Origin: an alpha proteobacterium BAL199
GTDB lineage: Bacteria; Pseudomonadota; Alphaproteobacteria; Thalassobaculales; Thalassobaculaceae
Assembly: GCA_000171835.1 (NCBI GenBank)
Contig: ABHC01000010.1
Location: 62,001-126,000 of the forward strand
Direction: 5' to 3'
DNA: 64,000 nt
This document shows, one piece after another, positions 1 through 64,000 of this stretch (position 1 is its first letter; each line of letters opens with the position of its first letter). Both the position numbers and the translations under genes were made by a program. The notes below the pieces were generated by a model. That model did not search any database and had not been told where the DNA came from. It saw only the letters and a program-made list of their open reading frames with translations.

Positions 1-1073
1 TCACCGACAACCCGATCATCATCAACCTGCCGTCGACCGTCGAGATGTCGACCCCGAACATCTTCGCCGACCAGATCGAATGGATGCACCGCCGGTTCAC
101 CCGACGCGACCGCATCGTGCTGTCGGTCCATCCGCACAACGACCGGGGAACCGGCGTCGCCGCCGCCGAACTGGCCGTGATGGCCGGCGCCGACCGGGTC
201 GAGGGCACGCTGTTCGGCAATGGTGAGCGCACCGGCAACGTCGACATCGTGACCCTCGGCTTGAACCTGCTGACCCAGGGCGTCCATCCGATGCTCGACT
301 TCTCCGACATCAACGGGCTGATGGAGGTAGCCGAGTACTGCAACCAGTTGCCGATCCACCCGCGCCATCCCTACGCCGGCGAATTGGTGCACACCGCGTT
401 CTCCGGCTCGCATCAGGACGCCATCAACAAGGGCATGAAGGCGATCCAGGCCTCGAACTCCGGCCTGTGGGAGGTGCCGTACCTGCCGATCGATCCGCAC
501 GACATCGGCCGATCCTACGAGGCGGTGATCCGGGTCAACTCGCAGTCCGGCAAGGGCGGGATCGCCTATGTCCTGGAGCACGACCACCACATCCGGCTAC
601 CTAAGGAATGGCAGGCCCAGTTCAGCCAGGTGATCCAGCGCTTGACCGATGCCTCCTCGCAGGAGATCTCCAGCCAGGAAATCTGGAACGCCTTCGAGAC
701 CGAGTACGTCACCCAGCCGAACGGCGAATTCGACCTGATGTCGTTCGAGGCGGCGCGGGTGCCGGGCTCGAACCAGACCGTCCGCATTGAGGCGGTGGTG
801 AAGCGCAACGGCGTCGAGCACACCATTGAGGCCGAAGGCAACGGACCCGTGAACGCGTTCTCGCGGGCCATGCGGGTGGCGTTCGACCTCAAGTTCAAGC
901 TGAAGGATTACGCCGAGCACACCCGCTCGGTCGGCTCCGACGCCGAAGCTGCGGCCTATATCGAACTGAAGGCGCCGGACGAGAACGGGCGCAGCGTCTT
1001 CGGGGTCGGCATCGCCACCGACATCACGCTGGCCCCGGTGAAGGCGGTGGTCAGCGCTTGCAACCGCTTGTGA
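1..1073 (+). CDS. leuA: 2-isopropylmalate synthase, 3' part
   Basis: This enzyme condenses acetyl-CoA with 2-oxoisovalerate, the first committed step of leucine biosynthesis. The gene enters from the left edge; the reading frame is open from base 3 and about 356 codons are present. The first residues contain NPIIINLPSTVEMSTPN, followed by the metal-binding SVHPHNDRG and by FGNGERTGNVD, all typical of LeuA in the HMGL-like TIM barrel. The last 110 or so residues look like the LeuA dimerisation/allosteric domain that binds leucine. The long spacer between barrel and tail suggests the roughly 560-residue LeuA type. The gene ends with TGA just before a hairpin. Identification is firm; the missing N-terminus is upstream of the window. 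Confidence 0.95.
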   Translation, partial: TDNPIIINLPSTVEMSTPNIFADQIEWMHRRFTRRDRIVLSVHPHNDRGTGVAAAELAVMAGADRVEGTLFGNGERTGNVDIVTLGLNLLTQGVHPMLDFSDINGLMEVAEYCNQLPIHPRHPYAGELVHTAFSGSHQDAINKGMKAIQASNSGLWEVPYLPIDPHDIGRSYEAVIRVNSQSGKGGIAYVLEHDHHIRLPKEWQAQFSQVIQRLTDASSQEISSQEIWNAFETEYVTQPNGEFDLMSFEAARVPGSNQTVRIEAVVKRNGVEHTIEAEGNGPVNAFSRAMRVAFDLKFKLKDYAEHTRSVGSDAEAAAYIELKAPDENGRSVFGVGIATDITLAPVKAVVSACNRL

Positions 1074-1083
1074 CACTCCGAAC

Positions 1084-1128
1084 GGGGCGGACATCAACGC
1101 TCACGACACTGTGTCCGCCCCTCATTCG
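1084..1128 (+). terminator. Hairpin after leuA, probable terminator
   Basis: GGGGCGGACA at 1084-1093 is perfectly complementary to TGTCCGCCCC at 1112-1121, with an 18-base loop, starting 11 bases after the leuA stop. The following bases (TCATTCGTTTC) are only partly T-rich, so this may be a weak intrinsic terminator or an RNA 3'-end stabiliser. Confidence 0.55.
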
Positions 1129-1383
1129 TTTCACCTCTGGTTCTGTGCCCAGGGCGATACCACATGTTATCCACACCCGGACCGGCGTGGCGGCGCACCC
1201 TGCCCCCGCGCCGCGCTACTCCTAGGCTCCTCTCGACGGTCCGGGCCGCTTGAGTGAGGCTTACGCCTCTTCTCGCGCGAACGGGCCGATCCGCTCCATG
1301 CCCCCGGAGCCGGGTCGGCCCAACCCCCCCGCCATTCCCAGGTTCCCCTTGCACGTCGCTCGTTCCTACGGTTTCGTGACGGC
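1129..1383. other. Non-coding gap, leuA to phosphoesterase
   Basis: This 255-base stretch follows the leuA hairpin and presumably holds the promoter of the phosphoesterase gene. I see only a small hairpin (GAGGC TTAC GCCTC near 1256-1269). I see no convincing promoter, RNA gene or small ORF with a ribosome site. Confidence 0.4.
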
Positions 1384-2166
1384 ATGGTGACAATCGAACA
1401 CAGTGATTGGACGGATGCGCCCAAACCGCTTCACACGGACCATCTGATCTGCGCGGTCGGCGACGTCCACGGTCGCGCCGATCTGCTTGATCCGCTGCTG
1501 GAGACGCTCGCCGACGACGCTCGGGTGCCGGGCGTTTCCCATGTGACCTGCGTGTTTCTCGGCGACCTGATCGACCGCGGCGACCAGTCGCTGGAGGTGC
1601 TGGGCCTCGCCGCCGGTGGTCTCGGTGCCTATCTCGGCGACCGTCTTCCGGTCGACGACGTCCTGCTTCTCGGCAACCACGACGCCTGGCTGAAGGCTGC
1701 GTTCGAGGACGCGCTGACGCCGGAAATGATCGAACTGTGGGCCGCCAATGGCGGACAGCCGACCTGGCAGTCTTTGCGGATTCCACCGATGACGCCACCG
1801 AGCAAGCTGGCCGCCGCCCTGCGCAGATCGGTGCCAGATTTCGTGCAGGAGGCGGTGCGCGGCATGCAGGGATACCGGCAGATCGGCGACTACGTGTTCG
1901 TTCATGCCGGGCTCGATCCGCGCCGGCCGTTCGATGATCAGCCGCTCGAGATTATCACCTGGATCCGTCACCCGTTCCTGCACCCGGCCGAGCCGTGGCC
2001 GTTCGACACGGTGGTGATCCACGGTCACTCGCCGGAAGATCCGCTTGAGGAGCCGACGGTCGAGCGTCATCGCATCAACCTGGACACCGGCGCGGTGTTT
2101 ACCGGGGTGCTTACCGCGATCGAGATGCGCAACGACCGCTATCGCTTCGTTCAGGCCAAGGGTTGA
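1384..2166 (+). CDS. Metallophosphoesterase (Ser/Thr phosphatase-like)
   Basis: The 260-residue protein has the calcineurin-type phosphoesterase motifs in order: GDVHGR (residues 26-31), GDLIDRG (60-66), GNHD (97-100), then VFVHAG and HGHS near residues 175 and 212. These are the ligands of a two-metal centre. The family includes bacterial PrpA/PrpB-like protein phosphatases and Ap4A hydrolases; the sequence does not settle which substrate is used. The ATG at 1384 is followed directly by GTG and has only a weak ribosome site. The gene stands alone between leuA and the opposing gluQ, 9 bases from the gluQ stop. The protein has no signal peptide, so it should be cytoplasmic. Confidence 0.85.
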   Translation: MVTIEHSDWTDAPKPLHTDHLICAVGDVHGRADLLDPLLETLADDARVPGVSHVTCVFLGDLIDRGDQSLEVLGLAAGGLGAYLGDRLPVDDVLLLGNHDAWLKAAFEDALTPEMIELWAANGGQPTWQSLRIPPMTPPSKLAAALRRSVPDFVQEAVRGMQGYRQIGDYVFVHAGLDPRRPFDDQPLEIITWIRHPFLHPAEPWPFDTVVIHGHSPEDPLEEPTVERHRINLDTGAVFTGVLTAIEMRNDRYRFVQAKG

Positions 2167-2175
2167 TCGGCACGG

Positions 2176-3015
2176 TCAAAGCCCCACCATCGTCCTGATA
2201 TCGGCCGATATCCGCCCGGCCTTGCGCAATTCCTGCAACGTCAAGCTGCGATCCCGCTTGGCATAGCGCCGGCCTCGCGCGTCAGTCAGCAGGGGGTGAT
2301 GGCTGTAGATTGGAGACTCGAATCCCAGCAACGCCTGCAGCAACCGGTGGACATGAGTGGCCTGGAACAGGTCTTCGCCACGGACGATCCGGTTGACGCC
2401 CTGCAGCGCGTCGTCGACCACGACCGCCAGATGATAGCTGGTCGGCGTGTCCTTGCGGGCCAGCACGACGTCCCCGAAAACCTCGGGTGTCGCCACCTGT
2501 TCGCCGTGCCGGTCGTCGGTCCAGACGACCGGGCCGACCCGCTCAATCGCCGCCGCCATACGCAGGCGCAACGCGAAGGGCTCGCCGCTTGCCAGACGCT
2601 CGGCGCGCTCACCGGCCGGCATCAACCGGTCGGTATCCACCACCACCGGTCCTTCGGGACCTTGCATCGGCTGGTAGTGTGGCGCCGACAGCGCTGCATC
2701 AAGTTCCCTGCGGCTGAGGAAGCAACGGTACAACAGCCCCATATCCTCCAGCCGGTCGAGCGCCGCGCGATAGTCGGCCATATGCTCGGACTGCCGGCGC
2801 ACCGGCCGCTCCCACTCCAGGCCGAGCCACCCCAGATCCTCCTCGATCGCCGCGACGAACTCCTCGCGGCAACGACCGGTGTCGATATCCTCGATCCGCA
2901 GGATGAACCGGCCCCCGGCGGAGCGTGCCGCCTCATAGGCGAGGAGCGCGGAGTAGGCATGGCCGAGATGCAGCAGGCCGGTTGGGCTGGGGGCGAAGCG
3001 GGTGGCGACGGTCAT
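2176..3015 (-). CDS. gluQ: Glutamyl-Q tRNA(Asp) synthetase
   Basis: This is a stand-alone paralogue of the glutamyl-tRNA synthetase catalytic domain. It attaches glutamate to queuosine at the wobble position of tRNA(Asp). The start contains RFAPSPTGLLHLGHA, the class I HIGH-type signature, followed by LRIEDIDTGRC. Near the end YAKRDRSL is the degenerate KMSKS loop. At 279 residues it lacks the anticodon-binding domain of full-length GltX, as expected for GluQRS. I chose the ATG at 3015 because homologous sequence begins exactly there; an upstream in-frame ATG at 3066 would add 17 unlikely residues. The gene converges on the phosphoesterase gene. Confidence 0.92.
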   Translation of the reverse strand: MTVATRFAPSPTGLLHLGHAYSALLAYEAARSAGGRFILRIEDIDTGRCREEFVAAIEEDLGWLGLEWERPVRRQSEHMADYRAALDRLEDMGLLYRCFLSRRELDAALSAPHYQPMQGPEGPVVVDTDRLMPAGERAERLASGEPFALRLRMAAAIERVGPVVWTDDRHGEQVATPEVFGDVVLARKDTPTSYHLAVVVDDALQGVNRIVRGEDLFQATHVHRLLQALLGFESPIYSHHPLLTDARGRRYAKRDRSLTLQELRKAGRISADIRTMVGL

Positions 3016-3106
3016 TGACAGGCCTGGAGCGATGGCTGAGAAGTTTCTCAACCGATTGATGTCCATCTTCCACCGGCGCTTTGCTCTGCGATCCGGAGCC
3101 TAGAAC

Positions 3107-3575
3107 ATGAACAACCTGCCCCCCGCCGTCATCCCCCCGTTCACGACAATCCCAACCCCTCTGCCGGTCGGCACTCGCGACCGGCTGGCCGGTTTAATTC
3201 CATGCGGCGGCAAAGCGACACTCTACGATCTGTTCGTACTCGACGGCGGGCTTGCGACCGACGTGATGTCGCATTACACCCGAAACATTGCACCAATCGT
3301 GGAGCGCATTTTTGGGCTGCGCGTGTGTGTTTGGCCCCAAATCTCGACTGCTCGTCACAACACCGCCGAGAATACGGACTTCCACAACTGGCACACTGAC
3401 GCGTGGTTCTTTGATCTGCTCTCAGACGACGGCATGACGGTCTGGCTCCCGTTCGACGACGTCGGGACCAAAGCACCGAGCTTGGAGTTCGAATTAGACA
3501 ACCAAATTATCACCCCAGTCCTCAAAGCAGGTCAGTCGTTGGCTTTTGGAATGCACGCCCGACATCGGACACAGC
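3107..3575 (+). pseudogene. Oxygenase-like gene truncated by IS6
   Basis: About 156 codons remain before the IS6 left end cuts the gene at 3576; the frame then runs into the element and stops at 3628. The remnant is clearly homologous to the intact gene at 29471-30106. Shared blocks are AGL-P-GGK-T, RHN-A--TD-H-WHTD--FF, FDDVG--APS-EF and RHRTQ. The HTD and the later RHRT fit an H-x-D...H iron-binding facial triad of the phytanoyl-CoA dioxygenase/cupin-like kind, which is an inference. The cut falls immediately after RHRTQ, so roughly 60 C-terminal residues are lost, including a probable substrate-binding arginine. Its codon usage is visibly less GC-rich than that of its neighbours, which suggests transfer. 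A ribosome site (CGGAG) precedes the ATG. Confidence 0.8.
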
Positions 3576-3592
3576 GGTGTTGTCACGTTAAC
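3576..3592 (+). repeat. IS6 left terminal inverted repeat
   Basis: GGTGTTGTCACGTTAAC. It is the exact reverse complement of 4375-4391, and the match stops at the next base outward on both sides, which fixes the element ends. Confidence 0.93.
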
Positions 3593-3637
3593 GTGCCTGA
3601 GGTTGCGGGTTCAATGATCCGGGCGTAGGCGGTGTCG

Positions 3638-4339
3638 ATGCAAACAGAGAAAATCAGCTACAAGCGCCACCGCTTTCCGCCTCAGATCATTTCTCATGTT
3701 GTCTGGCTCTACGCCCGGTTCAACTTGAGCCTGCGCGAGGTCGAGGAGCTTATGCTGGAACGTGGTGTGGACGTTTCGTATGAGACGATCCGGCGCTGGA
3801 CCGTCAAGTTCGGTCCCCGGATCGCCCACGTTCTGCGGCGACGGCAGCCTCGCCCTGGTGATGTTTGGCATCTGGACGAAGTCGTCGTGAAGATCGCGGG
3901 CCGGTCATACTGGCTGTGGCGCGCCGTCGACCAACACGGTGTCGTTCTTGAGGAAATCTTACAATCGAAGCGAGACAAGCGCGCTGCAAAGCGGCTTTTG
4001 ATCAAGCTGATGAAACGTTGGGGCTTCGTGCCCAAAAGGATCATTACGGACAAACTGCGCTCATATGGGGCCGCCAAGCGCGAGGTCGCGCCTGGCCTTG
4101 ATCATTGGTCACACAAGGGGCTCAATAACCGCGCCGAGAACAGCCACTTGCCCTTCCGAAAACGAGAGCGGGTGATGCAAGGCTTCCGATCACCGGGTGG
4201 ATTACAACGCTTCGTGTCTATGCAATCCGCAACCCGCAATCGTTACTCTGTCCCAGCCCGCCGTCGTTCCGCCCTCACCATTCGCTACCATCGGCTCGAA
4301 GCGTTCGAAGCTTGGAAATCCGCGGCACATGCCGCTTGA
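3638..4339 (+). CDS. IS6-family transposase
   Basis: This DDE transposase of 233 residues catalyses replicative transposition of the surrounding element. The N-terminal third contains an HTH-like segment (FNLSLREVEELMLERG, then SYETIRRW). The catalytic residues appear as D80 in WHLDE, D138 in IITDKLRSYG and E167 in NNRAENSH, with the family's RKRERVMQGF following. It appears full length and intact. I chose the ATG at 3638; a GTG two codons upstream is also possible. The gene occupies almost all the space between the terminal repeats, as is normal for IS6. Confidence 0.95.
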   Translation: MQTEKISYKRHRFPPQIISHVVWLYARFNLSLREVEELMLERGVDVSYETIRRWTVKFGPRIAHVLRRRQPRPGDVWHLDEVVVKIAGRSYWLWRAVDQHGVVLEEILQSKRDKRAAKRLLIKLMKRWGFVPKRIITDKLRSYGAAKREVAPGLDHWSHKGLNNRAENSHLPFRKRERVMQGFRSPGGLQRFVSMQSATRNRYSVPARRRSALTIRYHRLEAFEAWKSAAHAA

Positions 4340-4374
4340 TCAACGACCGGCATGCCAACTTGCTAACTCGACGA

Positions 4375-4391
4375 GTTAACGTGACAACACC
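4375..4391 (-). repeat. IS6 right terminal inverted repeat
   Basis: GTTAACGTGACAACACC, the exact reverse complement of 3576-3592. The truncated gene at 4392-4583 abuts it directly. Confidence 0.93.
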
Positions 4392-4583
4392 CTCCCAGGC
4401 TAGGTGGAAAGGTCCCATGCGCGCCTCGGCGTAGAACCGCACCGAGCCGTCGGGCTGTTCCTCGCGACGGATCGGATGCTTCGGCAGGCCAGACGCCTCG
4501 TTGAAGCGCGCGGTGTCGGCTAGTACCGGCCAGACAACGTGCGGAGGATGATCGAACTCCCATTCGACGACATGCGTGGCCAT
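4392..4583 (-). pseudogene. N-terminal stub of DUF5939-type cyclase
   Basis: Sixty-four codons survive, starting MATHVVEWEFDHPPHVVWP and continuing ADTARFNEASGLPKH, before the gene is cut by the right end of the IS6 element. Beyond that, the frame reads into the terminal repeat. From memory this opening resembles the SRPBCC-like N-terminal region of adenylate/guanylate cyclases with DUF5939, whose cyclase domain would have been encoded to the left and is gone. The start codon and upstream GAGGGAAG ribosome site are intact, so a short hybrid peptide could still be made. Assignment to the cyclase family is moderate; the truncation is direct. Confidence 0.7.
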
Positions 4584-4619
4584 GGCTTCCCTCCGTTGCC
4601 GTCGTCTGCCCGCCGGGCG

Positions 4620-5450
4620 CTACCGCTTGTCGCGTCGGGCCGCCTCGTATTCCTCGCCGAGCGGACCGTAGAATGCCGACGAGAACCCGGCCGCCTCGCG
4701 CGCCGGCACGTTGAACGGCGGCTTCACTCCGCCGCGGAACCGGGCACGGACGATCTCCTGCCACGTTGATACGGGCTCCAGCCCGCGCTGGATGCACAAA
4801 TAGTCGAACCAGCGCTTGCCGACGGCCACGTGCCCGATCTCGTCGTCGTAGATGATCTGGAAGATGTCGGCCGACGCATCGTCGCCCACCGACCGCAGCT
4901 TGGCGACCATCGCCGGCGTGACATCAAGTCCGCGCGCCTCAAGCACCAGCGGCACCACCGCATGGCGGGCCAGCGGATCATCCATCGTCTGTTCGGCCGC
5001 CTGCCACAGCCCGTCATGGGCGGGCATCGCCCCGTAGCGGGACCCCATCGCCTCCAGCCGGTCGGCCAGCAGTAAGAAATGCTTGGATTCCTCGTCTGCC
5101 ACCCGCACCCAATCGTCGACATAGGCGCGCGGGAAGCCGGCGTCCGGGAACCGGGCAACCGCATCCCACGCCAGGTCGACGGCGTTCAACTCGATGTGCG
5201 CGATCGCATGCAGCAGCGCAATCCGGCCGGCGGGCGCAGCGGTGATCTTGCGCTTGCGCATGGCATGCGGTGACAGCAGCGGTGGTTCCGCTGGCCGTGC
5301 CGGTCGGTCCGGCAAGGTAACACGGCTCGGCATGGCGAGGCCGCCATCACGCCAAGCCGTGGCGACCGCTCGCCCGGCGGCTGCCTTGCCGCGCGCGTCG
5401 GCAGTACTCAGGACAGTGCGGGCCGCCTCGCCGATATCACTGCTGGTCAT
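4620..5450 (-). CDS. DUF455 ferritin-like protein
   Basis: This 276-residue protein of the DUF455/COG2833 family has an unknown biochemical role. The helical core has the carboxylate-rich metal-binding pattern of ferritin-like diiron proteins: HAIAHIELNAVDLAW, then ADEESKHFLLLADRL, then YDDEIGHVAVGKRWF. These give Glu/His ligands on successive helices. The family is often described as resembling tRNA-modifying or oxidase diiron proteins, but the substrate is not known. The protein has no signal peptide. The gene lies 36 bases after the start of the opposing-frame cyclase stub and reads in the same direction; it may have been its neighbour before the IS6 event. Family assignment is confident, function is not. 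Confidence 0.85.
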   Translation of the reverse strand: MTSSDIGEAARTVLSTADARGKAAAGRAVATAWRDGGLAMPSRVTLPDRPARPAEPPLLSPHAMRKRKITAAPAGRIALLHAIAHIELNAVDLAWDAVARFPDAGFPRAYVDDWVRVADEESKHFLLLADRLEAMGSRYGAMPAHDGLWQAAEQTMDDPLARHAVVPLVLEARGLDVTPAMVAKLRSVGDDASADIFQIIYDDEIGHVAVGKRWFDYLCIQRGLEPVSTWQEIVRARFRGGVKPPFNVPAREAAGFSSAFYGPLGEEYEAARRDKR

Positions 5451-5698
5451 GTCGGTCGATTGGATGTGCGGGCCATGGGAACCTAGTGCGACCGTGCTGC
5501 GTTCGCGTCAACCGGAACAGATTTTCCGCCATGCTTTCTCCAATGCTCAACGACCGGTCGATGAACAGAATCATCGGTCACAGCGCCGTGAGCAACGGAA
5601 CCAGCCGGCCGACCGGGCACTTTCCCTAGGGTGCATCCGGAGGACACCGTCTTTAGCGGGATCCTCCCAGCTACCACTCCACCAGACCGGAGGGCCCT

Positions 5699-6145
5699 TT
5701 GGAAAAGCTTGCCGCGATCCTCGCCGTGATGGTCATCGCCGTCACACCCGCCCTTGCGATCGACGGATGGGTCGTCCGTGAGAGTTCGGGGTCGGCCGCC
5801 GAAACCGCCGACCGGCTGGTCGCCGCCGTCGAGCAGGCCGGCGCAACCGTCTTCGCCAGAGTCGATCATGCCGCCGGTGCCAAGACGGTGGGCGAGGACC
5901 TGGATCCCACCGTGCTCGTGATCTTCGGCAACCCCAAGATCGGTACCGCGATCATCAAGGCCGATCGACGGGCGGCTCTCGACCTGCCGCTGCGCGTCCT
6001 GATCTGGGAGGAGGACGGGGTCACCCGGATCGGCTACGAGCGCCCGAACACTCTGAAGACCCGCTATGGCATCAAGGGCGCCGATGAGGCATTTGCGAAG
6101 ATGACCGGCGCGCTCGAGAAGCTGACCACAGCGGCGTCCAAGTAA
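5699..6145 (+). CDS. Secreted DUF302 protein
   Basis: The 148-residue protein begins with a hydrophobic signal sequence ending near VTPALA (residues 15-20), so it is likely periplasmic. The remainder is a DUF302 domain: repeated cleavable-type pattern AAETADRLVAAVEQAGATVFARVDHAAGA, then VLVIFGNPKIGT and DLPLRVLIWEEDG. DUF302 folds are small alpha/beta domains with no established activity. Translation starts at TTG with a good ribosome site (GGAGG at 5689-5693). The stop is 47 bases before the left end of the second insertion element, so the gene itself is untouched. Confidence 0.8.
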   Translation: MEKLAAILAVMVIAVTPALAIDGWVVRESSGSAAETADRLVAAVEQAGATVFARVDHAAGAKTVGEDLDPTVLVIFGNPKIGTAIIKADRRAALDLPLRVLIWEEDGVTRIGYERPNTLKTRYGIKGADEAFAKMTGALEKLTTAASK

Positions 6146-6188
6146 ACCGGCCGTCGGGGCACGAAAGCGAACGCCCGGTCGGAGCGCC

Positions 6189-6192
6189 CTAG
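6189..6192. repeat. Target duplication CTAG, left copy
   Basis: CTAG directly abuts the left inverted repeat of the element, and the same four bases abut the right repeat at 7749-7752. Because CTAG is palindromic, it also looks like an extension of the inverted repeats. Confidence 0.75.
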
Positions 6193-6209
6193 CAGGCTGT
6201 TGAAGAAGT
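6193..6209 (+). repeat. Second element, left inverted repeat
   Basis: CAGGCTGTTGAAGAAGT, the exact complement of 7732-7748. Confidence 0.9.
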
Positions 6210-6269
6210 CGATGGAGCGGTAGCTGGTGGCATGATTCACTGGATCGGGTAGATGGTCGAGGTGGATCG

Positions 6270-7411
6270 ATGCGCGTCGGTGATGACGGTTCAGGAGAGT
6301 TGTTCAGCTACGTCGACCTTGAGGCTCGGGTTCGCCGGGACCACCCGCTGCGGGCGATCCGGGAGATTGCGAACGCGGCTCTGGATACGCTGAGCGAGGA
6401 CTTTGCGGCGCTGTACTGTCGGATGGGCCGTCCGTCGATCGCACCAGAGCGGCTGCTTCGGGCGATGCTTCTGCAGGCGTTCTACTCGATCCGCTCGGAA
6501 CGCCAGCTGATGGAGCGGCTGGAATACGACCTTCTGTTCCGCTGGTTCGTCGGGCTCGGTCTGGACGACGCAGTGTGGGACCATTCGACGTTCTCGAAGA
6601 ACCGCGACCGGTTGCTGGCGGGAGAGATCGCCGGTCGGTTCCTGGCGGCGGTGCTGGCTCAGCCGCGGGTGAAGCGGCTGCTGTCCAGCGAGCACTTCTC
6701 GGTCGACGGCACGCTGATCGAGGCGTGGGCCAGCTTGAAGAGCTTCAAGCCGAAGGACCCCGGCGCCCCTCCATCCGCGGGCGATGGCAACGGCGGAGAC
6801 CGCAACGCATCGGTCGACTTCAAGGGCCAGAAGCGCTCAAACGCGACGCACGCCTCGACGACCGATCCCGATGCGCTGCTGTACCGCAAGGGACCGGGGA
6901 TGGAGGCACGACTGTGCTACATCGGCCACGGGCTCATGGAGAACCGTTCGGGCCTGATCGTCGACACCCGGCTGACCCGGGTATCGGGCCACGCCGAGCG
7001 GCTGGCGGCGCTGGAGATGATCGAGCCCTGGGGCGACCGTTCGAGTGCCGTCACCCTCGGCGCCGACAAGGGCTACGATGCCCGCGACTTCGTGATGGAA
7101 CTGCGCGAGGTGAACGTGCGCCCACATCTGGCGCAGAACACCAGCAACCGGCGTTCCGCGATCGACCGCCGCACCACCCGCCATCCGGGCTATGCGGTGA
7201 GCCAGCGCATCCGCAAGCGGATCGAAGGTGAAGCGAGACCGTGAGCGAAGCTTGCGTAAGCTCGCTTCACGGCGGCTGGATCAAGACCGTGGCCGGGATG
7301 CGCAAGACCCGGTTCCGCGGCCGGGAGCGCGTCGACTTGGCCTTCACCTTCGCGGCCGCCGCCTACAACTTGGTGCGGCTGCCCAAGTTGCTGGCCGAGG
7401 TGCAGTCATGA
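6270..7411 (+). pseudogene. Transposase broken by 43-base insertion
   Basis: Codons from ATG 6270 encode a DDE transposase with an N-terminal DUF772-type domain (PLRAIREIANAALD, then RMGRPSIAPERLLRAMLLQ). The catalytic region includes HFSVDGTLIEAW and TLGADKGYDARDF. After RKRIE (codon ending 7226) the frame is destroyed by the palindromic insert at 7228-7270 and stops at 7244. The remaining C-terminal part (GWIKTVAGMRKTRFRG and on to KLLAEVQS) resumes in another frame at 7274 and ends with TGA at 7409-7411. The break falls right at the conserved catalytic glutamate/lysine motif, so the encoded enzyme should be inactive. Confidence 0.88.
7228..7270. repeat. 43-base palindromic insert in transposase
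   Basis: GTGAAGCGAG at 7228-7237 is perfectly complementary to CTCGCTTCAC at 7261-7270, with a 23-base centre that itself contains the partly complementary GAGC and GCTC. It replaces about three codons expected between RIE and GWIK and shifts the frame. It looks like a small palindromic repeat unit, but I found no second copy of its arms in this window. Confidence 0.65.
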
Positions 7412-7752
7412 CCGCGCCGATGGGCTGCCAGTTGATCGGCCGGTGGCGGATCGTTGAAGCCGACATCTGGGATCGCGACTACCTTGACCTGGTCGAGCCG
7501 GCGAAGATGGTCATCGAGGCTGGCGGACACGGCGAGATCGCCTTCGGGGCCATGCAGGCCGGGCTCGACATCGAATACGCCCGCACCCTGGTGTTCTTCA
7601 CCTGGGAGGGCTTCGACGAGATGGACCACGTCCGCGGCACCGGATCCGCCGAACTCCAGGACGACGGCACCATCGAGATCGAGTTCGCCTACCACCTGGG
7701 CGACGAAGCTACCCTCAAAGCCGAACGCGTCACTTCTTCAACAGCCTGCTAG
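7408..7752 (+). CDS. Conserved passenger protein of IS element
   Basis: This 114-residue protein is encoded inside the element. Its ATG overlaps the transposase stop (ATGA), suggesting coupled translation. The sequence GRWRIVEADIWDRDYLDLV is characteristic of a small conserved family of unknown function that I recall mostly as stand-alone hypothetical proteins. It is acidic and rich in beta-strand-like alternation (FFTWEGFDEMD, IEIEFAYHLGDEA). The reading frame continues through the right inverted repeat, and its TAG stop is contributed by the flanking CTAG. The last dozen residues are therefore set by the element end and target site. No catalytic motif is recognisable. Confidence 0.65.
   Translation: MTAPMGCQLIGRWRIVEADIWDRDYLDLVEPAKMVIEAGGHGEIAFGAMQAGLDIEYARTLVFFTWEGFDEMDHVRGTGSAELQDDGTIEIEFAYHLGDEATLKAERVTSSTAC
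7732..7752 (-). repeat. Second element, right repeat plus CTAG
   Basis: ACTTCTTCAACAGCCTG at 7732-7748, exactly complementary to the left repeat, followed by the second CTAG copy at 7749-7752. That CTAG also supplies the stop codons of both the passenger gene and the opposing ParB-like gene. Confidence 0.88.
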
Positions 7753-7994
7753 AATTTCTTCGCCTGCACCCGAATCCCGACGATGGTCTCCTCGCCAAGT
7801 GCCCGGCAGGCTTCAAGCCGGTGCAGGCCCTCGACCAGCACAAAACGCTTGCCGTCGTGGCGGACCTGGATCGGGGCTTTCTGACCTTCTTCGAGGATCG
7901 CCGCGGCGAGGTGCTCGACCGTCTCCGGGTTCAAGGTCGCCTGCCGCTTGGCCGGCACATAGATCTCGGCAATCGGGATCTTCTCGTCCTTCAT
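7749..7994 (-). CDS. Small ParB N-terminal domain protein
   Basis: The 81-residue protein is a single ParB/Srx-type nuclease or NTPase fold. It shows PIAEIYVPAKRQATLNPETV, then the loop GQKAPIQVRHDGKRFVLVEG and the signature LHRLEACRALGEETIVG. Full ParB has extra HTH and dimerisation regions; these are absent, so this is one of the short ParB-like proteins of unclear role. The ATG at 7994 follows AGGTGAG at a suitable distance; an ATG at 8021 is an alternative. The TAG stop lies in the CTAG target of the element. CTAG pre-existed there, so the gene is probably complete. Confidence 0.75.
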   Translation of the reverse strand: MKDEKIPIAEIYVPAKRQATLNPETVEHLAAAILEEGQKAPIQVRHDGKRFVLVEGLHRLEACRALGEETIVGIRVQAKKF

Positions 7995-8224
7995 GGCGTG
8001 AAACTCACCTGCAGTCTCCATCCAGACATCCGGGCAACAGCGGGCATCAGCTTCCAGCATCCCAGAGCCAGTGTCACGACGTGATCGACGAGCTAGAGCG
8101 GCAGTCGAATGGCCTATGCCCGAACGCGGTCCGAATACCCATATGATTCAGATCAATGCGGCAACGTGGCCGTGAAGATCGACTGCTTGCCGTCGGACCC
8201 CCTGCACCAGCAACGGAGGCATCC

Positions 8225-9064
8225 ATGGCGCTCAAGAACCTTCTGGTCCATCTGGACCCTTCGAAATCGTCGCTCAAACGGGCCGAGACTGCGATCGCGC
8301 TGGCATTGACCCACGGTGCCCATCTGACGGGGCTCGCGGTCGCGCACGAGCCCTCGATGCCGTCATACGTCGAGGCTGAAATTCCGGCCGCCGTCTTTTC
8401 GCGGATGCGCACCAACCTGAAGGCTGACCTCGCGACGGTCATCGACGCGTTCTCCAGCCAAGCAAACGCGGCCGGCATCTCGTTCGAAACCCGCACGGAA
8501 TTAACGCTGAACCCGGTCGCCGAGCTGATTGCGCGACACGCCCGCTACACCGACCTTGTCATCATGGGCCAGGCCGACACCGACGATCCGCTGACCGGGT
8601 CGCCCGAACTGGTGGAGGATGTTCTGCTCGGCAGCGGCCGGGCAGCGCTGATCGTCCCGTACATCGGCGCACAGCAGCGACCCGGCCGCCGGGTCATGGT
8701 CGCCTGGGACGCCGGTCGGGAGGCCGCGCGCGCCGTGAACGATGCGCTTCCGTTGCTGGAGGCCGCCGAGCAGGTCGTGGTCGCCGTCGTCAACCCACGC
8801 CGTGGCCGAGACGGGCATGGGGAGCAACCCGGCGCCGACATCGCCACACATCTGGCGCGGCACGGCGTCAAGGTCCAGGTTCAGGTCTACAGCAACCGCG
8901 ACCTATCGATCAGCGAGGTGCTGCTGGCTCGGATCGCCGACGAGAACGTCGACCTGGTTGTGCTCGGCGCGTACGGCCACACCCGGTTGCGCGAGATGGT
9001 GCTCGGTGGCGTGACCCACGACATGCTGCGCACGATGACGGTGCCGCTGTTCATGTCGCACTGA
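8225..9064 (+). CDS. Tandem universal stress protein
   Basis: The 279-residue protein carries two UspA domains, roughly residues 1-145 and 150-279. The first opens with LKNLLVHLDPS and has the strand DLVIMGQ. The second ends with DLVVLGAYGHTRLREMVLGG, which has the G-2x-G-9x-G(S/T) type nucleotide-binding loop, and then VPLFMSH. Proteins of this class bind ATP or act as stress-responsive regulators; the actual role here is unknown. The ATG at 8225 has GGAGG six bases upstream. The gene is monocistronic, with a hairpin after the stop. Confidence 0.9.
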   Translation: MALKNLLVHLDPSKSSLKRAETAIALALTHGAHLTGLAVAHEPSMPSYVEAEIPAAVFSRMRTNLKADLATVIDAFSSQANAAGISFETRTELTLNPVAELIARHARYTDLVIMGQADTDDPLTGSPELVEDVLLGSGRAALIVPYIGAQQRPGRRVMVAWDAGREAARAVNDALPLLEAAEQVVVAVVNPRRGRDGHGEQPGADIATHLARHGVKVQVQVYSNRDLSISEVLLARIADENVDLVVLGAYGHTRLREMVLGGVTHDMLRTMTVPLFMSH

Positions 9065-9079
9065 CCGAATCTCGACCCG

Positions 9080-9098
9080 CCGGAGGGCTTCCCTCCGG
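9080..9098 (+). terminator. Hairpin after Usp gene
   Basis: CCGGAGGG at 9080-9087 pairs with CCCTCCGG at 9091-9098 across a 3-base loop, 16 bases after the stop. It lacks a T-run, so it may be a weak terminator or a 3'-end protecting hairpin. Confidence 0.4.
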
Positions 9099-9202
9099 TC
9101 GCGGATTTCGGCACTGTCCTGCTCTGCAATTTGAACGGGGGCCCGACCGAATTGCGGCTGTCCCGCCGCCCCGTTTGACATCAATGAAGCAAGGAGTGGG
9201 CG

Positions 9203-10609
9203 ATGAGCACCCGCGGTATGGCGATCGAAGCGGTCGAACGGTATTTCGATGCCGGTGAGTTCCGAACGGAACTGGCAACCCGCGTGGCGGTGCCAAGCTC
9301 GTCCCGCGAGGAAGAGCACAAGCCCGACCTGTTCGCGTATCTGGACGACCTGATGCGGCCGCGCTTCGAGGCGATGGGGTTCGACGTGCACATTCACGCC
9401 AATCCCATCCTGGAGCGCGCGCCGTTCCTGGTGGCGCGCCGGATCGAAGACCCGAGCCTGCCGACCCTGTTCTGCTACGGCCACGGCGACACCGTGCCGG
9501 GCGAGGAAGGACGCTGGAAGGACGGCCGCGATCCGTGGACCCTCGACGTTGTGAAGGACGAGCGCTGGGGCGAGCGCTGGTACGGTCGCGGCACCGCCGA
9601 CAACAAGGGCCAGCACGCCATCAACATGGAGGCGATGCGTCACGTCCTGGAGACCCGCGGCAAGCTTGGCTACAATGTCACCTTCCTGATCGAGATGGCC
9701 GAGGAGATGGGCTCTCCCGGCCTACGGGAATTCTGCTTCTCGCAAAAGGAAATGCTAAAGGCCGACCTGCTGATCGCCTCGGACGGGCCGCGCCTCGCCG
9801 CTGACAAGCCGGACATGAAGCTTGGCACCCGCGGCTGCCTGAACTTCCGCATGCGGCTGGAATACCGCGAAGGCGGCCACCACTCCGGCAACTGGGGCGG
9901 GCTGCTGGCCAACCCCGCCATCGTGCTGATGCACGCCATCACCTCGATCGTCGGACCGAAGGGCCAGATCAAGCTGCCGGCGCTGAAGCCCGAGCACATG
10001 CCGAACTCGGTGCGGTCCGCGCTTGGCGGGCTTGAAGTCGTTCCGGGCCCGGATGACCCGTCGATCGACCCGTGGTGGGGCGAGCCGAACTTTACGGCCG
10101 CTGAGAAGGTGTTCGGCTGGAACACCTTCGAGGTCTTGTCGTTCATCAGTGGCGATCCGGATAAGCCGCAGAACGCCGTGCCGCCTTTCGCCGAGGCGAT
10201 CTGCCAGATCCGCTTCGTGGTCGAAACCGACCCCGACACGTTCCTGCCGGCGATCCGCAAGCATCTGGAGGACAACGGCTTCGACGGCATCGTGGTCGAC
10301 ACCATGCGCCAGTCGATGCTGGGCGCTTCGCGGCTCGACCCCGACCATCCGGCAGTCGGCTGGGCGTCGGCGTCGATCCAGAAGACACTCGGCGTGAAGC
10401 CGGGGATCATTCCGAACTCCGGCGGATCGCTGCCCAACGACATCTTCCTCGACATGCTCGGCATGGCCACCTTGTGGGTCCCGCACAGCTACGCCGGCTG
10501 CTCGCAGCACGCTCCGAATGAACACGTCCTGGCACCGCTGATGCGCGATGGGCTGCGCATGATGACCGGGCTGTTCTGGGACCTGGGCGAGGATTTCCCA
10601 CGCGCCTGA
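9203..10609 (+). CDS. M20-family metallopeptidase
   Basis: This 468-residue protein belongs to the M20/ArgE/DapE/CPG2 family of zinc amidohydrolases that cleave dipeptides or acylated amino acids. Metal and catalytic residues are visible: H94 and D96 in GHGDTVPG, D133 in RGTADNKGQ, the Glu pair 167-168 in MAEEMGSPG, and D179-type residues in LIASDGPR. The lid domain runs about 210-330 and includes EGGHHSG. The length and the PWTLDVVKDE segment suit the larger M20 members such as succinyl-diaminopimelate desuccinylase-like or dipeptidase-like proteins; the substrate is not resolved. A clear AAGGAG precedes the ATG. The next gene starts 10 bases after the stop and is probably cotranscribed. Confidence 0.87.
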   Translation: MSTRGMAIEAVERYFDAGEFRTELATRVAVPSSSREEEHKPDLFAYLDDLMRPRFEAMGFDVHIHANPILERAPFLVARRIEDPSLPTLFCYGHGDTVPGEEGRWKDGRDPWTLDVVKDERWGERWYGRGTADNKGQHAINMEAMRHVLETRGKLGYNVTFLIEMAEEMGSPGLREFCFSQKEMLKADLLIASDGPRLAADKPDMKLGTRGCLNFRMRLEYREGGHHSGNWGGLLANPAIVLMHAITSIVGPKGQIKLPALKPEHMPNSVRSALGGLEVVPGPDDPSIDPWWGEPNFTAAEKVFGWNTFEVLSFISGDPDKPQNAVPPFAEAICQIRFVVETDPDTFLPAIRKHLEDNGFDGIVVDTMRQSMLGASRLDPDHPAVGWASASIQKTLGVKPGIIPNSGGSLPNDIFLDMLGMATLWVPHSYAGCSQHAPNEHVLAPLMRDGLRMMTGLFWDLGEDFPRA

Positions 10610-10619
10610 CGGCACAACG

Positions 10620-11285
10620 ATGACCATGGGCGGGGGTGGAGCGGATCAGACGGATCCGCGCAGCGACGGTGGCGGCAGGCCGCCGGTCCGCGAGTTGCCG
10701 TTCGGCGCCGACTGCTATGCGGTTAACCTGCAGGTCCGGCCGCCGGCCGGGACCCGCGCCGATCTGGTTCGGCTGCGCGATGCGCTCGCCGAGAGCACCG
10801 GGCTCGCCATGCAGCATGCCCCGGCGGAAACCTTGCATCTGACGGCATTCTCGATCGTCTACGTGCGCGCCGTCTACCCGACACCACCCGAGTCCGTCTG
10901 GGCGATGCTGGAGCGGCCGGTTACTGAAGCGCTGCACCGCGTTGCCGGACGAACGGCGCCGTTCACCCTGGCTTTCGATCGTGCCGGGTTGCGCGGCGAT
11001 GCGGTCATCATCGAGGCCGAACCCAATCCGCATCTCGAGACCATCCGCGATGCGGTCGAAGCGGCCATTACCGGGCTCGCGCCGGTGTTCCGCACGGCTA
11101 CCACCCACGCGACCGTCGCGCGACTCGATCAGCCGGTCGCCAGCGCGTGGTCTCAACCGCTTGGCACGTGGCCGGAGCGCCCCGTGGTCGAATGGTCGGT
11201 CGAGGCGATGCGCCTCGTGCTGGAGCGACGATACCCGGCACTCGACGAGACGCCGCTCAAGCGGTTCCCGCTGACCGGAAAGTGA
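10620..11285 (+). CDS. 2H phosphoesterase-like protein
   Basis: The 221-residue protein carries two H-x-T signatures, HLT in ETLHLTAF (about residues 62-64) and HAT in TTHATVAR (about 162-164). They are about 100 residues apart, the hallmark of the 2H phosphoesterase superfamily (2'-5' RNA ligase, CPDase). The first 25 residues are glycine-rich and probably disordered. The role of such proteins is often RNA repair or cyclic-phosphate hydrolysis, but the substrate here is unknown. It follows the M20 peptidase gene by 10 bases, likely in one transcript, though no functional link is evident. Confidence 0.65.
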   Translation: MTMGGGGADQTDPRSDGGGRPPVRELPFGADCYAVNLQVRPPAGTRADLVRLRDALAESTGLAMQHAPAETLHLTAFSIVYVRAVYPTPPESVWAMLERPVTEALHRVAGRTAPFTLAFDRAGLRGDAVIIEAEPNPHLETIRDAVEAAITGLAPVFRTATTHATVARLDQPVASAWSQPLGTWPERPVVEWSVEAMRLVLERRYPALDETPLKRFPLTGK

Positions 11286-11389
11286 CGGAACTCGCGCGCT
11301 GCCGGGATCGGTGTTGTGCCGCCGGCGGCGTTGGCCGGACCCACCGCCCTGCGTAGCGTGCCGCCGACCATCCACTCGAGGAGGACAGC

Positions 11390-12163
11390 ATGGACCTGAG
11401 GATCTCCGGCAAGCGCGCGCTCATCACCGGGGCGACGACCGGGATTGGCCGGGCGACCGCCCTGGCCTTGGCCGCCGAAGGCGCCAGGGTCGCGATCGCC
11501 GGTCGCAACGAAGCGCTGCTCAGCGCGCTTCGGGACGAACTGGCCAGTGCCGGGGCCGCGGCTCCGGTCGTGATCGCCGCCGACATCACGACCGCCGATG
11601 GCATCGCCAACGTCATTGTCGGCGCGTCACAGGGGCTCGGCGGGGTCGACATTCTGGTCAACAACGCCGGGGGCTCCCGACCGCGGCCCGGCGCCGAGGC
11701 CAACACGACCGACGACGAGTGGTGGGATGAGTCGTTCGCTTTGAACTTCACGGCGGCCCGACGGATCACCGAGGGGCTGCTGCCGGGCATGAAGACCGCC
11801 GGCTGGGGCCGGATCGTCACATTGACCGGCGCCATGACAGCACGGCGGATGAACGCCGCCTCACCCGCCAAGGCCGCATTGTGGAGCTGGTCGCGCAGCC
11901 TGTCCGCGGAGCTCGCGGCGGACGGCATCACCGTCAACTGCATCGCGCCGGGTCGGATCAACACACCCCAGATCGTCAACCGCCTGTTCCCGACCGAAGA
12001 GGCCCGGCGCACCGAGATCGACCAGAGCATCCCGATGGGCCGGTTCGGGGAACCGGAGGAACTGGCGGCGCTGGTCGCGTTTCTGGCATCCGAGGCCGCA
12101 GGCTACATCACCGGGACGCAGATCCCGGTCGACGGCGGCATGATCCGCATGGCCATGCCGTAG
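11390..12163 (+). CDS. SDR-family protein without catalytic Tyr
   Basis: This 257-residue short-chain dehydrogenase/reductase fold has an NAD(P)-binding TGATTGIG at residues 14-21, NNAGGS near 90, and VNCIAPGRINT near 184. The last gives way to the usual C-terminal GYITGTQIPVDGG. The catalytic Ser-Tyr-Lys stretch is altered: IVTLTGAMTARRMNAASPAK has Thr/Gly where Ser is expected and Ala four residues before the conserved Lys. Cofactor binding is likely, but normal carbonyl reduction is doubtful. I recall a subfamily with the same ASPAKAAL arrangement, so this may be ancestral rather than decay. GAGGA precedes the ATG. The gene is separate from its neighbours by over 100 bases. Confidence 0.82.
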   Translation: MDLRISGKRALITGATTGIGRATALALAAEGARVAIAGRNEALLSALRDELASAGAAAPVVIAADITTADGIANVIVGASQGLGGVDILVNNAGGSRPRPGAEANTTDDEWWDESFALNFTAARRITEGLLPGMKTAGWGRIVTLTGAMTARRMNAASPAKAALWSWSRSLSAELAADGITVNCIAPGRINTPQIVNRLFPTEEARRTEIDQSIPMGRFGEPEELAALVAFLASEAAGYITGTQIPVDGGMIRMAMP

Positions 12164-12240
12164 GTCAGGAATATACAATGAAAGCGCGCAACTTGTTCGC
12201 GCGACAATACCTTGGCTTGACCATCATCGCGCAATTGACG

Positions 12241-12269
12241 TTGCCGACATTCAGCACTGGCTGTATACA
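12241..12269 (+). promoter_or_regulatory. Candidate sigma-70 promoter of PAS pair
   Basis: TTGCCG at 12241-12246 and TATACA at 12264-12269 are separated by 17 bases. Initiation would fall about 20 bases before the ATG at 12300. This is a prediction from sequence only. Confidence 0.45.
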
Positions 12270-12299
12270 ATCAACGATAGTCATTGCCTGGAATGAGAA

Positions 12300-12710
12300 A
12301 TGTCCGCCAACGTTATCCCGCTCCGTCAGGTCGAACCGGTTCGAACGAGTCTTTTGAGGATGGGGGCCGCCGGGCAGCGGCTGCAGGCGGGATTGGCGAC
12401 CTGGTTTGACCTGCTGCATAAACGGTCGCCCGAAGACCGTGCTGCCTGTATTCTGTCTCTTCCGGAGATTGTCGGCGGGCGCAGCATTGTGTTCGCCCGT
12501 GGCGAGCATGGTGTGCTGGCCGATGCGATTTTCGTCGGGGACGAACTGACGCGGATGCACGAAGGGATAGCGGCGGAAACGGTTCGTGAGGTGAGTTTGG
12601 CGACGCCAATCGCCTTCACCCATGAATGGGGCCGTGACAGTGTCGTGAATTCGCTGATGCTTCCGTTCGGCCGTCCCCATCAGATGGTGGTAATGCTGTT
12701 CGATTGGTGA
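12300..12710 (+). CDS. Small PAS_5-like protein, degenerate
   Basis: The 136-residue protein is not recognised with confidence. The C-terminal half (VSLATPIAFTHEWGRDSV, then NSLMLPFGRPHQMVVMLFDW) has the same strand pattern as the end of the next gene product (THLDYTGTYHRLVYPL, then DVTHLAVAV). It may therefore be a diverged PAS_5-type domain that has lost its N-terminal strands. It has no signal peptide or membrane segment. GGAATGAG lies upstream of the ATG. It is the first gene of a two-gene unit, 6 bases before the next start. Confidence 0.5.
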   Translation: MSANVIPLRQVEPVRTSLLRMGAAGQRLQAGLATWFDLLHKRSPEDRAACILSLPEIVGGRSIVFARGEHGVLADAIFVGDELTRMHEGIAAETVREVSLATPIAFTHEWGRDSVVNSLMLPFGRPHQMVVMLFDW

Positions 12711-12716
12711 GGGCCG

Positions 12717-13220
12717 ATGTCGTTGCGTGTCTACTCGGGTCAGGCGGAACTGACCCGGGTGCAATTCATGGGCACCAACGGCTTCGTGGTCGGAACCGAC
12801 ACGCCGTTGATCCGCCTGTACAACGCTTGGGAAAATCGACGTATCCGTGGTCTCCTGCCGGAGCGTGAAGTGTTGCTAACCGACACGGTGCTGGGTCAGG
12901 TGATCGGCTTCATGCACCTTGTCGATGTCCGCGCCGATGATCCTGACCGGTTCGTCTTCGAAAGCTACGGCTTCCGCGCCAAGGTGGCCAAGGCGGCGAA
13001 CTTCACAGGCCGCCGCCTCGCCGAGATTCCCAGCCCGGGCTACCGGTCCTTCGTCCGGGATTCGTACGCGATGGTGAAAGCGTCAGGCACTGCTGTTCTG
13101 TCGCACATCGCCACCACCCATCTCGACTACACGGGCACCTACCATCGGCTGGTGTATCCGCTGACCGACAATGGTCGCGACGTCACGCATCTCGCAGTGG
13201 CGGTCTGTCATCCGAACTAG
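12717..13220 (+). CDS. PAS_5-type domain protein
   Basis: The 167-residue protein resembles the PAS_5 (PF07310-like) single-domain proteins common in alphaproteobacteria. The order is LIRLYNAWENRRIRGLLP, then FMHLVDVRADDPDRFVFESYG, NFTGRRLAEIPSPGY, and a final sheet TYHRLVYPLTDNGRDVTHLAVAV. Such proteins have no attached output domain; ligands and partners are unknown. GAGGG lies just before the ATG. Translation is probably coupled to the preceding gene. The last 138 bases overlap the opposing frame of the interrupted gene on the minus strand. Confidence 0.7.
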   Translation: MSLRVYSGQAELTRVQFMGTNGFVVGTDTPLIRLYNAWENRRIRGLLPEREVLLTDTVLGQVIGFMHLVDVRADDPDRFVFESYGFRAKVAKAANFTGRRLAEIPSPGYRSFVRDSYAMVKASGTAVLSHIATTHLDYTGTYHRLVYPLTDNGRDVTHLAVAVCHPN

Positions 13221-13880
13221 ATCGTCCTCGAACTGCGCCACGATCTGGTCGAGATCGATGTGGATGACGAACACCCGTGCATCGGCTCGGGTCGGCGGGA
13301 AATAGCCTTCCACCACGGCGTGTGATTCCGGAAACCCTTACGCTTGGGCAGACAGGCCGGAGTCATGGATACCTTCGAACACCAGACCGCAGTGCCGGTC
13401 GACGCTCCAATTGATGATCGACAACGCGCGGACCAACCGGGGCAGCAGCCAGGACAGCCCGTCCTTGCGCCGACGCGGATGGACCCACAACCCGCCAGCG
13501 TGGCCGACCCGACCGGTGTACCGACCAAGCGGAACGTCCGGTAGCAGTTCCGGCCGGTCGCCGTCGCCGGGAGTGGCGTACCAGACCCGGCCGGTCGCCA
13601 GTTCGTTGGCCACGAAATCATCGGTCCGGAACAGTCGGTCGGCGATACACGCGGCAACTCCGACATCGTCGTTGAGTTGCAGCCAGAACGCTTCGTTCGG
13701 CTTCAGGTCGCTGTGCGTCGGATCGAAGGTCGGGTTGACGATCCCGATCTTGGGAGCGGACCTCAGAAGCGCCGCCCACCCGTTCAGATCGAAATTGAGC
13801 GACAGCCGGTAGCCGGATCGCTGCAGCAATCCGATCGACTCCGTCATATAGCGCTGAGCAAGTTCTAGATGGCTGACCAT
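13083..13880 (-). pseudogene. GNAT-like gene with in-frame stop
   Basis: From ATG 13880 (GGGGAG upstream), 180 codons are open, ending QA before TAA at 13340-13338. The same frame then continues GFPESHAVVEGYFPP and ARVFVIHIDLDQIVAQFEDDL without further shift. The TAA stands where Tyr (TAC or TAT) would read naturally as YGFP. The product looks like an acyltransferase-type fold (GGLWVHPRRRKDGLSWLLPRLVRAL, split here by a helix), but the family is not one I can name. The open frame ends at 13083, antisense to the PAS gene, so the original 3' end may be lost. Either a nonsense mutant or a read-through gene. Confidence 0.6.
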
Positions 13881-13903
13881 GGTCGGTCTCCCCACAAGGT
13901 TTT

Positions 13904-13922
13904 GTACTATCGTATATAATAC
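13904..13922 (-). promoter_or_regulatory. Inverted repeat upstream of GNAT-like gene
   Basis: GTACTAT at 13904-13910 and ATAATAC at 13916-13922 are complementary with one mismatch, across 5 bases. On the minus strand the segment reads TATTATATACGATA, which could also serve as a -10 region about 25-35 bases before the start at 13880. It may be an operator overlapping a promoter. Confidence 0.35.
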
Positions 13923-14079
13923 ACCACCTGATGTAGGGATTCGGGCCTTCCTGCACTCTATGGTCGGACAGACGGAAAGTGCGCGTCTCCGGCCGGCGAA
14001 TGGGCCACAAGCCACGGTTGTCGATCGCTCGATACACCGCGACTCGGAACGCGATGCCGATTCAAAACCTGAAACGACA

Positions 14080-14104
14080 AAGGCCGGACACATGGCCCGG
14101 CCTT
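14080..14104 (-). terminator. Intrinsic terminator of prfB
   Basis: Read on the minus strand, AAGGCCGG and CCGGCCTT form an 8-bp stem with a 9-base loop, followed by TTGTCGTTT. It begins 25 bases after the prfB stop codon. Confidence 0.75.
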
Positions 14105-14128
14105 CGATCACTCGCTCTTCGGCAACCG

Positions 14129-15260
14129 TCAGGTCCCGTCGGGGCCTTTTCCAGTTCGGGTCATGCCGACCCTGGCGGCCAATGCCGCCTCCAGGAACGC
14201 ATCGATGTCGCCGTCAAGCACCGCCGCCGGATTGCTCGATTCCTCGTTGGTCCGCAAATCCTTGACCATCTGGTATGGCTGCAAAACGTAGGAGCGGATC
14301 TGGTGACCCCATCCGATGTCGGACTTGGTGGCTTCCGTAGCGCTGGCTTCTTCCTCGCGCCGCTTCAGCTCGGCTTCATAGAGCCTGGCTTTCAGCATTT
14401 CCATCGCCGTCGCCCGATTGCGGTGCTGCGACCGGTCGGCCTGGCACTGCACGACGATGCCGCTCGGAAGGTGCGTGATGCGGATGGCGGAGTCCGTCCG
14501 GTTGACGTGCTGACCGCCGGCGCCCGAGGCCCGGTAGGTATCGACCTTGAGATCCTTGTCCTCGACCACGATGTCGATCGAATCGTCGATCACCGGGTAG
14601 ACCCAGGCGCTGGAGAAGCTGGTGTGGCGGCGGGCCTGGCTGTCGTATGGCGAGATCCGCACCAGCCGGTGAACGCCGCTTTCGATCTTCAGCCAGCCAT
14701 AGGCGTTGTGGCCGCTGATTTTAACGGTTGCGGATTTGAGCCCGGCTTCTTCGCCCTGGCTCTCTTCCAGCCATTCGACCTTGAAGCCGCGCCGCTCCGA
14801 CCACCGGGTGTACATCCGCAGTAGCATTTCCGCCCAATCCTGGGCTTCGGTGCCGCCGGCCCCTGCATGGACCTCAAGGTAACAATCGTTGGCATCGGCC
14901 TCGCCCGACAGCAGACTTTCGATCTGCATCGACTCGGCCTTCACCCGGATCGCCTCGAGCTCCTTTTCGGCGTCGGCAACCGTGGCGTCATCACCCTCGG
15001 TCTCGCCGAGTTCGATCAGCATCAGCGCGTCCTCGAGCCCCTGGTTCAGCTGGTTCACCTCGCCAAGCTGCTTCTCCAGGCGCGTGCGCTCCTGCATCAG
15101 TTTCTGCGCGCGATCAGGATCGTCCCAAAGCGACTGGTCCTGGGTCAGCGCATCAAGTTCGGATAGGCGGGTCGTCGAGACATCCCAGTCAAAGATGCCT
15201 CCTCAGCAGCTCGATCGACTGCTTGATCTCTTCGGCGGTTGCGGTGATTTCCGCGCGCAT
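14129..15260 (-). CDS. prfB: Peptide chain release factor 2, frameshifted
   Basis: RF2 reads UGA and UAA stop codons and triggers peptide release. The gene starts at ATG 15260 and encodes 23 residues ([19 protein letters not shown] and RRHL) before an in-frame TGA at 15191-15189. A +1 shift at CTT TGA C leads into [15 protein letters not shown] and the rest of the protein. The total is about 376 residues. The GGQ peptidyl-transferase motif is in [11 protein letters not shown], and the codon-recognition loop is ISPYDS, near the SPF type of RF2. The shift is the well-known autoregulatory device: low RF2 allows frameshifting and more RF2. A terminator follows. Confidence 0.95.
15189..15203 (-). 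promoter_or_regulatory. prfB: prfB programmed +1 frameshift site
   Basis: On the minus strand the order is AGGAGG (15203-15198), CAT, CTT TGA C. The internal Shine-Dalgarno-like AGGAGG three bases before the slippery CTT and the UGA followed by C are the canonical elements of the RF2 autoregulatory frameshift. Confidence 0.93.
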
Positions 15261-15301
15261 GGCGTTCTCCGAGACGCGGGGTGGTCGGGCGTCGGGACGA
15301 C

Positions 15302-17752
15302 TTAATAGAGCCCCGACCCGCCGGTCGCAACAGGCGGCCTCGGACCGGCGGCAGCAGACGACCCGGCATCGGCGTCGCCGGATGGCACGCCGCCTTCGAG
15401 GACGGTTCGCACAGTGCCCGGTTCGGTTCCCGGCTTGAACGCCTCAAGCATCGCACCGCGAGCGCCCGGCGAAGTCCGAACCCCGGTATCGTGGTCGATC
15501 CAGACCAGCCGAACCCCCGGCGGGATTCGGAAGTCGACGATCGGCTTGCCGTCCAACGCTTCGCCCATGAAGTCCTTGAAGATCGGGGCGGCAACGCTCG
15601 ACCCGGTATCACGGGCACCGAGCGTACGCGGCTGATCGAAGCCGACGAACACTCCGACAGCGAGATTCGGGGAGAACCCGATAAACCAGGTATCGAAATT
15701 CTCGTTGGTGGTACCGGTCTTGCCGGCAAGCGGTCGCCCAAGCTCGGCGATCCTCCGGCCGGTTCCGCGCAACACCACGCCTTCCAGCATCGATACGATC
15801 TGATAAGCCGACGCGGGATCGACCAGTTGTGCGCGGGTGTCGGGGATCGCCGGCGGTGGCCCACCGTTCCATGACGACGGGTTGCAGCCTTCGCACGGTC
15901 GCATGTCGTGGCGCCACAGCGTCTTGCCATGGCGGTCCACGATGCGGTCGATCAGGCTCGGCTCGATCCGCTTGCCGCCGTTTACCAGCATCCCGTATGC
16001 CGCGGTGATTTTCAGCAACGTGGTCTCGCCGGCGCCGAGCGCATAGGACAGATGCGGCTGCATGCCTTCGACCACGCCGAAACGCTCGGCATACTCGACA
16101 ACCTTCTCCATCCCCACGGTCTGCGCCAGCCGCACGGTCATCAGATTGCGGGACTGTTCGATGCCGATGCGCATCGGCGTCGGTCCGTAGAACTTGTTGG
16201 TGTAGTTCGACGGCTTCCACTTGCCGAGACCGGCACCCTGGTCGATCACGAAGGGTGCATCCAGGATCTGTGTAGTCGGCGAATACCCCGAGTCGAGCGC
16301 CGCCAGATACACGAAAGGCTTGAACGACGACCCGGGCTGCCGTTTGGCTTGGACGGCCCTGTTGAACTCGCTCATCTGTGGATCGTAGCCACCACTCATC
16401 GCCAGGACCCGGCCGGTGTGCGGGTCGAGCGCGACCAGCGCGCCTCCGACATCCGGGATCTGGCGCAGCGCGAAGGATCCCTCCGGATACGCCTCGCCGT
16501 CCTCACCAGCGGCAACCGGTTCGACCGGGATCACGTCGCCGGGTTTCAGGACCTCGTCAACGGATTTCGGCTGCCCGCCAAACCGCTGGTCTTCCAGCCA
16601 CGCCCGCGCCCATTTGACCTCTGCGTAGGGAATTGACCCGAGCGAACCGTCCGCGAAGCCGATCCGGGCATCCTTGTCGTTCGACTGCAACACCAGGGCA
16701 AGGCGCCAAGTTCCGAGGCCCTTCGGTGGCGGGATCGCCGCCAGGGCGTCGCCCCAACCGGCAACGACCGGAACCGTGGCGACGGGCCCACGCCAGCCAT
16801 GACGCCGGTCATAGTCCTCGAGCCCCTTCCGCAATGCCTTGTCGGCCATCGCCTGCAATCGAGAGTCGATGCTGGTCCGGACCGACAGGCCACCTTCGTA
16901 CAACGCTCCCTCGCCATACTGCCGCAGCAGATGGCGCCGGACCTCTTCGGCAAAGTAGTCAGCCGACGCGACATCGCTCGCCGAGGTGCTGCGGGTCACC
17001 AGTGGCTCGCCGAGCGCTGCATCACCTTCGGCCGGCGAGATGAAGCCGTTACGCCGCATCTGCGAGATCACGTAGTTGCGCCGTTCGACGGCGGCCTCGT
17101 GGCGGCGGATCGGATGATAGTTGTTCGGTGCCTTTGGCAGGGCCGCAAGGTAGGCCGCCTCGCCGATGGTCAGCGCCGACAGCGGCTTGTCGAAGTAGTT
17201 CAGCGCAGCAGCGGCCACGCCGTAGGAGCCAAAACCCAAATAGATCTCATTGAGATACAGTTCAAGAATCCGGTCCTTGCTGAGCGACCGCTCGATCCTA
17301 AACGCCAGGATCGCCTCCTTGGCCTTGCGCTCGACCGACACCTCGTTGGTCAACAGAAAGTTCTTCGCGACCTGCTGCGTGATCGTCGACGCACCGACCG
17401 GCCGGCGCCCCGCGCCGTAGTTCTTCACGTTGATGGCAATGGCCGACAACAGGCTGACGAAATCGACACCCGGGTGCTCGTAGAAGTTCTTGTCCTCGGC
17501 CGCCAGGAAGGCCTTGATGACCCTTTTTGGAATCGCCTCGATCGGGACGAAAACCCGCACGTTGCGGGCGTACTCGGCCAGCAATCGGCCGTCACCGGCG
17601 TGCACGCGGGTCACCACCGGCGGTTCATAGTCCGCCAGATAATCGTAGTCCGGCAGACCGCGGCCGAAGTGATAGAAGCCGTACAGGACGGCGCCGACAC
17701 CGGCGATTGCCAGGATGAAGACCGTTGCCAGAAGTCCGAGAAGCCACCGCAT
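15302..17752 (-). CDS. mrcA: Penicillin-binding protein 1A
   Basis: This bifunctional class A PBP polymerises and cross-links peptidoglycan at the inner membrane. Its 816 residues begin with one transmembrane helix (about 4-25). A GT51 glycosyltransferase domain follows, with E86 in AAEDKNFYEHPG and then GASTITQQVAKN. An OB-like insert lies near 290-430. The transpeptidase has S475 in GSSFK, the SRN triad near 535, and KTGTT near 700. The C-terminal tail is Pro/Ala/Ser-rich and probably disordered. prfB lies 41 bases downstream on the same strand and may share the transcript. The amidase gene lies upstream, the usual alphaproteobacterial order. Confidence 0.96.
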   Translation of the reverse strand: MRWLLGLLATVFILAIAGVGAVLYGFYHFGRGLPDYDYLADYEPPVVTRVHAGDGRLLAEYARNVRVFVPIEAIPKRVIKAFLAAEDKNFYEHPGVDFVSLLSAIAINVKNYGAGRRPVGASTITQQVAKNFLLTNEVSVERKAKEAILAFRIERSLSKDRILELYLNEIYLGFGSYGVAAAALNYFDKPLSALTIGEAAYLAALPKAPNNYHPIRRHEAAVERRNYVISQMRRNGFISPAEGDAALGEPLVTRSTSASDVASADYFAEEVRRHLLRQYGEGALYEGGLSVRTSIDSRLQAMADKALRKGLEDYDRRHGWRGPVATVPVVAGWGDALAAIPPPKGLGTWRLALVLQSNDKDARIGFADGSLGSIPYAEVKWARAWLEDQRFGGQPKSVDEVLKPGDVIPVEPVAAGEDGEAYPEGSFALRQIPDVGGALVALDPHTGRVLAMSGGYDPQMSEFNRAVQAKRQPGSSFKPFVYLAALDSGYSPTTQILDAPFVIDQGAGLGKWKPSNYTNKFYGPTPMRIGIEQSRNLMTVRLAQTVGMEKVVEYAERFGVVEGMQPHLSYALGAGETTLLKITAAYGMLVNGGKRIEPSLIDRIVDRHGKTLWRHDMRPCEGCNPSSWNGGPPPAIPDTRAQLVDPASAYQIVSMLEGVVLRGTGRRIAELGRPLAGKTGTTNENFDTWFIGFSPNLAVGVFVGFDQPRTLGARDTGSSVAAPIFKDFMGEALDGKPIVDFRIPPGVRLVWIDHDTGVRTSPGARGAMLEAFKPGTEPGTVRTVLEGGVPSGDADAGSSAAAGPRPPVATGGSGLY

Positions 17753-17879
17753 TCTGCGTCAAGTCCTTAGCTCGTTCGCGCTTCCCCGCTCGTTTCCCAC
17801 CCACCGGAAACCTAGCAGATCGCCGTCTGAAGCGCAGCGTTATCGTTGAATTGTGACGCGGCTGTGGTGATCCGGGAGA

Positions 17880-19112
17880 TCAGCGGTAGGCGGACTGGAC
17901 GCCCTGGAAGTAGCTGTCGATCGCCCGGGCAAGCCCATCAGCGAGACGATTCCGGAAGGCCGGGTCTTCCAGGTTTTTATGATCGGTCGGATTGGACAGG
18001 AAGCCCAGTTCGACCAGCACCGACGGAACATCCGGTGCCTTCAGGACAGCGAAGCCGGCGAACCGGTGCGAGCGGCCCAGAAGCGGAGTGACTTTGGCCA
18101 TCTCCTCGACAACGTGTGCCGCCATCCGCGCCGACAGGTTCTTGGTCCGGCGTTGGGCGAGGTCGATCAGGATATCGGTGACCTCGGGCGCCTGGTCCGA
18201 CAGGTCGAGCCCGGCAATGATGTCGACCTTGTTCTCGCTCACGGCCAGAGCTGCCGCCTCTTGGTCAGAGGCGGTTTCGGACAAGGTGTAAACGGACAGG
18301 CCGCGCAACGACGTGTCGTCGATCGAGTCGGCGTGCAGCGACACGAACAGGTCCGCGCCGGCCCGGCGTGCGATGGAGATCCGCTCTCGCAACCCGACGA
18401 AGGCATCGCGATCCCGGGTCATGACCACTTTGTACCGGCGAGTTTGCTCAAGCTTCTGGGCCAGCGTCTTGGCCGCCGCCAGCACGATCTCCTTTTCGTG
18501 ATGCTTGTGGCCGAGCGCGCCCGGATCGACACCGCCGTGCCCCGGGTCGATCACAATGACCCGCCGCAAATCGCTTGCCGGTGCCGGAACCGGCGGCGGC
18601 GCATTTAGCGATGGTGCCCGCAACGCCACCCGCTTGGCGACCGACTCGTTCGATGCGGTCAGGAACGTGTCCCGATCCGTCGGTGCCAGATCGACCACCA
18701 GACGGTGCCCATTGCTGCCCGACGGCGGCAGGATGAACGCCGCCTTCACGATCATCGGCGCACTCGCGTCGATCACGACCCGCGACGTGCCGGGCTCGAA
18801 CAAACCATAACGCCAGCCGGTGATAGCACCCACCCGCCGTGACCGACCATCATCCGGCAGATTGAAGTTCATCTGTGGAAGGTCGATCACGATCCGGTAG
18901 GGATCCGGAAGCAGGAAAACCAGAAAGTCGGCCTGATTGGTCAGGTCGAGAACGAAGCGGACCTTGTCCGGATGCTGCCCGACCCGCAAATCGGTCACAT
19001 CCGTGACCGCTCGCGCGGCCCCGCCGAACGCAAGCGTCGCGACCCCTATCGCAATCGCGAACACCATCATGATCCGGCAGATCGCAGCCACCCGCCCGTT
19101 CCTCCGTAGCAA
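17880..19112 (-). CDS. amiC: N-acetylmuramoyl-L-alanine amidase, AmiC type
   Basis: This zinc amidase removes stem peptides from peptidoglycan during septum splitting. Its 410 residues begin with a signal peptide (hydrophobic stretch about 13-34, ending GGAARA) preceded by MLRRNGR, so it is periplasmic. An AMIN domain covers about 38-145. The Amidase_3 domain runs from about 183 with zinc ligands and catalytic residues in VIDPGHGGVDPG, HEKEIVL, SLHAD and VELGFLSN. The LytM-activated regulatory helix region is present before the last motif. The gene sits 127 bases upstream of mrcA, in the same direction, and diverges from rne across a 553-base gap. Confidence 0.94.
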   Translation of the reverse strand: MLRRNGRVAAICRIMMVFAIAIGVATLAFGGAARAVTDVTDLRVGQHPDKVRFVLDLTNQADFLVFLLPDPYRIVIDLPQMNFNLPDDGRSRRVGAITGWRYGLFEPGTSRVVIDASAPMIVKAAFILPPSGSNGHRLVVDLAPTDRDTFLTASNESVAKRVALRAPSLNAPPPVPAPASDLRRVIVIDPGHGGVDPGALGHKHHEKEIVLAAAKTLAQKLEQTRRYKVVMTRDRDAFVGLRERISIARRAGADLFVSLHADSIDDTSLRGLSVYTLSETASDQEAAALAVSENKVDIIAGLDLSDQAPEVTDILIDLAQRRTKNLSARMAAHVVEEMAKVTPLLGRSHRFAGFAVLKAPDVPSVLVELGFLSNPTDHKNLEDPAFRNRLADGLARAIDSYFQGVQSAYR

Positions 19113-19536
19113 ACCCTTGCAAGAGTGCCGGATCAGCCGGAGTCACGCAACAAAAAGAGTTCAGTTTCATCAAATTAGACGATAGAGCTTCGAACACACA
19201 TGAACAACTTCAGCATCGCATCGCGCCTTCGCTAACCCATGATGCCTGCTGCAAGCGCGAAAGAAACCATTGTTTGGATGGACACGGAACAGTATGGTGC
19301 CTCTGTTCTGGCAGGCTGTCAGATCCGGGAGTTACCTGGGACTGAACCGAGCCGTGGAACGACCGACAGATCTTTTCGAACACCAGTTGAACGGCCTACC
19401 CGTTCGACCGGCGCAGGGCCAAATCACGTGAGACCTGCTTCTTTTCCGACCGGAACGGCCACGGTTACCACACCGTCGCCCGCACCGATGCCGACGAGCC
19501 TGATCGATACCGATCTTGGCGCGCGGCGTGGTGCGT
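19113..19536. other. Gap between amiC and rne, no gene seen
   Basis: Here promoters for both divergent genes are expected. I found no convincing coding sequence: the open frames lack ribosome sites and homology. The segment is less GC-rich near the amiC start (19140-19200). The last part before rne is structured and listed separately. Confidence 0.45.
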
Positions 19537-19626
19537 GTCGTCCGGCCCGGACCCGGCATGACGCCGGACGACCCTCAACCCAATGCACCGCGCCCGCAGC
19601 CGCGCGCTCACGCGCCGCTGCGGGCG
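19537..19626 (+). promoter_or_regulatory. Twin hairpins in rne leader
   Basis: Two perfect 10-bp stems with 16-base loops lie upstream of rne. The first is GTCGTCCGGC (19537-19546) with GCCGGACGAC (19563-19572). The second is CGCCCGCAGC (19591-19600) with GCTGCGGGCG (19617-19626), ending 40 bases before the start codon. RNase E genes in other proteobacteria autoregulate through leader structures. A similar role here is an inference. Confidence 0.55.
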
Positions 19627-19665
19627 TCCGCTTTCAGCGGTGGCGCGCGACGGAGATCAGCCTCA

Positions 19666-22398
19666 ATGACCAAACGTATGCTCATCGACTCCACCCACCC
19701 GGAGGAAACCCGGGTTGTGGTGGTCGACGGCAACCGTCTCGAAGACTTCGACTTCGAGACCGCTACCAAGAAGCAGCTCAAAGGTAACATTTACCTCGCC
19801 CGGATCACCCGGGTAGAGCCGTCGCTGCAAGCCGCCTTCGTCGAGTATGGCGGCAACCGTCACGGTTTCCTGGCGTTTTCGGAAATCCACCCGGACTATT
19901 ATCGTATCCCGATCGAGGATCGCGAGGCTCTGCTCCGTGAGGAGCGTGCGCGCGCCTCTGAGGAGATGGAGGACGACCACGACGAGCCCGACGTGTCCGA
20001 GGAGCCCTCGGCTCCCGAGACCGACGAGGCTGCGTCCGGTGGTGACGGCGACGCTGCCGAAGCCCAGGCTCGCCCGGAGACGGTCGGCGGCGATCCGGTC
20101 GAGGACGTCCGCCGCAAGCGCAAGAGCGTCAACCGCCGCTACAAGATCCAGGAAGTGGTGGCCCGTCGGCAGATCATGCTGGTTCAGGTCGTCAAGGAAG
20201 AGCGCGGCAACAAGGGTGCCGCCCTCACCACCTACCTGTCGCTAGCCGGCCGATATTGCGTCCTGATGCCGAACACCGCGCGCGGCGGCGGCGTCAGCCG
20301 CAAAATCACCCACACCGGTGACCGCAAGCGGCTCAAGCAGATCGTCGAAGGCCTGGATGTGCCGGACGGCATGGCGGTTATCGTCCGCACCGCCGGCAGC
20401 GAGCGCACCAAGACCGAAATCAAGCGCGACTACGAGTACCTGCTGCGCCTGTGGGACGACATCCGCGAAACCACGCTGAAGTCGAGCGCACCGTGCCTGA
20501 TTTATGAAGAAGCCAACCTGATCAAGCGGTCGATCCGCGATCTCTATGCCCGCGACATCGACGAAGTGCAGGTCGAGGGCGAGGAAGGCTACCGGATCGC
20601 CAAGGACTTCATGAAGGCGCTGGTGCCGAGCCACGCCAAGCGCGTTCAGCCATATCGCGACCCGCACACGCCGCTGCTGCATCGCTATCAGGTCGAAAGC
20701 CAGTTGGACGCGATCCACAGCCCATCGGTCGAACTGAAGTCTGGCGGCTACATCGTCCTGAACCAGACCGAGGCGCTGGTCGCGATCGACGTCAACTCCG
20801 GACGCGCCACCAGTGAGCGCAACATCGAAGAAACCGCCCTCAAGACCAACCTCGAGGCGGCCGACGAGGTGGCTCGTCAACTGCGCCTACGCGACCTCGC
20901 CGGGCTGATCGTGATCGACTTCATCGACATGGAGGAGTCACGCAACCAGCACGCCGTCGAGCGCCGCATGAAAGAGGCGATGAAGTCCGATCGGGCGCGT
21001 ATCCAGATCGGCCGGATCAGCCATTTCGGCCTGATGGAATTGTCCCGGCAGCGCTTGCGCCCGTCCCTGTTCGAGGCGAGCACCCAGGTGTGCCCGCACT
21101 GCAAGGGCACAGGGCACATCCGCTCGGTCGAGTCCGCGGCCCTGCACGCGTTGCGGGTCATCGAAGAAGAGGGCATGCGCAACCGCTCGGCGGAGATCGT
21201 CGTCTACATCCCTGCCAGCATCGCGCTGTACATCCTCAACCACAAACGCTCGCGGCTGGCCGAGATCGAGCAGCGCTACGGCTGCCAGGTGCTGCTTGAG
21301 CAGGACGACACACTGATTCCGCCGGATCACCGGATCGAGCGTCCGCGGCCGAAGACCGCCGAGGAACGCGCCGCCTTCCAGAACGCCGTCGCATCCGTGC
21401 CGGTGGTCATCGAAGAGGAAGACGACGTTGTCGACGAGGCGGACGACGGCGAGGAGAACGAGGACCAGCCGGCCCAGAGCAAGCGCGCCAGCGCTCCTGA
21501 GCAGGCGTCCGACGACGAGCGAGGAGCGCGGCGCCCCCGACGCCGGCGTCGGGGTGGACGTCGACGCAGCGGCGAAGGGTCGGATGAGCGCCCGGCGGCT
21601 GAAACTGCCACACCGGACGGCGACGTCGGAGAGGCTGACACGGCCGACCGGCCGGCCGGCGAGAACGAGGAACGGTCAGTCGAGTCCGAGGAAGACGAGG
21701 CCACCCGCAAGCGGCGCCGGCGCGGCCGGCGTGGCGGTCGGCGGCGGGCCCGTCGCAGCGACGAGGACACCTCGGTCCAGTCCGGCGACGAGACGGGCGG
21801 TGCCGAGCAGGCTACCGACGATGCACTCACGACCGAGACGACATCATCGGCAGAAGCTCCGTTCGAGCCGATTGCCGATACCGTGGATGCCGCTTCAGAT
21901 TCGGACTCCACCAAGACAACCCAGTCGGACGATGTTTCTGCAGTACCGGTGATCGACGCCCCGGAGCTCGAAGCCGTCGACGTGGCAGCGGCTTCGGCTG
22001 CACCGGCCGATGTCGTGACTGAAGAGCCGGTGAAGAAAGCCAAGCCAAGGTCCCGCGCCAAGGCGAAGCCAGCGGCAAAGCCGGCAGACAAGGCCGACGA
22101 GACCGTAGCCGAAAAGCCCAAGCGCGGCGCTCCGCGTCGCCGCAAGAAGGCCGAGCCCGCTGAGGAATCGGCGACCGTGGCGGAAGTCCCGGTCGAGGCG
22201 GCTCCCGCCACCGACGCAACGGACCACGCCATCACCGGCGAGCCCGGTCGTGATCAGAGCATCGCGCAGGACGTCGAAGTACCCGCGGCATCAGCCGCGG
22301 TTCCGGCCAACGATGCAATCGCCACGGCACCGTTGATCGAGGTCAAGACGATCGACGCGCCAGTCGAGAAGCCAAAGAAGGGTTGGTGGCGCCGCTGA
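19666..22398 (+). CDS. rne: Ribonuclease E
   Basis: This essential endoribonuclease initiates mRNA decay and processes rRNA and tRNA, and it is usually the scaffold of a degradosome. It has 910 residues from ATG 19666. The S1 domain is split by a long acidic insert (about residues 95-150, rich in Glu/Asp), as in alphaproteobacterial RNase E. Catalytic residues lie in VAIDVNSGRAT and LIVIDFIDMEES. The zinc-link is CPHCKGTGHI. After about residue 570 the protein is low-complexity, with Arg-rich blocks (RRPRRRRRGGRRR) and Ala/Pro/Lys segments that should bind RNA and partners. The extreme C-terminus KKGWWRR resembles the conserved end. A good terminator follows. Confidence 0.96.
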   Translation: MTKRMLIDSTHPEETRVVVVDGNRLEDFDFETATKKQLKGNIYLARITRVEPSLQAAFVEYGGNRHGFLAFSEIHPDYYRIPIEDREALLREERARASEEMEDDHDEPDVSEEPSAPETDEAASGGDGDAAEAQARPETVGGDPVEDVRRKRKSVNRRYKIQEVVARRQIMLVQVVKEERGNKGAALTTYLSLAGRYCVLMPNTARGGGVSRKITHTGDRKRLKQIVEGLDVPDGMAVIVRTAGSERTKTEIKRDYEYLLRLWDDIRETTLKSSAPCLIYEEANLIKRSIRDLYARDIDEVQVEGEEGYRIAKDFMKALVPSHAKRVQPYRDPHTPLLHRYQVESQLDAIHSPSVELKSGGYIVLNQTEALVAIDVNSGRATSERNIEETALKTNLEAADEVARQLRLRDLAGLIVIDFIDMEESRNQHAVERRMKEAMKSDRARIQIGRISHFGLMELSRQRLRPSLFEASTQVCPHCKGTGHIRSVESAALHALRVIEEEGMRNRSAEIVVYIPASIALYILNHKRSRLAEIEQRYGCQVLLEQDDTLIPPDHRIERPRPKTAEERAAFQNAVASVPVVIEEEDDVVDEADDGEENEDQPAQSKRASAPEQASDDERGARRPRRRRRGGRRRSGEGSDERPAAETATPDGDVGEADTADRPAGENEERSVESEEDEATRKRRRRGRRGGRRRARRSDEDTSVQSGDETGGAEQATDDALTTETTSSAEAPFEPIADTVDAASDSDSTKTTQSDDVSAVPVIDAPELEAVDVAAASAAPADVVTEEPVKKAKPRSRAKAKPAAKPADKADETVAEKPKRGAPRRRKKAEPAEESATVAEVPVEAAPATDATDHAITGEPGRDQSIAQDVEVPAASAAVPANDAIATAPLIEVKTIDAPVEKPKKGWWRR

Positions 22399-22427
22399 TC
22401 CGCGGTCTCCATCCCTGATCTATCGCA

Positions 22428-22460
22428 CCCCGGTCGGCACCCGCCGACCGGGGTTCTTAT
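22428..22460 (+). terminator. Intrinsic terminator of rne
   Basis: CCCCGGTCGG at 22428-22437 pairs with CCGACCGGGG at 22444-22453 over a 6-base loop, followed by TTCTTATTT. It starts 30 bases after the rne stop. Confidence 0.88.
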
Positions 22461-22481
22461 TTGGTGGGAAGCGGACGGCGG

Positions 22482-23645
22482 CTAGCGCAGCCAGTCGGCA
22501 ATCCGGCGGCAGGCTTCCGCCATGGTATCGGTCGCCCCGGCAAACGAGAACCGGACCGTGGCATGGCCCCGCGACGGGTCAAAATCCACCCCCGGCGTGC
22601 AGGCCACCCCGGTCTCGGCCAGCATCCGGCGGCAAAATTCGACGCTGTCGTTGGTGTGCGCCGCCACATTCGCATAGACGTAGAACGCGCCATCCGCCGG
22701 TGCCAGGTCGTCCAGTCCGGCCTTCGGCAGTTCGTTCAACAGCACATCTCGGTTGGCGGCATACCGCCGCAAATTGGCCTGCAACTCGTCCTCGCAGTCG
22801 AACGCCGCCACAGCCGCGATCTGCGACAGGGTCGGCGGCGAGATGAAGAAGTTCTGCGCCAGGCACTCGACCGAGCGCAACAGGTCCTGCGGCACGACCA
22901 TCCAGCCGATCCGCCATCCGGTCATCGAGAAGTACTTGGAAAAACTGTTGATGACGATCGCCTGTGGATCGGCCTCCAGCGCGGTAACCGGCCGGGTTCC
23001 GTACCCGATGCCGTGGTAGATCTCGTCGGAGATCAGCCGGACGCCTCGGCCGCGGCACCAGTCGGCTAGTCGCCGCATCGCCGGGCCATCAAGCATCGTG
23101 CCCGTCGGGTTCGACGGGCTGGCCACGATGACGCCGTCGATCGGGCCTGCTGCCTCCAGCCGCTCCACCGTCGGTTGGTACCGGTCGGCGCGCTCCGTCG
23201 GCAGGTCCACGACCTCGATGTTCAACGCCTGCAGGATGTTCCGGTAGGCCGGGTACCCCGGCGACGCCAGAGCGACCCGCGCCCCGGCGTCGAAGGCCGA
23301 CAGAAACGCCAACTGAAAGCCCGCCGACGATCCGGTGGTGACGGCGATCCGCTCAGCCGGAACCGTCACCCCGTACAGATCGTGGTAGTGGCGGGCGATG
23401 CGCTCGCGCAACGCCGGAATGCCCAGCGCGACCGTGTAGCCGATGCGATCCGAATCAAGGGCCCGCCTCGCCGCATCCAGGACCCCTCTCGGAGCCGGCG
23501 TCGACGGTTGCCCTACCTCCAGATGCAGAACTTCTTGCCCGGCGGCTTCGCGGGCTGCGGCGGCCGACATCACGTCCATAACGATGAATGGATCGACCTG
23601 TCCGCGCGTCGACGGGTGTAGGCCGCGCGGGACGATACCGGTCAT
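22482..23645 (-). CDS. Class I/II PLP aminotransferase
   Basis: This 387-residue fold-type I aminotransferase is of the aspartate aminotransferase superfamily. The PLP lysine is in INSFSKYFSMTGWRIGW, the binding Asp in LISDEIYHGIGY, and the Asn in ASPSNPTGTM. The final Arg region is HATVRFSFAG. The amino acid substrate is not clear; bacterial proteins of this type are often annotated as aspartate/tyrosine/aromatic aminotransferases. The tyrosine breakdown operon nearby makes a tyrosine role conceivable but unproven. The ATG at 23645 overlaps the stop of the gamma-glutamyltransferase-like gene by 4 bases, so the two are translationally coupled. Confidence 0.88.
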   Translation of the reverse strand: MTGIVPRGLHPSTRGQVDPFIVMDVMSAAAAREAAGQEVLHLEVGQPSTPAPRGVLDAARRALDSDRIGYTVALGIPALRERIARHYHDLYGVTVPAERIAVTTGSSAGFQLAFLSAFDAGARVALASPGYPAYRNILQALNIEVVDLPTERADRYQPTVERLEAAGPIDGVIVASPSNPTGTMLDGPAMRRLADWCRGRGVRLISDEIYHGIGYGTRPVTALEADPQAIVINSFSKYFSMTGWRIGWMVVPQDLLRSVECLAQNFFISPPTLSQIAAVAAFDCEDELQANLRRYAANRDVLLNELPKAGLDDLAPADGAFYVYANVAAHTNDSVEFCRRMLAETGVACTPGVDFDPSRGHATVRFSFAGATDTMAEACRRIADWLR

Positions 23646-25213
23646 TTTCCACGCTCGAAGAAGCCCAGGCCGCGGGATCTCGGATCGACCCCCGCCTCGC
23701 ATCTCAACTCGCGCCTCGGAATGCCCTCGACGCAACGGAAGCCGTTGACCCGGCCAAGTTGAGGCTGCTCGGACAGTTGGTAGCCGATGCCCTCCAGCGC
23801 GCGACGCTGCTCGGCCGGCACACCGGGCTCGACGACCATGGTGTCGCCGCCGCCGGCAAAGTGCGTGCGCGGAACCGCAACCACCGCGTCCAGATGCTCC
23901 TGCAGTTCCCAATGATCCAGCGCCGTCTCCAACAGAGCCGACAACGCCGGGCGGCCACCCGACGACGCCATTGCGAGATGAAGCTGCGACGCCTTGGTGT
24001 TGCCGACCATCAGCGCGGCCGCCCCCGGTCCGCTGCCCGCAACCGTGGCCGGTTGGCCAAGCAGGAATCCGAAGCCCGGTGCCAGTTTGCCGGTGCCGAA
24101 CGGTGCCCCGAGGCCAATCGCACAGCCGACCGACATGCCGGACCGGTCGACCGCGTAGAACCCGGTAGCCCCGGAAACCTCCGTACCCCGCTCGCCCAGC
24201 GTCCCGGCGAGACGGGATCGCGGCGCCGACAGGCCGCGGCGGGTCGGATCGTACCCCGCCATGGCATCCTCGGCAGCATCGATGCTCAGAGTGCGTGCGC
24301 CACCAAGGGCAGCCACGCTTGCCCGGCTCATCGCTTCCGCCAGCAGATGCCGTCGCGTCGCGACTCCACCGTCGCTCCAATTCGCGCCCTTGAGCACAGA
24401 CGCCAGCGCAATCTCGGACAGCGCTGTATCGGTCAGGTCCTGGCCAGCGACTGCCCATTGATGATTGTCGTGCTCCAGCCCCTGGACGGTCGACCACCGC
24501 GGCAACGCATCGCGCAGCCGGTCGACGTCGACCGCATAACCGGCGCGGCCAGCGGCAGCGATGAAGTCCTTGGCCATCGGCCCCGAGTAAAACGCACCAA
24601 CCCCGTCGCCACGCAACCTACCAAACGTGGCCGAAAGATCGAGCTGGACCAGCGTATCCTGCTGACTCAGCGGTCGGCCGTTCGGCAAGAATACCCGCGC
24701 GGTCTCCGGGTCGACGCGCAGGATGGCGCCATCTGCGGCAAGATCATGGGCGAACGCCCGACTGACCGGCTCGCCGAACCGCGCCAAACGCTCCGCTGCA
24801 ATCAGCAGCTCTTCGAACTTGGTCCGGCCATAGCGGGCGTTCAGGGCGAACATCGCACGCGGTCCGGAGGGCAGCGATACCGTCGGCCCCTGTGCCGACG
24901 CCGGCGTCGGATAAAACTCCAAGCGCTCGAAGCGCGGCCCCTCGACCGGATCGAACACCAGGCACGATCCGGTAGCACCAAGGCCGCCGGATGACGGCAG
25001 GGTCGCTGCCAGCGCAAAGTAGGTTATCACCGCAGCGTCGGCCGCCGATCCACCGTTGACCAGAACGTCGCGCGCCAGCAGGGCGGCGCGAGGCTCCTCC
25101 ACGGCGACGGCTCCGAAAAACCCTTCCGGCACGTCGATCGTGTCGCGGGCACAGGCGGTCACCCCGACCACGGTGAGCGCCGCCGCAGCCACGGTGATGA
25201 CACGATTTCGCAC
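23642..25213 (-). CDS. Gamma-glutamyltransferase-like lipoprotein
   Basis: The roughly 523-residue product resembles gamma-glutamyltranspeptidases: an N-terminal AVAVEEPRAALLARDVLVNGG block, then SAADAAV, GGLGATGSC and later TGKLAPGFGF. The usual self-processing site (Thr-Thr-His in TTHYSVVD) is replaced by ATGFYAVD, so the first catalytic Thr aligns with Ala. Autoprocessing is therefore uncertain. The start is hydrophobic and contains VGVTAC (about residue 20), a lipobox, so it is probably an outer- or inner-membrane lipoprotein. I chose GTG 25213, although no strong ribosome site is visible there. It overlaps the downstream aminotransferase gene by 4 bases and diverges from the M48 protease gene. 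Confidence 0.75.
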   Translation of the reverse strand: MRNRVITVAAAALTVVGVTACARDTIDVPEGFFGAVAVEEPRAALLARDVLVNGGSAADAAVITYFALAATLPSSGGLGATGSCLVFDPVEGPRFERLEFYPTPASAQGPTVSLPSGPRAMFALNARYGRTKFEELLIAAERLARFGEPVSRAFAHDLAADGAILRVDPETARVFLPNGRPLSQQDTLVQLDLSATFGRLRGDGVGAFYSGPMAKDFIAAAGRAGYAVDVDRLRDALPRWSTVQGLEHDNHQWAVAGQDLTDTALSEIALASVLKGANWSDGGVATRRHLLAEAMSRASVAALGGARTLSIDAAEDAMAGYDPTRRGLSAPRSRLAGTLGERGTEVSGATGFYAVDRSGMSVGCAIGLGAPFGTGKLAPGFGFLLGQPATVAGSGPGAAALMVGNTKASQLHLAMASSGGRPALSALLETALDHWELQEHLDAVVAVPRTHFAGGGDTMVVEPGVPAEQRRALEGIGYQLSEQPQLGRVNGFRCVEGIPRRELRCEAGVDPRSRGLGFFERGK

Positions 25214-25292
25214 AATGGTGCGATAGTCGCCGGCTCGGGTTTTCGGGAAGGCGAGCCAGCGGTAAAGTGCCACGGCAAAAAGGCGGGCAGTT

Positions 25293-26663
25293 ATGGACAT
25301 GCGCAAAACCGGTCGGTGGATCTCTTGTGTCGCGTTGACGGCATTGATGACCTTGTCGAACGTCGGGTTGTCCTTCGCCCAAGGCCGCAGCCTCATCCGC
25401 GACGCGGAGATCGAAGCTACCATCCGTGATTTCGCGACGCCACTGTTCCAGGCAGCCGGACTGGTGCCCGATGCCATCGACATCTTCATCATCAAGGACG
25501 ACAGCCTGAACGCATTCGTCGCGGGTGGGCAGAATCTGTTCATCCACACCGGCCTGCTGATGCGCACCAAGAACCCGCTGGAGCTGATCGGGGTGATTGC
25601 CCATGAAACCGGCCACATCTCCGGTGGCCACCTGGCGCGGACCTCCGATGCCATCAGCTCAGCATCAACGGCGGCGCTGGTTGCCACGATTCTGGGACTT
25701 GGTGCCGCCTTGGCGGCCGGCAACGCCGGCGCCGGTGCGGCCATCGCGCTCGGCGGCAGCAACTTCGCCGAGCGCTCGTTCCTGGAGTACAGCCGGACCC
25801 AGGAATCCTCCGCCGATCAAGCCGGCCTGACCTTCCTCGAGCAGACCGGCCAGTCGGCTGAGGGCATGGTCGAGTTCTTGCACACCCTGGCCGGCCAGGA
25901 ACTGCTGTCGCCGTCCCGCCGCGACCCGTATCTCAACACCCACCCGCTCACCCGCGACCGGATTGCATCCGTCGAGGCTCATGTCGAGCGGTCCCGGTTC
26001 CGCAACACGCCCGCCACCCAGGATCAATTGGACCGCCACGCCCGCATGGTGGCCAAACTGTTCGCGTTCATTAAACCGCCGGCCCAGACGTTCCGGAAAT
26101 ACCCGGAGGCCGATACCAGCCTGCCGGCGCGCTACGCCCGCGCCATTGCCTACTACGAGATCCCCGATCTCCCGAAAGCGCTGGAACTGGTGCGTGCGCT
26201 GAACAAGGACTACCCGAACGATCCGTATTTCCACGAGTTGGAGGGGCAAATCCAGTTCGAGAACGGCCACCCGGCCGAGGCGCTGCCATCCTACGAGACG
26301 GCGCACCGTCTGGCGCCGCACAGTGGGCAGATCGAGATGCTCCTGGCCCGCAACCTGCTGGCGCTGAACGATCCCACAGCGGACCAGAAGGCACTCAAGC
26401 ATATGGAAACGGCGATCCGGACCGAGGACGACTGGTCGTCAGCCTGGCGTCAACTGGCCATCGCCTACGGTCGTGTCGGCCGGTTCGGCGACAGCGCGCT
26501 TTCAAGCGCCGAAGAGGCGATCCGCGAGAGGCGGTGGCGCGACGCCGAGGGGCAGGCCAAGCGGGCTCAGGCGCAGTTGCCCAAAGGGTCGGCCGCAGCG
26601 TTGCGCGCCCTCGATATCGAAGATCTAGCCAAACGTGAGTTCGAGAAAAAGAAAAACGGCTGA
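25293..26663 (+). CDS. bepA: Periplasmic M48 protease, BepA-like
   Basis: This 456-residue zinc metalloprotease with C-terminal tetratricopeptide repeats resembles the outer-membrane assembly quality-control protease BepA. A signal peptide (about 1-30, ending SFAQ) leads to a M48 domain with HETGH at 104-108 and the third ligand in QESSADQAG. Repeats from about 285 onward include ALELVRALNKDYPNDPYFHEL and similar units split by short linkers. It likely trims misfolded outer-membrane proteins. The symbol is assigned by domain layout only. A DsbA-like oxidoreductase gene follows 26 bases downstream, consistent with an envelope-folding operon. Confidence 0.85.
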   Translation: MDMRKTGRWISCVALTALMTLSNVGLSFAQGRSLIRDAEIEATIRDFATPLFQAAGLVPDAIDIFIIKDDSLNAFVAGGQNLFIHTGLLMRTKNPLELIGVIAHETGHISGGHLARTSDAISSASTAALVATILGLGAALAAGNAGAGAAIALGGSNFAERSFLEYSRTQESSADQAGLTFLEQTGQSAEGMVEFLHTLAGQELLSPSRRDPYLNTHPLTRDRIASVEAHVERSRFRNTPATQDQLDRHARMVAKLFAFIKPPAQTFRKYPEADTSLPARYARAIAYYEIPDLPKALELVRALNKDYPNDPYFHELEGQIQFENGHPAEALPSYETAHRLAPHSGQIEMLLARNLLALNDPTADQKALKHMETAIRTEDDWSSAWRQLAIAYGRVGRFGDSALSSAEEAIRERRWRDAEGQAKRAQAQLPKGSAAALRALDIEDLAKREFEKKKNG

Positions 26664-26689
26664 TCGCCGTTCACATCCGGAGAATCGAA

Positions 26690-27442
26690 ATGTCGCTTGT
26701 TCGTCGCCTGTCCGCCGCGGCACTCGTGGCGGGAGCGCTGTCCGGCGCCGCGCCAGTCGACGCCGCCGAGCCGTTTACCGCCGAACAGAAATCGGCGATC
26801 GAGGCTCTGGTCCGCGACTACATCCTCAATCACCCGGAGATTCTGCTCGAGTCGGTAGCCTCGATCGAGGCTCGGCAGAAGGCCCAGAAAGAGCAGGCCG
26901 TCCAAGCCGCCATCGCCGAAAACCTGTCCGTGCTGGAACGCAGCAGCGGCGACCCCGTCCTGGGCAATCCAAATGGTGACGTGACGGTGGTGGAGTTCTT
27001 CGACTACCAGTGCGGCTACTGCAAGACCATGATGGCGCCGCTGATGGAATTGGTGCACGGCGACGGGAACATCCGCCTTGTCCTCAAGGAGTTCCCGATC
27101 CTCGGCCCGGCATCGCTCGTCGCGGCGCGGGCTTCGCTGGCCGCCAACATGCAGGGCAAGTATGAGCCGTTCCACGTGACGCTGATGGGTTTGCGCGGCC
27201 GGCTCAGCGAAGGCGCCATCTGGCAGGCCGCCTCCGAGGCCGGGCTCGACCTGGATCGGCTGAAGAAAGACATGGAGGATCCGGCGGTCACGGCGACGAT
27301 CGACGCCAACTACCAACTCGCCCAGGCCCTGCAGATCGAGGGCACGCCGGCCTTCACCATTGGTCAAACCGTAGTGCCGGGCGCCGCGCCGAAGGAGCAT
27401 CTGGCGGGGTTGGTGAAGAAGGTGCGCGAGGCCGGCGGATGA
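26690..27442 (+). CDS. DsbA-family thiol oxidoreductase
   Basis: This 250-residue periplasmic thioredoxin-fold protein resembles Com1/ScsC-type DsbA proteins. It has a signal peptide (about 1-26, ending VDAA) and an N-terminal helix region, around 28-80, of the kind that mediates oligomerisation. The active site is C108-G-Y-C111 in FFDYQCGYCK, and the cis-proline loop is GTPAFTIG. The protein would introduce or rearrange disulfides in exported proteins. AGGAGA-like purine sequence (GGAGAATCG) precedes the ATG. It follows the M48 protease gene closely, likely in the same transcript. Confidence 0.9.
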   Translation: MSLVRRLSAAALVAGALSGAAPVDAAEPFTAEQKSAIEALVRDYILNHPEILLESVASIEARQKAQKEQAVQAAIAENLSVLERSSGDPVLGNPNGDVTVVEFFDYQCGYCKTMMAPLMELVHGDGNIRLVLKEFPILGPASLVAARASLAANMQGKYEPFHVTLMGLRGRLSEGAIWQAASEAGLDLDRLKKDMEDPAVTATIDANYQLAQALQIEGTPAFTIGQTVVPGAAPKEHLAGLVKKVREAGG

Positions 27443-27463
27443 CGCCGCACCATAGGGTGAGCC

Positions 27464-28732
27464 TCACCCCTCGGCTTGCGGTCCATCCGGCTGGCGGGAA
27501 TAGATCGACGCGGTGACCACCAGAACGGCGATCACGGTCAGGAACACCAGGCGGAACCCGGTTTCCGGCGCACCGCCGGCCACCCGGACCATGTCAATGA
27601 CGGCACCGGTCCCGGTCTGCAGCAGGAACACGCCGGTCAGTCCCATCAGGTTGATGCAGGCAATGGCCCGCCCGGCGCGCTGCCGCGGTACGAACTTGCG
27701 GGCATGAGCCGCCAGCACAACAAACAGCGGTGCGGCGCAACTGAACACGAACAGCAGCGCGATGGCGGCGAGCATCGGCACCGTCGGCCAGATCACCAGC
27801 ACGCTGAGGCAAACAACCTCTAGGGCGACGCCCCCCAGGATCAGGTGCTTGCGGGACGGCGCTAACCGGTCCAGCACACCATAGGCGTAGGTCCCGAGAT
27901 GCAAAGCGACGACCAGCACCAACAGGGCCACCGAAGCCTCGGCATGGCTAAGTTGCTGGACTTGCGCGAAATACGGCCCGGCCCACAACCCGCCGATGGT
28001 CATGAACGGCGCGGTGAAGCAGATCCCCATGATGAAGATCCGGCGCAATTCCGGCATCCGCATCACCTCGACCAGGCCCCGCACCGACTGGATCAGAGTC
28101 TCCTGCGGACTCGGCTCGGCCGCACCGGAGTCCGTTGGTCCATCGCGAACCAGTAACCGGATTGCCACCATGACCAGGCCGGTCATCGCCGCCAGGGCCA
28201 GGAAAGTGCCCTCGATCCCATAGTGTTCAAGGGCCAGAGCCAGCGGGGTCGTGGACAGCATTCCGCCGATTCCGCCAGCCACCCCCACCAGCGTTCCAGT
28301 CGCCTGCGCCACCCGGTCCGGCGGCGCCCAGCCCATCGCGATCAAGTAGACCGCCGTGATCACCCCTCCGTGGCCGACACCGATCGCCAGCCGCCCGGCG
28401 AGCAGCCCCCAGGTACTACCGGCCAACGCGAACACCACGATTCCCACCAGCGAGACCAATCCCATCACCAGCAGGGTCCGGGTCGCGCCGATGCGGTCGA
28501 ACAGGATACCGGTCGGCAGTTGCGCGGCAGCCGATGCAAAGAACATCGCCCCCATCACCGTGCCGATGTCGGTCGGCGACAAGCCGCGATGGGTTCCCAG
28601 GTAGCTGGCGAGCACGCCGCCCGACGACCGGTTTACCTGTACGAAGATGAAGAAGCAGCCGAGAACCACCAGCATGCGGCGGAGCGAGCGAAGCCGTTCG
28701 GCCCGCTCCGTGTCGGTCAAGGAATCACTCAT
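27464..28732 (-). CDS. MFS transporter
   Basis: The 422-residue inner-membrane protein has about 12 predicted transmembrane helices in the major facilitator layout. The motif A region is GILFDRIGATRTLL between helices 2 and 3 and is followed by GRLAIGVGHGGVITA. The substrate is unknown. The start is the ATG at 28732, which overlaps the maiA stop by 4 bases, so it is coupled to maiA. Because maiA isomerises maleylacetoacetate from tyrosine breakdown, an aromatic or organic acid substrate is possible but not shown. Confidence 0.85.
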   Translation of the reverse strand: MSDSLTDTERAERLRSLRRMLVVLGCFFIFVQVNRSSGGVLASYLGTHRGLSPTDIGTVMGAMFFASAAAQLPTGILFDRIGATRTLLVMGLVSLVGIVVFALAGSTWGLLAGRLAIGVGHGGVITAVYLIAMGWAPPDRVAQATGTLVGVAGGIGGMLSTTPLALALEHYGIEGTFLALAAMTGLVMVAIRLLVRDGPTDSGAAEPSPQETLIQSVRGLVEVMRMPELRRIFIMGICFTAPFMTIGGLWAGPYFAQVQQLSHAEASVALLVLVVALHLGTYAYGVLDRLAPSRKHLILGGVALEVVCLSVLVIWPTVPMLAAIALLFVFSCAAPLFVVLAAHARKFVPRQRAGRAIACINLMGLTGVFLLQTGTGAVIDMVRVAGGAPETGFRLVFLTVIAVLVVTASIYSRQPDGPQAEG

Positions 28733-29376
28733 TCGCTGTCGGGCTGCCGGGACGGATGAGCGGTCTGGAAAGCCTCCAATTCGCCGCACGCCTCGGCAAT
28801 GCGCAGGATCGTCGGATAGGGTGCAAGATCGAGAGCATGGCGCGCGCTGTTGAACACCTGCGGCACCAGGCAGATATCAGCCAGGCCTGGACTGTCACCG
28901 TGGCAAAACCGTCCGGTCCGCGAATCGCCCGCCAGCATCGCCTCAAGAGCCATGAATCCCTCGACAATCCAGTGATTGTACCAGGCGATCATTGCCTCCT
29001 GGGTGCAGCCCAGCGGACCCTGAATGTATTTCAGGACCCGCAAGTTGTTCAGCGGATGGATGTCGCAGGCAACAGCGGCCGCCAGCGCCCGGACCCGGGC
29101 TCGATCGACAGGTCCATCCGGCAACAGGCGCGGGGTCTCCGGATACGCCTCGTCCAGATACTCCAGGATCGCCGGCGATTGCGTCAGCATGGCATCGCCA
29201 TCGGCCAGCGCCGGCACCATGCCCTGGGGATTCAAGGCAAGAAACGCGGCCGCCCGTTGCTCGCCCTTGCGCAGGTGCACCGACACCTGATCATGCTCGA
29301 GTCCCTTCAGGTTCAACGCGATCCGCACTCGGTAGGCTGCGGACGATCGAAAATAGCCATGCAGCACACGGGTCAT
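28729..29376 (-). CDS. maiA: Maleylacetoacetate isomerase (GST zeta)
   Basis: This 215-residue glutathione transferase of the zeta class converts maleylacetoacetate to fumarylacetoacetate in tyrosine catabolism. The N-terminal signature is YFRSSAAYRVRIALNLKGL, with the catalytic Ser pair, and then LNPQGMVPALADGD and LTQSPAILEYLDE. The C-terminal helical domain ends with PTILRIAEAC. It supplies the step between homogentisate dioxygenase (33920-35071) and fumarylacetoacetate hydrolase (32943-33923), yet lies about 3.6 kb away in a separate unit with an MFS transporter. Confidence 0.93.
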   Translation of the reverse strand: MTRVLHGYFRSSAAYRVRIALNLKGLEHDQVSVHLRKGEQRAAAFLALNPQGMVPALADGDAMLTQSPAILEYLDEAYPETPRLLPDGPVDRARVRALAAAVACDIHPLNNLRVLKYIQGPLGCTQEAMIAWYNHWIVEGFMALEAMLAGDSRTGRFCHGDSPGLADICLVPQVFNSARHALDLAPYPTILRIAEACGELEAFQTAHPSRQPDSE

Positions 29377-29470
29377 GGGGTTCCCTCAGCCAGTCGTCAT
29401 CGTGGTTTCGGCCAATGCCAATGACACTACAATAAGTGCAACGACTGCGCTCGCGTGCAGCAATCCGAGA

Positions 29471-30106
29471 TCACGGCTTCAATCCAGGCGACTCGATACG
29501 GGCTGAATGAAGTTCCGTACCATCCCGGGAGACCACCATGCGGCGCCCGGCCGGCCCCTCCTCGACCATGACTTGAAGTACAGAGAGCACATCTGCGGAC
29601 CGGGCCGAGACCGGCATGCACCGGAACTCGACCGAGATCCGCTCACCGTTCAGACACTGTGTGCGGTGACGCACGTTCGACAGGAACATCAGAGCGGTCG
29701 CCGCCCTCACGCAGGCGACGTGTGCCTGGTCGTCCACATCGAACTCAATCGACGGCGCCGTCTCACCGACATCGTCAAAGGTGACCCAGAACGTCAGCCC
29801 GTGTCCTGCCGGCTGAAAGAAACTCCGGTCGGTGTGCCAGGGATGCAAGTCGGTCTGCACTGCCGAGTTGTGACGGACGGTACCCAGAGGCAGAATCAGC
29901 GCGGCTCGCTCGCCAAGCGCGGCGTCGGCGTGGGTTGACAGCTTCTCGGCAAACCCGAGAAGCAACTGGTACCCTGTCTTCGGACGCTCCTCGCACAGTT
30001 TGGCAAAGGTGATCTTGCCGCCCGGCGGCACCAACCCGGCGATCGACGACCGCACCTCGGGCGTCGCGCGTGGGAACGGCAACTCGATATACGGGGGACG
30101 CATCAT
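29471..30106 (-). CDS. Putative Fe/2-oxoglutarate oxygenase, intact copy
   Basis: This 211-residue protein is the intact paralogue of the truncated gene at 3107-3575. Both share TD-H-WHTD--FF, FDDVG--APS-EF and RHRTQ. The HTD and RHRT histidines would make an H-x-D...H iron site, and an Arg about 12 residues after the distal His (SVEFR) is placed where phytanoyl-CoA-type oxygenases bind 2-oxoglutarate. No family name comes to mind; the oxygenase fold is an inference from motif spacing. The protein is cytoplasmic, with no signal. The gene lies next to a phytanoyl-CoA dioxygenase family gene on the same strand, 155 bases away. Confidence 0.65.
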   Translation of the reverse strand: MMRPPYIELPFPRATPEVRSSIAGLVPPGGKITFAKLCEERPKTGYQLLLGFAEKLSTHADAALGERAALILPLGTVRHNSAVQTDLHPWHTDRSFFQPAGHGLTFWVTFDDVGETAPSIEFDVDDQAHVACVRAATALMFLSNVRHRTQCLNGERISVEFRCMPVSARSADVLSVLQVMVEEGPAGRRMVVSRDGTELHSARIESPGLKP

Positions 30107-30261
30107 CCAGCCGAAAGGTTACGAGATGAGAGAAAGGGCGCAGTGCAGCGTCTGGGCCGTCGCCTATCACATGAACATTCTAACCTTGAGATTCTGAGCC
30201 TAGCCAATCGCTTCATACAAAGCCCCTATGGTCTTGCCGCGATTTGGAGGCATCCGCTCGA

Positions 30262-31077
30262 TCAGCCGCGCACCACCGGAAAGTCCTCGCCGCGCAGCCT
30301 GTCGCCATGCGACAGGCGAACATCGGGAAACGGTGGCGAGACCTCGCCCTGGCGCTGGACGAACACCACGTCGTCTCCGCAATAGCGCGCCGCGAACGCA
30401 CGGCGCCTGGCGCCGCTCTGCAGATTGCCGGGGGCTCCGTGCACCGTCAGGAATGAGAATGCAATCGCATCGCCCGGCTGCAGATCCCAGCCGAGGATCT
30501 GGAAATCGCCGCGCTTGGCGTCGATGTCGGGCAGCGGCTCCAGATCGGTCTCGGCCCGATCGTAGGCCTGGCCCTTGAACTTGGTCGGCATGAAGCGCTT
30601 GCCCCAGGCGTGCGAGCCGGCGACGAACTCCACACAGGTCGCCCGCGGCACCGGGTCGAGCGGGATCCACAGCGACACAGTTTGGCGGCCCTCCACGCAA
30701 TAGTATGGCAGATCGTGGTGCCAGGGCGTGCGTTCCTCGGTCGACGGCTCCTTCACCAACACGTGCTCGTGAAACAGCACGACCGATCGCGAGGCCATCA
30801 ACTCAGCCGCCAAATCGGGCGCCGGCGAGTTCTTCAGGAAATCCTCGTACTCCGGGATGCGCCGCCAATTGCAGTAGTCACCGAAGAAATGCCCCGGCTT
30901 GCCCTCGGTGGTGTAGCCCTTGGCGTAGGGGCCAGGGTCGGCCAAGTTGCGGTCGACTCCGTCGCGCAGGGCAACGATCCACTCCGGCGCGAACACGCCG
31001 CGCAGTGCTACCGCCCCATCACGCCGGAACGCTTCGACTGTTGCCGGATCCAGCCCGACCCGCTCCTGCACCGCCAT
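30262..31077 (-). CDS. Phytanoyl-CoA dioxygenase family protein
   Basis: This 271-residue Fe(II)/2-oxoglutarate oxygenase is of the PhyH superfamily. The iron site is HHD in TPWHHDLPYYCVEG and the distal His in TVHGAPGN, with a plausible 2-oxoglutarate Arg in ARRRAFAARY. Other typical parts are WIPLDPVPRATCVEFVAGSH and LQPGDAIAFSF. The substrate is unknown; members hydroxylate acyl chains, amino acids or natural products. I chose the ATG at 31077, with GGAG six bases upstream; ATG 31089 is an alternative. The gene diverges from the glycosyltransferase gene across 176 bases. Confidence 0.85.
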   Translation of the reverse strand: MAVQERVGLDPATVEAFRRDGAVALRGVFAPEWIVALRDGVDRNLADPGPYAKGYTTEGKPGHFFGDYCNWRRIPEYEDFLKNSPAPDLAAELMASRSVVLFHEHVLVKEPSTEERTPWHHDLPYYCVEGRQTVSLWIPLDPVPRATCVEFVAGSHAWGKRFMPTKFKGQAYDRAETDLEPLPDIDAKRGDFQILGWDLQPGDAIAFSFLTVHGAPGNLQSGARRRAFAARYCGDDVVFVQRQGEVSPPFPDVRLSHGDRLRGEDFPVVRG

Positions 31078-31253
31078 GTCCGTCTCCATTCGCCGCTTCC
31101 GCGCGATGGTAGCCGGGTGCCACCGCAGCGTCATCCGCCTCAACGCCAGCAATCGAGTCGGGCGTTCGTCGAGCATCGGCAAGCGGCGAACTCGCGGCAG
31201 CGACCCATTCGCCCTCTGTAGCGATCAATCCCGACGTGCTAGACCGCGCAGCC

Positions 31254-32918
31254 ATGCCGGCAAACGCAGCGATCAAGTTTCATCCGGGCGCGCACACGGT
31301 CGATTCCGGTCCGATCATCGGACGGGTGCGCGCCGGCTCGGGCTTCGTCAACGGCTTTCTGGAACACGCAGACACCGAGTCGTTCTACGTGTACGCCGAG
31401 TCGGACGCCCACGCGACCGAGTTCCGGGACCTGGCCGCCGCGCGCGATCCGAAGCGCCGGCCGGTCCACTCCCTGTCGGCGTCCGAGTTGGCGGTTGCCG
31501 GCACGCTGATGCTGCCGGATCCGTCACTCGGCCGGGCGGCATTAGCCGACCGGCGGGACGACCCGCGGCGCTACAGCCTGTGCGGCGTCACTCACACCTT
31601 GTCCAGCAAACCGGCGATCCGCGCGCTGAGCGAGTTCCTGACAACGCCCGTTCAGCCCTGGGACGCGCTCGTTTGCACGTCGCATGCGGCAAGGGCGGTG
31701 GTGGTCAGGGTGATCGAGGCACAAGCCGAACATTTGGCGTCACGTTCCGGTGTTGTCCCACCGGATAGCCCCGTTCGGTTGCCTGTCATCCCGCTCGGCG
31801 TTGACACCCGCACCTACGCTGCCGATCCGGCTGCCCGGGCCGGGCTGCGGCGAACGATCGGCGCCTCGGACGACGACATCATTCTCCTGACGCTTGGGCG
31901 CCTCACACCGGTGAACAAGGCACACCCCGTGCCGATGCTGTTCGCTGCAGAACGCGCGGCGGCGGCCTGCGCCAGCCGCGGCATCCGGCTGCATCACGTC
32001 TTCGTCGGACAACGGACCAGCGATGCGGTGCTCGAGTCGTACCGGACGGCTGCCCAGGCGTTCACCGACAAGGCGAGCGTTCACCTGCTGGACGGCCACA
32101 ACGACACCGTCGTGCACGAAGCCTGGCATGGTGCCGACGTGTTCTTCACGCTGTCCGACAACCTGCAGGAGACCTTCGGCCTGACGCCGATCGAAGCGAT
32201 GGCGGCCGGGCTGCCCAGCGTCGTGAGCGATTGGAACGGCTATCGCGATACCGTGGTCGAGGGCGAGACCGGCTTCCGGATACCGACCTTGATGCCGGCT
32301 CCGGGCGATGGCCGGGATCTGGCCGAACGCTTCCGCAGCGGCGAGGATGACTTTTCGATGTTCCACGCCCGGGCATGCATGGCAACGGCCTGCGACGTTG
32401 ACCGGGCGGCGGTTTGCCTGGAGGCACTCGCCCTGGACCCGGATCTGCGGAGCCGCATGGGTGCCGCCGCCCGCCGACGCGCACGGACCGTCTACGACTG
32501 GCGGCTGATCGTGGGCGCCTATCAGGACCTATGGGCTGAACTGGCGGAGATCCGAACTGCGTCCCCGATCAGGCATCCGTTCCAATCGCCGCCCGAGGTC
32601 AAGCCCATGGTTCCCGACCCGTTCGATGCGTTCCAAGGGCACCCGACCATCGTGCTGCACGGCAGGATGACGGTTCGACCGCGCCATCGCGACGTGCTTC
32701 AGTCAGTCGCACGCCTGACCGGCAACACCCTTAGCACCGTCGCACTGGACCTCTCGGTGCCGAGGGAGCAGTTCAACACCGTCCTGGGAACGATCGCCAA
32801 GGGAACGAACACGGTCGACGAGATCGAGCGCGCGCACCTCGATTGCGACGGCCCGATTCTGCGCCGGTTCCTGCTATGGCTCTGCAAGTTCGACGTGATC
32901 TCAATCAACGACGACTGA
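31254..32918 (+). CDS. GT4-type glycosyltransferase, extended C-terminus
   Basis: This 554-residue protein has a GT-B glycosyltransferase core. The N-terminal Rossmann half covers about 1-190. The donor-binding half contains LTLGRLTPVNKAHP and the E-x7-E signature in QETFGLTPIEAMAAGLPSV, then DTVVEGETGFRIP. The sugar and acceptor are unknown. After about residue 455 comes an extra segment of about 100 residues whose end, GTNTVDEIERAHLD followed by ILRRFLLWLCKFDVI, resembles a winged-helix or PqqD-like fold, unusual for this class. I used ATG 31254; a GTG six codons earlier is possible. It converges on the tyrosine operon. Confidence 0.8.
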   Translation: MPANAAIKFHPGAHTVDSGPIIGRVRAGSGFVNGFLEHADTESFYVYAESDAHATEFRDLAAARDPKRRPVHSLSASELAVAGTLMLPDPSLGRAALADRRDDPRRYSLCGVTHTLSSKPAIRALSEFLTTPVQPWDALVCTSHAARAVVVRVIEAQAEHLASRSGVVPPDSPVRLPVIPLGVDTRTYAADPAARAGLRRTIGASDDDIILLTLGRLTPVNKAHPVPMLFAAERAAAACASRGIRLHHVFVGQRTSDAVLESYRTAAQAFTDKASVHLLDGHNDTVVHEAWHGADVFFTLSDNLQETFGLTPIEAMAAGLPSVVSDWNGYRDTVVEGETGFRIPTLMPAPGDGRDLAERFRSGEDDFSMFHARACMATACDVDRAAVCLEALALDPDLRSRMGAAARRRARTVYDWRLIVGAYQDLWAELAEIRTASPIRHPFQSPPEVKPMVPDPFDAFQGHPTIVLHGRMTVRPRHRDVLQSVARLTGNTLSTVALDLSVPREQFNTVLGTIAKGTNTVDEIERAHLDCDGPILRRFLLWLCKFDVISINDD

Positions 32919-32942
32919 GACCATTAGTAATCCGACCGAGCC

Positions 32943-33923
32943 TCACACCCGCTCCACCACCTGATCGACCGCACCGAACACGCTTGCGCCGTCCCTGCCC
33001 GTCACCTCGATGCGGATGCGGTCGCCGAAGCTCATGAACGGGGTCGTCGGCTTGCCGCCGGCGATGGTCTCGATCATGCGGATCTCGGCGATGCATGAGT
33101 AGCCATGCTTCTGGTCGGAGTTCGATACCGTGCCGGAGCCGATGATTGTGCCGGCGTTCAGCGGCCGGGTCTTGGCTGCGTGGGCGATCAGGGTCGGGAA
33201 GTCGAAGGTCATGTCGAGCCCGGCGTCGGTCCAACCGACCTTGGCGCCGTTCAGCGAGCAGGTCACCGGGAGGTGCAGCTTGCCGCCATCCCAGGCGTCG
33301 CCGAGCGCGTCCGGCGTCACCGCGACCGGCCCGAAGGCGGTCGGCGGCTTGCCGTGCACGAACCCGAACCCCTTGGCGAGTTCCGCTGGGATCAGGCCGC
33401 GCAGCGAGACGTCATTGACCAGCATGACCAGCGTGATGTGCTTGCCCGCCTCGGCGACCGACACGCCCATCGGCACGTCATCGGTTACGACCGCGATCTC
33501 GGCCTCGAAGTCGATGCCCCAGGCCTCGTCCTTGGCCCGGATCGCCTCGGTCGGCGCCAGGAAGCCGTCGGAGCCGCCCTGGTACATCAGCGGGTCGGAC
33601 CAGAAGCTCTCCGGCAACGCCGCCCCGCGCGCCTTGCGGACCAGTTCGACGTGGTTCACGTAGGCTGAGCCGTCGAGCCACTGGTAGGCGCGCGGCAGCG
33701 GTGAGGCGAGTTGCGCCACGTCGAGCGGGAACGCCTCCTTGGCGGCACCGGCTTCCAGCCGATCGCTAAGCGCACGCAACCGCGGCTCCATATGCGACCA
33801 GTCGTCGAGCGCCTCCTGCAGGGTGTGCGCCACCCCGTGGGTGGTGACGGCGCGGCTAAGGTCGGACGACACCACGATCAGGGTGCCGTCGCGCCCGCCT
33901 TTCTTCAGCGAGGCCAGCTTCAT
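32943..33923 (-). CDS. fahA: Fumarylacetoacetate hydrolase
   Basis: This enzyme cleaves fumarylacetoacetate to fumarate and acetoacetate, the last step of tyrosine catabolism. It has 326 residues, with the FAH-fold metal ligands in GIDFEAEIAVV, then NDVSLRGLIP and FGFVHGKPPTAFGP. The final GTIIGSGTVSN leads to GDRIRIEV. The shorter bacterial FAH-type length suits this operon-encoded form. The ATG at 33923 overlaps the hmgA stop by 4 bases. Together with hppD and hmgA it forms one tightly coupled operon. The longer upstream open frame here is antisense-like noise. Confidence 0.93.
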   Translation of the reverse strand: MKLASLKKGGRDGTLIVVSSDLSRAVTTHGVAHTLQEALDDWSHMEPRLRALSDRLEAGAAKEAFPLDVAQLASPLPRAYQWLDGSAYVNHVELVRKARGAALPESFWSDPLMYQGGSDGFLAPTEAIRAKDEAWGIDFEAEIAVVTDDVPMGVSVAEAGKHITLVMLVNDVSLRGLIPAELAKGFGFVHGKPPTAFGPVAVTPDALGDAWDGGKLHLPVTCSLNGAKVGWTDAGLDMTFDFPTLIAHAAKTRPLNAGTIIGSGTVSNSDQKHGYSCIAEIRMIETIAGGKPTTPFMSFGDRIRIEVTGRDGASVFGAVDQVVERV

Positions 33924-35071
33924 TCCGCGGCTTCCTTCTTCGGCATCCAGGAGTTCACGTAGGCGTGGTTCTCGATCCCCTCCGGCAGCGTGCCAACTTC
34001 CAGCGCGTCGCGGGTGTCGAGCATGACCGCGTACTCGTCGGTCGCGGTCTTGCGCGGCTTGAACATGCCGCCCAGCGCCTTGGGATGCGGACCGTGGGTG
34101 AAGCCGCAGGGATGGAAGGTGATCATGCCGCGCTCGATGTTGTCGCGGCTGAAGAAGTCGCCGCGGTGGTAGAACAGCACCTCGTCGAAATCGTCGTTGT
34201 TGTGGAAGAACGGCACCTTCAGGGCCGCCGGGTCCATCTCCATCGGCCGCGGGCAGAAGGTGCAGACCACGAACCGCTTGGATAGGAACGTGGTGTGCGC
34301 CGACGGCGGCAGGTGATAGCGGTGGCTCATCAACGGTCGGAATTCCTCGACGTTGATCTTCACCGGCATCAGGTCGCCCTTCCAACCGACCGCGTCGAGC
34401 GGGTTGTAGGGGTAGGTCACCGTCGACAGCGCCTCGCGGCGCTTGATGTCGATCCGCCAGATTTCTTCCTTGCCTTCGGGCGTCTGCTGGGCGCGAAACG
34501 CCTCATCCATCACCGGAGTGTCCAGCATGGCCGGGTCGAAGATTGCGTGGTGGCCGACCATGCCCTTGTCGGGCAAGTGGAAGCTGTCGTTAGTCGCCTC
34601 GATCATCAGCAAGTCGGCGTCACCGTCGAACTCGGTGCGCCACATGGTGCCGCGCGGCAGCATCACGTAGTCGCCGGCCCGCAGGTCGAGACGCCCGAAA
34701 TCGCAGAACAACTGGCCCTGGCCGTCGTGCACGAACAGCAGTTCGTCGCCGTCGCCGTTGCGAGCCAGCCGCTCCATCTTCCCGGACGCACGCCAGAACC
34801 GCAGCTTCACATGGGCGTTGTGCAGCACCGTCGCTGCCTCGAACGGCGAGTTCGGACGGTAGTTCAGCTGGTTCAGGTCGAAGGCGCGCGGCCGCAACGG
34901 CCCTTCCCAGTCGATCCAACCGGTCGGCGGACGCTGGTGGTAGAGGTGCGCCGCCGGGCCGAAGAACCCCTCCTTCGACATCTCGCGCTCGTAGGTTCCC
35001 TCCGGCAGGTCGGTGTGCGCCTGGCGTGACGCCGTTCCTTCGACTTTTGACAGGCGAATGTAGTCTCTCAT
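33920..35071 (-). CDS. hmgA: Homogentisate 1,2-dioxygenase
   Basis: This enzyme opens the homogentisate ring to maleylacetoacetate with a non-heme Fe(II) centre in a cupin fold. At 383 residues it belongs to the shorter bacterial type. Recognisable parts are GFFGPAAHLYHQRPPTGW, DYVMLPRGTMWRTEFDGD and the iron-ligand region near HPCGFTHGPHP, with LFYHRGDFFSRDN before it. Both ends overlap neighbours by 4 bases (hppD upstream, fahA downstream), so translation is coupled. Iron ligands are assigned by family knowledge. Confidence 0.94.
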   Translation of the reverse strand: MRDYIRLSKVEGTASRQAHTDLPEGTYEREMSKEGFFGPAAHLYHQRPPTGWIDWEGPLRPRAFDLNQLNYRPNSPFEAATVLHNAHVKLRFWRASGKMERLARNGDGDELLFVHDGQGQLFCDFGRLDLRAGDYVMLPRGTMWRTEFDGDADLLMIEATNDSFHLPDKGMVGHHAIFDPAMLDTPVMDEAFRAQQTPEGKEEIWRIDIKRREALSTVTYPYNPLDAVGWKGDLMPVKINVEEFRPLMSHRYHLPPSAHTTFLSKRFVVCTFCPRPMEMDPAALKVPFFHNNDDFDEVLFYHRGDFFSRDNIERGMITFHPCGFTHGPHPKALGGMFKPRKTATDEYAVMLDTRDALEVGTLPEGIENHAYVNSWMPKKEAAE

Positions 35072-36159
35072 GCCTTGAGCACTCCCCGCTTGATCTGATC
35101 CTGCTCGATCGATTCGAACAGCGCCCGGAAGTTGCCCTCCCCGAAGCCCTCGTCGCCCTTGCGCTGGATCAACTCGAAGAAGATCGGTCCGATCACGGTT
35201 TTGGTAAAGATCTGCAGCAGGCGCCCGCCGTCCTCGGTCGGCGCGCCATCCATTAGGATGCCACGCTCCTGCAGTGCGGCCACGTTCTCGCCATGGCCCG
35301 GCAGACGGTCGTCCAGCATCTCATAGTAGGTGGCCGGCGGCGGGTCCATGAAGCCCATGCCCAACTCGCGCAGCCCGTAGACCGACAGGACAATGTCGGT
35401 GCTGCCGAGGGCAATGTGCTGGATGCCCTCGCCCTTGTACTGGTCAAGGTATTCCTGGATCTGGCTCTTGTCGTCGGAGGATTCGTTGATCGGGATGCGG
35501 ATTTTGCCGCATGGACTGGTCATCGCCTTGGACTTCAGGCCGGTCAGCTTGCCTTCGATGTCGAAGTAGCGAATCTCCTTGAAGTTGAAGAGCCGCTCAT
35601 AGAACTCAGCCCAGGTGTCCATGCGGCCGCGGTGCACGTTGTGGGTCAGGTGGTCGATGTAGGTCAGGCCGACGCCCTGCGGGCTCGGCTCCTCGCCCTC
35701 CACCGGCACGAAATCGACGTCGTAGATGGTCCGCGGCCCATAGCGGTCGACCAGATAGATCAGGCTGTCGCCGATCCCGTGGATCGCCGGGATATTCAGT
35801 TCCATTGGCCCGACCTTGCCCTCGAACGGACGGGCACCCAGCGCCACCGCCCGCTCGAACGCGGCGGCCGCGTTCTTCACCCGGAACGCGATCGCACAGC
35901 ACGACGGGCCATGCACCCTGGCAAAGGCCTGGGCGAAGCTGTCAGGCTCGCCGTTGACGATGAAATTCACATCGCCCTGGCGGTACAGGGTAACGTTCTT
36001 GGAGCGATGCTTCGCCACCGGGCGGAAGCCCATGGCCGTGAACAGCTTGTCGAGATCGGCGATGTCCGGTGCAGTGTACTCGACGAACTCGAACCCATCG
36101 GTCGCCATCGGGTTTTCGGCAGTGCCCTGCGGGACCGGCGGGCGGGAAACCTGGGCCAT
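35068..36159 (-). CDS. hppD: 4-Hydroxyphenylpyruvate dioxygenase
   Basis: This enzyme converts 4-hydroxyphenylpyruvate to homogentisate. Its 363 residues form two vicinal-oxygen-chelate halves. Iron ligands are the His in IDHLTHNV, the His in IQHIALGSTD and the Glu in FFELIQRKG, with the usual C-terminal GFGEGNFRALFESIEQDQ. The ATG at 36159 has GAGGAGAG upstream. It is first in the operon with hmgA and fahA and is divergent from a MarR gene. Two palindromes in the intergenic region are candidate repressor sites. Confidence 0.96.
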   Translation of the reverse strand: MAQVSRPPVPQGTAENPMATDGFEFVEYTAPDIADLDKLFTAMGFRPVAKHRSKNVTLYRQGDVNFIVNGEPDSFAQAFARVHGPSCCAIAFRVKNAAAAFERAVALGARPFEGKVGPMELNIPAIHGIGDSLIYLVDRYGPRTIYDVDFVPVEGEEPSPQGVGLTYIDHLTHNVHRGRMDTWAEFYERLFNFKEIRYFDIEGKLTGLKSKAMTSPCGKIRIPINESSDDKSQIQEYLDQYKGEGIQHIALGSTDIVLSVYGLRELGMGFMDPPPATYYEMLDDRLPGHGENVAALQERGILMDGAPTEDGGRLLQIFTKTVIGPIFFELIQRKGDEGFGEGNFRALFESIEQDQIKRGVLKA

Positions 36160-36231
36160 CGCGTCTCTCCTCGGCGGTACGACAGCGCGACCGGCACGGC
36201 GCGGTCTCGCGCGGCGGGCGTCGTCGTGTTA

Positions 36232-36273
36232 GTTTCATATGCAACGAAATCACAGAGTAGTTTCATTTGAAAC
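36232..36273. promoter_or_regulatory. Paired palindromes, hppD/MarR operator
   Basis: GTTTCATATGCAAC (36232-36245, one mismatch per arm) and GTTTCATTTGAAAC (36260-36273, perfect) lie 28 bases apart, centre to centre. The second overlaps the TTG start of the MarR gene. The placement between divergent genes, one encoding a MarR protein, suits autoregulation plus control of tyrosine catabolism. Confidence 0.7.
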
Positions 36274-36800
36274 CATCTGCAAGTCCCTTGGACTCTCTCG
36301 ACCCGTCGGACGCCGATCCCATTCCCGACCGTGACGGTCTGATTCTGGATCGCTTCCTACCGTACCGGTTGAGCGTGCTGGCCAACACGGTGTCGCGCGC
36401 GATTGCCCGGCTGTACGCCGACCGCTTCGGCATCACGATCCCGGAGTGGCGGGTGCTGGCGATTCTAGGAGACTCCGGCCCCGTCACGTCGGCTGAGATC
36501 CGCGACCGCACCGCCATGGACAAGGTTCAGGTCAGCCGGGCCATCCAGCGCCTGGTCTCGGCCCGTCTGGTCAGCCGCCGCACCGATCCCGCCGATCGCC
36601 GCCGCGCCACCATCGCGATGACCGGTAAGGGTGCCGGCGTCTACCGCGAGATCGTGCCGCTGGCGCTGTCGCGCGAGGCGATCCTGCTGGACGGCTTCAG
36701 CGACGACGAGCGCCGCGTCCTCGATGCCTTGTTAAACCGCCTCGGCGACCGAGCGGGCGCCATCGCCGGGCCCGACGACGGGATCGGTGGGATGGACTGA
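36267..36800 (+). CDS. MarR-family regulator, likely HppR type
   Basis: This 177-residue winged-helix repressor of the MarR family probably controls the hppD-hmgA-fahA operon. The core has RFGITIPEWRVLAILGDSG, the recognition helix MDKVQVSRAIQRLV, and the wing DPADRRRATIAMT. The effector could be an intermediate of tyrosine breakdown. The only in-frame start near the homologous N-terminus is TTG at 36267, inside the palindrome, so repressor binding could also block initiation. The 3' end overlaps the convergent transglutaminase gene by 69 bases. Confidence 0.88.
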   Translation: MKPSASPLDSLDPSDADPIPDRDGLILDRFLPYRLSVLANTVSRAIARLYADRFGITIPEWRVLAILGDSGPVTSAEIRDRTAMDKVQVSRAIQRLVSARLVSRRTDPADRRRATIAMTGKGAGVYREIVPLALSREAILLDGFSDDERRVLDALLNRLGDRAGAIAGPDDGIGGMD

Positions 36801-37706
36801 CGGGGGGCTTTTCCCGCTCACATCGGTCACGCTGACCTCGACCTCCATGCCCTTCGGCGCCGAAGCAGGACCGTCGAACGTGCCCCATAGCGGCAGGGCC
36901 TGACGTGGATCCCAGGCCATCGCGACCCGGATGAGGTTGCGATTGCCGATGATGCTGTTGGTCGGATCGAAGTCGACCCAACCCGCTCCCGGCAGGTAGA
37001 CCTGCAGCCAGGCATGCGTCGCCCCGCCACCGACGCTGGACTCCGTCCCGGAGTCGAGCGAGGCGATATAGCCACTGACGAAACGCGCGGCGAGGCCGAG
37101 CGACCGAACCGCTTCCATCATCAGCAACGCGAAATCCCGGCAACTGCCCCGACCCCGTTTAAGCGTCTGGCTCGGGGTCTGCACGCCCTTCTGGGTCCGC
37201 CGCTCGTAGACAAGGCCGTTGCTGATGCCGAGAGTCATGGCATGCAGTAGCCCCATAGTCTCCTGGGTACCGACGCCCGTCAGGAACTGCCTGGCCCAGC
37301 GCTCAACATCGGGCGCCGGATAGCGACGCAGCAAGGCCGAGATCAGATCGGGACCTTCGTCATCCGGATATCGGAACGGGTAGATCTGCGCCGCGTCATC
37401 GAGCACATAGTCCGGCAGGGTCGTTTCCAGATGCTCAAGGGTGACGGTGCTGTCGAAGCGCAGTTCCGCCGTCTTTCCAGCGAACGTCGCAATTGCCACC
37501 GAGTTGTCGAACACGTCGTGCAGCCAGCGTAGTCGTGCCGGCTGCGGCGTGATCTCCAACCGGGTCGCCAGCAGGTTCAGGTCATGGCTCTCCCGAGGCC
37601 GGAACATCATCCGATGCTCGCCCAGTCTGACCGGCTCCCGGTACCGATACACCGTGACGTGCCGCACAGTGAGGATGCGGGGTCCGGCAGATGCTGTCGG
37701 TCTCAC
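36732..37706 (-). CDS. Transglutaminase-like protein
   Basis: This 324-residue protein has an N-terminal beta-rich region (about 15-100, LTVRHVTVYRYREPVRLGEHR split) followed by a transglutaminase-like core. The triad is visible: Cys in GRGSCRDFALLMME, His in ATHAWLQVYLPG and Asp in GWVDFDPTN. Such cysteine-protease-fold proteins are common in alphaproteobacteria, often next to a second copy; their substrates are mostly unknown. GTG 37706 overlaps the stop of the preceding gene (GTGA), so the pair is translationally coupled. The 3' end overlaps the MarR gene on the opposite strand. Confidence 0.85.
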   Translation of the reverse strand: MRPTASAGPRILTVRHVTVYRYREPVRLGEHRMMFRPRESHDLNLLATRLEITPQPARLRWLHDVFDNSVAIATFAGKTAELRFDSTVTLEHLETTLPDYVLDDAAQIYPFRYPDDEGPDLISALLRRYPAPDVERWARQFLTGVGTQETMGLLHAMTLGISNGLVYERRTQKGVQTPSQTLKRGRGSCRDFALLMMEAVRSLGLAARFVSGYIASLDSGTESSVGGGATHAWLQVYLPGAGWVDFDPTNSIIGNRNLIRVAMAWDPRQALPLWGTFDGPASAPKGMEVEVSVTDVSGKSPPSVHPTDPVVGPGDGARSVAEAV

Positions 37707-38575
37707 GACGACTGGGCGGTCGCAGCGGACGGAACGCCGCCGGTCGGCACGAGCACCGGGAGCGGCTGGCCCGGAACCGGCTCGGCCCGCACCGTGAAGT
37801 GCGACAGGACGTTCGGCCCGAAGGTGTTGCTGATCGCCACGTCCGACGCGTCGCGGCCGCGGGCCATCAGCACCCGGCCGTAGCACGGGATGCTGTTGCG
37901 GGGATCGAAGGTATGCCAGCGCCCCCCGACATAGGCCTCGAACCATGCCGCAAAATCCATCGTGCCGTGGGGCGGCGGCATCCCAACATCGCTGAGATAA
38001 CCGTTGCAGTAGCGCGCCGGGATGTTCATACAGCGGCAGAACGCGATGGCCAGGTGCGCGTAGTCGCGGCAGACCCCTGTGCCCTCGTTCAGCGCGTCCC
38101 AGGCGGTCCGGGTCGACCGGGCATTGTGATAGTTGAAAACGATATGGCGATGAACGTAGTCGCAGATCGCCTTGACCCGCCCGGCCCCCGTCGGCGTGGC
38201 GCCGAACAGGCTCCAGGCGATGTCCGACAGCCGGTCGGTCTCGCAGTACCGGCTTCCGAGCAGGAACACGAGGCACTCCTCGGGCAGGTCCTGGACTGCG
38301 TGCTCCTCATCCGACCACGCGATCGGATCCGGCTTGCCGGTGTCGTTCACCACCGCATTGGTGTAGATGCGTAGACGGCCCTGCGGCGCGACGATCCGGC
38401 TGCACCAGTTTCCGAAGCCATCGCGATAGGTGGCGAGCGGAATCTCCGGGTCGGTGGACAGCCGGTCAGGCACGACGATATCGCCGGCCCGCGTGTGATG
38501 GATGTTCAGCATCAGCATCATCGGCGTCGGCTGCGGGCAGTCGTAGACCAGTTCGTATCCAACCTGAAGCCGCAT
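37703..38575 (-). CDS. Transglutaminase-like protein, second copy
   Basis: This 290-residue relative of the next gene has its Cys in GTGVCRDYAHLAIAFC and its Asp in GGRWHTFDPRNS. The triad His position reads DFAAWFEAY, with Ala in place of His. From memory this substitution is usual in this subfamily, so activity may differ from its partner's. The N-terminal part (MRLQVGYELVYDCPQPTPMM) is a beta domain. The ATG at 38575 has GGAAGGA just upstream. The longer open frame to 38704 enters the AT-rich gap and is unlikely. Confidence 0.85.
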   Translation of the reverse strand: MRLQVGYELVYDCPQPTPMMLMLNIHHTRAGDIVVPDRLSTDPEIPLATYRDGFGNWCSRIVAPQGRLRIYTNAVVNDTGKPDPIAWSDEEHAVQDLPEECLVFLLGSRYCETDRLSDIAWSLFGATPTGAGRVKAICDYVHRHIVFNYHNARSTRTAWDALNEGTGVCRDYAHLAIAFCRCMNIPARYCNGYLSDVGMPPPHGTMDFAAWFEAYVGGRWHTFDPRNSIPCYGRVLMARGRDASDVAISNTFGPNVLSHFTVRAEPVPGQPLPVLVPTGGVPSAATAQSS

Positions 38576-38904
38576 GAAATCCTTCCGTGAGCACATTCGC
38601 TCAGCATAATATTTTGAATTCACTAAGTTTTTCGCAGTTTTCAGAAATTGAATTGCCGCGCCATCGATAGCACAAGCAATAACTTGAGAGCGCCGCCACA
38701 ACACCGTTTCTGTTTTTGATGTGGTATCTTGCGCAACGATTACAAATTCAAAATATCCAATCCAAATTATTACACGAAAATAACACAGAGAATAATATTG
38801 ATTTCAATAACACTTGAATGAACGGCTATACTTTGTGCAATCACTCGATCGGTTGACGATCCATTTCTAATAATCATGATGTCGCGGGTGATCTCCAGCT
38901 GTAC
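38576..38904. other. AT-rich intergenic segment
   Basis: Base composition drops sharply here, especially 38700-38880, against the GC-rich surroundings. It contains no gene I can support. It leads into the MarR relic and the methyltransferase gene, so it may mark a horizontally acquired piece. Promoters for the flanking divergent genes may lie here, but I cannot single one out. Confidence 0.55.
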
Positions 38905-38996
38905 GCTGGCAGAGATCTGCGACCGGCCCGCCATGGACAAGCTTCAGGTCAGCCCGGCTGGTCAACCGCCGCTCCGATCCCGCAGGCCGGCGGGGT
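38905..38996 (+). pseudogene. Relic of a MarR-family gene
   Basis: The bases encode AEICDRPAMDKLQVS and, after a shift of frame and an apparent deletion of about 28 bases, RLVNRRSDPAGRR. They align with AEIRDRTAMDKVQVS and RLVSRRTDPADRR in the MarR protein at 36267. No start, N-terminus or C-terminus remains. It is a decayed gene fragment of the same subfamily. Confidence 0.72.
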
Positions 38997-39087
38997 GGAT
39001 TGAGATCCCTGAGCAGATTTGCATGCCCAGAGACGTCGTGATAGCGACCGCTGTTTTTCCGGTACCCTTGCCTGCGAGTCGATCAAC

Positions 39088-39912
39088 ATGTTGACGAATA
39101 AGGTCACCAGACACGGCTCGTTCATCTTCCATTCGAACGACATGATCGGCAAATGCCTCGATCAGTTTGGCGAGTGGTCCGAAATGGAGTTGTCGTTTCT
39201 GCTCAGGCTGCTCAACCCCGGTGATGTCGCTGTCGATGTCGGCGCCCACATCGGGACTTTCACCATACCGTTCGCGAAGAAGGTCGGCCCACTGGGTGCG
39301 GTGATCGCGCTGGAAGCGCAACGACTGGTATTCCAGAACCTCGTTGCCAATGTTGTCATCAACCGGCTGAGCAACGTTCGGGCGCATCACGTCGTATGCG
39401 GACGTGAGTCGTATTTTGTCGAACTGGTCGAAAACACTGGTGACGAGACCTCGAATTCGGGCGAATACCGTGTCAAGCCGTCAGCTCGGCATCAACGAAA
39501 CTGGTATTTCACGCGGGCCGAACCACTGGATGCCCTGCTCTCGCGTCTTCCAAAACTGAAGTTGATCAAGATTGACGTCGAAGGGTTCGAACAAGAGGTG
39601 TTGGCCGGCGCACAACATACGCTGCGGCACCTTCGTCCCATCATCCACTGCGAATGCCTAAACCACTCCTCAATGGAATTTTTGGGGGCCGTCGCGGACG
39701 AACATCGCTACCGTCGGTTCGCGGCTAGCTTTGTGCCCTTCAATCCCGAGAATTTCTTCGGCAGGCCGCCTCCCAAACTGCCTGCCGGCCACCGCGATAC
39801 GAACGTCATGCTTTGGCCGATGGAACGCCCCCTGCCGAGCAACTTGAAGGCTCAGGAAGTCACAACGTTCCAAGACTTGGAGCGGGCGCCAAGTCCAAGC
39901 TGGACGACGTAG
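39088..39912 (+). CDS. FkbM-family methyltransferase
   Basis: This 274-residue S-adenosylmethionine-dependent methyltransferase of the FkbM type usually methylates hydroxyls of sugars or polyketides. The SAM site is LLNPGDVAVDVGAHIGTFTI, and the catalytic-domain signature is KLIKIDVEGFEQEVLAGA with IIHCECLN after it. The first about 35 and last about 30 residues are poorly conserved. Codon usage is less GC-biased than that of its neighbours. With the AT-rich stretch and the MarR relic upstream, this suggests acquisition. ATG 39088 fits the start of the fold. Confidence 0.85.
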   Translation: MLTNKVTRHGSFIFHSNDMIGKCLDQFGEWSEMELSFLLRLLNPGDVAVDVGAHIGTFTIPFAKKVGPLGAVIALEAQRLVFQNLVANVVINRLSNVRAHHVVCGRESYFVELVENTGDETSNSGEYRVKPSARHQRNWYFTRAEPLDALLSRLPKLKLIKIDVEGFEQEVLAGAQHTLRHLRPIIHCECLNHSSMEFLGAVADEHRYRRFAASFVPFNPENFFGRPPPKLPAGHRDTNVMLWPMERPLPSNLKAQEVTTFQDLERAPSPSWTT

Positions 39913-39970
39913 GATTTCCCCGCCGCGGCGAGCAACAGCCCATGCCCTGACGCCGGGCATCGGCTCCCGC

Positions 39971-40351
39971 TCAAGCGGCGGCAATCGCCTCGATTTCCAG
40001 TTTCCAAGCGGGCTCCAGCAGGGTGACCGCGACGACCGTGACCGCCACCTTGTGATCGTCCAGCACTCGATTGCGCACGGCGGCGTTGACGTCCCGGTCG
40101 CCGGCACTACCGAGGAAGCAATTGACCTTCACGAGGTTCCGAACGGTCATGCCCGCGCTTTCCAGAACGGCGCCGATGTTCGCCCAGGCCTGCTCGCATT
40201 GGGCCTCGAAGCTGTCCGGCGCCGAGCCGTCAGGGGTCAGCCCCATGGTCCCGGAGATGTACAGCAGCCGGGAAGCACCGCGCAGTTCCACTCCGTGCGC
40301 GTACGGGCCGGCCGGCGGATAGATGGTCGCCGGGTTGTGATGGGAGATCAT
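39971..40351 (-). CDS. Rid-family (YjgF) protein
   Basis: This 126-residue protein belongs to the RidA/YjgF/UK114 fold, a trimer whose archetype hydrolyses reactive enamine/imine intermediates. Features are GPYAHGVELRGASRLLYISG, the helix FEAQCEQAWANIGAVLESAG and the C-terminal KLEIEAIAAA. The Arg that acts in true RidA, 15 residues before that Glu, is Val here. Imine deaminase activity is therefore doubtful, as in the Rid2-Rid7 groups. It lies 66 bases downstream of the kynureninase gene on the same strand and could be cotranscribed, which would suit a role in tryptophan breakdown. Confidence 0.85.
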   Translation of the reverse strand: MISHHNPATIYPPAGPYAHGVELRGASRLLYISGTMGLTPDGSAPDSFEAQCEQAWANIGAVLESAGMTVRNLVKVNCFLGSAGDRDVNAAVRNRVLDDHKVAVTVVAVTLLEPAWKLEIEAIAAA

Positions 40352-40417
40352 GGCACGCCCTCTATGGAATGAATGAGCTCGATGTCACGAAGGCAACCTG
40401 GCTCGGCAACCGCCAAC

Positions 40418-41674
40418 TCAGGTCACCGCCGCCCGCACCCGGTACTGCTCTGCCCGATGCTCGCCGGCGTCGAGCACCGCCCGCATCGCCGCCACCGCGT
40501 CCCAGACGTCGGTGTAGCGCTGATACAGCGGTGCGAAGCCGAAGCGCATGACATCCGGGTCGCGGAAGTCGCCGACGACGCCGCGGGCAATCAGCGCCTG
40601 CACGATGCCATACCCGTCGGGATGAGCGAACGACACCTGGCTGCCGCGCCGCCAAGGCGCCGTCAGGCCGGCGTCGCGTGGCGAGATCAACCGGGCGCCG
40701 GCGTCTCCGCACTCCTGCTCCACCAGGTTGATAAACAGATCGCAGAGCGCCACCGACTTACGGCGCAGTTCTGCCATGTCGGCGTCCAGCATGACATCCA
40801 GGGCGGCCTCGAACGCTACCAGACCAATGACCCCGGGCGAGGAGCAGACGTGGCGGCGGATGCCATTGGCCGGCTGGTACTCCAGCGCAAAATCGAACGG
40901 CGAGGCATGACCTAGCCAGCCGGTGAGCGGCTGGTGCGCCGCCTTCTGGTGACGCTCGGCCACGAACAACCAAGCCGGCCCGCCCGGCCCGGCGTTCAGG
41001 TATTTGTAGGAACAGCCGACCGCGAAATCAGCATTGCAGCCGTTAAGATCGACCGGAAACGCGCCGGCCGAGTGCGCCAGATCCCAGAGGGTCAGCGCGC
41101 CGGCAGCGTGCGCAGCGGCGGAGATCTCCGCCATATCGAACACCGCGCCCGTCTTGAAATTCGTCTCGGTCAGCATGACCACGGCGGTATCTTTGTCGAT
41201 GGCGCCGGCGATCTCGTGCTCGGCGACGATGCGCAAGGCGTGCCGGCCGCCGAGTTGGGCGATCAGGCCCTGGGCCATGTACAGATCGGTCGGAAAGTTC
41301 TCGGCGTTCGACAGGATGACCCGCCGGTCGGGCCGCATCGCCAACGCAGCCGACAGCATCTTGAACAGGTTGACCGAGGTGGTATCGACCACCGCCACCT
41401 CACCCGGCCCGGCGCCGACCAGGGTCGCCAGCCGGTCACCCAGTTCCAACGGCTTGACCATCCAGCCGTCCTTCAGCCAGCCGCCGATCAGATGCTCGCC
41501 CCACTCCTTGGTCAGCATGGCGTGAACCCGGTCCGGCACCGATTTGGGCAACGCACCCAGAGAGTTGCCGTCCAGATAGATCACACCCGCGGGGAGCGTG
41601 AACCGATCGCGGAACGGCGCCAGCGGATCGTCGGCATCAAGACGTTCAAAATCGGCACGGGTCAGACGAGGCAT
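40418..41674 (-). CDS. kynU: Kynureninase
   Basis: This PLP enzyme hydrolyses kynurenine to anthranilate and alanine in tryptophan catabolism. Its 418 residues contain VIYLDGNSLGALPKSV, KEWGEHLIGGWLKDGWM, the Asp in LTLWDLAHSAGAFPVDL and the PLP lysine in GCSYKYLNAGPGGPAW. Length and motifs are typical. GGAGG lies 11 bases before the ATG at 41674; a TTG at 41692 is less likely. No other kyn genes are present in the window. Confidence 0.94.
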   Translation of the reverse strand: MPRLTRADFERLDADDPLAPFRDRFTLPAGVIYLDGNSLGALPKSVPDRVHAMLTKEWGEHLIGGWLKDGWMVKPLELGDRLATLVGAGPGEVAVVDTTSVNLFKMLSAALAMRPDRRVILSNAENFPTDLYMAQGLIAQLGGRHALRIVAEHEIAGAIDKDTAVVMLTETNFKTGAVFDMAEISAAAHAAGALTLWDLAHSAGAFPVDLNGCNADFAVGCSYKYLNAGPGGPAWLFVAERHQKAAHQPLTGWLGHASPFDFALEYQPANGIRRHVCSSPGVIGLVAFEAALDVMLDADMAELRRKSVALCDLFINLVEQECGDAGARLISPRDAGLTAPWRRGSQVSFAHPDGYGIVQALIARGVVGDFRDPDVMRFGFAPLYQRYTDVWDAVAAMRAVLDAGEHRAEQYRVRAAVT

Positions 41675-41881
41675 GATGGCAAAGGCCTCCAAGATTGGTC
41701 CGCCGGCATGGTCGCGCGATTCACGGCCGCCGCGCTACTCCCTGTCGCGCCTGCGCTGATGGCGAATCGGTTGCCCCCGGCACGGCGCCCGCGCTCGAAA
41801 TGCCCATAAGGCCTGCCGAAACGTTGCAGGCTGGCGACCGCATGGTATAACGCCGCCCGGCATTCACTGGGAGATGACTCC

Positions 41882-42352
41882 GTGGCCGACCGCCCCGACA
41901 TTCTGATCGTCAATGGCCCCAACCTGAACATGCTCGGCGTGCGCGAGCCGGCGATCTACGGCCGCACGACGCTGGCGGAGATCGAGCAGAACTGCATCGC
42001 CGAGGGCGATCTGCTCGGCCTCGAGGTCGACTTCCGCCAATCGAATTTCGAGGGCGAGTTGGTCTCGATCATTCAGCAGGCGCGGGACGAGCACGACGGC
42101 ATCATCATCAATGCTGGCGCCTACACCCACACTTCGGTGGCGATCCACGACGCGCTGGCTCTGTCCGATCTGCCGGTGATAGAGTTGCACCTCTCGAACA
42201 CCTTTAAGCGCGAAGCGTTCCGCCATCATTCCTACATCTCCGACGTTGCGGTCGGAGTGATCTGCGGTTTCGGCGCCCACGGCTATCTCCTCGCCTTGCA
42301 GGCGATGAGGCGGCTCGTGGGTGTTGTCGACGACGACGGGAGCACGCCTTGA
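41882..42352 (+). CDS. aroQ: Type II 3-dehydroquinate dehydratase
   Basis: This shikimate-pathway enzyme makes 3-dehydroshikimate. The 156-residue type II protein has [21 protein letters not shown] with its catalytic Tyr, [28 protein letters not shown] and [18 protein letters not shown]. It assembles as a dodecamer. Translation probably starts at GTG 41882 behind GGGAG. The stop overlaps the TTG start of accB, a typical alphaproteobacterial arrangement aroQ-accB-accC. Confidence 0.95.
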
Positions 42353-42798
42353 GCCAGGACTTCAATGACGACCTCGTCCGCCGGATGGCGGCCCTTCTCA
42401 ACGAGACGGGCCTCGGCGAGATCGAGTACGAGACCAAGGACCTGAAGGTCCGGATTGCCCGGCCGCAGGTCCAAATGACGGCTGTCGCCGCAGCACCCTC
42501 GATGGCAGCGCCTGCTGCCTCGACTGCCGCAGTACCGGCACCTGCGGTGGGTGCTGGCGAGCTCGGAGAAGTCGTGCCGTCGCCGATGGTCGGCACCGCC
42601 TACACCGCTCCCGAGCCGGGTGCCGCGCCCTATGTGCAAGCCGGCAGCAAGGTTGCCAAGGGCGACACTTTGCTGATTATCGAGGCCATGAAGGTCATGA
42701 ATCCGATCACGGCCCCACGCGCCGGGACAGTGAAGGCGGTGCTGGTGGATAGTGGCCAGCCGGTGGAGTACGGCCAGACTCTGGTTGTGCTGGAGTGA
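42349..42798 (+). CDS. accB: Biotin carboxyl carrier protein (BCCP)
   Basis: This subunit of acetyl-CoA carboxylase carries biotin between the carboxylase and transferase sites in fatty-acid synthesis. The 149-residue protein has an N-terminal helical part, an Ala/Pro-rich linker (about 44-72) and a biotinyl domain with the target lysine K115 in [11 protein letters not shown]. The start is TTG 42349, overlapping the aroQ stop (TTGA), so translation is coupled. accC follows 25 bases downstream. Confidence 0.95.
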
Positions 42799-42823
42799 CG
42801 CAGGCGATCACGAAAACGGGGCG

Positions 42824-44170
42824 ATGCCGGTGTTTGAAAAAGTCCTGATCGCCAACCGCGGCGAAATTGCGCTCCGTATCCACCGCGCTTGCCGGGAGAT
42901 GGGGATCAAGACGGTCGCCGTACACTCGACCGCCGACGCCGATGCCATGCATGTGCGGCTCGCCGACGAGAGCGTATGCATTGGCCCGCCGCCGGCCCGC
43001 GACAGCTATCTGAACATTCCAGCGATCGTGTCGGCCGCCGCCGTGACCGGCGCCGATGCCATTCATCCGGGCGTTGGCTTCCTGTCCGAGAACGCGGCGT
43101 TCGCCGAAATCGTCGAGGCCCACGGCATCACCTTCATCGGTCCGTCGCCCGCTCACATCCAAGCGATGGGCGACAAGATCACCGCCAAGCGAACCATGGT
43201 CGAGCTTGGGGTTCCGTGCGTGCCCGGTTCGGAGGGCGAGGTGAAGACGCTGGAGACCGCACGAGCGGAAGCCAAGCGCATCGGCTATCCGATCCTCGTG
43301 AAGGCGGCCGCCGGCGGTGGCGGACGCGGGATGAAGGTCGCGGAAGGGCCGGAGAACCTGGAAGAAGCCTTCCACATGGCGCGGCGCGAGTCGGCTGCGG
43401 CCTTCGGCAACGACGCCGTCTACATGGAACGCTATTTGTCGCGGCCACGGCACATCGAGATCCAGATCGCCGCCGACAACCACGGCTCGGTCGTGCATTT
43501 CGGCGAGCGGGATTGTTCGATCCAGCGCCGCCACCAGAAAGTGGTCGAGGAAGCCCCATCGCCGGCGCTGAACGCGGCCGAGCGCGAACGAATCGGTCGC
43601 CGCGCCGTCGATGCCATCAGTCGCATGGGATACCGCAGCCTTGGAACCTTCGAGTTCCTGTACGAGGACGGCGAGTTCTTCTTCATTGAAATGAACACCC
43701 GCCTGCAGGTCGAGCATCCGATCACCGAGGCGATCACCGGCATCGATCTGGTGCGCCTGCAGATCCAGATCGCGTCCGGCGCACCACTCGGGATGACCCA
43801 GAAGGACATCACGTTCTCGGGCCACGCCATCGAGTGCCGGATCACCGCCGAAGATCCGGTGACGTTCCAGCCGCGGCCTGGAAAGGTGACCAACTACCAT
43901 GTCCCCGGCGGACTCGGCGTGCGTGTGGACTCCGCCCTGTATGCCGGCTATCCGGTCCCGCCGCACTACGACAGCCTGATCGCCAAGCTGGTGGTGCACG
44001 GTTCGACCCGGAACGAGTGTCTGCTCCGCTTGCGTCGAAGCCTCGACGAATTCGTCATCGAAGGTCTGCCGACCACGATTCCGCTGCACCAGCGCCTGAT
44101 GGCCGACCCCGATTTCATCAACGGCGACTACCACATCCGTTGGCTGGAGCAGGAGTTCCTGACGTCATAG
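42824..44170 (+). CDS. accC: Biotin carboxylase subunit of ACC
   Basis: This ATP-grasp enzyme carboxylates biotin on BCCP. It has 448 residues, starting VFEKVLIANRGEIALRIHRA. The glycine-rich ATP loop is KAAAGGGGRGMKV, followed by ERDCSIQRRHQKVVEEAPSP and EMNTRLQVEHPITE, with biotin-site residues conserved. The length and motifs match the standalone AccC. It is cotranscribed with aroQ and accB. The aat gene starts about 70 bases downstream. Confidence 0.96.
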   Translation: MPVFEKVLIANRGEIALRIHRACREMGIKTVAVHSTADADAMHVRLADESVCIGPPPARDSYLNIPAIVSAAAVTGADAIHPGVGFLSENAAFAEIVEAHGITFIGPSPAHIQAMGDKITAKRTMVELGVPCVPGSEGEVKTLETARAEAKRIGYPILVKAAAGGGGRGMKVAEGPENLEEAFHMARRESAAAFGNDAVYMERYLSRPRHIEIQIAADNHGSVVHFGERDCSIQRRHQKVVEEAPSPALNAAERERIGRRAVDAISRMGYRSLGTFEFLYEDGEFFFIEMNTRLQVEHPITEAITGIDLVRLQIQIASGAPLGMTQKDITFSGHAIECRITAEDPVTFQPRPGKVTNYHVPGGLGVRVDSALYAGYPVPPHYDSLIAKLVVHGSTRNECLLRLRRSLDEFVIEGLPTTIPLHQRLMADPDFINGDYHIRWLEQEFLTS

Positions 44171-44239
44171 CATCGGGCCGTTGCCCTGCCGGCTGCACCT
44201 GATAGCCTTTACCGGTCGCACCGTCCCCAGTCGGTGACC

Positions 44240-44893
44240 ATGTCGCAGATCCAACCCGAACTGCTGCTCCAGGCCTATGCCGTCGGTGTGTTCCCGATGG
44301 CCGAAGGGCGTGACGATCCGCGAACATTCTTCGTCGACCCGGATCGGCGCGGCATCATACCGCTCGACGGGTTCCATGTGTCCCGCAGCCTGCGCAAAAC
44401 CGTCCGCCAACGGCGCTTCCAGGTCACGTGCGATCGGGACTTCGCCAGCACACTCGCGGGATGCGCCGAGTCAACGGAACAGCGCCCCGACACCTGGATC
44501 AACCGTGAGATTTTCAGCCTGTTCGTGGCATTGCACGAGCGCGGCCACGCCCATTCGATCGAGGTTCGGCACAACGGCATTTTGGTCGGTGGGCTTTACG
44601 GAGTGCGGATCGGCGGCGCGTTCTTCGGCGAAAGCATGTTCAGCCGCGAGACCGACGCTTCGAAGGTCGCCTTGGTCCATCTGGTCGCACGCTTGCGGGC
44701 CGGGGGTTTCCTGCTGCTGGACAGCCAGTTCATCACCGGCCATCTGCAGCGGTTCGGAGCCGTCGAGATCCCACGCGAGGAATACCGCAGCCGCCTGCAG
44801 CAGGCGATCGCCACACCGGCTCAGTTCTTGCCGGCAGAAGGCGACTGGCCGGCAGTCGAATCACTGCTGCAGGCCAGCATCCAGACATCGTAA
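44240..44893 (+). CDS. aat: Leucyl/phenylalanyl-tRNA-protein transferase
   Basis: This N-end-rule enzyme adds Leu or Phe to proteins with N-terminal Arg or Lys, marking them for ClpAP. It has about 217 residues, with [55 protein letters not shown] and [14 protein letters not shown], all family signatures. ATG 44240 is used; GTG two codons upstream is possible. The last 73 bases overlap the convergent DUF2155 gene. Confidence 0.94.
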
Positions 44894-45270
44894 ACCGGAT
44901 GGTCCACGGAGTTCAGCGCCGGGCTCGACGCGAACATCCAGCCGTCGAAGATCCGGCGTGGCGCCTCGTCCGGCGGCTGATCCTCGATGATCAGGAACGC
45001 GGCACTCTCCGGCGCCAAGGTCGGCGGGTGCTCCTGGCAGGTCTGGGCGGTGATGTGCAGCGTGCCGAACACTACGGAGTCGCCCACCGGCACGGTGACC
45101 GTCGAAATCCGGGCCGTCACCTTGTCGAGGCCCTGCAGCTTGGCAACAGGCCGGGGAAGCCAGTCCGGTTCATCGGCCGATTGAGCATCCTGGGGTGACA
45201 GGGCAATCGCGACGCACAGCAGCAGCGCGCCGGCCGTGGCCTTTGTCATTCCATGCGTCATCCGTCGCAT
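44821..45270 (-). CDS. Secreted DUF2155 protein
   Basis: This 149-residue protein with a signal peptide (about 1-31, ending DAQSA) is presumably periplasmic. The DUF2155 domain is recognised by [20 protein letters not shown] and [20 protein letters not shown] followed by YDVW. Its role is unknown, but in alphaproteobacteria it habitually sits near aat, the mlaD-like gene and the NDUFA12-like gene, as here. Several in-frame ATGs are possible (45291, 45270, 45261, 45249); I chose 45270 because it gives a basic n-region. Confidence 0.8.
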
Positions 45271-45352
45271 CGCCACATCTCGGTCTCGCATGAAGTGTGC
45301 CGTTCCGGACTGGATAAGGCGCTGGAAATGAGGCGATTCCGCGGCTTGGTCG

Positions 45353-45820
45353 CTATTGCTTAGGGGGTTCGCCACCGGTTTGGCCGGCTGAGAACACGAA
45401 CTTGCCGAGCATCTGCACCAGATCAACCGCATCCTGGGTGTACTGGATTCGTCCGCCCGGCTTCAGCATTTCGGCATCGCCGCCCGGAGCGAGGTCCACG
45501 AAGTTGCCGCCAAGCAGGCCTTCGCTGGTGATCGACGCCGAAGTGTCGGCCGGCAGCTTGACCGACGGTTCCACGCTGAACGTCACCCGCGCCAGATAGG
45601 TCTCCGGATCGAGCTCCTGGCGCTTCACCGTGCCGACCTTAATGCCCGCCAGCCGCACGTCGCTGCCGACCCGCAGACCGCCCACGGTGGTGAAGTTTGC
45701 GTAGACTTCATAGCCGTCGGTCCGGCCGAGATCCGCCGTCGTGTACGCGAACATCAGAAAGAGCCCGGCAACGCCGAGCACCATGGCGCCCATCAAGGTT
45801 TCGATCAGACTGCGATTCAT
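45353..45820 (-). CDS. mlaD: MlaD-type MCE domain protein
   Basis: This 155-residue inner-membrane protein has one N-terminal transmembrane helix (about 5-27) and a periplasmic MCE domain (YANFTTVGGLRVGSDVRLAG, then VKVGTV-like repeats and SEGLLGGNFVDLAPGG). MlaD is the substrate-binding part of the Mla phospholipid transporter that keeps the outer membrane asymmetric. The other Mla genes are not adjacent. It lies between the NDUFA12-like and DUF2155 genes, all on the minus strand. Confidence 0.87.
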   Translation of the reverse strand: MNRSLIETLMGAMVLGVAGLFLMFAYTTADLGRTDGYEVYANFTTVGGLRVGSDVRLAGIKVGTVKRQELDPETYLARVTFSVEPSVKLPADTSASITSEGLLGGNFVDLAPGGDAEMLKPGGRIQYTQDAVDLVQMLGKFVFSAGQTGGEPPKQ

Positions 45821-45836
45821 GCCTGCGTGATCCCGT

Positions 45837-46196
45837 TCAGGCCGGCGTCCAGGGCTCGTAATCGCCCGTCGCCCGATCTCGTTTGCCGCCCTGCAGCACA
45901 TGGCCCGGCGGCCGATACGCGTAACGCGTACCAGTCAGGTTCGGCATGTGATCCTTCTGCCAGTCGAACCGCGGGACCTGCTGCTCGTTCGGCAGCGCGT
46001 TGGTCGAGTGGTGCAGCCAGGCATGCCAATCCGGTGGTACCTTCGAAGCTTCGGCCAGGCCGTTGTATACGACCCAACGCATTTCCCGACCGTCGCGCTT
46101 ACGGTTGGCCTTGTGCACGAAGTAGCGATTCCCATACGGGTCATCGCCCACGAGCTTGCCGTTGAGCCAGGTAAACACACGCAGTCCGACGTCCAT
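45837..46196 (-). CDS. NDUFA12-like complex I accessory protein
   Basis: This 119-residue homologue of mitochondrial NDUFA12 (B17.2), an accessory subunit of respiratory complex I, is found in alphaproteobacteria. Typical segments are GKLVGDDPYGNRYFVHKAN, RRMRWV-like EMRWVVYNGLAEASKVPPDW and HAWLHH. The proline-rich end GTRYAYRPPGHVLQGG is also characteristic. ATG 46196 begins the conserved region. It is first of a minus-strand group with the mlaD-like and DUF2155 genes. Confidence 0.9.
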   Translation of the reverse strand: MDVGLRVFTWLNGKLVGDDPYGNRYFVHKANRKRDGREMRWVVYNGLAEASKVPPDWHAWLHHSTNALPNEQQVPRFDWQKDHMPNLTGTRYAYRPPGHVLQGGKRDRATGDYEPWTPA

Positions 46197-46333
46197 TGGC
46201 AGTCCTCGGCGACCGGTCAAGATGCGGCCGGACTATGTCATCGCAGGCTGCAAACGTCCAGTCTGAGCGGCATCCGCCCGGCCATCCGGAACGGCACCGT
46301 TGCGCCGGAGTGCATCGCCTCGTAAGAGCATGA

Positions 46334-47266
46334 ATGATGTCGCTCCCCGCGTCCCCGCCACCGCCTCCTCAGCCGCCCGTCGTCGGCTCTTTGTCGGGGT
46401 TCGCGTTTATCATCGTGACCGCGCTGTTCTTCGGATCGGCGCCGACGTTTGCGCGGCTGGCGTTCGATGGCGGCACCGGCGCACTGACCTTGCAACTCGC
46501 GCGGTTTGCACTCGCCGGCGCAGGACTGTCGCTGCTGCTGGCGGTAACCGGCCGGCCGATGGTGATCCGACGGCACCATCTTCCGCTGCTGGCGGCCCTG
46601 GTGGTGCTGTCGGGTGGCGCCTCCTACGGCTACATGACCAGTGTGCGCAGCATCCCGGTTCCGGTGGCCAGCCTGGTGTTCTTCACCTTTCCGCTGATGG
46701 TCGGACCGCTCGCCCACCTGCTGGGCGACGAGCGGCTGACGCTCCGCCGGGTCCTGGCGCTCGGGGTCGGCTTCACCGGGATCGCGCTGTTGCTGGAAGG
46801 AGGAATGGCACACGCCGATCCCATCGGCCTTGCCATGGCTTTCGGCGGCGGCACCTGCGTCGCGGTCTCGTTCCAGGTCTCCCGGCGACTGACGGTCGAC
46901 ATTCCGCCGCTGCTGCTGACCGCCACGGTCGCCAGCGCCTGTGCGCTGTTCAGCGGGACGCTGATCGCCCTGCACGGCGGCCTGCAACTGCCGACCGATG
47001 CGCGAGGCTGGACTGGGGTACTTGGCAATGCAGTCGCCTACACAGTCGGTCTGACGTGTCTGTTTGCCGCGATCCAGCGGCTGGGAACGGTGAGGGCGGC
47101 CGTCGCCGTCAATCTGGAGCCGGTGGTGAGCGTGGCACTGGCCGCTGCCGTGCTCGGTGAGGCCCTGACCGGCATTCAATTGGTCGGGGCGTTCATCGTA
47201 CTCGCCGGTATCGTGCTGGCGCAGGGTCGCCGACCACGGCCGACCAGTTCGCGGGAGCCACGCTAG
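46334..47266 (+). CDS. EamA/DMT-family transporter
   Basis: This 310-residue inner-membrane protein has about ten predicted helices in two EamA repeats. The first repeat spans FAFIIVTALFFGSAPTFARL to about LLEGG. The second spans the remainder, from DPIGLAMAFGGGTCVAVSF to VLAGIVLAQG. Such drug/metabolite transporters export amino acids or other metabolites, but the substrate is not predictable. The first twenty residues are proline/serine rich. The gene stands alone. Confidence 0.86.
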   Translation: MMSLPASPPPPPQPPVVGSLSGFAFIIVTALFFGSAPTFARLAFDGGTGALTLQLARFALAGAGLSLLLAVTGRPMVIRRHHLPLLAALVVLSGGASYGYMTSVRSIPVPVASLVFFTFPLMVGPLAHLLGDERLTLRRVLALGVGFTGIALLLEGGMAHADPIGLAMAFGGGTCVAVSFQVSRRLTVDIPPLLLTATVASACALFSGTLIALHGGLQLPTDARGWTGVLGNAVAYTVGLTCLFAAIQRLGTVRAAVAVNLEPVVSVALAAAVLGEALTGIQLVGAFIVLAGIVLAQGRRPRPTSSREPR

Positions 47267-47577
47267 ATATAGGCTACGCAAGATTGTTGCCCACAAAATC
47301 TGTTGCATGGACCGGCTGATTCCAGCATCCTAAGGGCCGGTCATGCGTCGGAGAGCCGTGGACACCACGCGACGCTGGTCGATCTTGCGGGGTCAAACGC
47401 CCTAGAAGGCAAAGCCCCACCACAGGAAGTGAAGCCACACCTGAATACCTGCGATATTCAATCGCGGGACAGCTCTATATTTAATTTTACTTAAAACCAA
47501 GTGTTGATTTTAAGCAACAACTCCTGATTTGCAGGCGGAAAAGTTACCGATTCTTAACTTTCAGGCTTGCACCTTCT
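47267..47577. other. Gap upstream of nrdJ
   Basis: About 310 bases without a supported gene, AT-rich at 47450-47550. I looked for a cobalamin riboswitch, which would suit a B12-dependent enzyme, and found no B12-box sequence or convincing fold. The promoter of nrdJ probably lies in the right half. Confidence 0.45.
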
Positions 47578-47624
47578 CCCCCATATTCAGTAGCCTCCCT
47601 GCCGACATGCACAAGATGTGGTTC
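47578..47624 (+). promoter_or_regulatory. Putative NrdR box pair before nrdJ
   Basis: Two sites fit the NrdR consensus core C-w-A-t-A-T-a-T-w-G: CCATATTCAG at 47581-47590 (weaker) and CAAGATGTGG at 47612-47621 (good). The offset is exactly 31 bases, the three-helical-turn spacing reported for paired NrdR boxes. They lie about 60-100 bases before nrdJ. Binding of the NrdR repressor is inferred; the nrdR gene is not in this window. Confidence 0.62.
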
Positions 47625-47682
47625 CGACCTGCACGCGGGCCGGCCCGCCGCACGGATACGGACAGTCAGGGAGTCAGCAGCG

Positions 47683-51429
<3,747 letters not shown>

Positions 51430-51462
51430 CGCGTCACTCGCATAGACCTTTCCACCTTCCTG

Positions 51463-51497
51463 ACGGGCCCGGTCATTCGACCGGGCCCGTTTCGTTT
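51463..51497 (+). terminator. Intrinsic terminator of nrdJ
   Basis: ACGGGCCCGGTC at 51463-51474 and GACCGGGCCCGT at 51479-51490 form a perfect 12-bp stem with a 4-base loop, followed by TTCGTTT. It starts 33 bases after the stop. Confidence 0.92.
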
Positions 51498-51682
51498 GCT
51501 CGACCGCCTGCCGTGACTGAGCGCAATGTATACAACGCCCTTTCAACAACAACAAAACGAACTATATCCAAATATACTTAAAATACCCACCAATCTCCGA
51601 CTGACGTATATTTTAACAATGGCCCGATCATTAGCGATTTGTTAAACGATACAAGGGAATGCTAGGAGCGGAGGAACACCGC

Positions 51683-52258
51683 ATGTTCGGACGGTCCGGC
51701 AAGGACGACGAAAAGGCTGAGGCAGAAGCCCGACGACTCGAAGCCATGAAGGTTTCGATCGAGAGTGCACTAGCGCACCTTAAAGCTCATGCCGAGGCTG
51801 GTAACACCGACCGATGTGAAGGTGCCGCCAAGCGAATTTCCGAGACCCTCAAGAACCCCAAGCTACCTCCCGATTACTCAAAACAAGCACGCGGAGTCTT
51901 GGATTCCCTGCTGCTGCACGGCTTCATGAAGGCGACGGCCGTCGCCGCGAAAGCGGCGCTCGACGCCGCAAAATCCGACGATATCGAACTGCGTGCCAAA
52001 AAGATCAAGGAAGCCCGCGAAAAGCTCGCCGGAGCGGTCAAATACAAAGCCCCTGCCGAGTTCAAGGGCCAGTGCGAGCGGCTGCTGGAAGTCGCCATGC
52101 TGTCTGGCGGCGTCAAGGCGAAGGGCCCCACCAAAGCGAAGCCGCTCGACACCGCGCCGAAGCTGGAGAACCGGGCAAAGCCAAAGGACGACACGCCAGC
52201 CTCCGCAAAGCCAACCGCCCCGGTTCCTGCGGCAACCAAGACACGCACGGCAGGCTGA
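51683..52258 (+). CDS. Ala/Lys-rich protein of unknown function
   Basis: This 191-residue protein has no family I recognise. Residues 8-140 are strongly helical and rich in Ala, Lys and Glu (ESALAHLKAHAEAGNTDRCE, then KATAVAAKAALDAAKSDD). The last 45 residues are Pro/Ala/Lys low-complexity, with PAATKTRTAG at the end. There is no signal peptide. GGAGGAA precedes the ATG at a good distance, and the region upstream is AT-rich. It might bind nucleic acid through its basic tail, but this is speculative. Confidence 0.6.
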   Translation: MFGRSGKDDEKAEAEARRLEAMKVSIESALAHLKAHAEAGNTDRCEGAAKRISETLKNPKLPPDYSKQARGVLDSLLLHGFMKATAVAAKAALDAAKSDDIELRAKKIKEAREKLAGAVKYKAPAEFKGQCERLLEVAMLSGGVKAKGPTKAKPLDTAPKLENRAKPKDDTPASAKPTAPVPAATKTRTAG

Positions 52259-52344
52259 CACCCCGCTCAATCAGCCCGGCTGACCCGACTTCGACGACCG
52301 CCTCGCAGGCGTGTTTGCGTTGTCGCCTCGGCTGAGGCATCACG

Positions 52345-53226
52345 GTGGCGTTCGTCGATGCCGCGGAGCGTGCCATGTACCTGTCCACCGATGCAGAACG
52401 TGCCGAGGCACAGGCTTGGTTTGCCTCGCTTCGCGATCAGATCTGCGCCGCATTCGAAGCCCTTGAGGACGCCTACGACGGCCCGCTGCGCGATCAGCAC
52501 CCAGCCGGACGCTTTACCCGCAAGACCTGGGACCGGGACGGCGGCGGCGGTGGGACCATGTCGCTGATGCACGGTCGGGTGTTCGAGAAGGTCGGCGTCA
52601 ACATCTCGACGGTCCACGGCGAGTTCTCCGAAGAGTTCCGCGCCTCGATTCCCGGTGCCGCCGAGGATCCGCGATTCTTCGCCAGCGGCATCTCACTGGT
52701 TGCCCATCTGCGCTCGCCCCGCGTGCCGGCCGTGCACATGAACACCAGGCACATTGCCACGACCAAGAGTTGGTTCGGCGGCGGCGCCGACCTCACGCCC
52801 ATGGTCCCGGACGACACCGATACGCGCGACTTCCACGCCGCCTTTCAGGCCGCCTGCGACGCCCACGACCCGGCGTACTATCCGCGGTTCAAGGCGTGGT
52901 GCGACGAGTATTTCTTCCTGAAGCACCGCAACGAGCCACGCGGCGTCGGCGGCATCTTCTACGACTACGTGGACGGGGATTTCGCAACCGACCTCGCGTT
53001 CACCCGCGACGTCGGGCTTGCCTTTCTCGACGTCTATCCGAGCCTGGTCGAGCGGCACATGAGCGAGCCGTGGACCGATGCCGAGCGGCAGCACCAGCTG
53101 GTCCGGCGCGGCCGGTATGTCGAGTTCAACCTGTTATACGACCGCGGCACGCTGTTCGGCCTCAAGACCGGCGGCAACGTCGAGGCCATCCTGATGAGCC
53201 TGCCACCTGAGGTCGCTTGGCCATAA
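52345..53226 (+). CDS. hemF: Oxygen-dependent coproporphyrinogen III oxidase
   Basis: This enzyme makes protoporphyrinogen IX from coproporphyrinogen III in heme biosynthesis, using O2. The 293-residue protein has [34 protein letters not shown] with the characteristic [24 protein letters not shown] and the ending [20 protein letters not shown]. The start is GTG 52345; an internal ATG at 52375 is an alternative. The gene implies aerobic growth. Anaerobic hemN, if present, lies elsewhere. Confidence 0.95.
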
Positions 53227-53416
53227 CCAACGAACACGGCGTCGCTCAAGCGACAGTTTCAGTCGGTCTTGTGCATTGCACACAGCGCATGCCGGCCATC
53301 GCGGCATAGCGGTTTGCAACGCCCGCCGCGTTCTCCATTTACGTACTCACCACAGACGGATTCCGAAGGAGTCCGAGGATCACATCGGCCTGAAGGGCCG
53401 TTCTTGGAGATGCGTC

Positions 53417-53617
53417 ATGTCCACTTTTGACATCGCCGTCGAACGACGCGGCCCGGCCACAGTCCTAGTGTCCCTGGCTGGCTTGCCGTTGCGTGGACTG
53501 CAAGCCTTGCAGGCATGGCGCCTGCGGCGCGAGGGCATCCGCCTGTTGCTGGAGTTGGACGATCATCTGTTGCGTGACGCCGGCTTCATCCGCTCCGAGA
53601 TCGAGCGACTGCGCTGA
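53417..53617 (+). CDS. DUF1127 small protein
   Basis: This 66-residue arginine-rich protein has the DUF1127 arrangement ALQAWRLRREGIRLLLELDD, then LLRDAGFIRSEIERL, a short amphipathic domain of about 40 residues. In other alphaproteobacteria small DUF1127 proteins have been linked to RNA metabolism, phosphate and stress responses; here only the family is clear. ATG 53417 follows a GGAGA. It stands alone, after hemF. Confidence 0.85.
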   Translation: MSTFDIAVERRGPATVLVSLAGLPLRGLQALQAWRLRREGIRLLLELDDHLLRDAGFIRSEIERLR

Positions 53618-53654
53618 ACCGCGCGGACGGCTCAGTGCTTCGACCGCTTCTTCG

Positions 53655-54419
53655 CTAACCCTGAACGATTTCGACCGCGACCGACCCAACTCCGGCGATC
53701 GTGTTGGTTGCGGTCGTTCCGGCTACCGCCTTATCGACGCTGGTCCATGAACCGCTGATGATGACGTCGCCGGCCTTCAGGCCGCGCGCCGTCATCGATG
53801 GTCCCCACAGGCCGAGGTTGTTCGCCAGCCAGACCAGCAGGCGAATGGCGTCCTCACCGGGGTACTTCGTGCCCGGCACCGTCTTGACCAGGTCGCCCAT
53901 CCGGAAATCGACCGTCAGATCCTCGACCTTCAAATCGCCGGCGCCGCGTCCGACCGCCGACACGACGGTTGCGCCGTTCGCCTGGAAATCGGCAAAGGCC
54001 GCCATCGGTGGAATTCCCGGCCAATCGGCAAAGCGTGGATCCACGATCTCGATCGCTGCCGCCACGCCCTCGACCGCCGCCAACACCTCAGCCGCCGCAT
54101 AGGGCGCGCTACGAGCCGGCAGGTCGCGCGCCATCACGAACGCCAGTTCCGCTTCGAGCCACATCGGGTGTGTTTCCGAGACGGTGATCCGACTCCGATC
54201 CCGATGGATCGTACCGGCGGCCAGCGGGGCCGCACCCGGCTCGCCGGTCCGACCGTTTGATCCGACCTTGAAGCCGGCCACGCCAAGCCCGAGGGCGTCG
54301 AACGTCGCGATCTGCGCGGCATACGCAGCAGCCCGATCGTCTGGGATCGAAGCCGGGAGCGGTGCGCGTCGACCGGCACGGCGGGCCGCCACCATGGCAG
54401 CGGTGAAGTCGGTGGTCAT
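53655..54419 (-). CDS. 2-Keto-4-pentenoate hydratase-like protein
   Basis: This 254-residue protein has the fumarylacetoacetase-like hydratase fold (MhpD family). Motifs are GFKVGSNGRTGEPGAAPLAAG, the metal site MWLEAELAFVMARDL with two Glu, AIEIVDPRFADWPG and VISGSWTSVDKAVAGTTA. Known relatives act on 2-keto-4-pentenoate or 4-oxalocrotonate in aromatic breakdown, but the substrate here is not established. ATG 54419 overlaps the stop of the CCA transferase gene by 4 bases, which ties it to an otherwise RNA and housekeeping operon. Confidence 0.82.
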   Translation of the reverse strand: MTTDFTAAMVAARRAGRRAPLPASIPDDRAAAYAAQIATFDALGLGVAGFKVGSNGRTGEPGAAPLAAGTIHRDRSRITVSETHPMWLEAELAFVMARDLPARSAPYAAAEVLAAVEGVAAAIEIVDPRFADWPGIPPMAAFADFQANGATVVSAVGRGAGDLKVEDLTVDFRMGDLVKTVPGTKYPGEDAIRLLVWLANNLGLWGPSMTARGLKAGDVIISGSWTSVDKAVAGTTATNTIAGVGSVAVEIVQG

Positions 54420-55657
54420 TGCTGTTGTCTCCCTTGATCGACGAGTGCCGCCAGCTTGGCACGGCAAGCGGCCGCATCTCCTGCAAAATCGTCAGCAATC
54501 CAGGCGTCTTCGACCAGCCGCAAGAGCCGGCCGGTGGTGGGCCCCGGTGGCACCCCGAGCGCCGCCACGTCGTTTCCGCCGATCGGGAAAACCGGCGGTG
54601 TCCACGCCTGCGCCAGAGCGCTGTCTTGAGCCAACGCCTCCACCGGCTCGCGCTCGGCGGCGGTGTACAGCACCCGGGCGTCCAGATAGGCCTGCGAACC
54701 GGCACGATAGATCCGTGCACGCCGCTCAGGGCCACTGCTCGCCGGACCGCCCTCAGTACGGAAAGCACGGCGCACCCGGTCCGCCTCAGACCGCGACAGC
54801 CGCAGCCGGCTCACGGCGGGCTCCACGTTCCCGACGGCACCGATCATCGCAGCCAGCCGTCGTACGGCGTCCGCCTTCAGGCCCAGCGACTGTTCGATCT
54901 CGATCACGGTGACCGCCCTCGCCACGTCTGCCGATCCGGGCCATAGGCAGGCGGCAACACCCGCTGCGGCCATCGCGCTCAGCGCTTCGGCAGCCCGGCA
55001 CGCCACCACCAGCTTGGCCAGTTCAGCCCACACCCGCTCACCCGACAGAGAAGGAACGCGGCTCGCCAGCGCGGCGCAGGCTGCCAAACCGACCGGATCA
55101 GGCGGCTCCTCGCCGAAACGGGCCCAGAACCGGAAGAACCGAAGGATCCGCAGCACATCTTCGCGAATCCGGGTTTCCGCGTCGCCGACGAAGCGAATCC
55201 GACCGGCCCGAGCGTCAACCAGCCCCTGTCCGGTCGGGTCGTAGATCGTGCCATCCGGGTCGAGATACAGCGCGTTTAAAGTCAGATCACGACGAGCCGC
55301 ATCCTCGGCCCAGTCATCCGTGAAGGCGACCACCGCACGCCGGCCGTCGGTTTCCACATCCCGACGCAACGTCGTCACCTCGACCGGGATATGGTCGGCG
55401 ACCACCGTCACGGTGCCATGCTCGATCCCGGTCGGCACCGCCTTGAGTCCGGCGGCGCGTACGAGCGCCATGACCCGCTCGGGGCGGGCCGGCGTGCAGA
55501 CGTCGAGATCGCCGATCGGGAGACCGAGAACGGCATCGCGCACGCAGCCCCCGACGAAGCGAGCCGGCACACCGTCGGCGGCCAACGCGGCAAACACCGC
55601 GGCGGCCGGTGAGGCCGTCATCCAGGACTGAGCGGGAATGCGATCGACAGGCCGCAT
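54416..55657 (-). CDS. cca: CCA tRNA nucleotidyltransferase
   Basis: This enzyme adds or repairs the 3' CCA of tRNAs without a template. The 413-residue class II protein has the nucleotidyltransferase core RFVGGCVRDAVLGLPIGDLD with DLDVC metal aspartates, then RRDLTLNALYLDPDG and RIREDVLRILRFFRFWARF for nucleotide selection. The all-helical C-terminal domain is shared with poly(A) polymerases, but the gene lacks features of a PcnB. It follows the Nudix gene by 9 bases and overlaps the hydratase gene by 4 bases. Confidence 0.92.
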   Translation of the reverse strand: MRPVDRIPAQSWMTASPAAAVFAALAADGVPARFVGGCVRDAVLGLPIGDLDVCTPARPERVMALVRAAGLKAVPTGIEHGTVTVVADHIPVEVTTLRRDVETDGRRAVVAFTDDWAEDAARRDLTLNALYLDPDGTIYDPTGQGLVDARAGRIRFVGDAETRIREDVLRILRFFRFWARFGEEPPDPVGLAACAALASRVPSLSGERVWAELAKLVVACRAAEALSAMAAAGVAACLWPGSADVARAVTVIEIEQSLGLKADAVRRLAAMIGAVGNVEPAVSRLRLSRSEADRVRRAFRTEGGPASSGPERRARIYRAGSQAYLDARVLYTAAEREPVEALAQDSALAQAWTPPVFPIGGNDVAALGVPPGPTTGRLLRLVEDAWIADDFAGDAAACRAKLAALVDQGRQQQ

Positions 55658-55666
55658 GCGGATCCT

Positions 55667-56296
55667 TCAGCGCCGAAACGCGCCCAGCATCACGTCGGCA
55701 AGGTTCACCAGCATCCCGGCGGTGGCGCCCCAAATATAGTAATGCTGGTAGGGCAGCACCCAGAAATGCCGGGTGGTTTCCTGCCATTCACGGCTGTGCC
55801 GCTGATGGTTAGCCGGGTCGAGAACGAACCCGAGCGGAACCTCGAAAATCTCCGCCACCTCCACCGGGTCGGGAACCAGGTCGAACGGAGGACGGATCAA
55901 ACCCACCACGGGTGTGACCTGAAAGCCGGTGCGCGTGGTGTAGGTGTCGAGCCGGCCGATGACCTCGACCTGATCACGTTCCAGCCCGATCTCTTCCTCG
56001 GTCTCGCGCAGCGCTGTCTCGACGTCGTCGACGTCGTCGTCCTCGACACGGCCGCCCGGAAAACTGATCTGGCCGCGGTGCACGGGCAGCGAATCGGAGC
56101 GGCGGGTCAGCAGGATGGTCAGGCCGTCTTCGCGCTCCACGATCGGCACCAGCACGGCCGCCGCCCGCGGTGCGTCGGGAACCAGCATGCCGGGGTTCAG
56201 GTCATGGTCACCACGGCAGCGCGCGACCGGCAGGAATCCCTCGTCCGTCAGTACCGCAACCCGGCTGAACGCCGCCCGGAAGTCGTCCAGCGTCAT
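55667..56296 (-). CDS. Nudix CoA pyrophosphatase
   Basis: This 209-residue Nudix hydrolase resembles NudL/CoA pyrophosphatase, which trims coenzyme A derivatives to 4'-phosphopantetheine. The Nudix box is GRVEDDDVDDVETALRETEE with EIGLE following, and the CoA-type loop is LLTRRSDSLPVHRGQISFPGG. It is encoded between DUF1285 (4-base overlap) and the CCA transferase. Substrate preference is inferred from the RxGQISFPGG motif. Confidence 0.88.
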   Translation of the reverse strand: MTLDDFRAAFSRVAVLTDEGFLPVARCRGDHDLNPGMLVPDAPRAAAVLVPIVEREDGLTILLTRRSDSLPVHRGQISFPGGRVEDDDVDDVETALRETEEEIGLERDQVEVIGRLDTYTTRTGFQVTPVVGLIRPPFDLVPDPVEVAEIFEVPLGFVLDPANHQRHSREWQETTRHFWVLPYQHYYIWGATAGMLVNLADVMLGAFRR

Positions 56297-56955
56297 GAGG
56301 TCGAACCGTCGACCCCGGCCGGCCCCATCGGGAAGAACTGACCCTTGCTCCATACACCCAGCACCTTGCTGCCTGACGTGGGATCCACCCGCTCCACGGC
56401 GAACTCCACGAGACGATAGAACGTGGCGCGGTTGATCAGCGCCTCAAGCCCGTTCCTGATATCGATATAGGGCGCCGGCTCGCCCGTGTCCGCATCGATC
56501 TCCACGCGGATCGGATGATCCACACCAGCCACCACGGTTTCGTCAAGATTGGTCCGGAAGATCAATTCCACGTCCTCGGCAACCAACGGGCTGTCCGCCG
56601 GTTTCCGGTCGACGTCGACGGCAACGAAGGGAGCGTCCTCGACAATGATGGTTCCGCGCTCGACCGGTGTGACTAGCCAGTGCGATCCATCGGGCTCGCG
56701 ACGCAGCACCGAGGCAAACAGCTTGACCAACGGCAGGCGGGTGATCGGTGTTCCCTTGTAGTACCAGGTACCGTCCCGGCCGATGCGAATCTCGAAGTCG
56801 CCGTCGCGTTGCTCAGGCGGCGCGGGATCTCCCTTCACGCGATCATGATCGCCATTCCGCGACTGCCCCTTGCCGCGCGCCGCGGCTGCGATACGCTCTA
56901 GGTCTGAACCTGAACGGACGGTCTTGTCGCCCATGACGCGTCGCTGTTCTGCCAT
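56293..56955 (-). CDS. DUF1285 protein
   Basis: This 220-residue protein of the DUF1285 family has unknown function. The conserved parts are FEIRIGRDGTWYYKGTPITR, KLFASVLRREPDGSHWLVTP and VEDAPFVAVDVDR. The first about 50 residues are polar and variable. It is the first gene of an operon continuing with Nudix, CCA transferase and hydratase genes, an arrangement typical of alphaproteobacteria. It is divergent from the MoxR gene by about 50 bases. Confidence 0.85.
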   Translation of the reverse strand: MAEQRRVMGDKTVRSGSDLERIAAAARGKGQSRNGDHDRVKGDPAPPEQRDGDFEIRIGRDGTWYYKGTPITRLPLVKLFASVLRREPDGSHWLVTPVERGTIIVEDAPFVAVDVDRKPADSPLVAEDVELIFRTNLDETVVAGVDHPIRVEIDADTGEPAPYIDIRNGLEALINRATFYRLVEFAVERVDPTSGSKVLGVWSKGQFFPMGPAGVDGSTS

Positions 56956-57006
56956 TCGGCGGTTTCATCCCTGCCCGGGCGCCCACTCTCAGTGAGTATA
57001 CCCGCC

Positions 57007-58020
57007 ATGCCGAACTCCACCACCACCCTGGACGCTACCGACGGTCTCGCCTTCGTCAAGGAGGTCGACCAACTCGGCCGCAGCCTCACCAAAGTCCGCG
57101 ACGGCGTCGGCAAAGTCATCTTCGGGCAACAGGAAGTGGTCGACCAGACCCTGGTCACCGTGTTGGCCGGCGGCCACGCCCTGCTGATCGGCGTGCCAGG
57201 CCTGGCAAAGACCCGGCTGGTCGAAACGCTGGGGATCATTCTGGGCTTGGACGACAAGCGCATCCAGTGCACGCCCGACCTGATGCCGGCCGACATCCTC
57301 GGATCGGAGGTTCTGGAGGAGGATGCCGACGGAAAGCGCAGTTTCCGCTTCATCCAGGGGCCGGTGTTCACCCAGCTTCTGATGGCCGACGAAATCAATC
57401 GGGCCAGTCCTCGCACTCAGTCGGCCCTGCTGCAGGCCATGCAGGAACACACGGTCTCGATCGCCGGCCAGACTCACCGGCTGCCGGAACCGTTTCACGT
57501 GCTGGCCACCCAGAACCCGTTGGAACAGGAAGGCACCTACCCGCTGCCGGAAGCCCAGCTCGACCGATTCCTGCTGCAGGTCTCGGTCGGCTATCCGGAT
57601 GAGGCGGCCGAGCGTGCCATGCTGCTGGCCACCACCGGCAGCCAGGAGGTCGAGGTTGAACGCATCCTGTCGGGCGAGCAGTTGCTGCGGGCGCAGAAGC
57701 TGTTGCGGCGGATTCCGGTCGGCGAAAGCGTGGTGGACGCCATCCTGGCGATTGTACGCAACGGCCGCCCGGACAGCACCGACATCGACGAGGTCCGCCG
57801 CAACGTCGCCTGGGGACCGGGCCCGCGCGCCAGTCAGGCATTGATGCTGGCGATCCGGGCGCGCGCCGTGCTCGACGGCCGATTGGCGCCGTCGATCGAT
57901 GACGTGCTGGCACTCGCCCACCCTGTCCTGCGGCACCGGATGGCGCTGAATTTCGCGGCACGCGCCGAAGGGGTTACACTGGACTCTGTGATCGACCGAC
58001 TCTGCGCACCGCACCGCTGA
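57007..58020 (+). CDS. MoxR-family AAA+ ATPase
   Basis: This 337-residue AAA+ ATPase of the MoxR type is thought to act as a chaperone assembling protein complexes or activating VWA-domain partners. The Walker A is GVPGLAKTRLVETLG, Walker B is LLMADEINRASPRTQ, sensor 1 is LATQNPLEQEG and the Arg-finger region is LPEAQLDRFLLQ. It is first of an operon with DUF58, DUF4159 and a large membrane protein. I used ATG 57007; an upstream GTG is possible. Confidence 0.93.
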   Translation: MPNSTTTLDATDGLAFVKEVDQLGRSLTKVRDGVGKVIFGQQEVVDQTLVTVLAGGHALLIGVPGLAKTRLVETLGIILGLDDKRIQCTPDLMPADILGSEVLEEDADGKRSFRFIQGPVFTQLLMADEINRASPRTQSALLQAMQEHTVSIAGQTHRLPEPFHVLATQNPLEQEGTYPLPEAQLDRFLLQVSVGYPDEAAERAMLLATTGSQEVEVERILSGEQLLRAQKLLRRIPVGESVVDAILAIVRNGRPDSTDIDEVRRNVAWGPGPRASQALMLAIRARAVLDGRLAPSIDDVLALAHPVLRHRMALNFAARAEGVTLDSVIDRLCAPHR

Positions 58021-58035
58021 CACCGCGAGCATTGG

Positions 58036-58893
58036 ATGCGCCAACAGGCACAGGATCTCGCCGCGACGCTGCCACCGCTTCTGGTGGCCGCCCACCGCGT
58101 CGCATCGACTGTCTCCCCCGGCGCCCATGGTCGCCGACGGTCCGGTCCCGGCGACGCATTCTGGCAGTTCCGGGCCTATCAGCCCTTCGATGCCGCGCGC
58201 ATGATCGACTGGCGCCGCTCCGCCCGCGGCTCAACAACGTATATCCGAGAGCGCGAGTTCGAGACCGCCCAGACCGTCTACCTGTGGCGCGACGTCTCGC
58301 CGTCGATGCGCTGGCGCTCCGACCGCCGGTTGGTGGAGAAGCGCGAACGCGCCGACCTGTTGACCCTCGCCCTCGTCATCCTGCTGATCGAGGCCGGAGA
58401 ACGAGTGGCCTTGTTGGGCGAACCGCTGCGGCCGCGCACTGGGCAACCCGCGATTGAGCCGATCGCCCAGTTGCTGGCCATGACGAAGGATGGCGGGGCC
58501 TCGTTGCCGGCCTACGAACCGCTGCCACGGAACGCGACGGTGGTGCTGATCGGCGACCTGCTCGACCCGCTGACCGATCTTTCGGCAGTGGTGAAACGCT
58601 GGGCCGGTGAGGCGGTGACCGGGCACCTGCTGCAGGTCACCGACCCTGCCGAAGAGGGCTTCCCCTACCGTGGTCGGATCCGGTTCGAGGGGCTGGAGGC
58701 CGAAGCCCCCCATCTGTTGGGCCGGGCCGAGGCGATCTCGACGGACTACCGCGAGCGCCTTGTCCGGCACCGCGACGGCCTGACCGATCTGGCCCGCACG
58801 ACCGGTTGGACCTTCGCCCAGCACACCACGGACCGGTCGGCCGAGAGCGCGCTGCTTGCGCTGTTCGGCATGATCGGCGGGCGGTTCGCGTGA
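58036..58893 (+). CDS. DUF58 protein
   Basis: This 285-residue protein of the DUF58 family contains a VWA-like beta-alpha core. DUF58 proteins almost always accompany MoxR ATPases. Conserved parts are GAHGRRRSGPGDAFWQFRAY, RMIDWRRSARGSTTYIRERE and WRDVSPSMRWRS, where the DxSxS-like metal site is replaced by DVSPSMRW. It starts 15 bases after the MoxR stop. It probably mediates the contact between the ATPase and the membrane proteins encoded next. Confidence 0.9.
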   Translation: MRQQAQDLAATLPPLLVAAHRVASTVSPGAHGRRRSGPGDAFWQFRAYQPFDAARMIDWRRSARGSTTYIREREFETAQTVYLWRDVSPSMRWRSDRRLVEKRERADLLTLALVILLIEAGERVALLGEPLRPRTGQPAIEPIAQLLAMTKDGGASLPAYEPLPRNATVVLIGDLLDPLTDLSAVVKRWAGEAVTGHLLQVTDPAEEGFPYRGRIRFEGLEAEAPHLLGRAEAISTDYRERLVRHRDGLTDLARTTGWTFAQHTTDRSAESALLALFGMIGGRFA

Positions 58894-58903
58894 CGGCACC
58901 CCG

Positions 58904-61684
58904 ATGCTGAGCCTCGGTCCCCTCGCCTTCGCCATTCCCTGGGCGCTGCTGGGGCTGTTGAGCCTGCCGATCCTGTGGTGGCTGCTGCGGATCATTCCGC
59001 CGTCGCCGCAACGCGTCTCTTTCCCGGCGATCCGGCTGCTCGAAGGCCTGCGTCCGCGCGAGGATACGCCGCACACCACGCCGTGGTGGTTGCTGCTGCT
59101 GCGCTTGATGATCGCCGCCCTGATCATCCTGTCGATTGCCCGGCCGTTGATCCCGTCGGGGACGGCGATCCCGGAGGGTGGGCCGATCGTTCTGGTGATC
59201 GATGATGGCTGGGCGTCAGGGCGGGATTTCGAGGCCCGGCGTGCCCGTGCGATCCGCATCCTGGATCAGGCTGACCGGGAAAGCCGGCCGGTCGCCCTGA
59301 TCACCACCGGCGCGCCGAGGCCCGGGGAGGTGCGCGAGGTCGAACTGGCGCCCGCCGCCCGCGTCAAGTCGGCGATCGGGGCGCTGAAGCCGCGACCGTG
59401 GCCGCTCGACCTGGAACGCGTTGTCGCGCAGGTCGATCGTCTGAACCTGCCGCGCACCGCCACCGCGGTCTGGATCCGCAGCGCCGAAGCCGCCCCCGGT
59501 AGCGCCCGACTGGCCGAACGCCTGCAGAGGCTCGGCCAACTGATCGTGATCGACGCCGTCGACGACGGGCCGGCCTGGCTCGGCATTCCCGATACTGGGA
59601 GCGGAACGCTCACCGCCGAAGTTCGGCGACTGTCGGCCGGCATCGAGCGTCCGGTCGCGGTTCGCGCCGTTACCGAGGACGACCGGGTGTTGACCCGTGT
59701 CACGGGCACATTCGCCGCCACCGCCGACAAGGCAACCCTGGCGGTCGACCTGCCCACCGAACTGCGCAATGAAGTGGCCCGGCTTGAGGTCGAAGGCGAG
59801 ACCACGCCGGCCGGGGTCTTCCTGGTCGATGAGCGATTCCGCCGCCGCCCGGTCGGTCTGCTGTCGGCCCGCGAATTCGAAGGCGCGCAGCCGCTGCTGG
59901 ACGAGTTGTACTACCTGGACCGCGCACTGGCGCCGTTCACCGAAATCCGTCGCGGCGACCTGGATACCCTGCTGGCCCGCGAGTTGGCAGTCCTGGTCCT
60001 GGCCGACGTCGGCGCGGTGCCGTTCGGCCAGCGCGAGAAGATCGACGCCTGGATCCGCAAGGGTGGCGTGGCCATGCGCTTCGCCGGACCGCGTCTGGCC
60101 GCTGCCGGGCTGGAGAAAGGTGGCCTTGGTCCTGAGGATCTGGTGCCGGTGCGGTTGCGCCGGGGCGACCGGACCCTTGGCGGCGCGCTATCCTGGTCGC
60201 GACCGGCGTCGCTGGCACCGTTCGCCGAGGACAGCCCGTTCCACGGCCTCGCAATCCCCAACGAAGTCACCGTATCGCGGCAGGTCCTGGCCGAGCCGGC
60301 AATCGACCTGGGCGAGAAAACCTGGGCACGGCTGGGCGACGGAACTCCGATCGTGACCGCCGAGCGTCGCGGATCCGGTTGGCTGGTGCTGGTCCACACG
60401 ACCGCCAACGCCGACTGGACCGATCTGCCGCTCGCTGGCCTGTTCGTGGACATGCTGCGCCGGGTTGTGACGCTTAGCCAGGGAGTCGGCGGGACCTCGG
60501 AACGCCCACTGCCTCCGCTGTCCAGTCTCGACGGTTTCGGGCGATTGGGACCGGTTGCGGCCGGTGCCGAGCCGCTGCCGGCAACCGCCGATCGCGCTAA
60601 GATCGGACCGATTGCCGTCGGCCCCCGTCATCCGCCGGGCTTCTATGGTGATGAATCCGGCCGCGAGGCGATCAACCTGGGCCCGAGCCTGACCGGGCTG
60701 GGTCGCCGTGCAGCACCGCCGGGCGGAGCCGCGGTCCAGGCGCTGGATGCCGGACGCGACCTCGATCTGCAGGGCTGGCTGCTGGCGGCGGCCCTCCTGC
60801 TGGCAGTCGTCGACACCGTCGTGTCCCTGGCTCTGCGCGGCCTGCTGCCATTGGCCCGCGCCGCCGCCAGCGCAGCGATCGGTCTTGTCCTGTTGAGCGC
60901 CGCACCGGCAGGTTACGGCGCTGCCCACGCTCAAACCCCGAGCGGGGCGCCGGCGGAGCCCGAGCGGTTCGCCCTCGAGGCGGCGAATGAAACCCGGCTG
61001 GCATACGTAATTACCGGAGACAATTGGGTCGACGGAATCAGCCGAGACGGCCTGCTCGGCCTGACCGACACTCTGACCCGCCGGACCGCCGTCGAGCCGG
61101 CTGCCCCTTACGGTGTGGAACTGGAACGCGACGAGTTGGCGTTCTTCCCGCTGCTGTATTGGCCGGTCACCGAATTGCAGCCCCGCTTGTCCGAAACCGC
61201 GGTCACCCGGGTCAACGCGTACATGCGCAACGGCGGCGTGATCCTGTTCGATACCCGCGACCGCTTCCAGATCGTCGCTCCCGGCGCGCGCGGCACCCCC
61301 GGCCTGCAGCGCCTGATCGAGATCACCCGCGATCTGGAGATCCCGCCGCTCGCACCGATTGCGCCCGACCACGTTCTGACCCGTACCTTCTACCTGATGC
61401 AGGACTTTCTGGGCCGATACGCCGGCGGCACGGTGTGGATTGAGGACGGAGTCAGCAACCCGAACAGCGAGGTCAGCCCGGTCATGCTGGGTAGCCACGA
61501 CTGGGCCGCCGCCTGGGCGCGCGACAGCGCCGGCCGGTTCCGCTTCCCCGTGGTGCCGGGCGGCGAGATCCAGCGCGAGATGGCGTTCCGGTTCGGCGTG
61601 AACCTCGTCATGTACGCGCTGACTGGGAACTACAAGGCCGACCAGGTGCACGTGCCGTCGATCCTGGAAAGGCTCGGTCAATGA
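58904..61684 (+). CDS. BatA-N-terminal, DUF4159 membrane protein
   Basis: The 926-residue protein begins with BatA-type transmembrane helices (about 5-25 and 60-80, with PPSPQRVSFPAIRLL in between). A VWA-like domain follows (VLVIDDGWASGRDF near 105). Two further helices lie near 615-660. The final about 220 residues are a DUF4159 domain (LAYVITGDNWVDGISRDG, then AYMRNGGVILFDTRD). This large membrane protein likely presents periplasmic or cytoplasmic domains to a MoxR chaperone. It overlaps the next gene by 4 bases. Confidence 0.88.
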   Translation: MLSLGPLAFAIPWALLGLLSLPILWWLLRIIPPSPQRVSFPAIRLLEGLRPREDTPHTTPWWLLLLRLMIAALIILSIARPLIPSGTAIPEGGPIVLVIDDGWASGRDFEARRARAIRILDQADRESRPVALITTGAPRPGEVREVELAPAARVKSAIGALKPRPWPLDLERVVAQVDRLNLPRTATAVWIRSAEAAPGSARLAERLQRLGQLIVIDAVDDGPAWLGIPDTGSGTLTAEVRRLSAGIERPVAVRAVTEDDRVLTRVTGTFAATADKATLAVDLPTELRNEVARLEVEGETTPAGVFLVDERFRRRPVGLLSAREFEGAQPLLDELYYLDRALAPFTEIRRGDLDTLLARELAVLVLADVGAVPFGQREKIDAWIRKGGVAMRFAGPRLAAAGLEKGGLGPEDLVPVRLRRGDRTLGGALSWSRPASLAPFAEDSPFHGLAIPNEVTVSRQVLAEPAIDLGEKTWARLGDGTPIVTAERRGSGWLVLVHTTANADWTDLPLAGLFVDMLRRVVTLSQGVGGTSERPLPPLSSLDGFGRLGPVAAGAEPLPATADRAKIGPIAVGPRHPPGFYGDESGREAINLGPSLTGLGRRAAPPGGAAVQALDAGRDLDLQGWLLAAALLLAVVDTVVSLALRGLLPLARAAASAAIGLVLLSAAPAGYGAAHAQTPSGAPAEPERFALEAANETRLAYVITGDNWVDGISRDGLLGLTDTLTRRTAVEPAAPYGVELERDELAFFPLLYWPVTELQPRLSETAVTRVNAYMRNGGVILFDTRDRFQIVAPGARGTPGLQRLIEITRDLEIPPLAPIAPDHVLTRTFYLMQDFLGRYAGGTVWIEDGVSNPNSEVSPVMLGSHDWAAAWARDSAGRFRFPVVPGGEIQREMAFRFGVNLVMYALTGNYKADQVHVPSILERLGQ

Positions 61685-63762
61685 CCCCCGACGCCATCAA
61701 CGTGACCTTCGGGCCGCTGGTGCCGTGGCCGGTAGTTGTCGCTCTCGGCCTGATCGCGCTCGCGGCGGCCGGTTATGTGCTGGCCCGCCGGGCAAGGGGC
61801 GGCTGGTGGCGGGCCGGCGCATTGGCCTTGCTGGTGCTGGCGCTCGCCAACCCGTCGATCGTCGCCGAACGCCGGGAGCCGCGCCCCGACGTGGTGGTGG
61901 TCGCGGTCGATCGGACCGCCAGCCAGGAGATCGGCGAACGGTCGGCCCGCACCGATGCCGCGGTCGAAGCGTTGGACGAGAAGCTGGCCCGACTCTCCGA
62001 CATCACCGTGAAACGGGTCTCGGTCATGGCCGACGGGCTGTCCGGAGCCGAGGACGGCACCCGTCTGATGGCAGCCGTCCGCGAGGCCCTGGTCGATGTG
62101 CCTGCACACCGGCTCGCCGGTGTCATCGCCGTCACTGACGGCCAAGTGCACGACGCAGCCGCAGCCCTGGCCGCCGGCCAACTTCCCGGACCGTTCCACG
62201 TGCTGCTGAGCGGTGACCGCAACGAGCGCGACCGGCGCCTTCGGGTGGTCCGGGCACCGAGTTTCGGGATGGTCGACAAGACCGTGACCGTGACGATCGA
62301 GGTGGTCGATCCCAACGAGCCGGCTGGTGCATCCACCACGGTGCTGCTGGGGATCGATGGTGGCGAGGCCACTCCGCTCGCGGTGCCGGCCAACCAGGAA
62401 CATTCGATCGAGATCCCGATCGAACACGGCGGCCAGACCATCCTGGAATTCGCGGCCGAGCCGGGCCGCCAGGAACTGGTGCTGGACAACAACCGGGCGG
62501 TGATCGCGGTCAACGGCGTGCGCGACCGGCTGCGGGTCCTGCTAGTGTCCGGTGAGCCACACGCCGGCGAGCGAACCTGGCGCGACATCCTGAAGTCCGA
62601 CCCCTCGGTCGATCTCGTCCATTTCACGATTCTGCGGCCACCGGAGAAGCAGGACGGCACGCCGATCCGTGAGCTGTCGCTGATCGCCTTTCCGATCCGC
62701 GAGCTGTTCGAGCTGAAGCTGGCCGACTTCAACCTGATCATCTTCGACCGCTACCGCCGGCGTGGCGTGCTGCCCCGCATGTACATGCAGAACATCGCCG
62801 AATACGTCCGCAAGGGCGGCGCGCTGCTGGAAGCATCGGGCCCGACCTTTGCCAGCCGGCTCAGCCTGGCCCGCACCCCGATCGGCGATGTCCTGCCGGC
62901 CCAGCCGACCGGCGGAGTCATCGAACAGGGCTTTCGGCCACGGGTGACCGGGATCGGGGAACGGCATCCGGTGACCGCCGGATTGGCCGGCGCCGGGCAC
63001 AACGGCAGCGAACCAACCTGGGGCCGCTGGTTCCGGCAGATCGAGGCGCGCGACGTGCGCGGCAACGTGGTGATGTCCGGCGACGTGGACCGCCCGCTGC
63101 TGATCCTCGACCGGGTCGGCGAAGGTCGGGTGGCCCACCTGCTGTCGGACCAGATGTGGCTGTGGAGCCGCGGCTACGAGGGTGGCGGCCCGCAGGCCGA
63201 GTTGCTGCGCCGGACCGCCCATTGGCTGATGCGCGAGCCGGATCTTGAGGAGGACGTTCTGCACGTCTTCTCTCGCGGCGACGCGCTGGAGATCGAGCGG
63301 CGGACCCTCGACGGAACGCTGGTGCCGGTGCGTGTCACCAGCCCGGACGGCACCACACAGACCGTCGAACTGGAGGAGGTCGGCCCAGGCAACGGTAAAG
63401 CATCCATTCAAGTGCGACGACCGGGATTGTATCGGCTGACTGACGGGGTTCGCACCGCGATGGTCGCGGTCGGAGCGCTCAACCCGATCGAACTGTCCGA
63501 TGTTGCCGCAACCGACCGTCGGCTCGCTCCGATTGTCGAGGCGACCGGCGGCGGGCTGCAGTGGCTGGTCGACGACGGGGTGCCGGCGCTGCGGCGAGTG
63601 TCGAAGGACCGGGCGGCGTCCGGGCGTGGCTGGTTCGGTCTTCGCACGAACGGCGACTATGTGGTCACCGGGGTCCTGACCGTGCCGGCGCTGCCGGCAG
63701 CCCTTGCCCTGCTCCTGCTGATCGGCAGCCTGATGGTCGCCTGGCGGCGCGAGGGCGACTGA
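61681..63762 (+). CDS. Large membrane protein of MoxR operon
   Basis: This 693-residue protein has two N-terminal helices (about 12-33 and 40-55), then a VWA-like segment (VVVVAVDRTASQEIGERSAR) and Ig-like beta domains. A GATase1-like Rossmann region follows (ADFNLIIFDRYRRRGVLPRM, then YVRKGGALLEASGP), and a last helix lies at about 665-688. It has the layout of the glutamine-amidotransferase-like proteins that close MoxR/DUF58 operons in alphaproteobacteria. No catalytic Cys is obvious. It converges on the LysR gene at the right edge. Confidence 0.8.
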   Translation: MTPDAINVTFGPLVPWPVVVALGLIALAAAGYVLARRARGGWWRAGALALLVLALANPSIVAERREPRPDVVVVAVDRTASQEIGERSARTDAAVEALDEKLARLSDITVKRVSVMADGLSGAEDGTRLMAAVREALVDVPAHRLAGVIAVTDGQVHDAAAALAAGQLPGPFHVLLSGDRNERDRRLRVVRAPSFGMVDKTVTVTIEVVDPNEPAGASTTVLLGIDGGEATPLAVPANQEHSIEIPIEHGGQTILEFAAEPGRQELVLDNNRAVIAVNGVRDRLRVLLVSGEPHAGERTWRDILKSDPSVDLVHFTILRPPEKQDGTPIRELSLIAFPIRELFELKLADFNLIIFDRYRRRGVLPRMYMQNIAEYVRKGGALLEASGPTFASRLSLARTPIGDVLPAQPTGGVIEQGFRPRVTGIGERHPVTAGLAGAGHNGSEPTWGRWFRQIEARDVRGNVVMSGDVDRPLLILDRVGEGRVAHLLSDQMWLWSRGYEGGGPQAELLRRTAHWLMREPDLEEDVLHVFSRGDALEIERRTLDGTLVPVRVTSPDGTTQTVELEEVGPGNGKASIQVRRPGLYRLTDGVRTAMVAVGALNPIELSDVAATDRRLAPIVEATGGGLQWLVDDGVPALRRVSKDRAASGRGWFGLRTNGDYVVTGVLTVPALPAALALLLLIGSLMVAWRREGD

Positions 63763-63765
63763 CGC

Positions 63766-64000
63766 TCAAGGTATATCGTCCCAGTACGGTCGGTCGGTGA
63801 AGGTCGCAACCGCGAAATCGATGAACGCCCGCACCTTGGCGGCCAGCGGACGGCCCGGCGGGTAGACCGCGTACAGGCCGACCGGCGGCGGCTCGAAGTC
63901 TGCCAGCACCGGCACGAGGGTACCCTCCTTCAGGTAGCGACTGAGCATGAAGGTCGGCATCTGCACAATGCCGGAGCCGGCCGCCGCCATCGCCGCTAGC
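63766..64000 (-). CDS. LysR-type regulator, C-terminal part
   Basis: The 3' end of a LysR substrate-binding domain is present, running off the right edge; about 78 codons are seen. The terminal pattern GIVQMPTFMLSRYLKEGTLV, then PPVGLYAVYPPGRPLAAKVR and FIDFAVATF, is typical of LysR proteins of the CrgA/AphB-like group. The N-terminal HTH and the regulated genes lie outside. It is the convergent neighbour of the MoxR operon, with only 3 bases between the stops. Confidence 0.85.
   Translation of the reverse strand, partial: LAAMAAAGSGIVQMPTFMLSRYLKEGTLVPVLADFEPPPVGLYAVYPPGRPLAAKVRAFIDFAVATFTDRPYWDDIP

Follow-up and report, generated by a model that had tools for sequence, protein, structure and literature searches.

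The question raised by the 64,000-nucleotide stretch of DNA analysed here (the window; contig ABHC01000010.1 of the alphaproteobacterium BAL199) is what the product of the gene at 29471-30106 does, and whether this gene forms a pathway together with the genes adjoining it. A first-pass annotation had guessed at an Fe(II)/2-oxoglutarate (2OG) oxygenase from a two-member family, with one copy intact and the other dead, and had placed the intact copy, together with the PhyH gene beside it and a glycosyltransferase, in a possible small natural-product or glycan-modification locus. The features of this neighbourhood are:

29471..30106, minus strand: intact gene for a short PhyH-type 2OG oxygenase of 211 aa, with putative Fe ligands H91, D93 and H147 and putative 2OG arginine R156
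29388..30253, no strand: segment of 866 bp with the oxygenase gene as its sole content, absent from two congeners
28729..29376, minus strand: maleylacetoacetate isomerase-like (GST fold) gene, maiA, at the other flank of the insert
30262..31092, minus strand: adjoining PhyH-domain gene, found beside maiA in congeners and hence core, outside the insert
31236..32918, plus strand: GT4 glycosyltransferase gene, variable and separate, without synteny in congeners

The AlphaFold model of the 211-aa protein, built on a five-sequence alignment, is a double-stranded β-helix (pLDDT 88.8, pTM 0.88), which is the jelly-roll that the first-pass annotation had proposed to look for by structure prediction, and its best matches are PhyH-type oxygenases. 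The top PDB match in Foldseek is SnoN (E 4e-7), among 186 PDB matches at E ≤ 1e-3. VIA-align gives SnoN a Z of 16.4 with an rmsd of 2.5 Å over 172 aa, and the remaining matches listed are nearly all Fe/2OG oxygenases, one exception being 8fni, a trypanosome RNA-editing subunit. A profile of the short and long forms of the family matches PtlH (E 3.7e-7). Against the Pfam PhyH profile (PF05721) the protein scores 15.7 bits, below the gathering score of 22, with the paralogues L002 and L003 at 22.1 and 22.2 bits (E 2e-4) just above the same cut-off, and an NCBIfam search of the short proteins returned zero matches.

The residues that would be needed for catalysis are conserved. In 11 full-length sequences the invariant positions (L006 numbering) are W95, H96, D98, F101, W112, G119, F181, H187, T189, R198, E202 and R204, the key ones of which correspond by alignment to H91, D93, H147, R156, E160 and R162 of the 29471-30106 protein; the H-x-D...H facial triad is thus invariant in the 11 relatives, and it is present in the five short forms as well. 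R156 aligns with the invariant R198 of L006. The product most likely binds Fe(II) via H91, D93 and H147 and the 5-carboxylate of 2OG via R156. The predicted fold, the invariant His-x-Asp...His...Arg pattern and the PhyH and PtlH profile matches together bear out the original guess of an Fe(II)/2OG oxygenase, including the conservation of its His/Asp/His residues.

What sets the protein apart from its longer cousins is what it lacks. The model of a long cousin carries two helices (136-149 and 155-162) between two core strands and matches PhyH-type enzymes, namely human PhyH (2a1x, Z 16.3), EctD and PtlH; by alignment, this two-helix lid of roughly 40-50 residues is missing from all five short forms. 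The distance from the distal His to the Arg is 9 residues in the 29471-30106 protein and 11 in the long cousin. The PF05721 enzymes EctD and human PhyH show the same pattern of Fe ligands and 2OG arginine as the short protein. In EctD the Fe ligands are H146, D148 and H248, and R259 serves 2OG (PMC2871039), with the Arg 11 residues after the distal His. The lid is present in these enzymes, whereas the short protein has neither the lid nor the EctD signature motif. Other known enzymes resemble it in part. The nogalamycin epimerase SnoN, the best fold match, and the carbocyclase SnoK have the PhyH-type fold in common with it, but the identity is 15-17% and the neighbourhood of 29471-30106 gives no sign of a nogalamycin-type pathway. 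The 1-deoxypentalenic acid 11-β hydroxylase PtlH, its best PDB sequence-profile match, differs in being longer, in the insert that separates its Asp strand from its distal His strand, and in its terpene substrate. The orthosomycin oxygenases AviO1, EvdO2 and HygX, which have been linked to oligosaccharide orthoester formation (PMC8234114), are likewise short and PhyH-type (AviO1 chain 221 aa, Z 15.3), although they are only 14-16% identical to the 29471-30106 protein and belong to antibiotic clusters. The gene is a small, hitherto unnamed member of the well-known Fe(II)/2OG oxygenase class. Since its copies stand singly amid ordinary housekeeping genes at scattered places in the genome, it represents one enzyme and not a new gene cluster; the fold itself is ordinary, and the short clade is new and narrow.

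The family proved larger than the two members first proposed. Sequence searches, from which all paralogue counts given here derive, found four short copies in the organism's own genome (two of them intact, a third interrupted by a TAA stop and the fourth truncated by an insertion sequence), a fifth short member in Thalassobaculum fulvum, and at least 8 longer cousins of about 240-300 aa from the same genome and family. The other three copies are 52% (C46:54521), 39% (C41:47131) and 36% (window 3107) identical to the 29471-30106 protein, the own-genome matches besides itself having E values of 2e-71, 2e-28 and 2e-26. In the C41 copy, TAA follows SIEFR where other copies have Cys, and recognisable sequence continues past the stop. 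Among 385 genomes of the class, with up to 8 candidates scored per genome, and 398 genomes of the phylum, matches under the thresholds used came from the organism's own genome only; tblastn of plasmid and phage collections gave no match, nor did viral contigs, and a literature search for this short oxygenase family in Thalassobaculum found nothing. One match in a metagenome-assembled genome (L015) was rejected as spurious, as by-eye inspection indicated that past its WHTD-like motif the stretch resembles a different enzyme. On contig C60 (L036 7688-9727), two long-form oxygenase paralogues stand in tandem after a sulfatase-like gene.

The truncated copy lies in the window itself, beside the element that cut it:

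3107..3575, plus strand: second short oxygenase copy, ending after RHRTQ, without the 2OG arginine and the C-terminal strands
3576..4391, plus strand: IS element of 816 bp, DDE_Tnp_IS240 / IS6 type, transposase at 3632-4339

The relationship between the two window copies, recognised initially from shared blocks (WHTD..FF, FDDVG..APS.EF and RHRTQ), holds in BLASTP at 36% identity over 148 aa (E 1e-30), and so does the distinction between an intact gene and a dead one, the 3107 copy being cut by the IS element at base 3576. The element has perfect 17-bp terminal inverted repeats, yet the bases flanking it (gacacagc / ctcccagg) show no target-site duplication, and the 3' part of the 3107 gene is absent from its far side; a deletion linked and adjacent to the IS element is therefore likely at this copy. 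An identical 816-bp IS copy occurs on contig C57 (L042 5901-6716), where a further divergent PhyH-like gene (7169-7981) lies about 450 bp away.

That two of the four copies are broken, and that the lid is absent, could be taken to mean that the 29471-30106 product is a degenerate or regulatory version of the 2OG-oxygenase fold without catalysis. This is very unlikely, since each of the three full-length members retains every Fe ligand as well as the 2OG arginine, and the copies have been under purifying selection: between the 29471-30106 and C46 copies dN/dS is approximately 0.41/2.0, i.e. about 0.2 (Nei-Gojobori), with dS close to saturation, and both genes are therefore real and constrained.

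The proposal of a single glycan or natural-product modification locus, comprising 29471-30106 with the PhyH and GT4 genes, draws on the adjacency of the three and on the fact that congeners carry genes of similar types (FkbM methyltransferase, carbamoyltransferase, GT4) at the two variable spots. Synteny largely refutes it, and it is very unlikely. In T. fulvum (G001) and a second congener (G002), maiA and PhyH, whose proteins are 83-87% identical to those of the window, are direct neighbours without the short gene (74 and 84 bp apart, the gap sequence unaligned). Relatives of the GT4 gene at about 35-48% occur in many genomes, none of them at the same place, and the other short copies have unrelated neighbours. 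The C46 copy, also inserted singly, lies within about 1.1 kb adjoining phaR, where G002 has 45 bp and T. fulvum an FkbM methyltransferase; the C41 copy has an O-antigen-type Wzt ABC transporter and a carbamoyltransferase nearby. A comparison across genomes thus found no recurring set of neighbours of the kind expected of a natural-product or glycan cluster. Because the copies sit among differing neighbours and none is present beside maiA-PhyH in the congeners, the short oxygenase gene has no constant partner.

Comparison of three species of the genus favours, by parsimony, insertion of the single gene 29471-30106 rather than loss elsewhere, given that the gap is short in both congeners, and the gene was presumably acquired laterally; its GC3 of 0.77, however, is only slightly below that of most of its neighbours (0.74-0.89). 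A search for shared ends or repeats flanking the copies found none, and hence no mobility mechanism was identified; no promoter or terminator consensus was found within the 866-bp insert. Between maiA and PhyH, an outgroup genus (G005) has a lumazine synthase gene, with an FMN riboswitch upstream of it (L085 2842-3554; Rfam RF00050, 114.9 bits). The stretch from PhyH to fumarylacetoacetase (window 31139-32950) differs in every congener examined, with GT4 in the window, methyltransferase and carbamoyltransferase sequence in G002 (L084) and other genes in T. fulvum (L083). In G002, the segment L084 6281-6386, which lies downstream of the carbamoyltransferase sequence, repeats window 32948-33053 (the end of the fumarylacetoacetase gene, 86%), which suggests a duplication at an insertion edge.

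The best explanation, held with a probability of roughly 0.85, is that 29471-30106 encodes a lidless PhyH-type Fe(II)/2OG oxygenase, a solitary accessory gene between core genes whose substrate is probably a small molecule or a glycan. The predicted reaction is an O2- and 2OG-dependent hydroxylation (or, as with SnoN, epimerisation) of a small molecule or an exposed sugar, and the short open mouth left by the missing lid may suit a bulky or polymer-bound substrate; the gene is one of four paralogues at scattered sites, of which two are decayed. A glycan is weakly preferred as the substrate by analogy, because the short relatives AviO1 and EvdO2 act on carbohydrate and because of the kinds of gene present at the corresponding spots. 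A more speculative and rather unlikely extension is that lineage-restricted lidless 2OG oxygenases move as single-gene cassettes into intergenic spots shared with FkbM, carbamoyltransferases and GT4, acting as dispersed, fast-turnover modifiers of surface glycans.

For the region, this corrects the earlier reading in that the neighbours are not one pathway and the oxygenase gene stands alone as an accessory insertion. With its small PhyH-type scaffold and few close relatives, the short clade lends itself to probing the role of the PhyH lid. Should the sharing of spots with methyl-, carbamoyl- and glycosyltransferases turn out to be general, it would show how glycan-modifying genes turn over singly.
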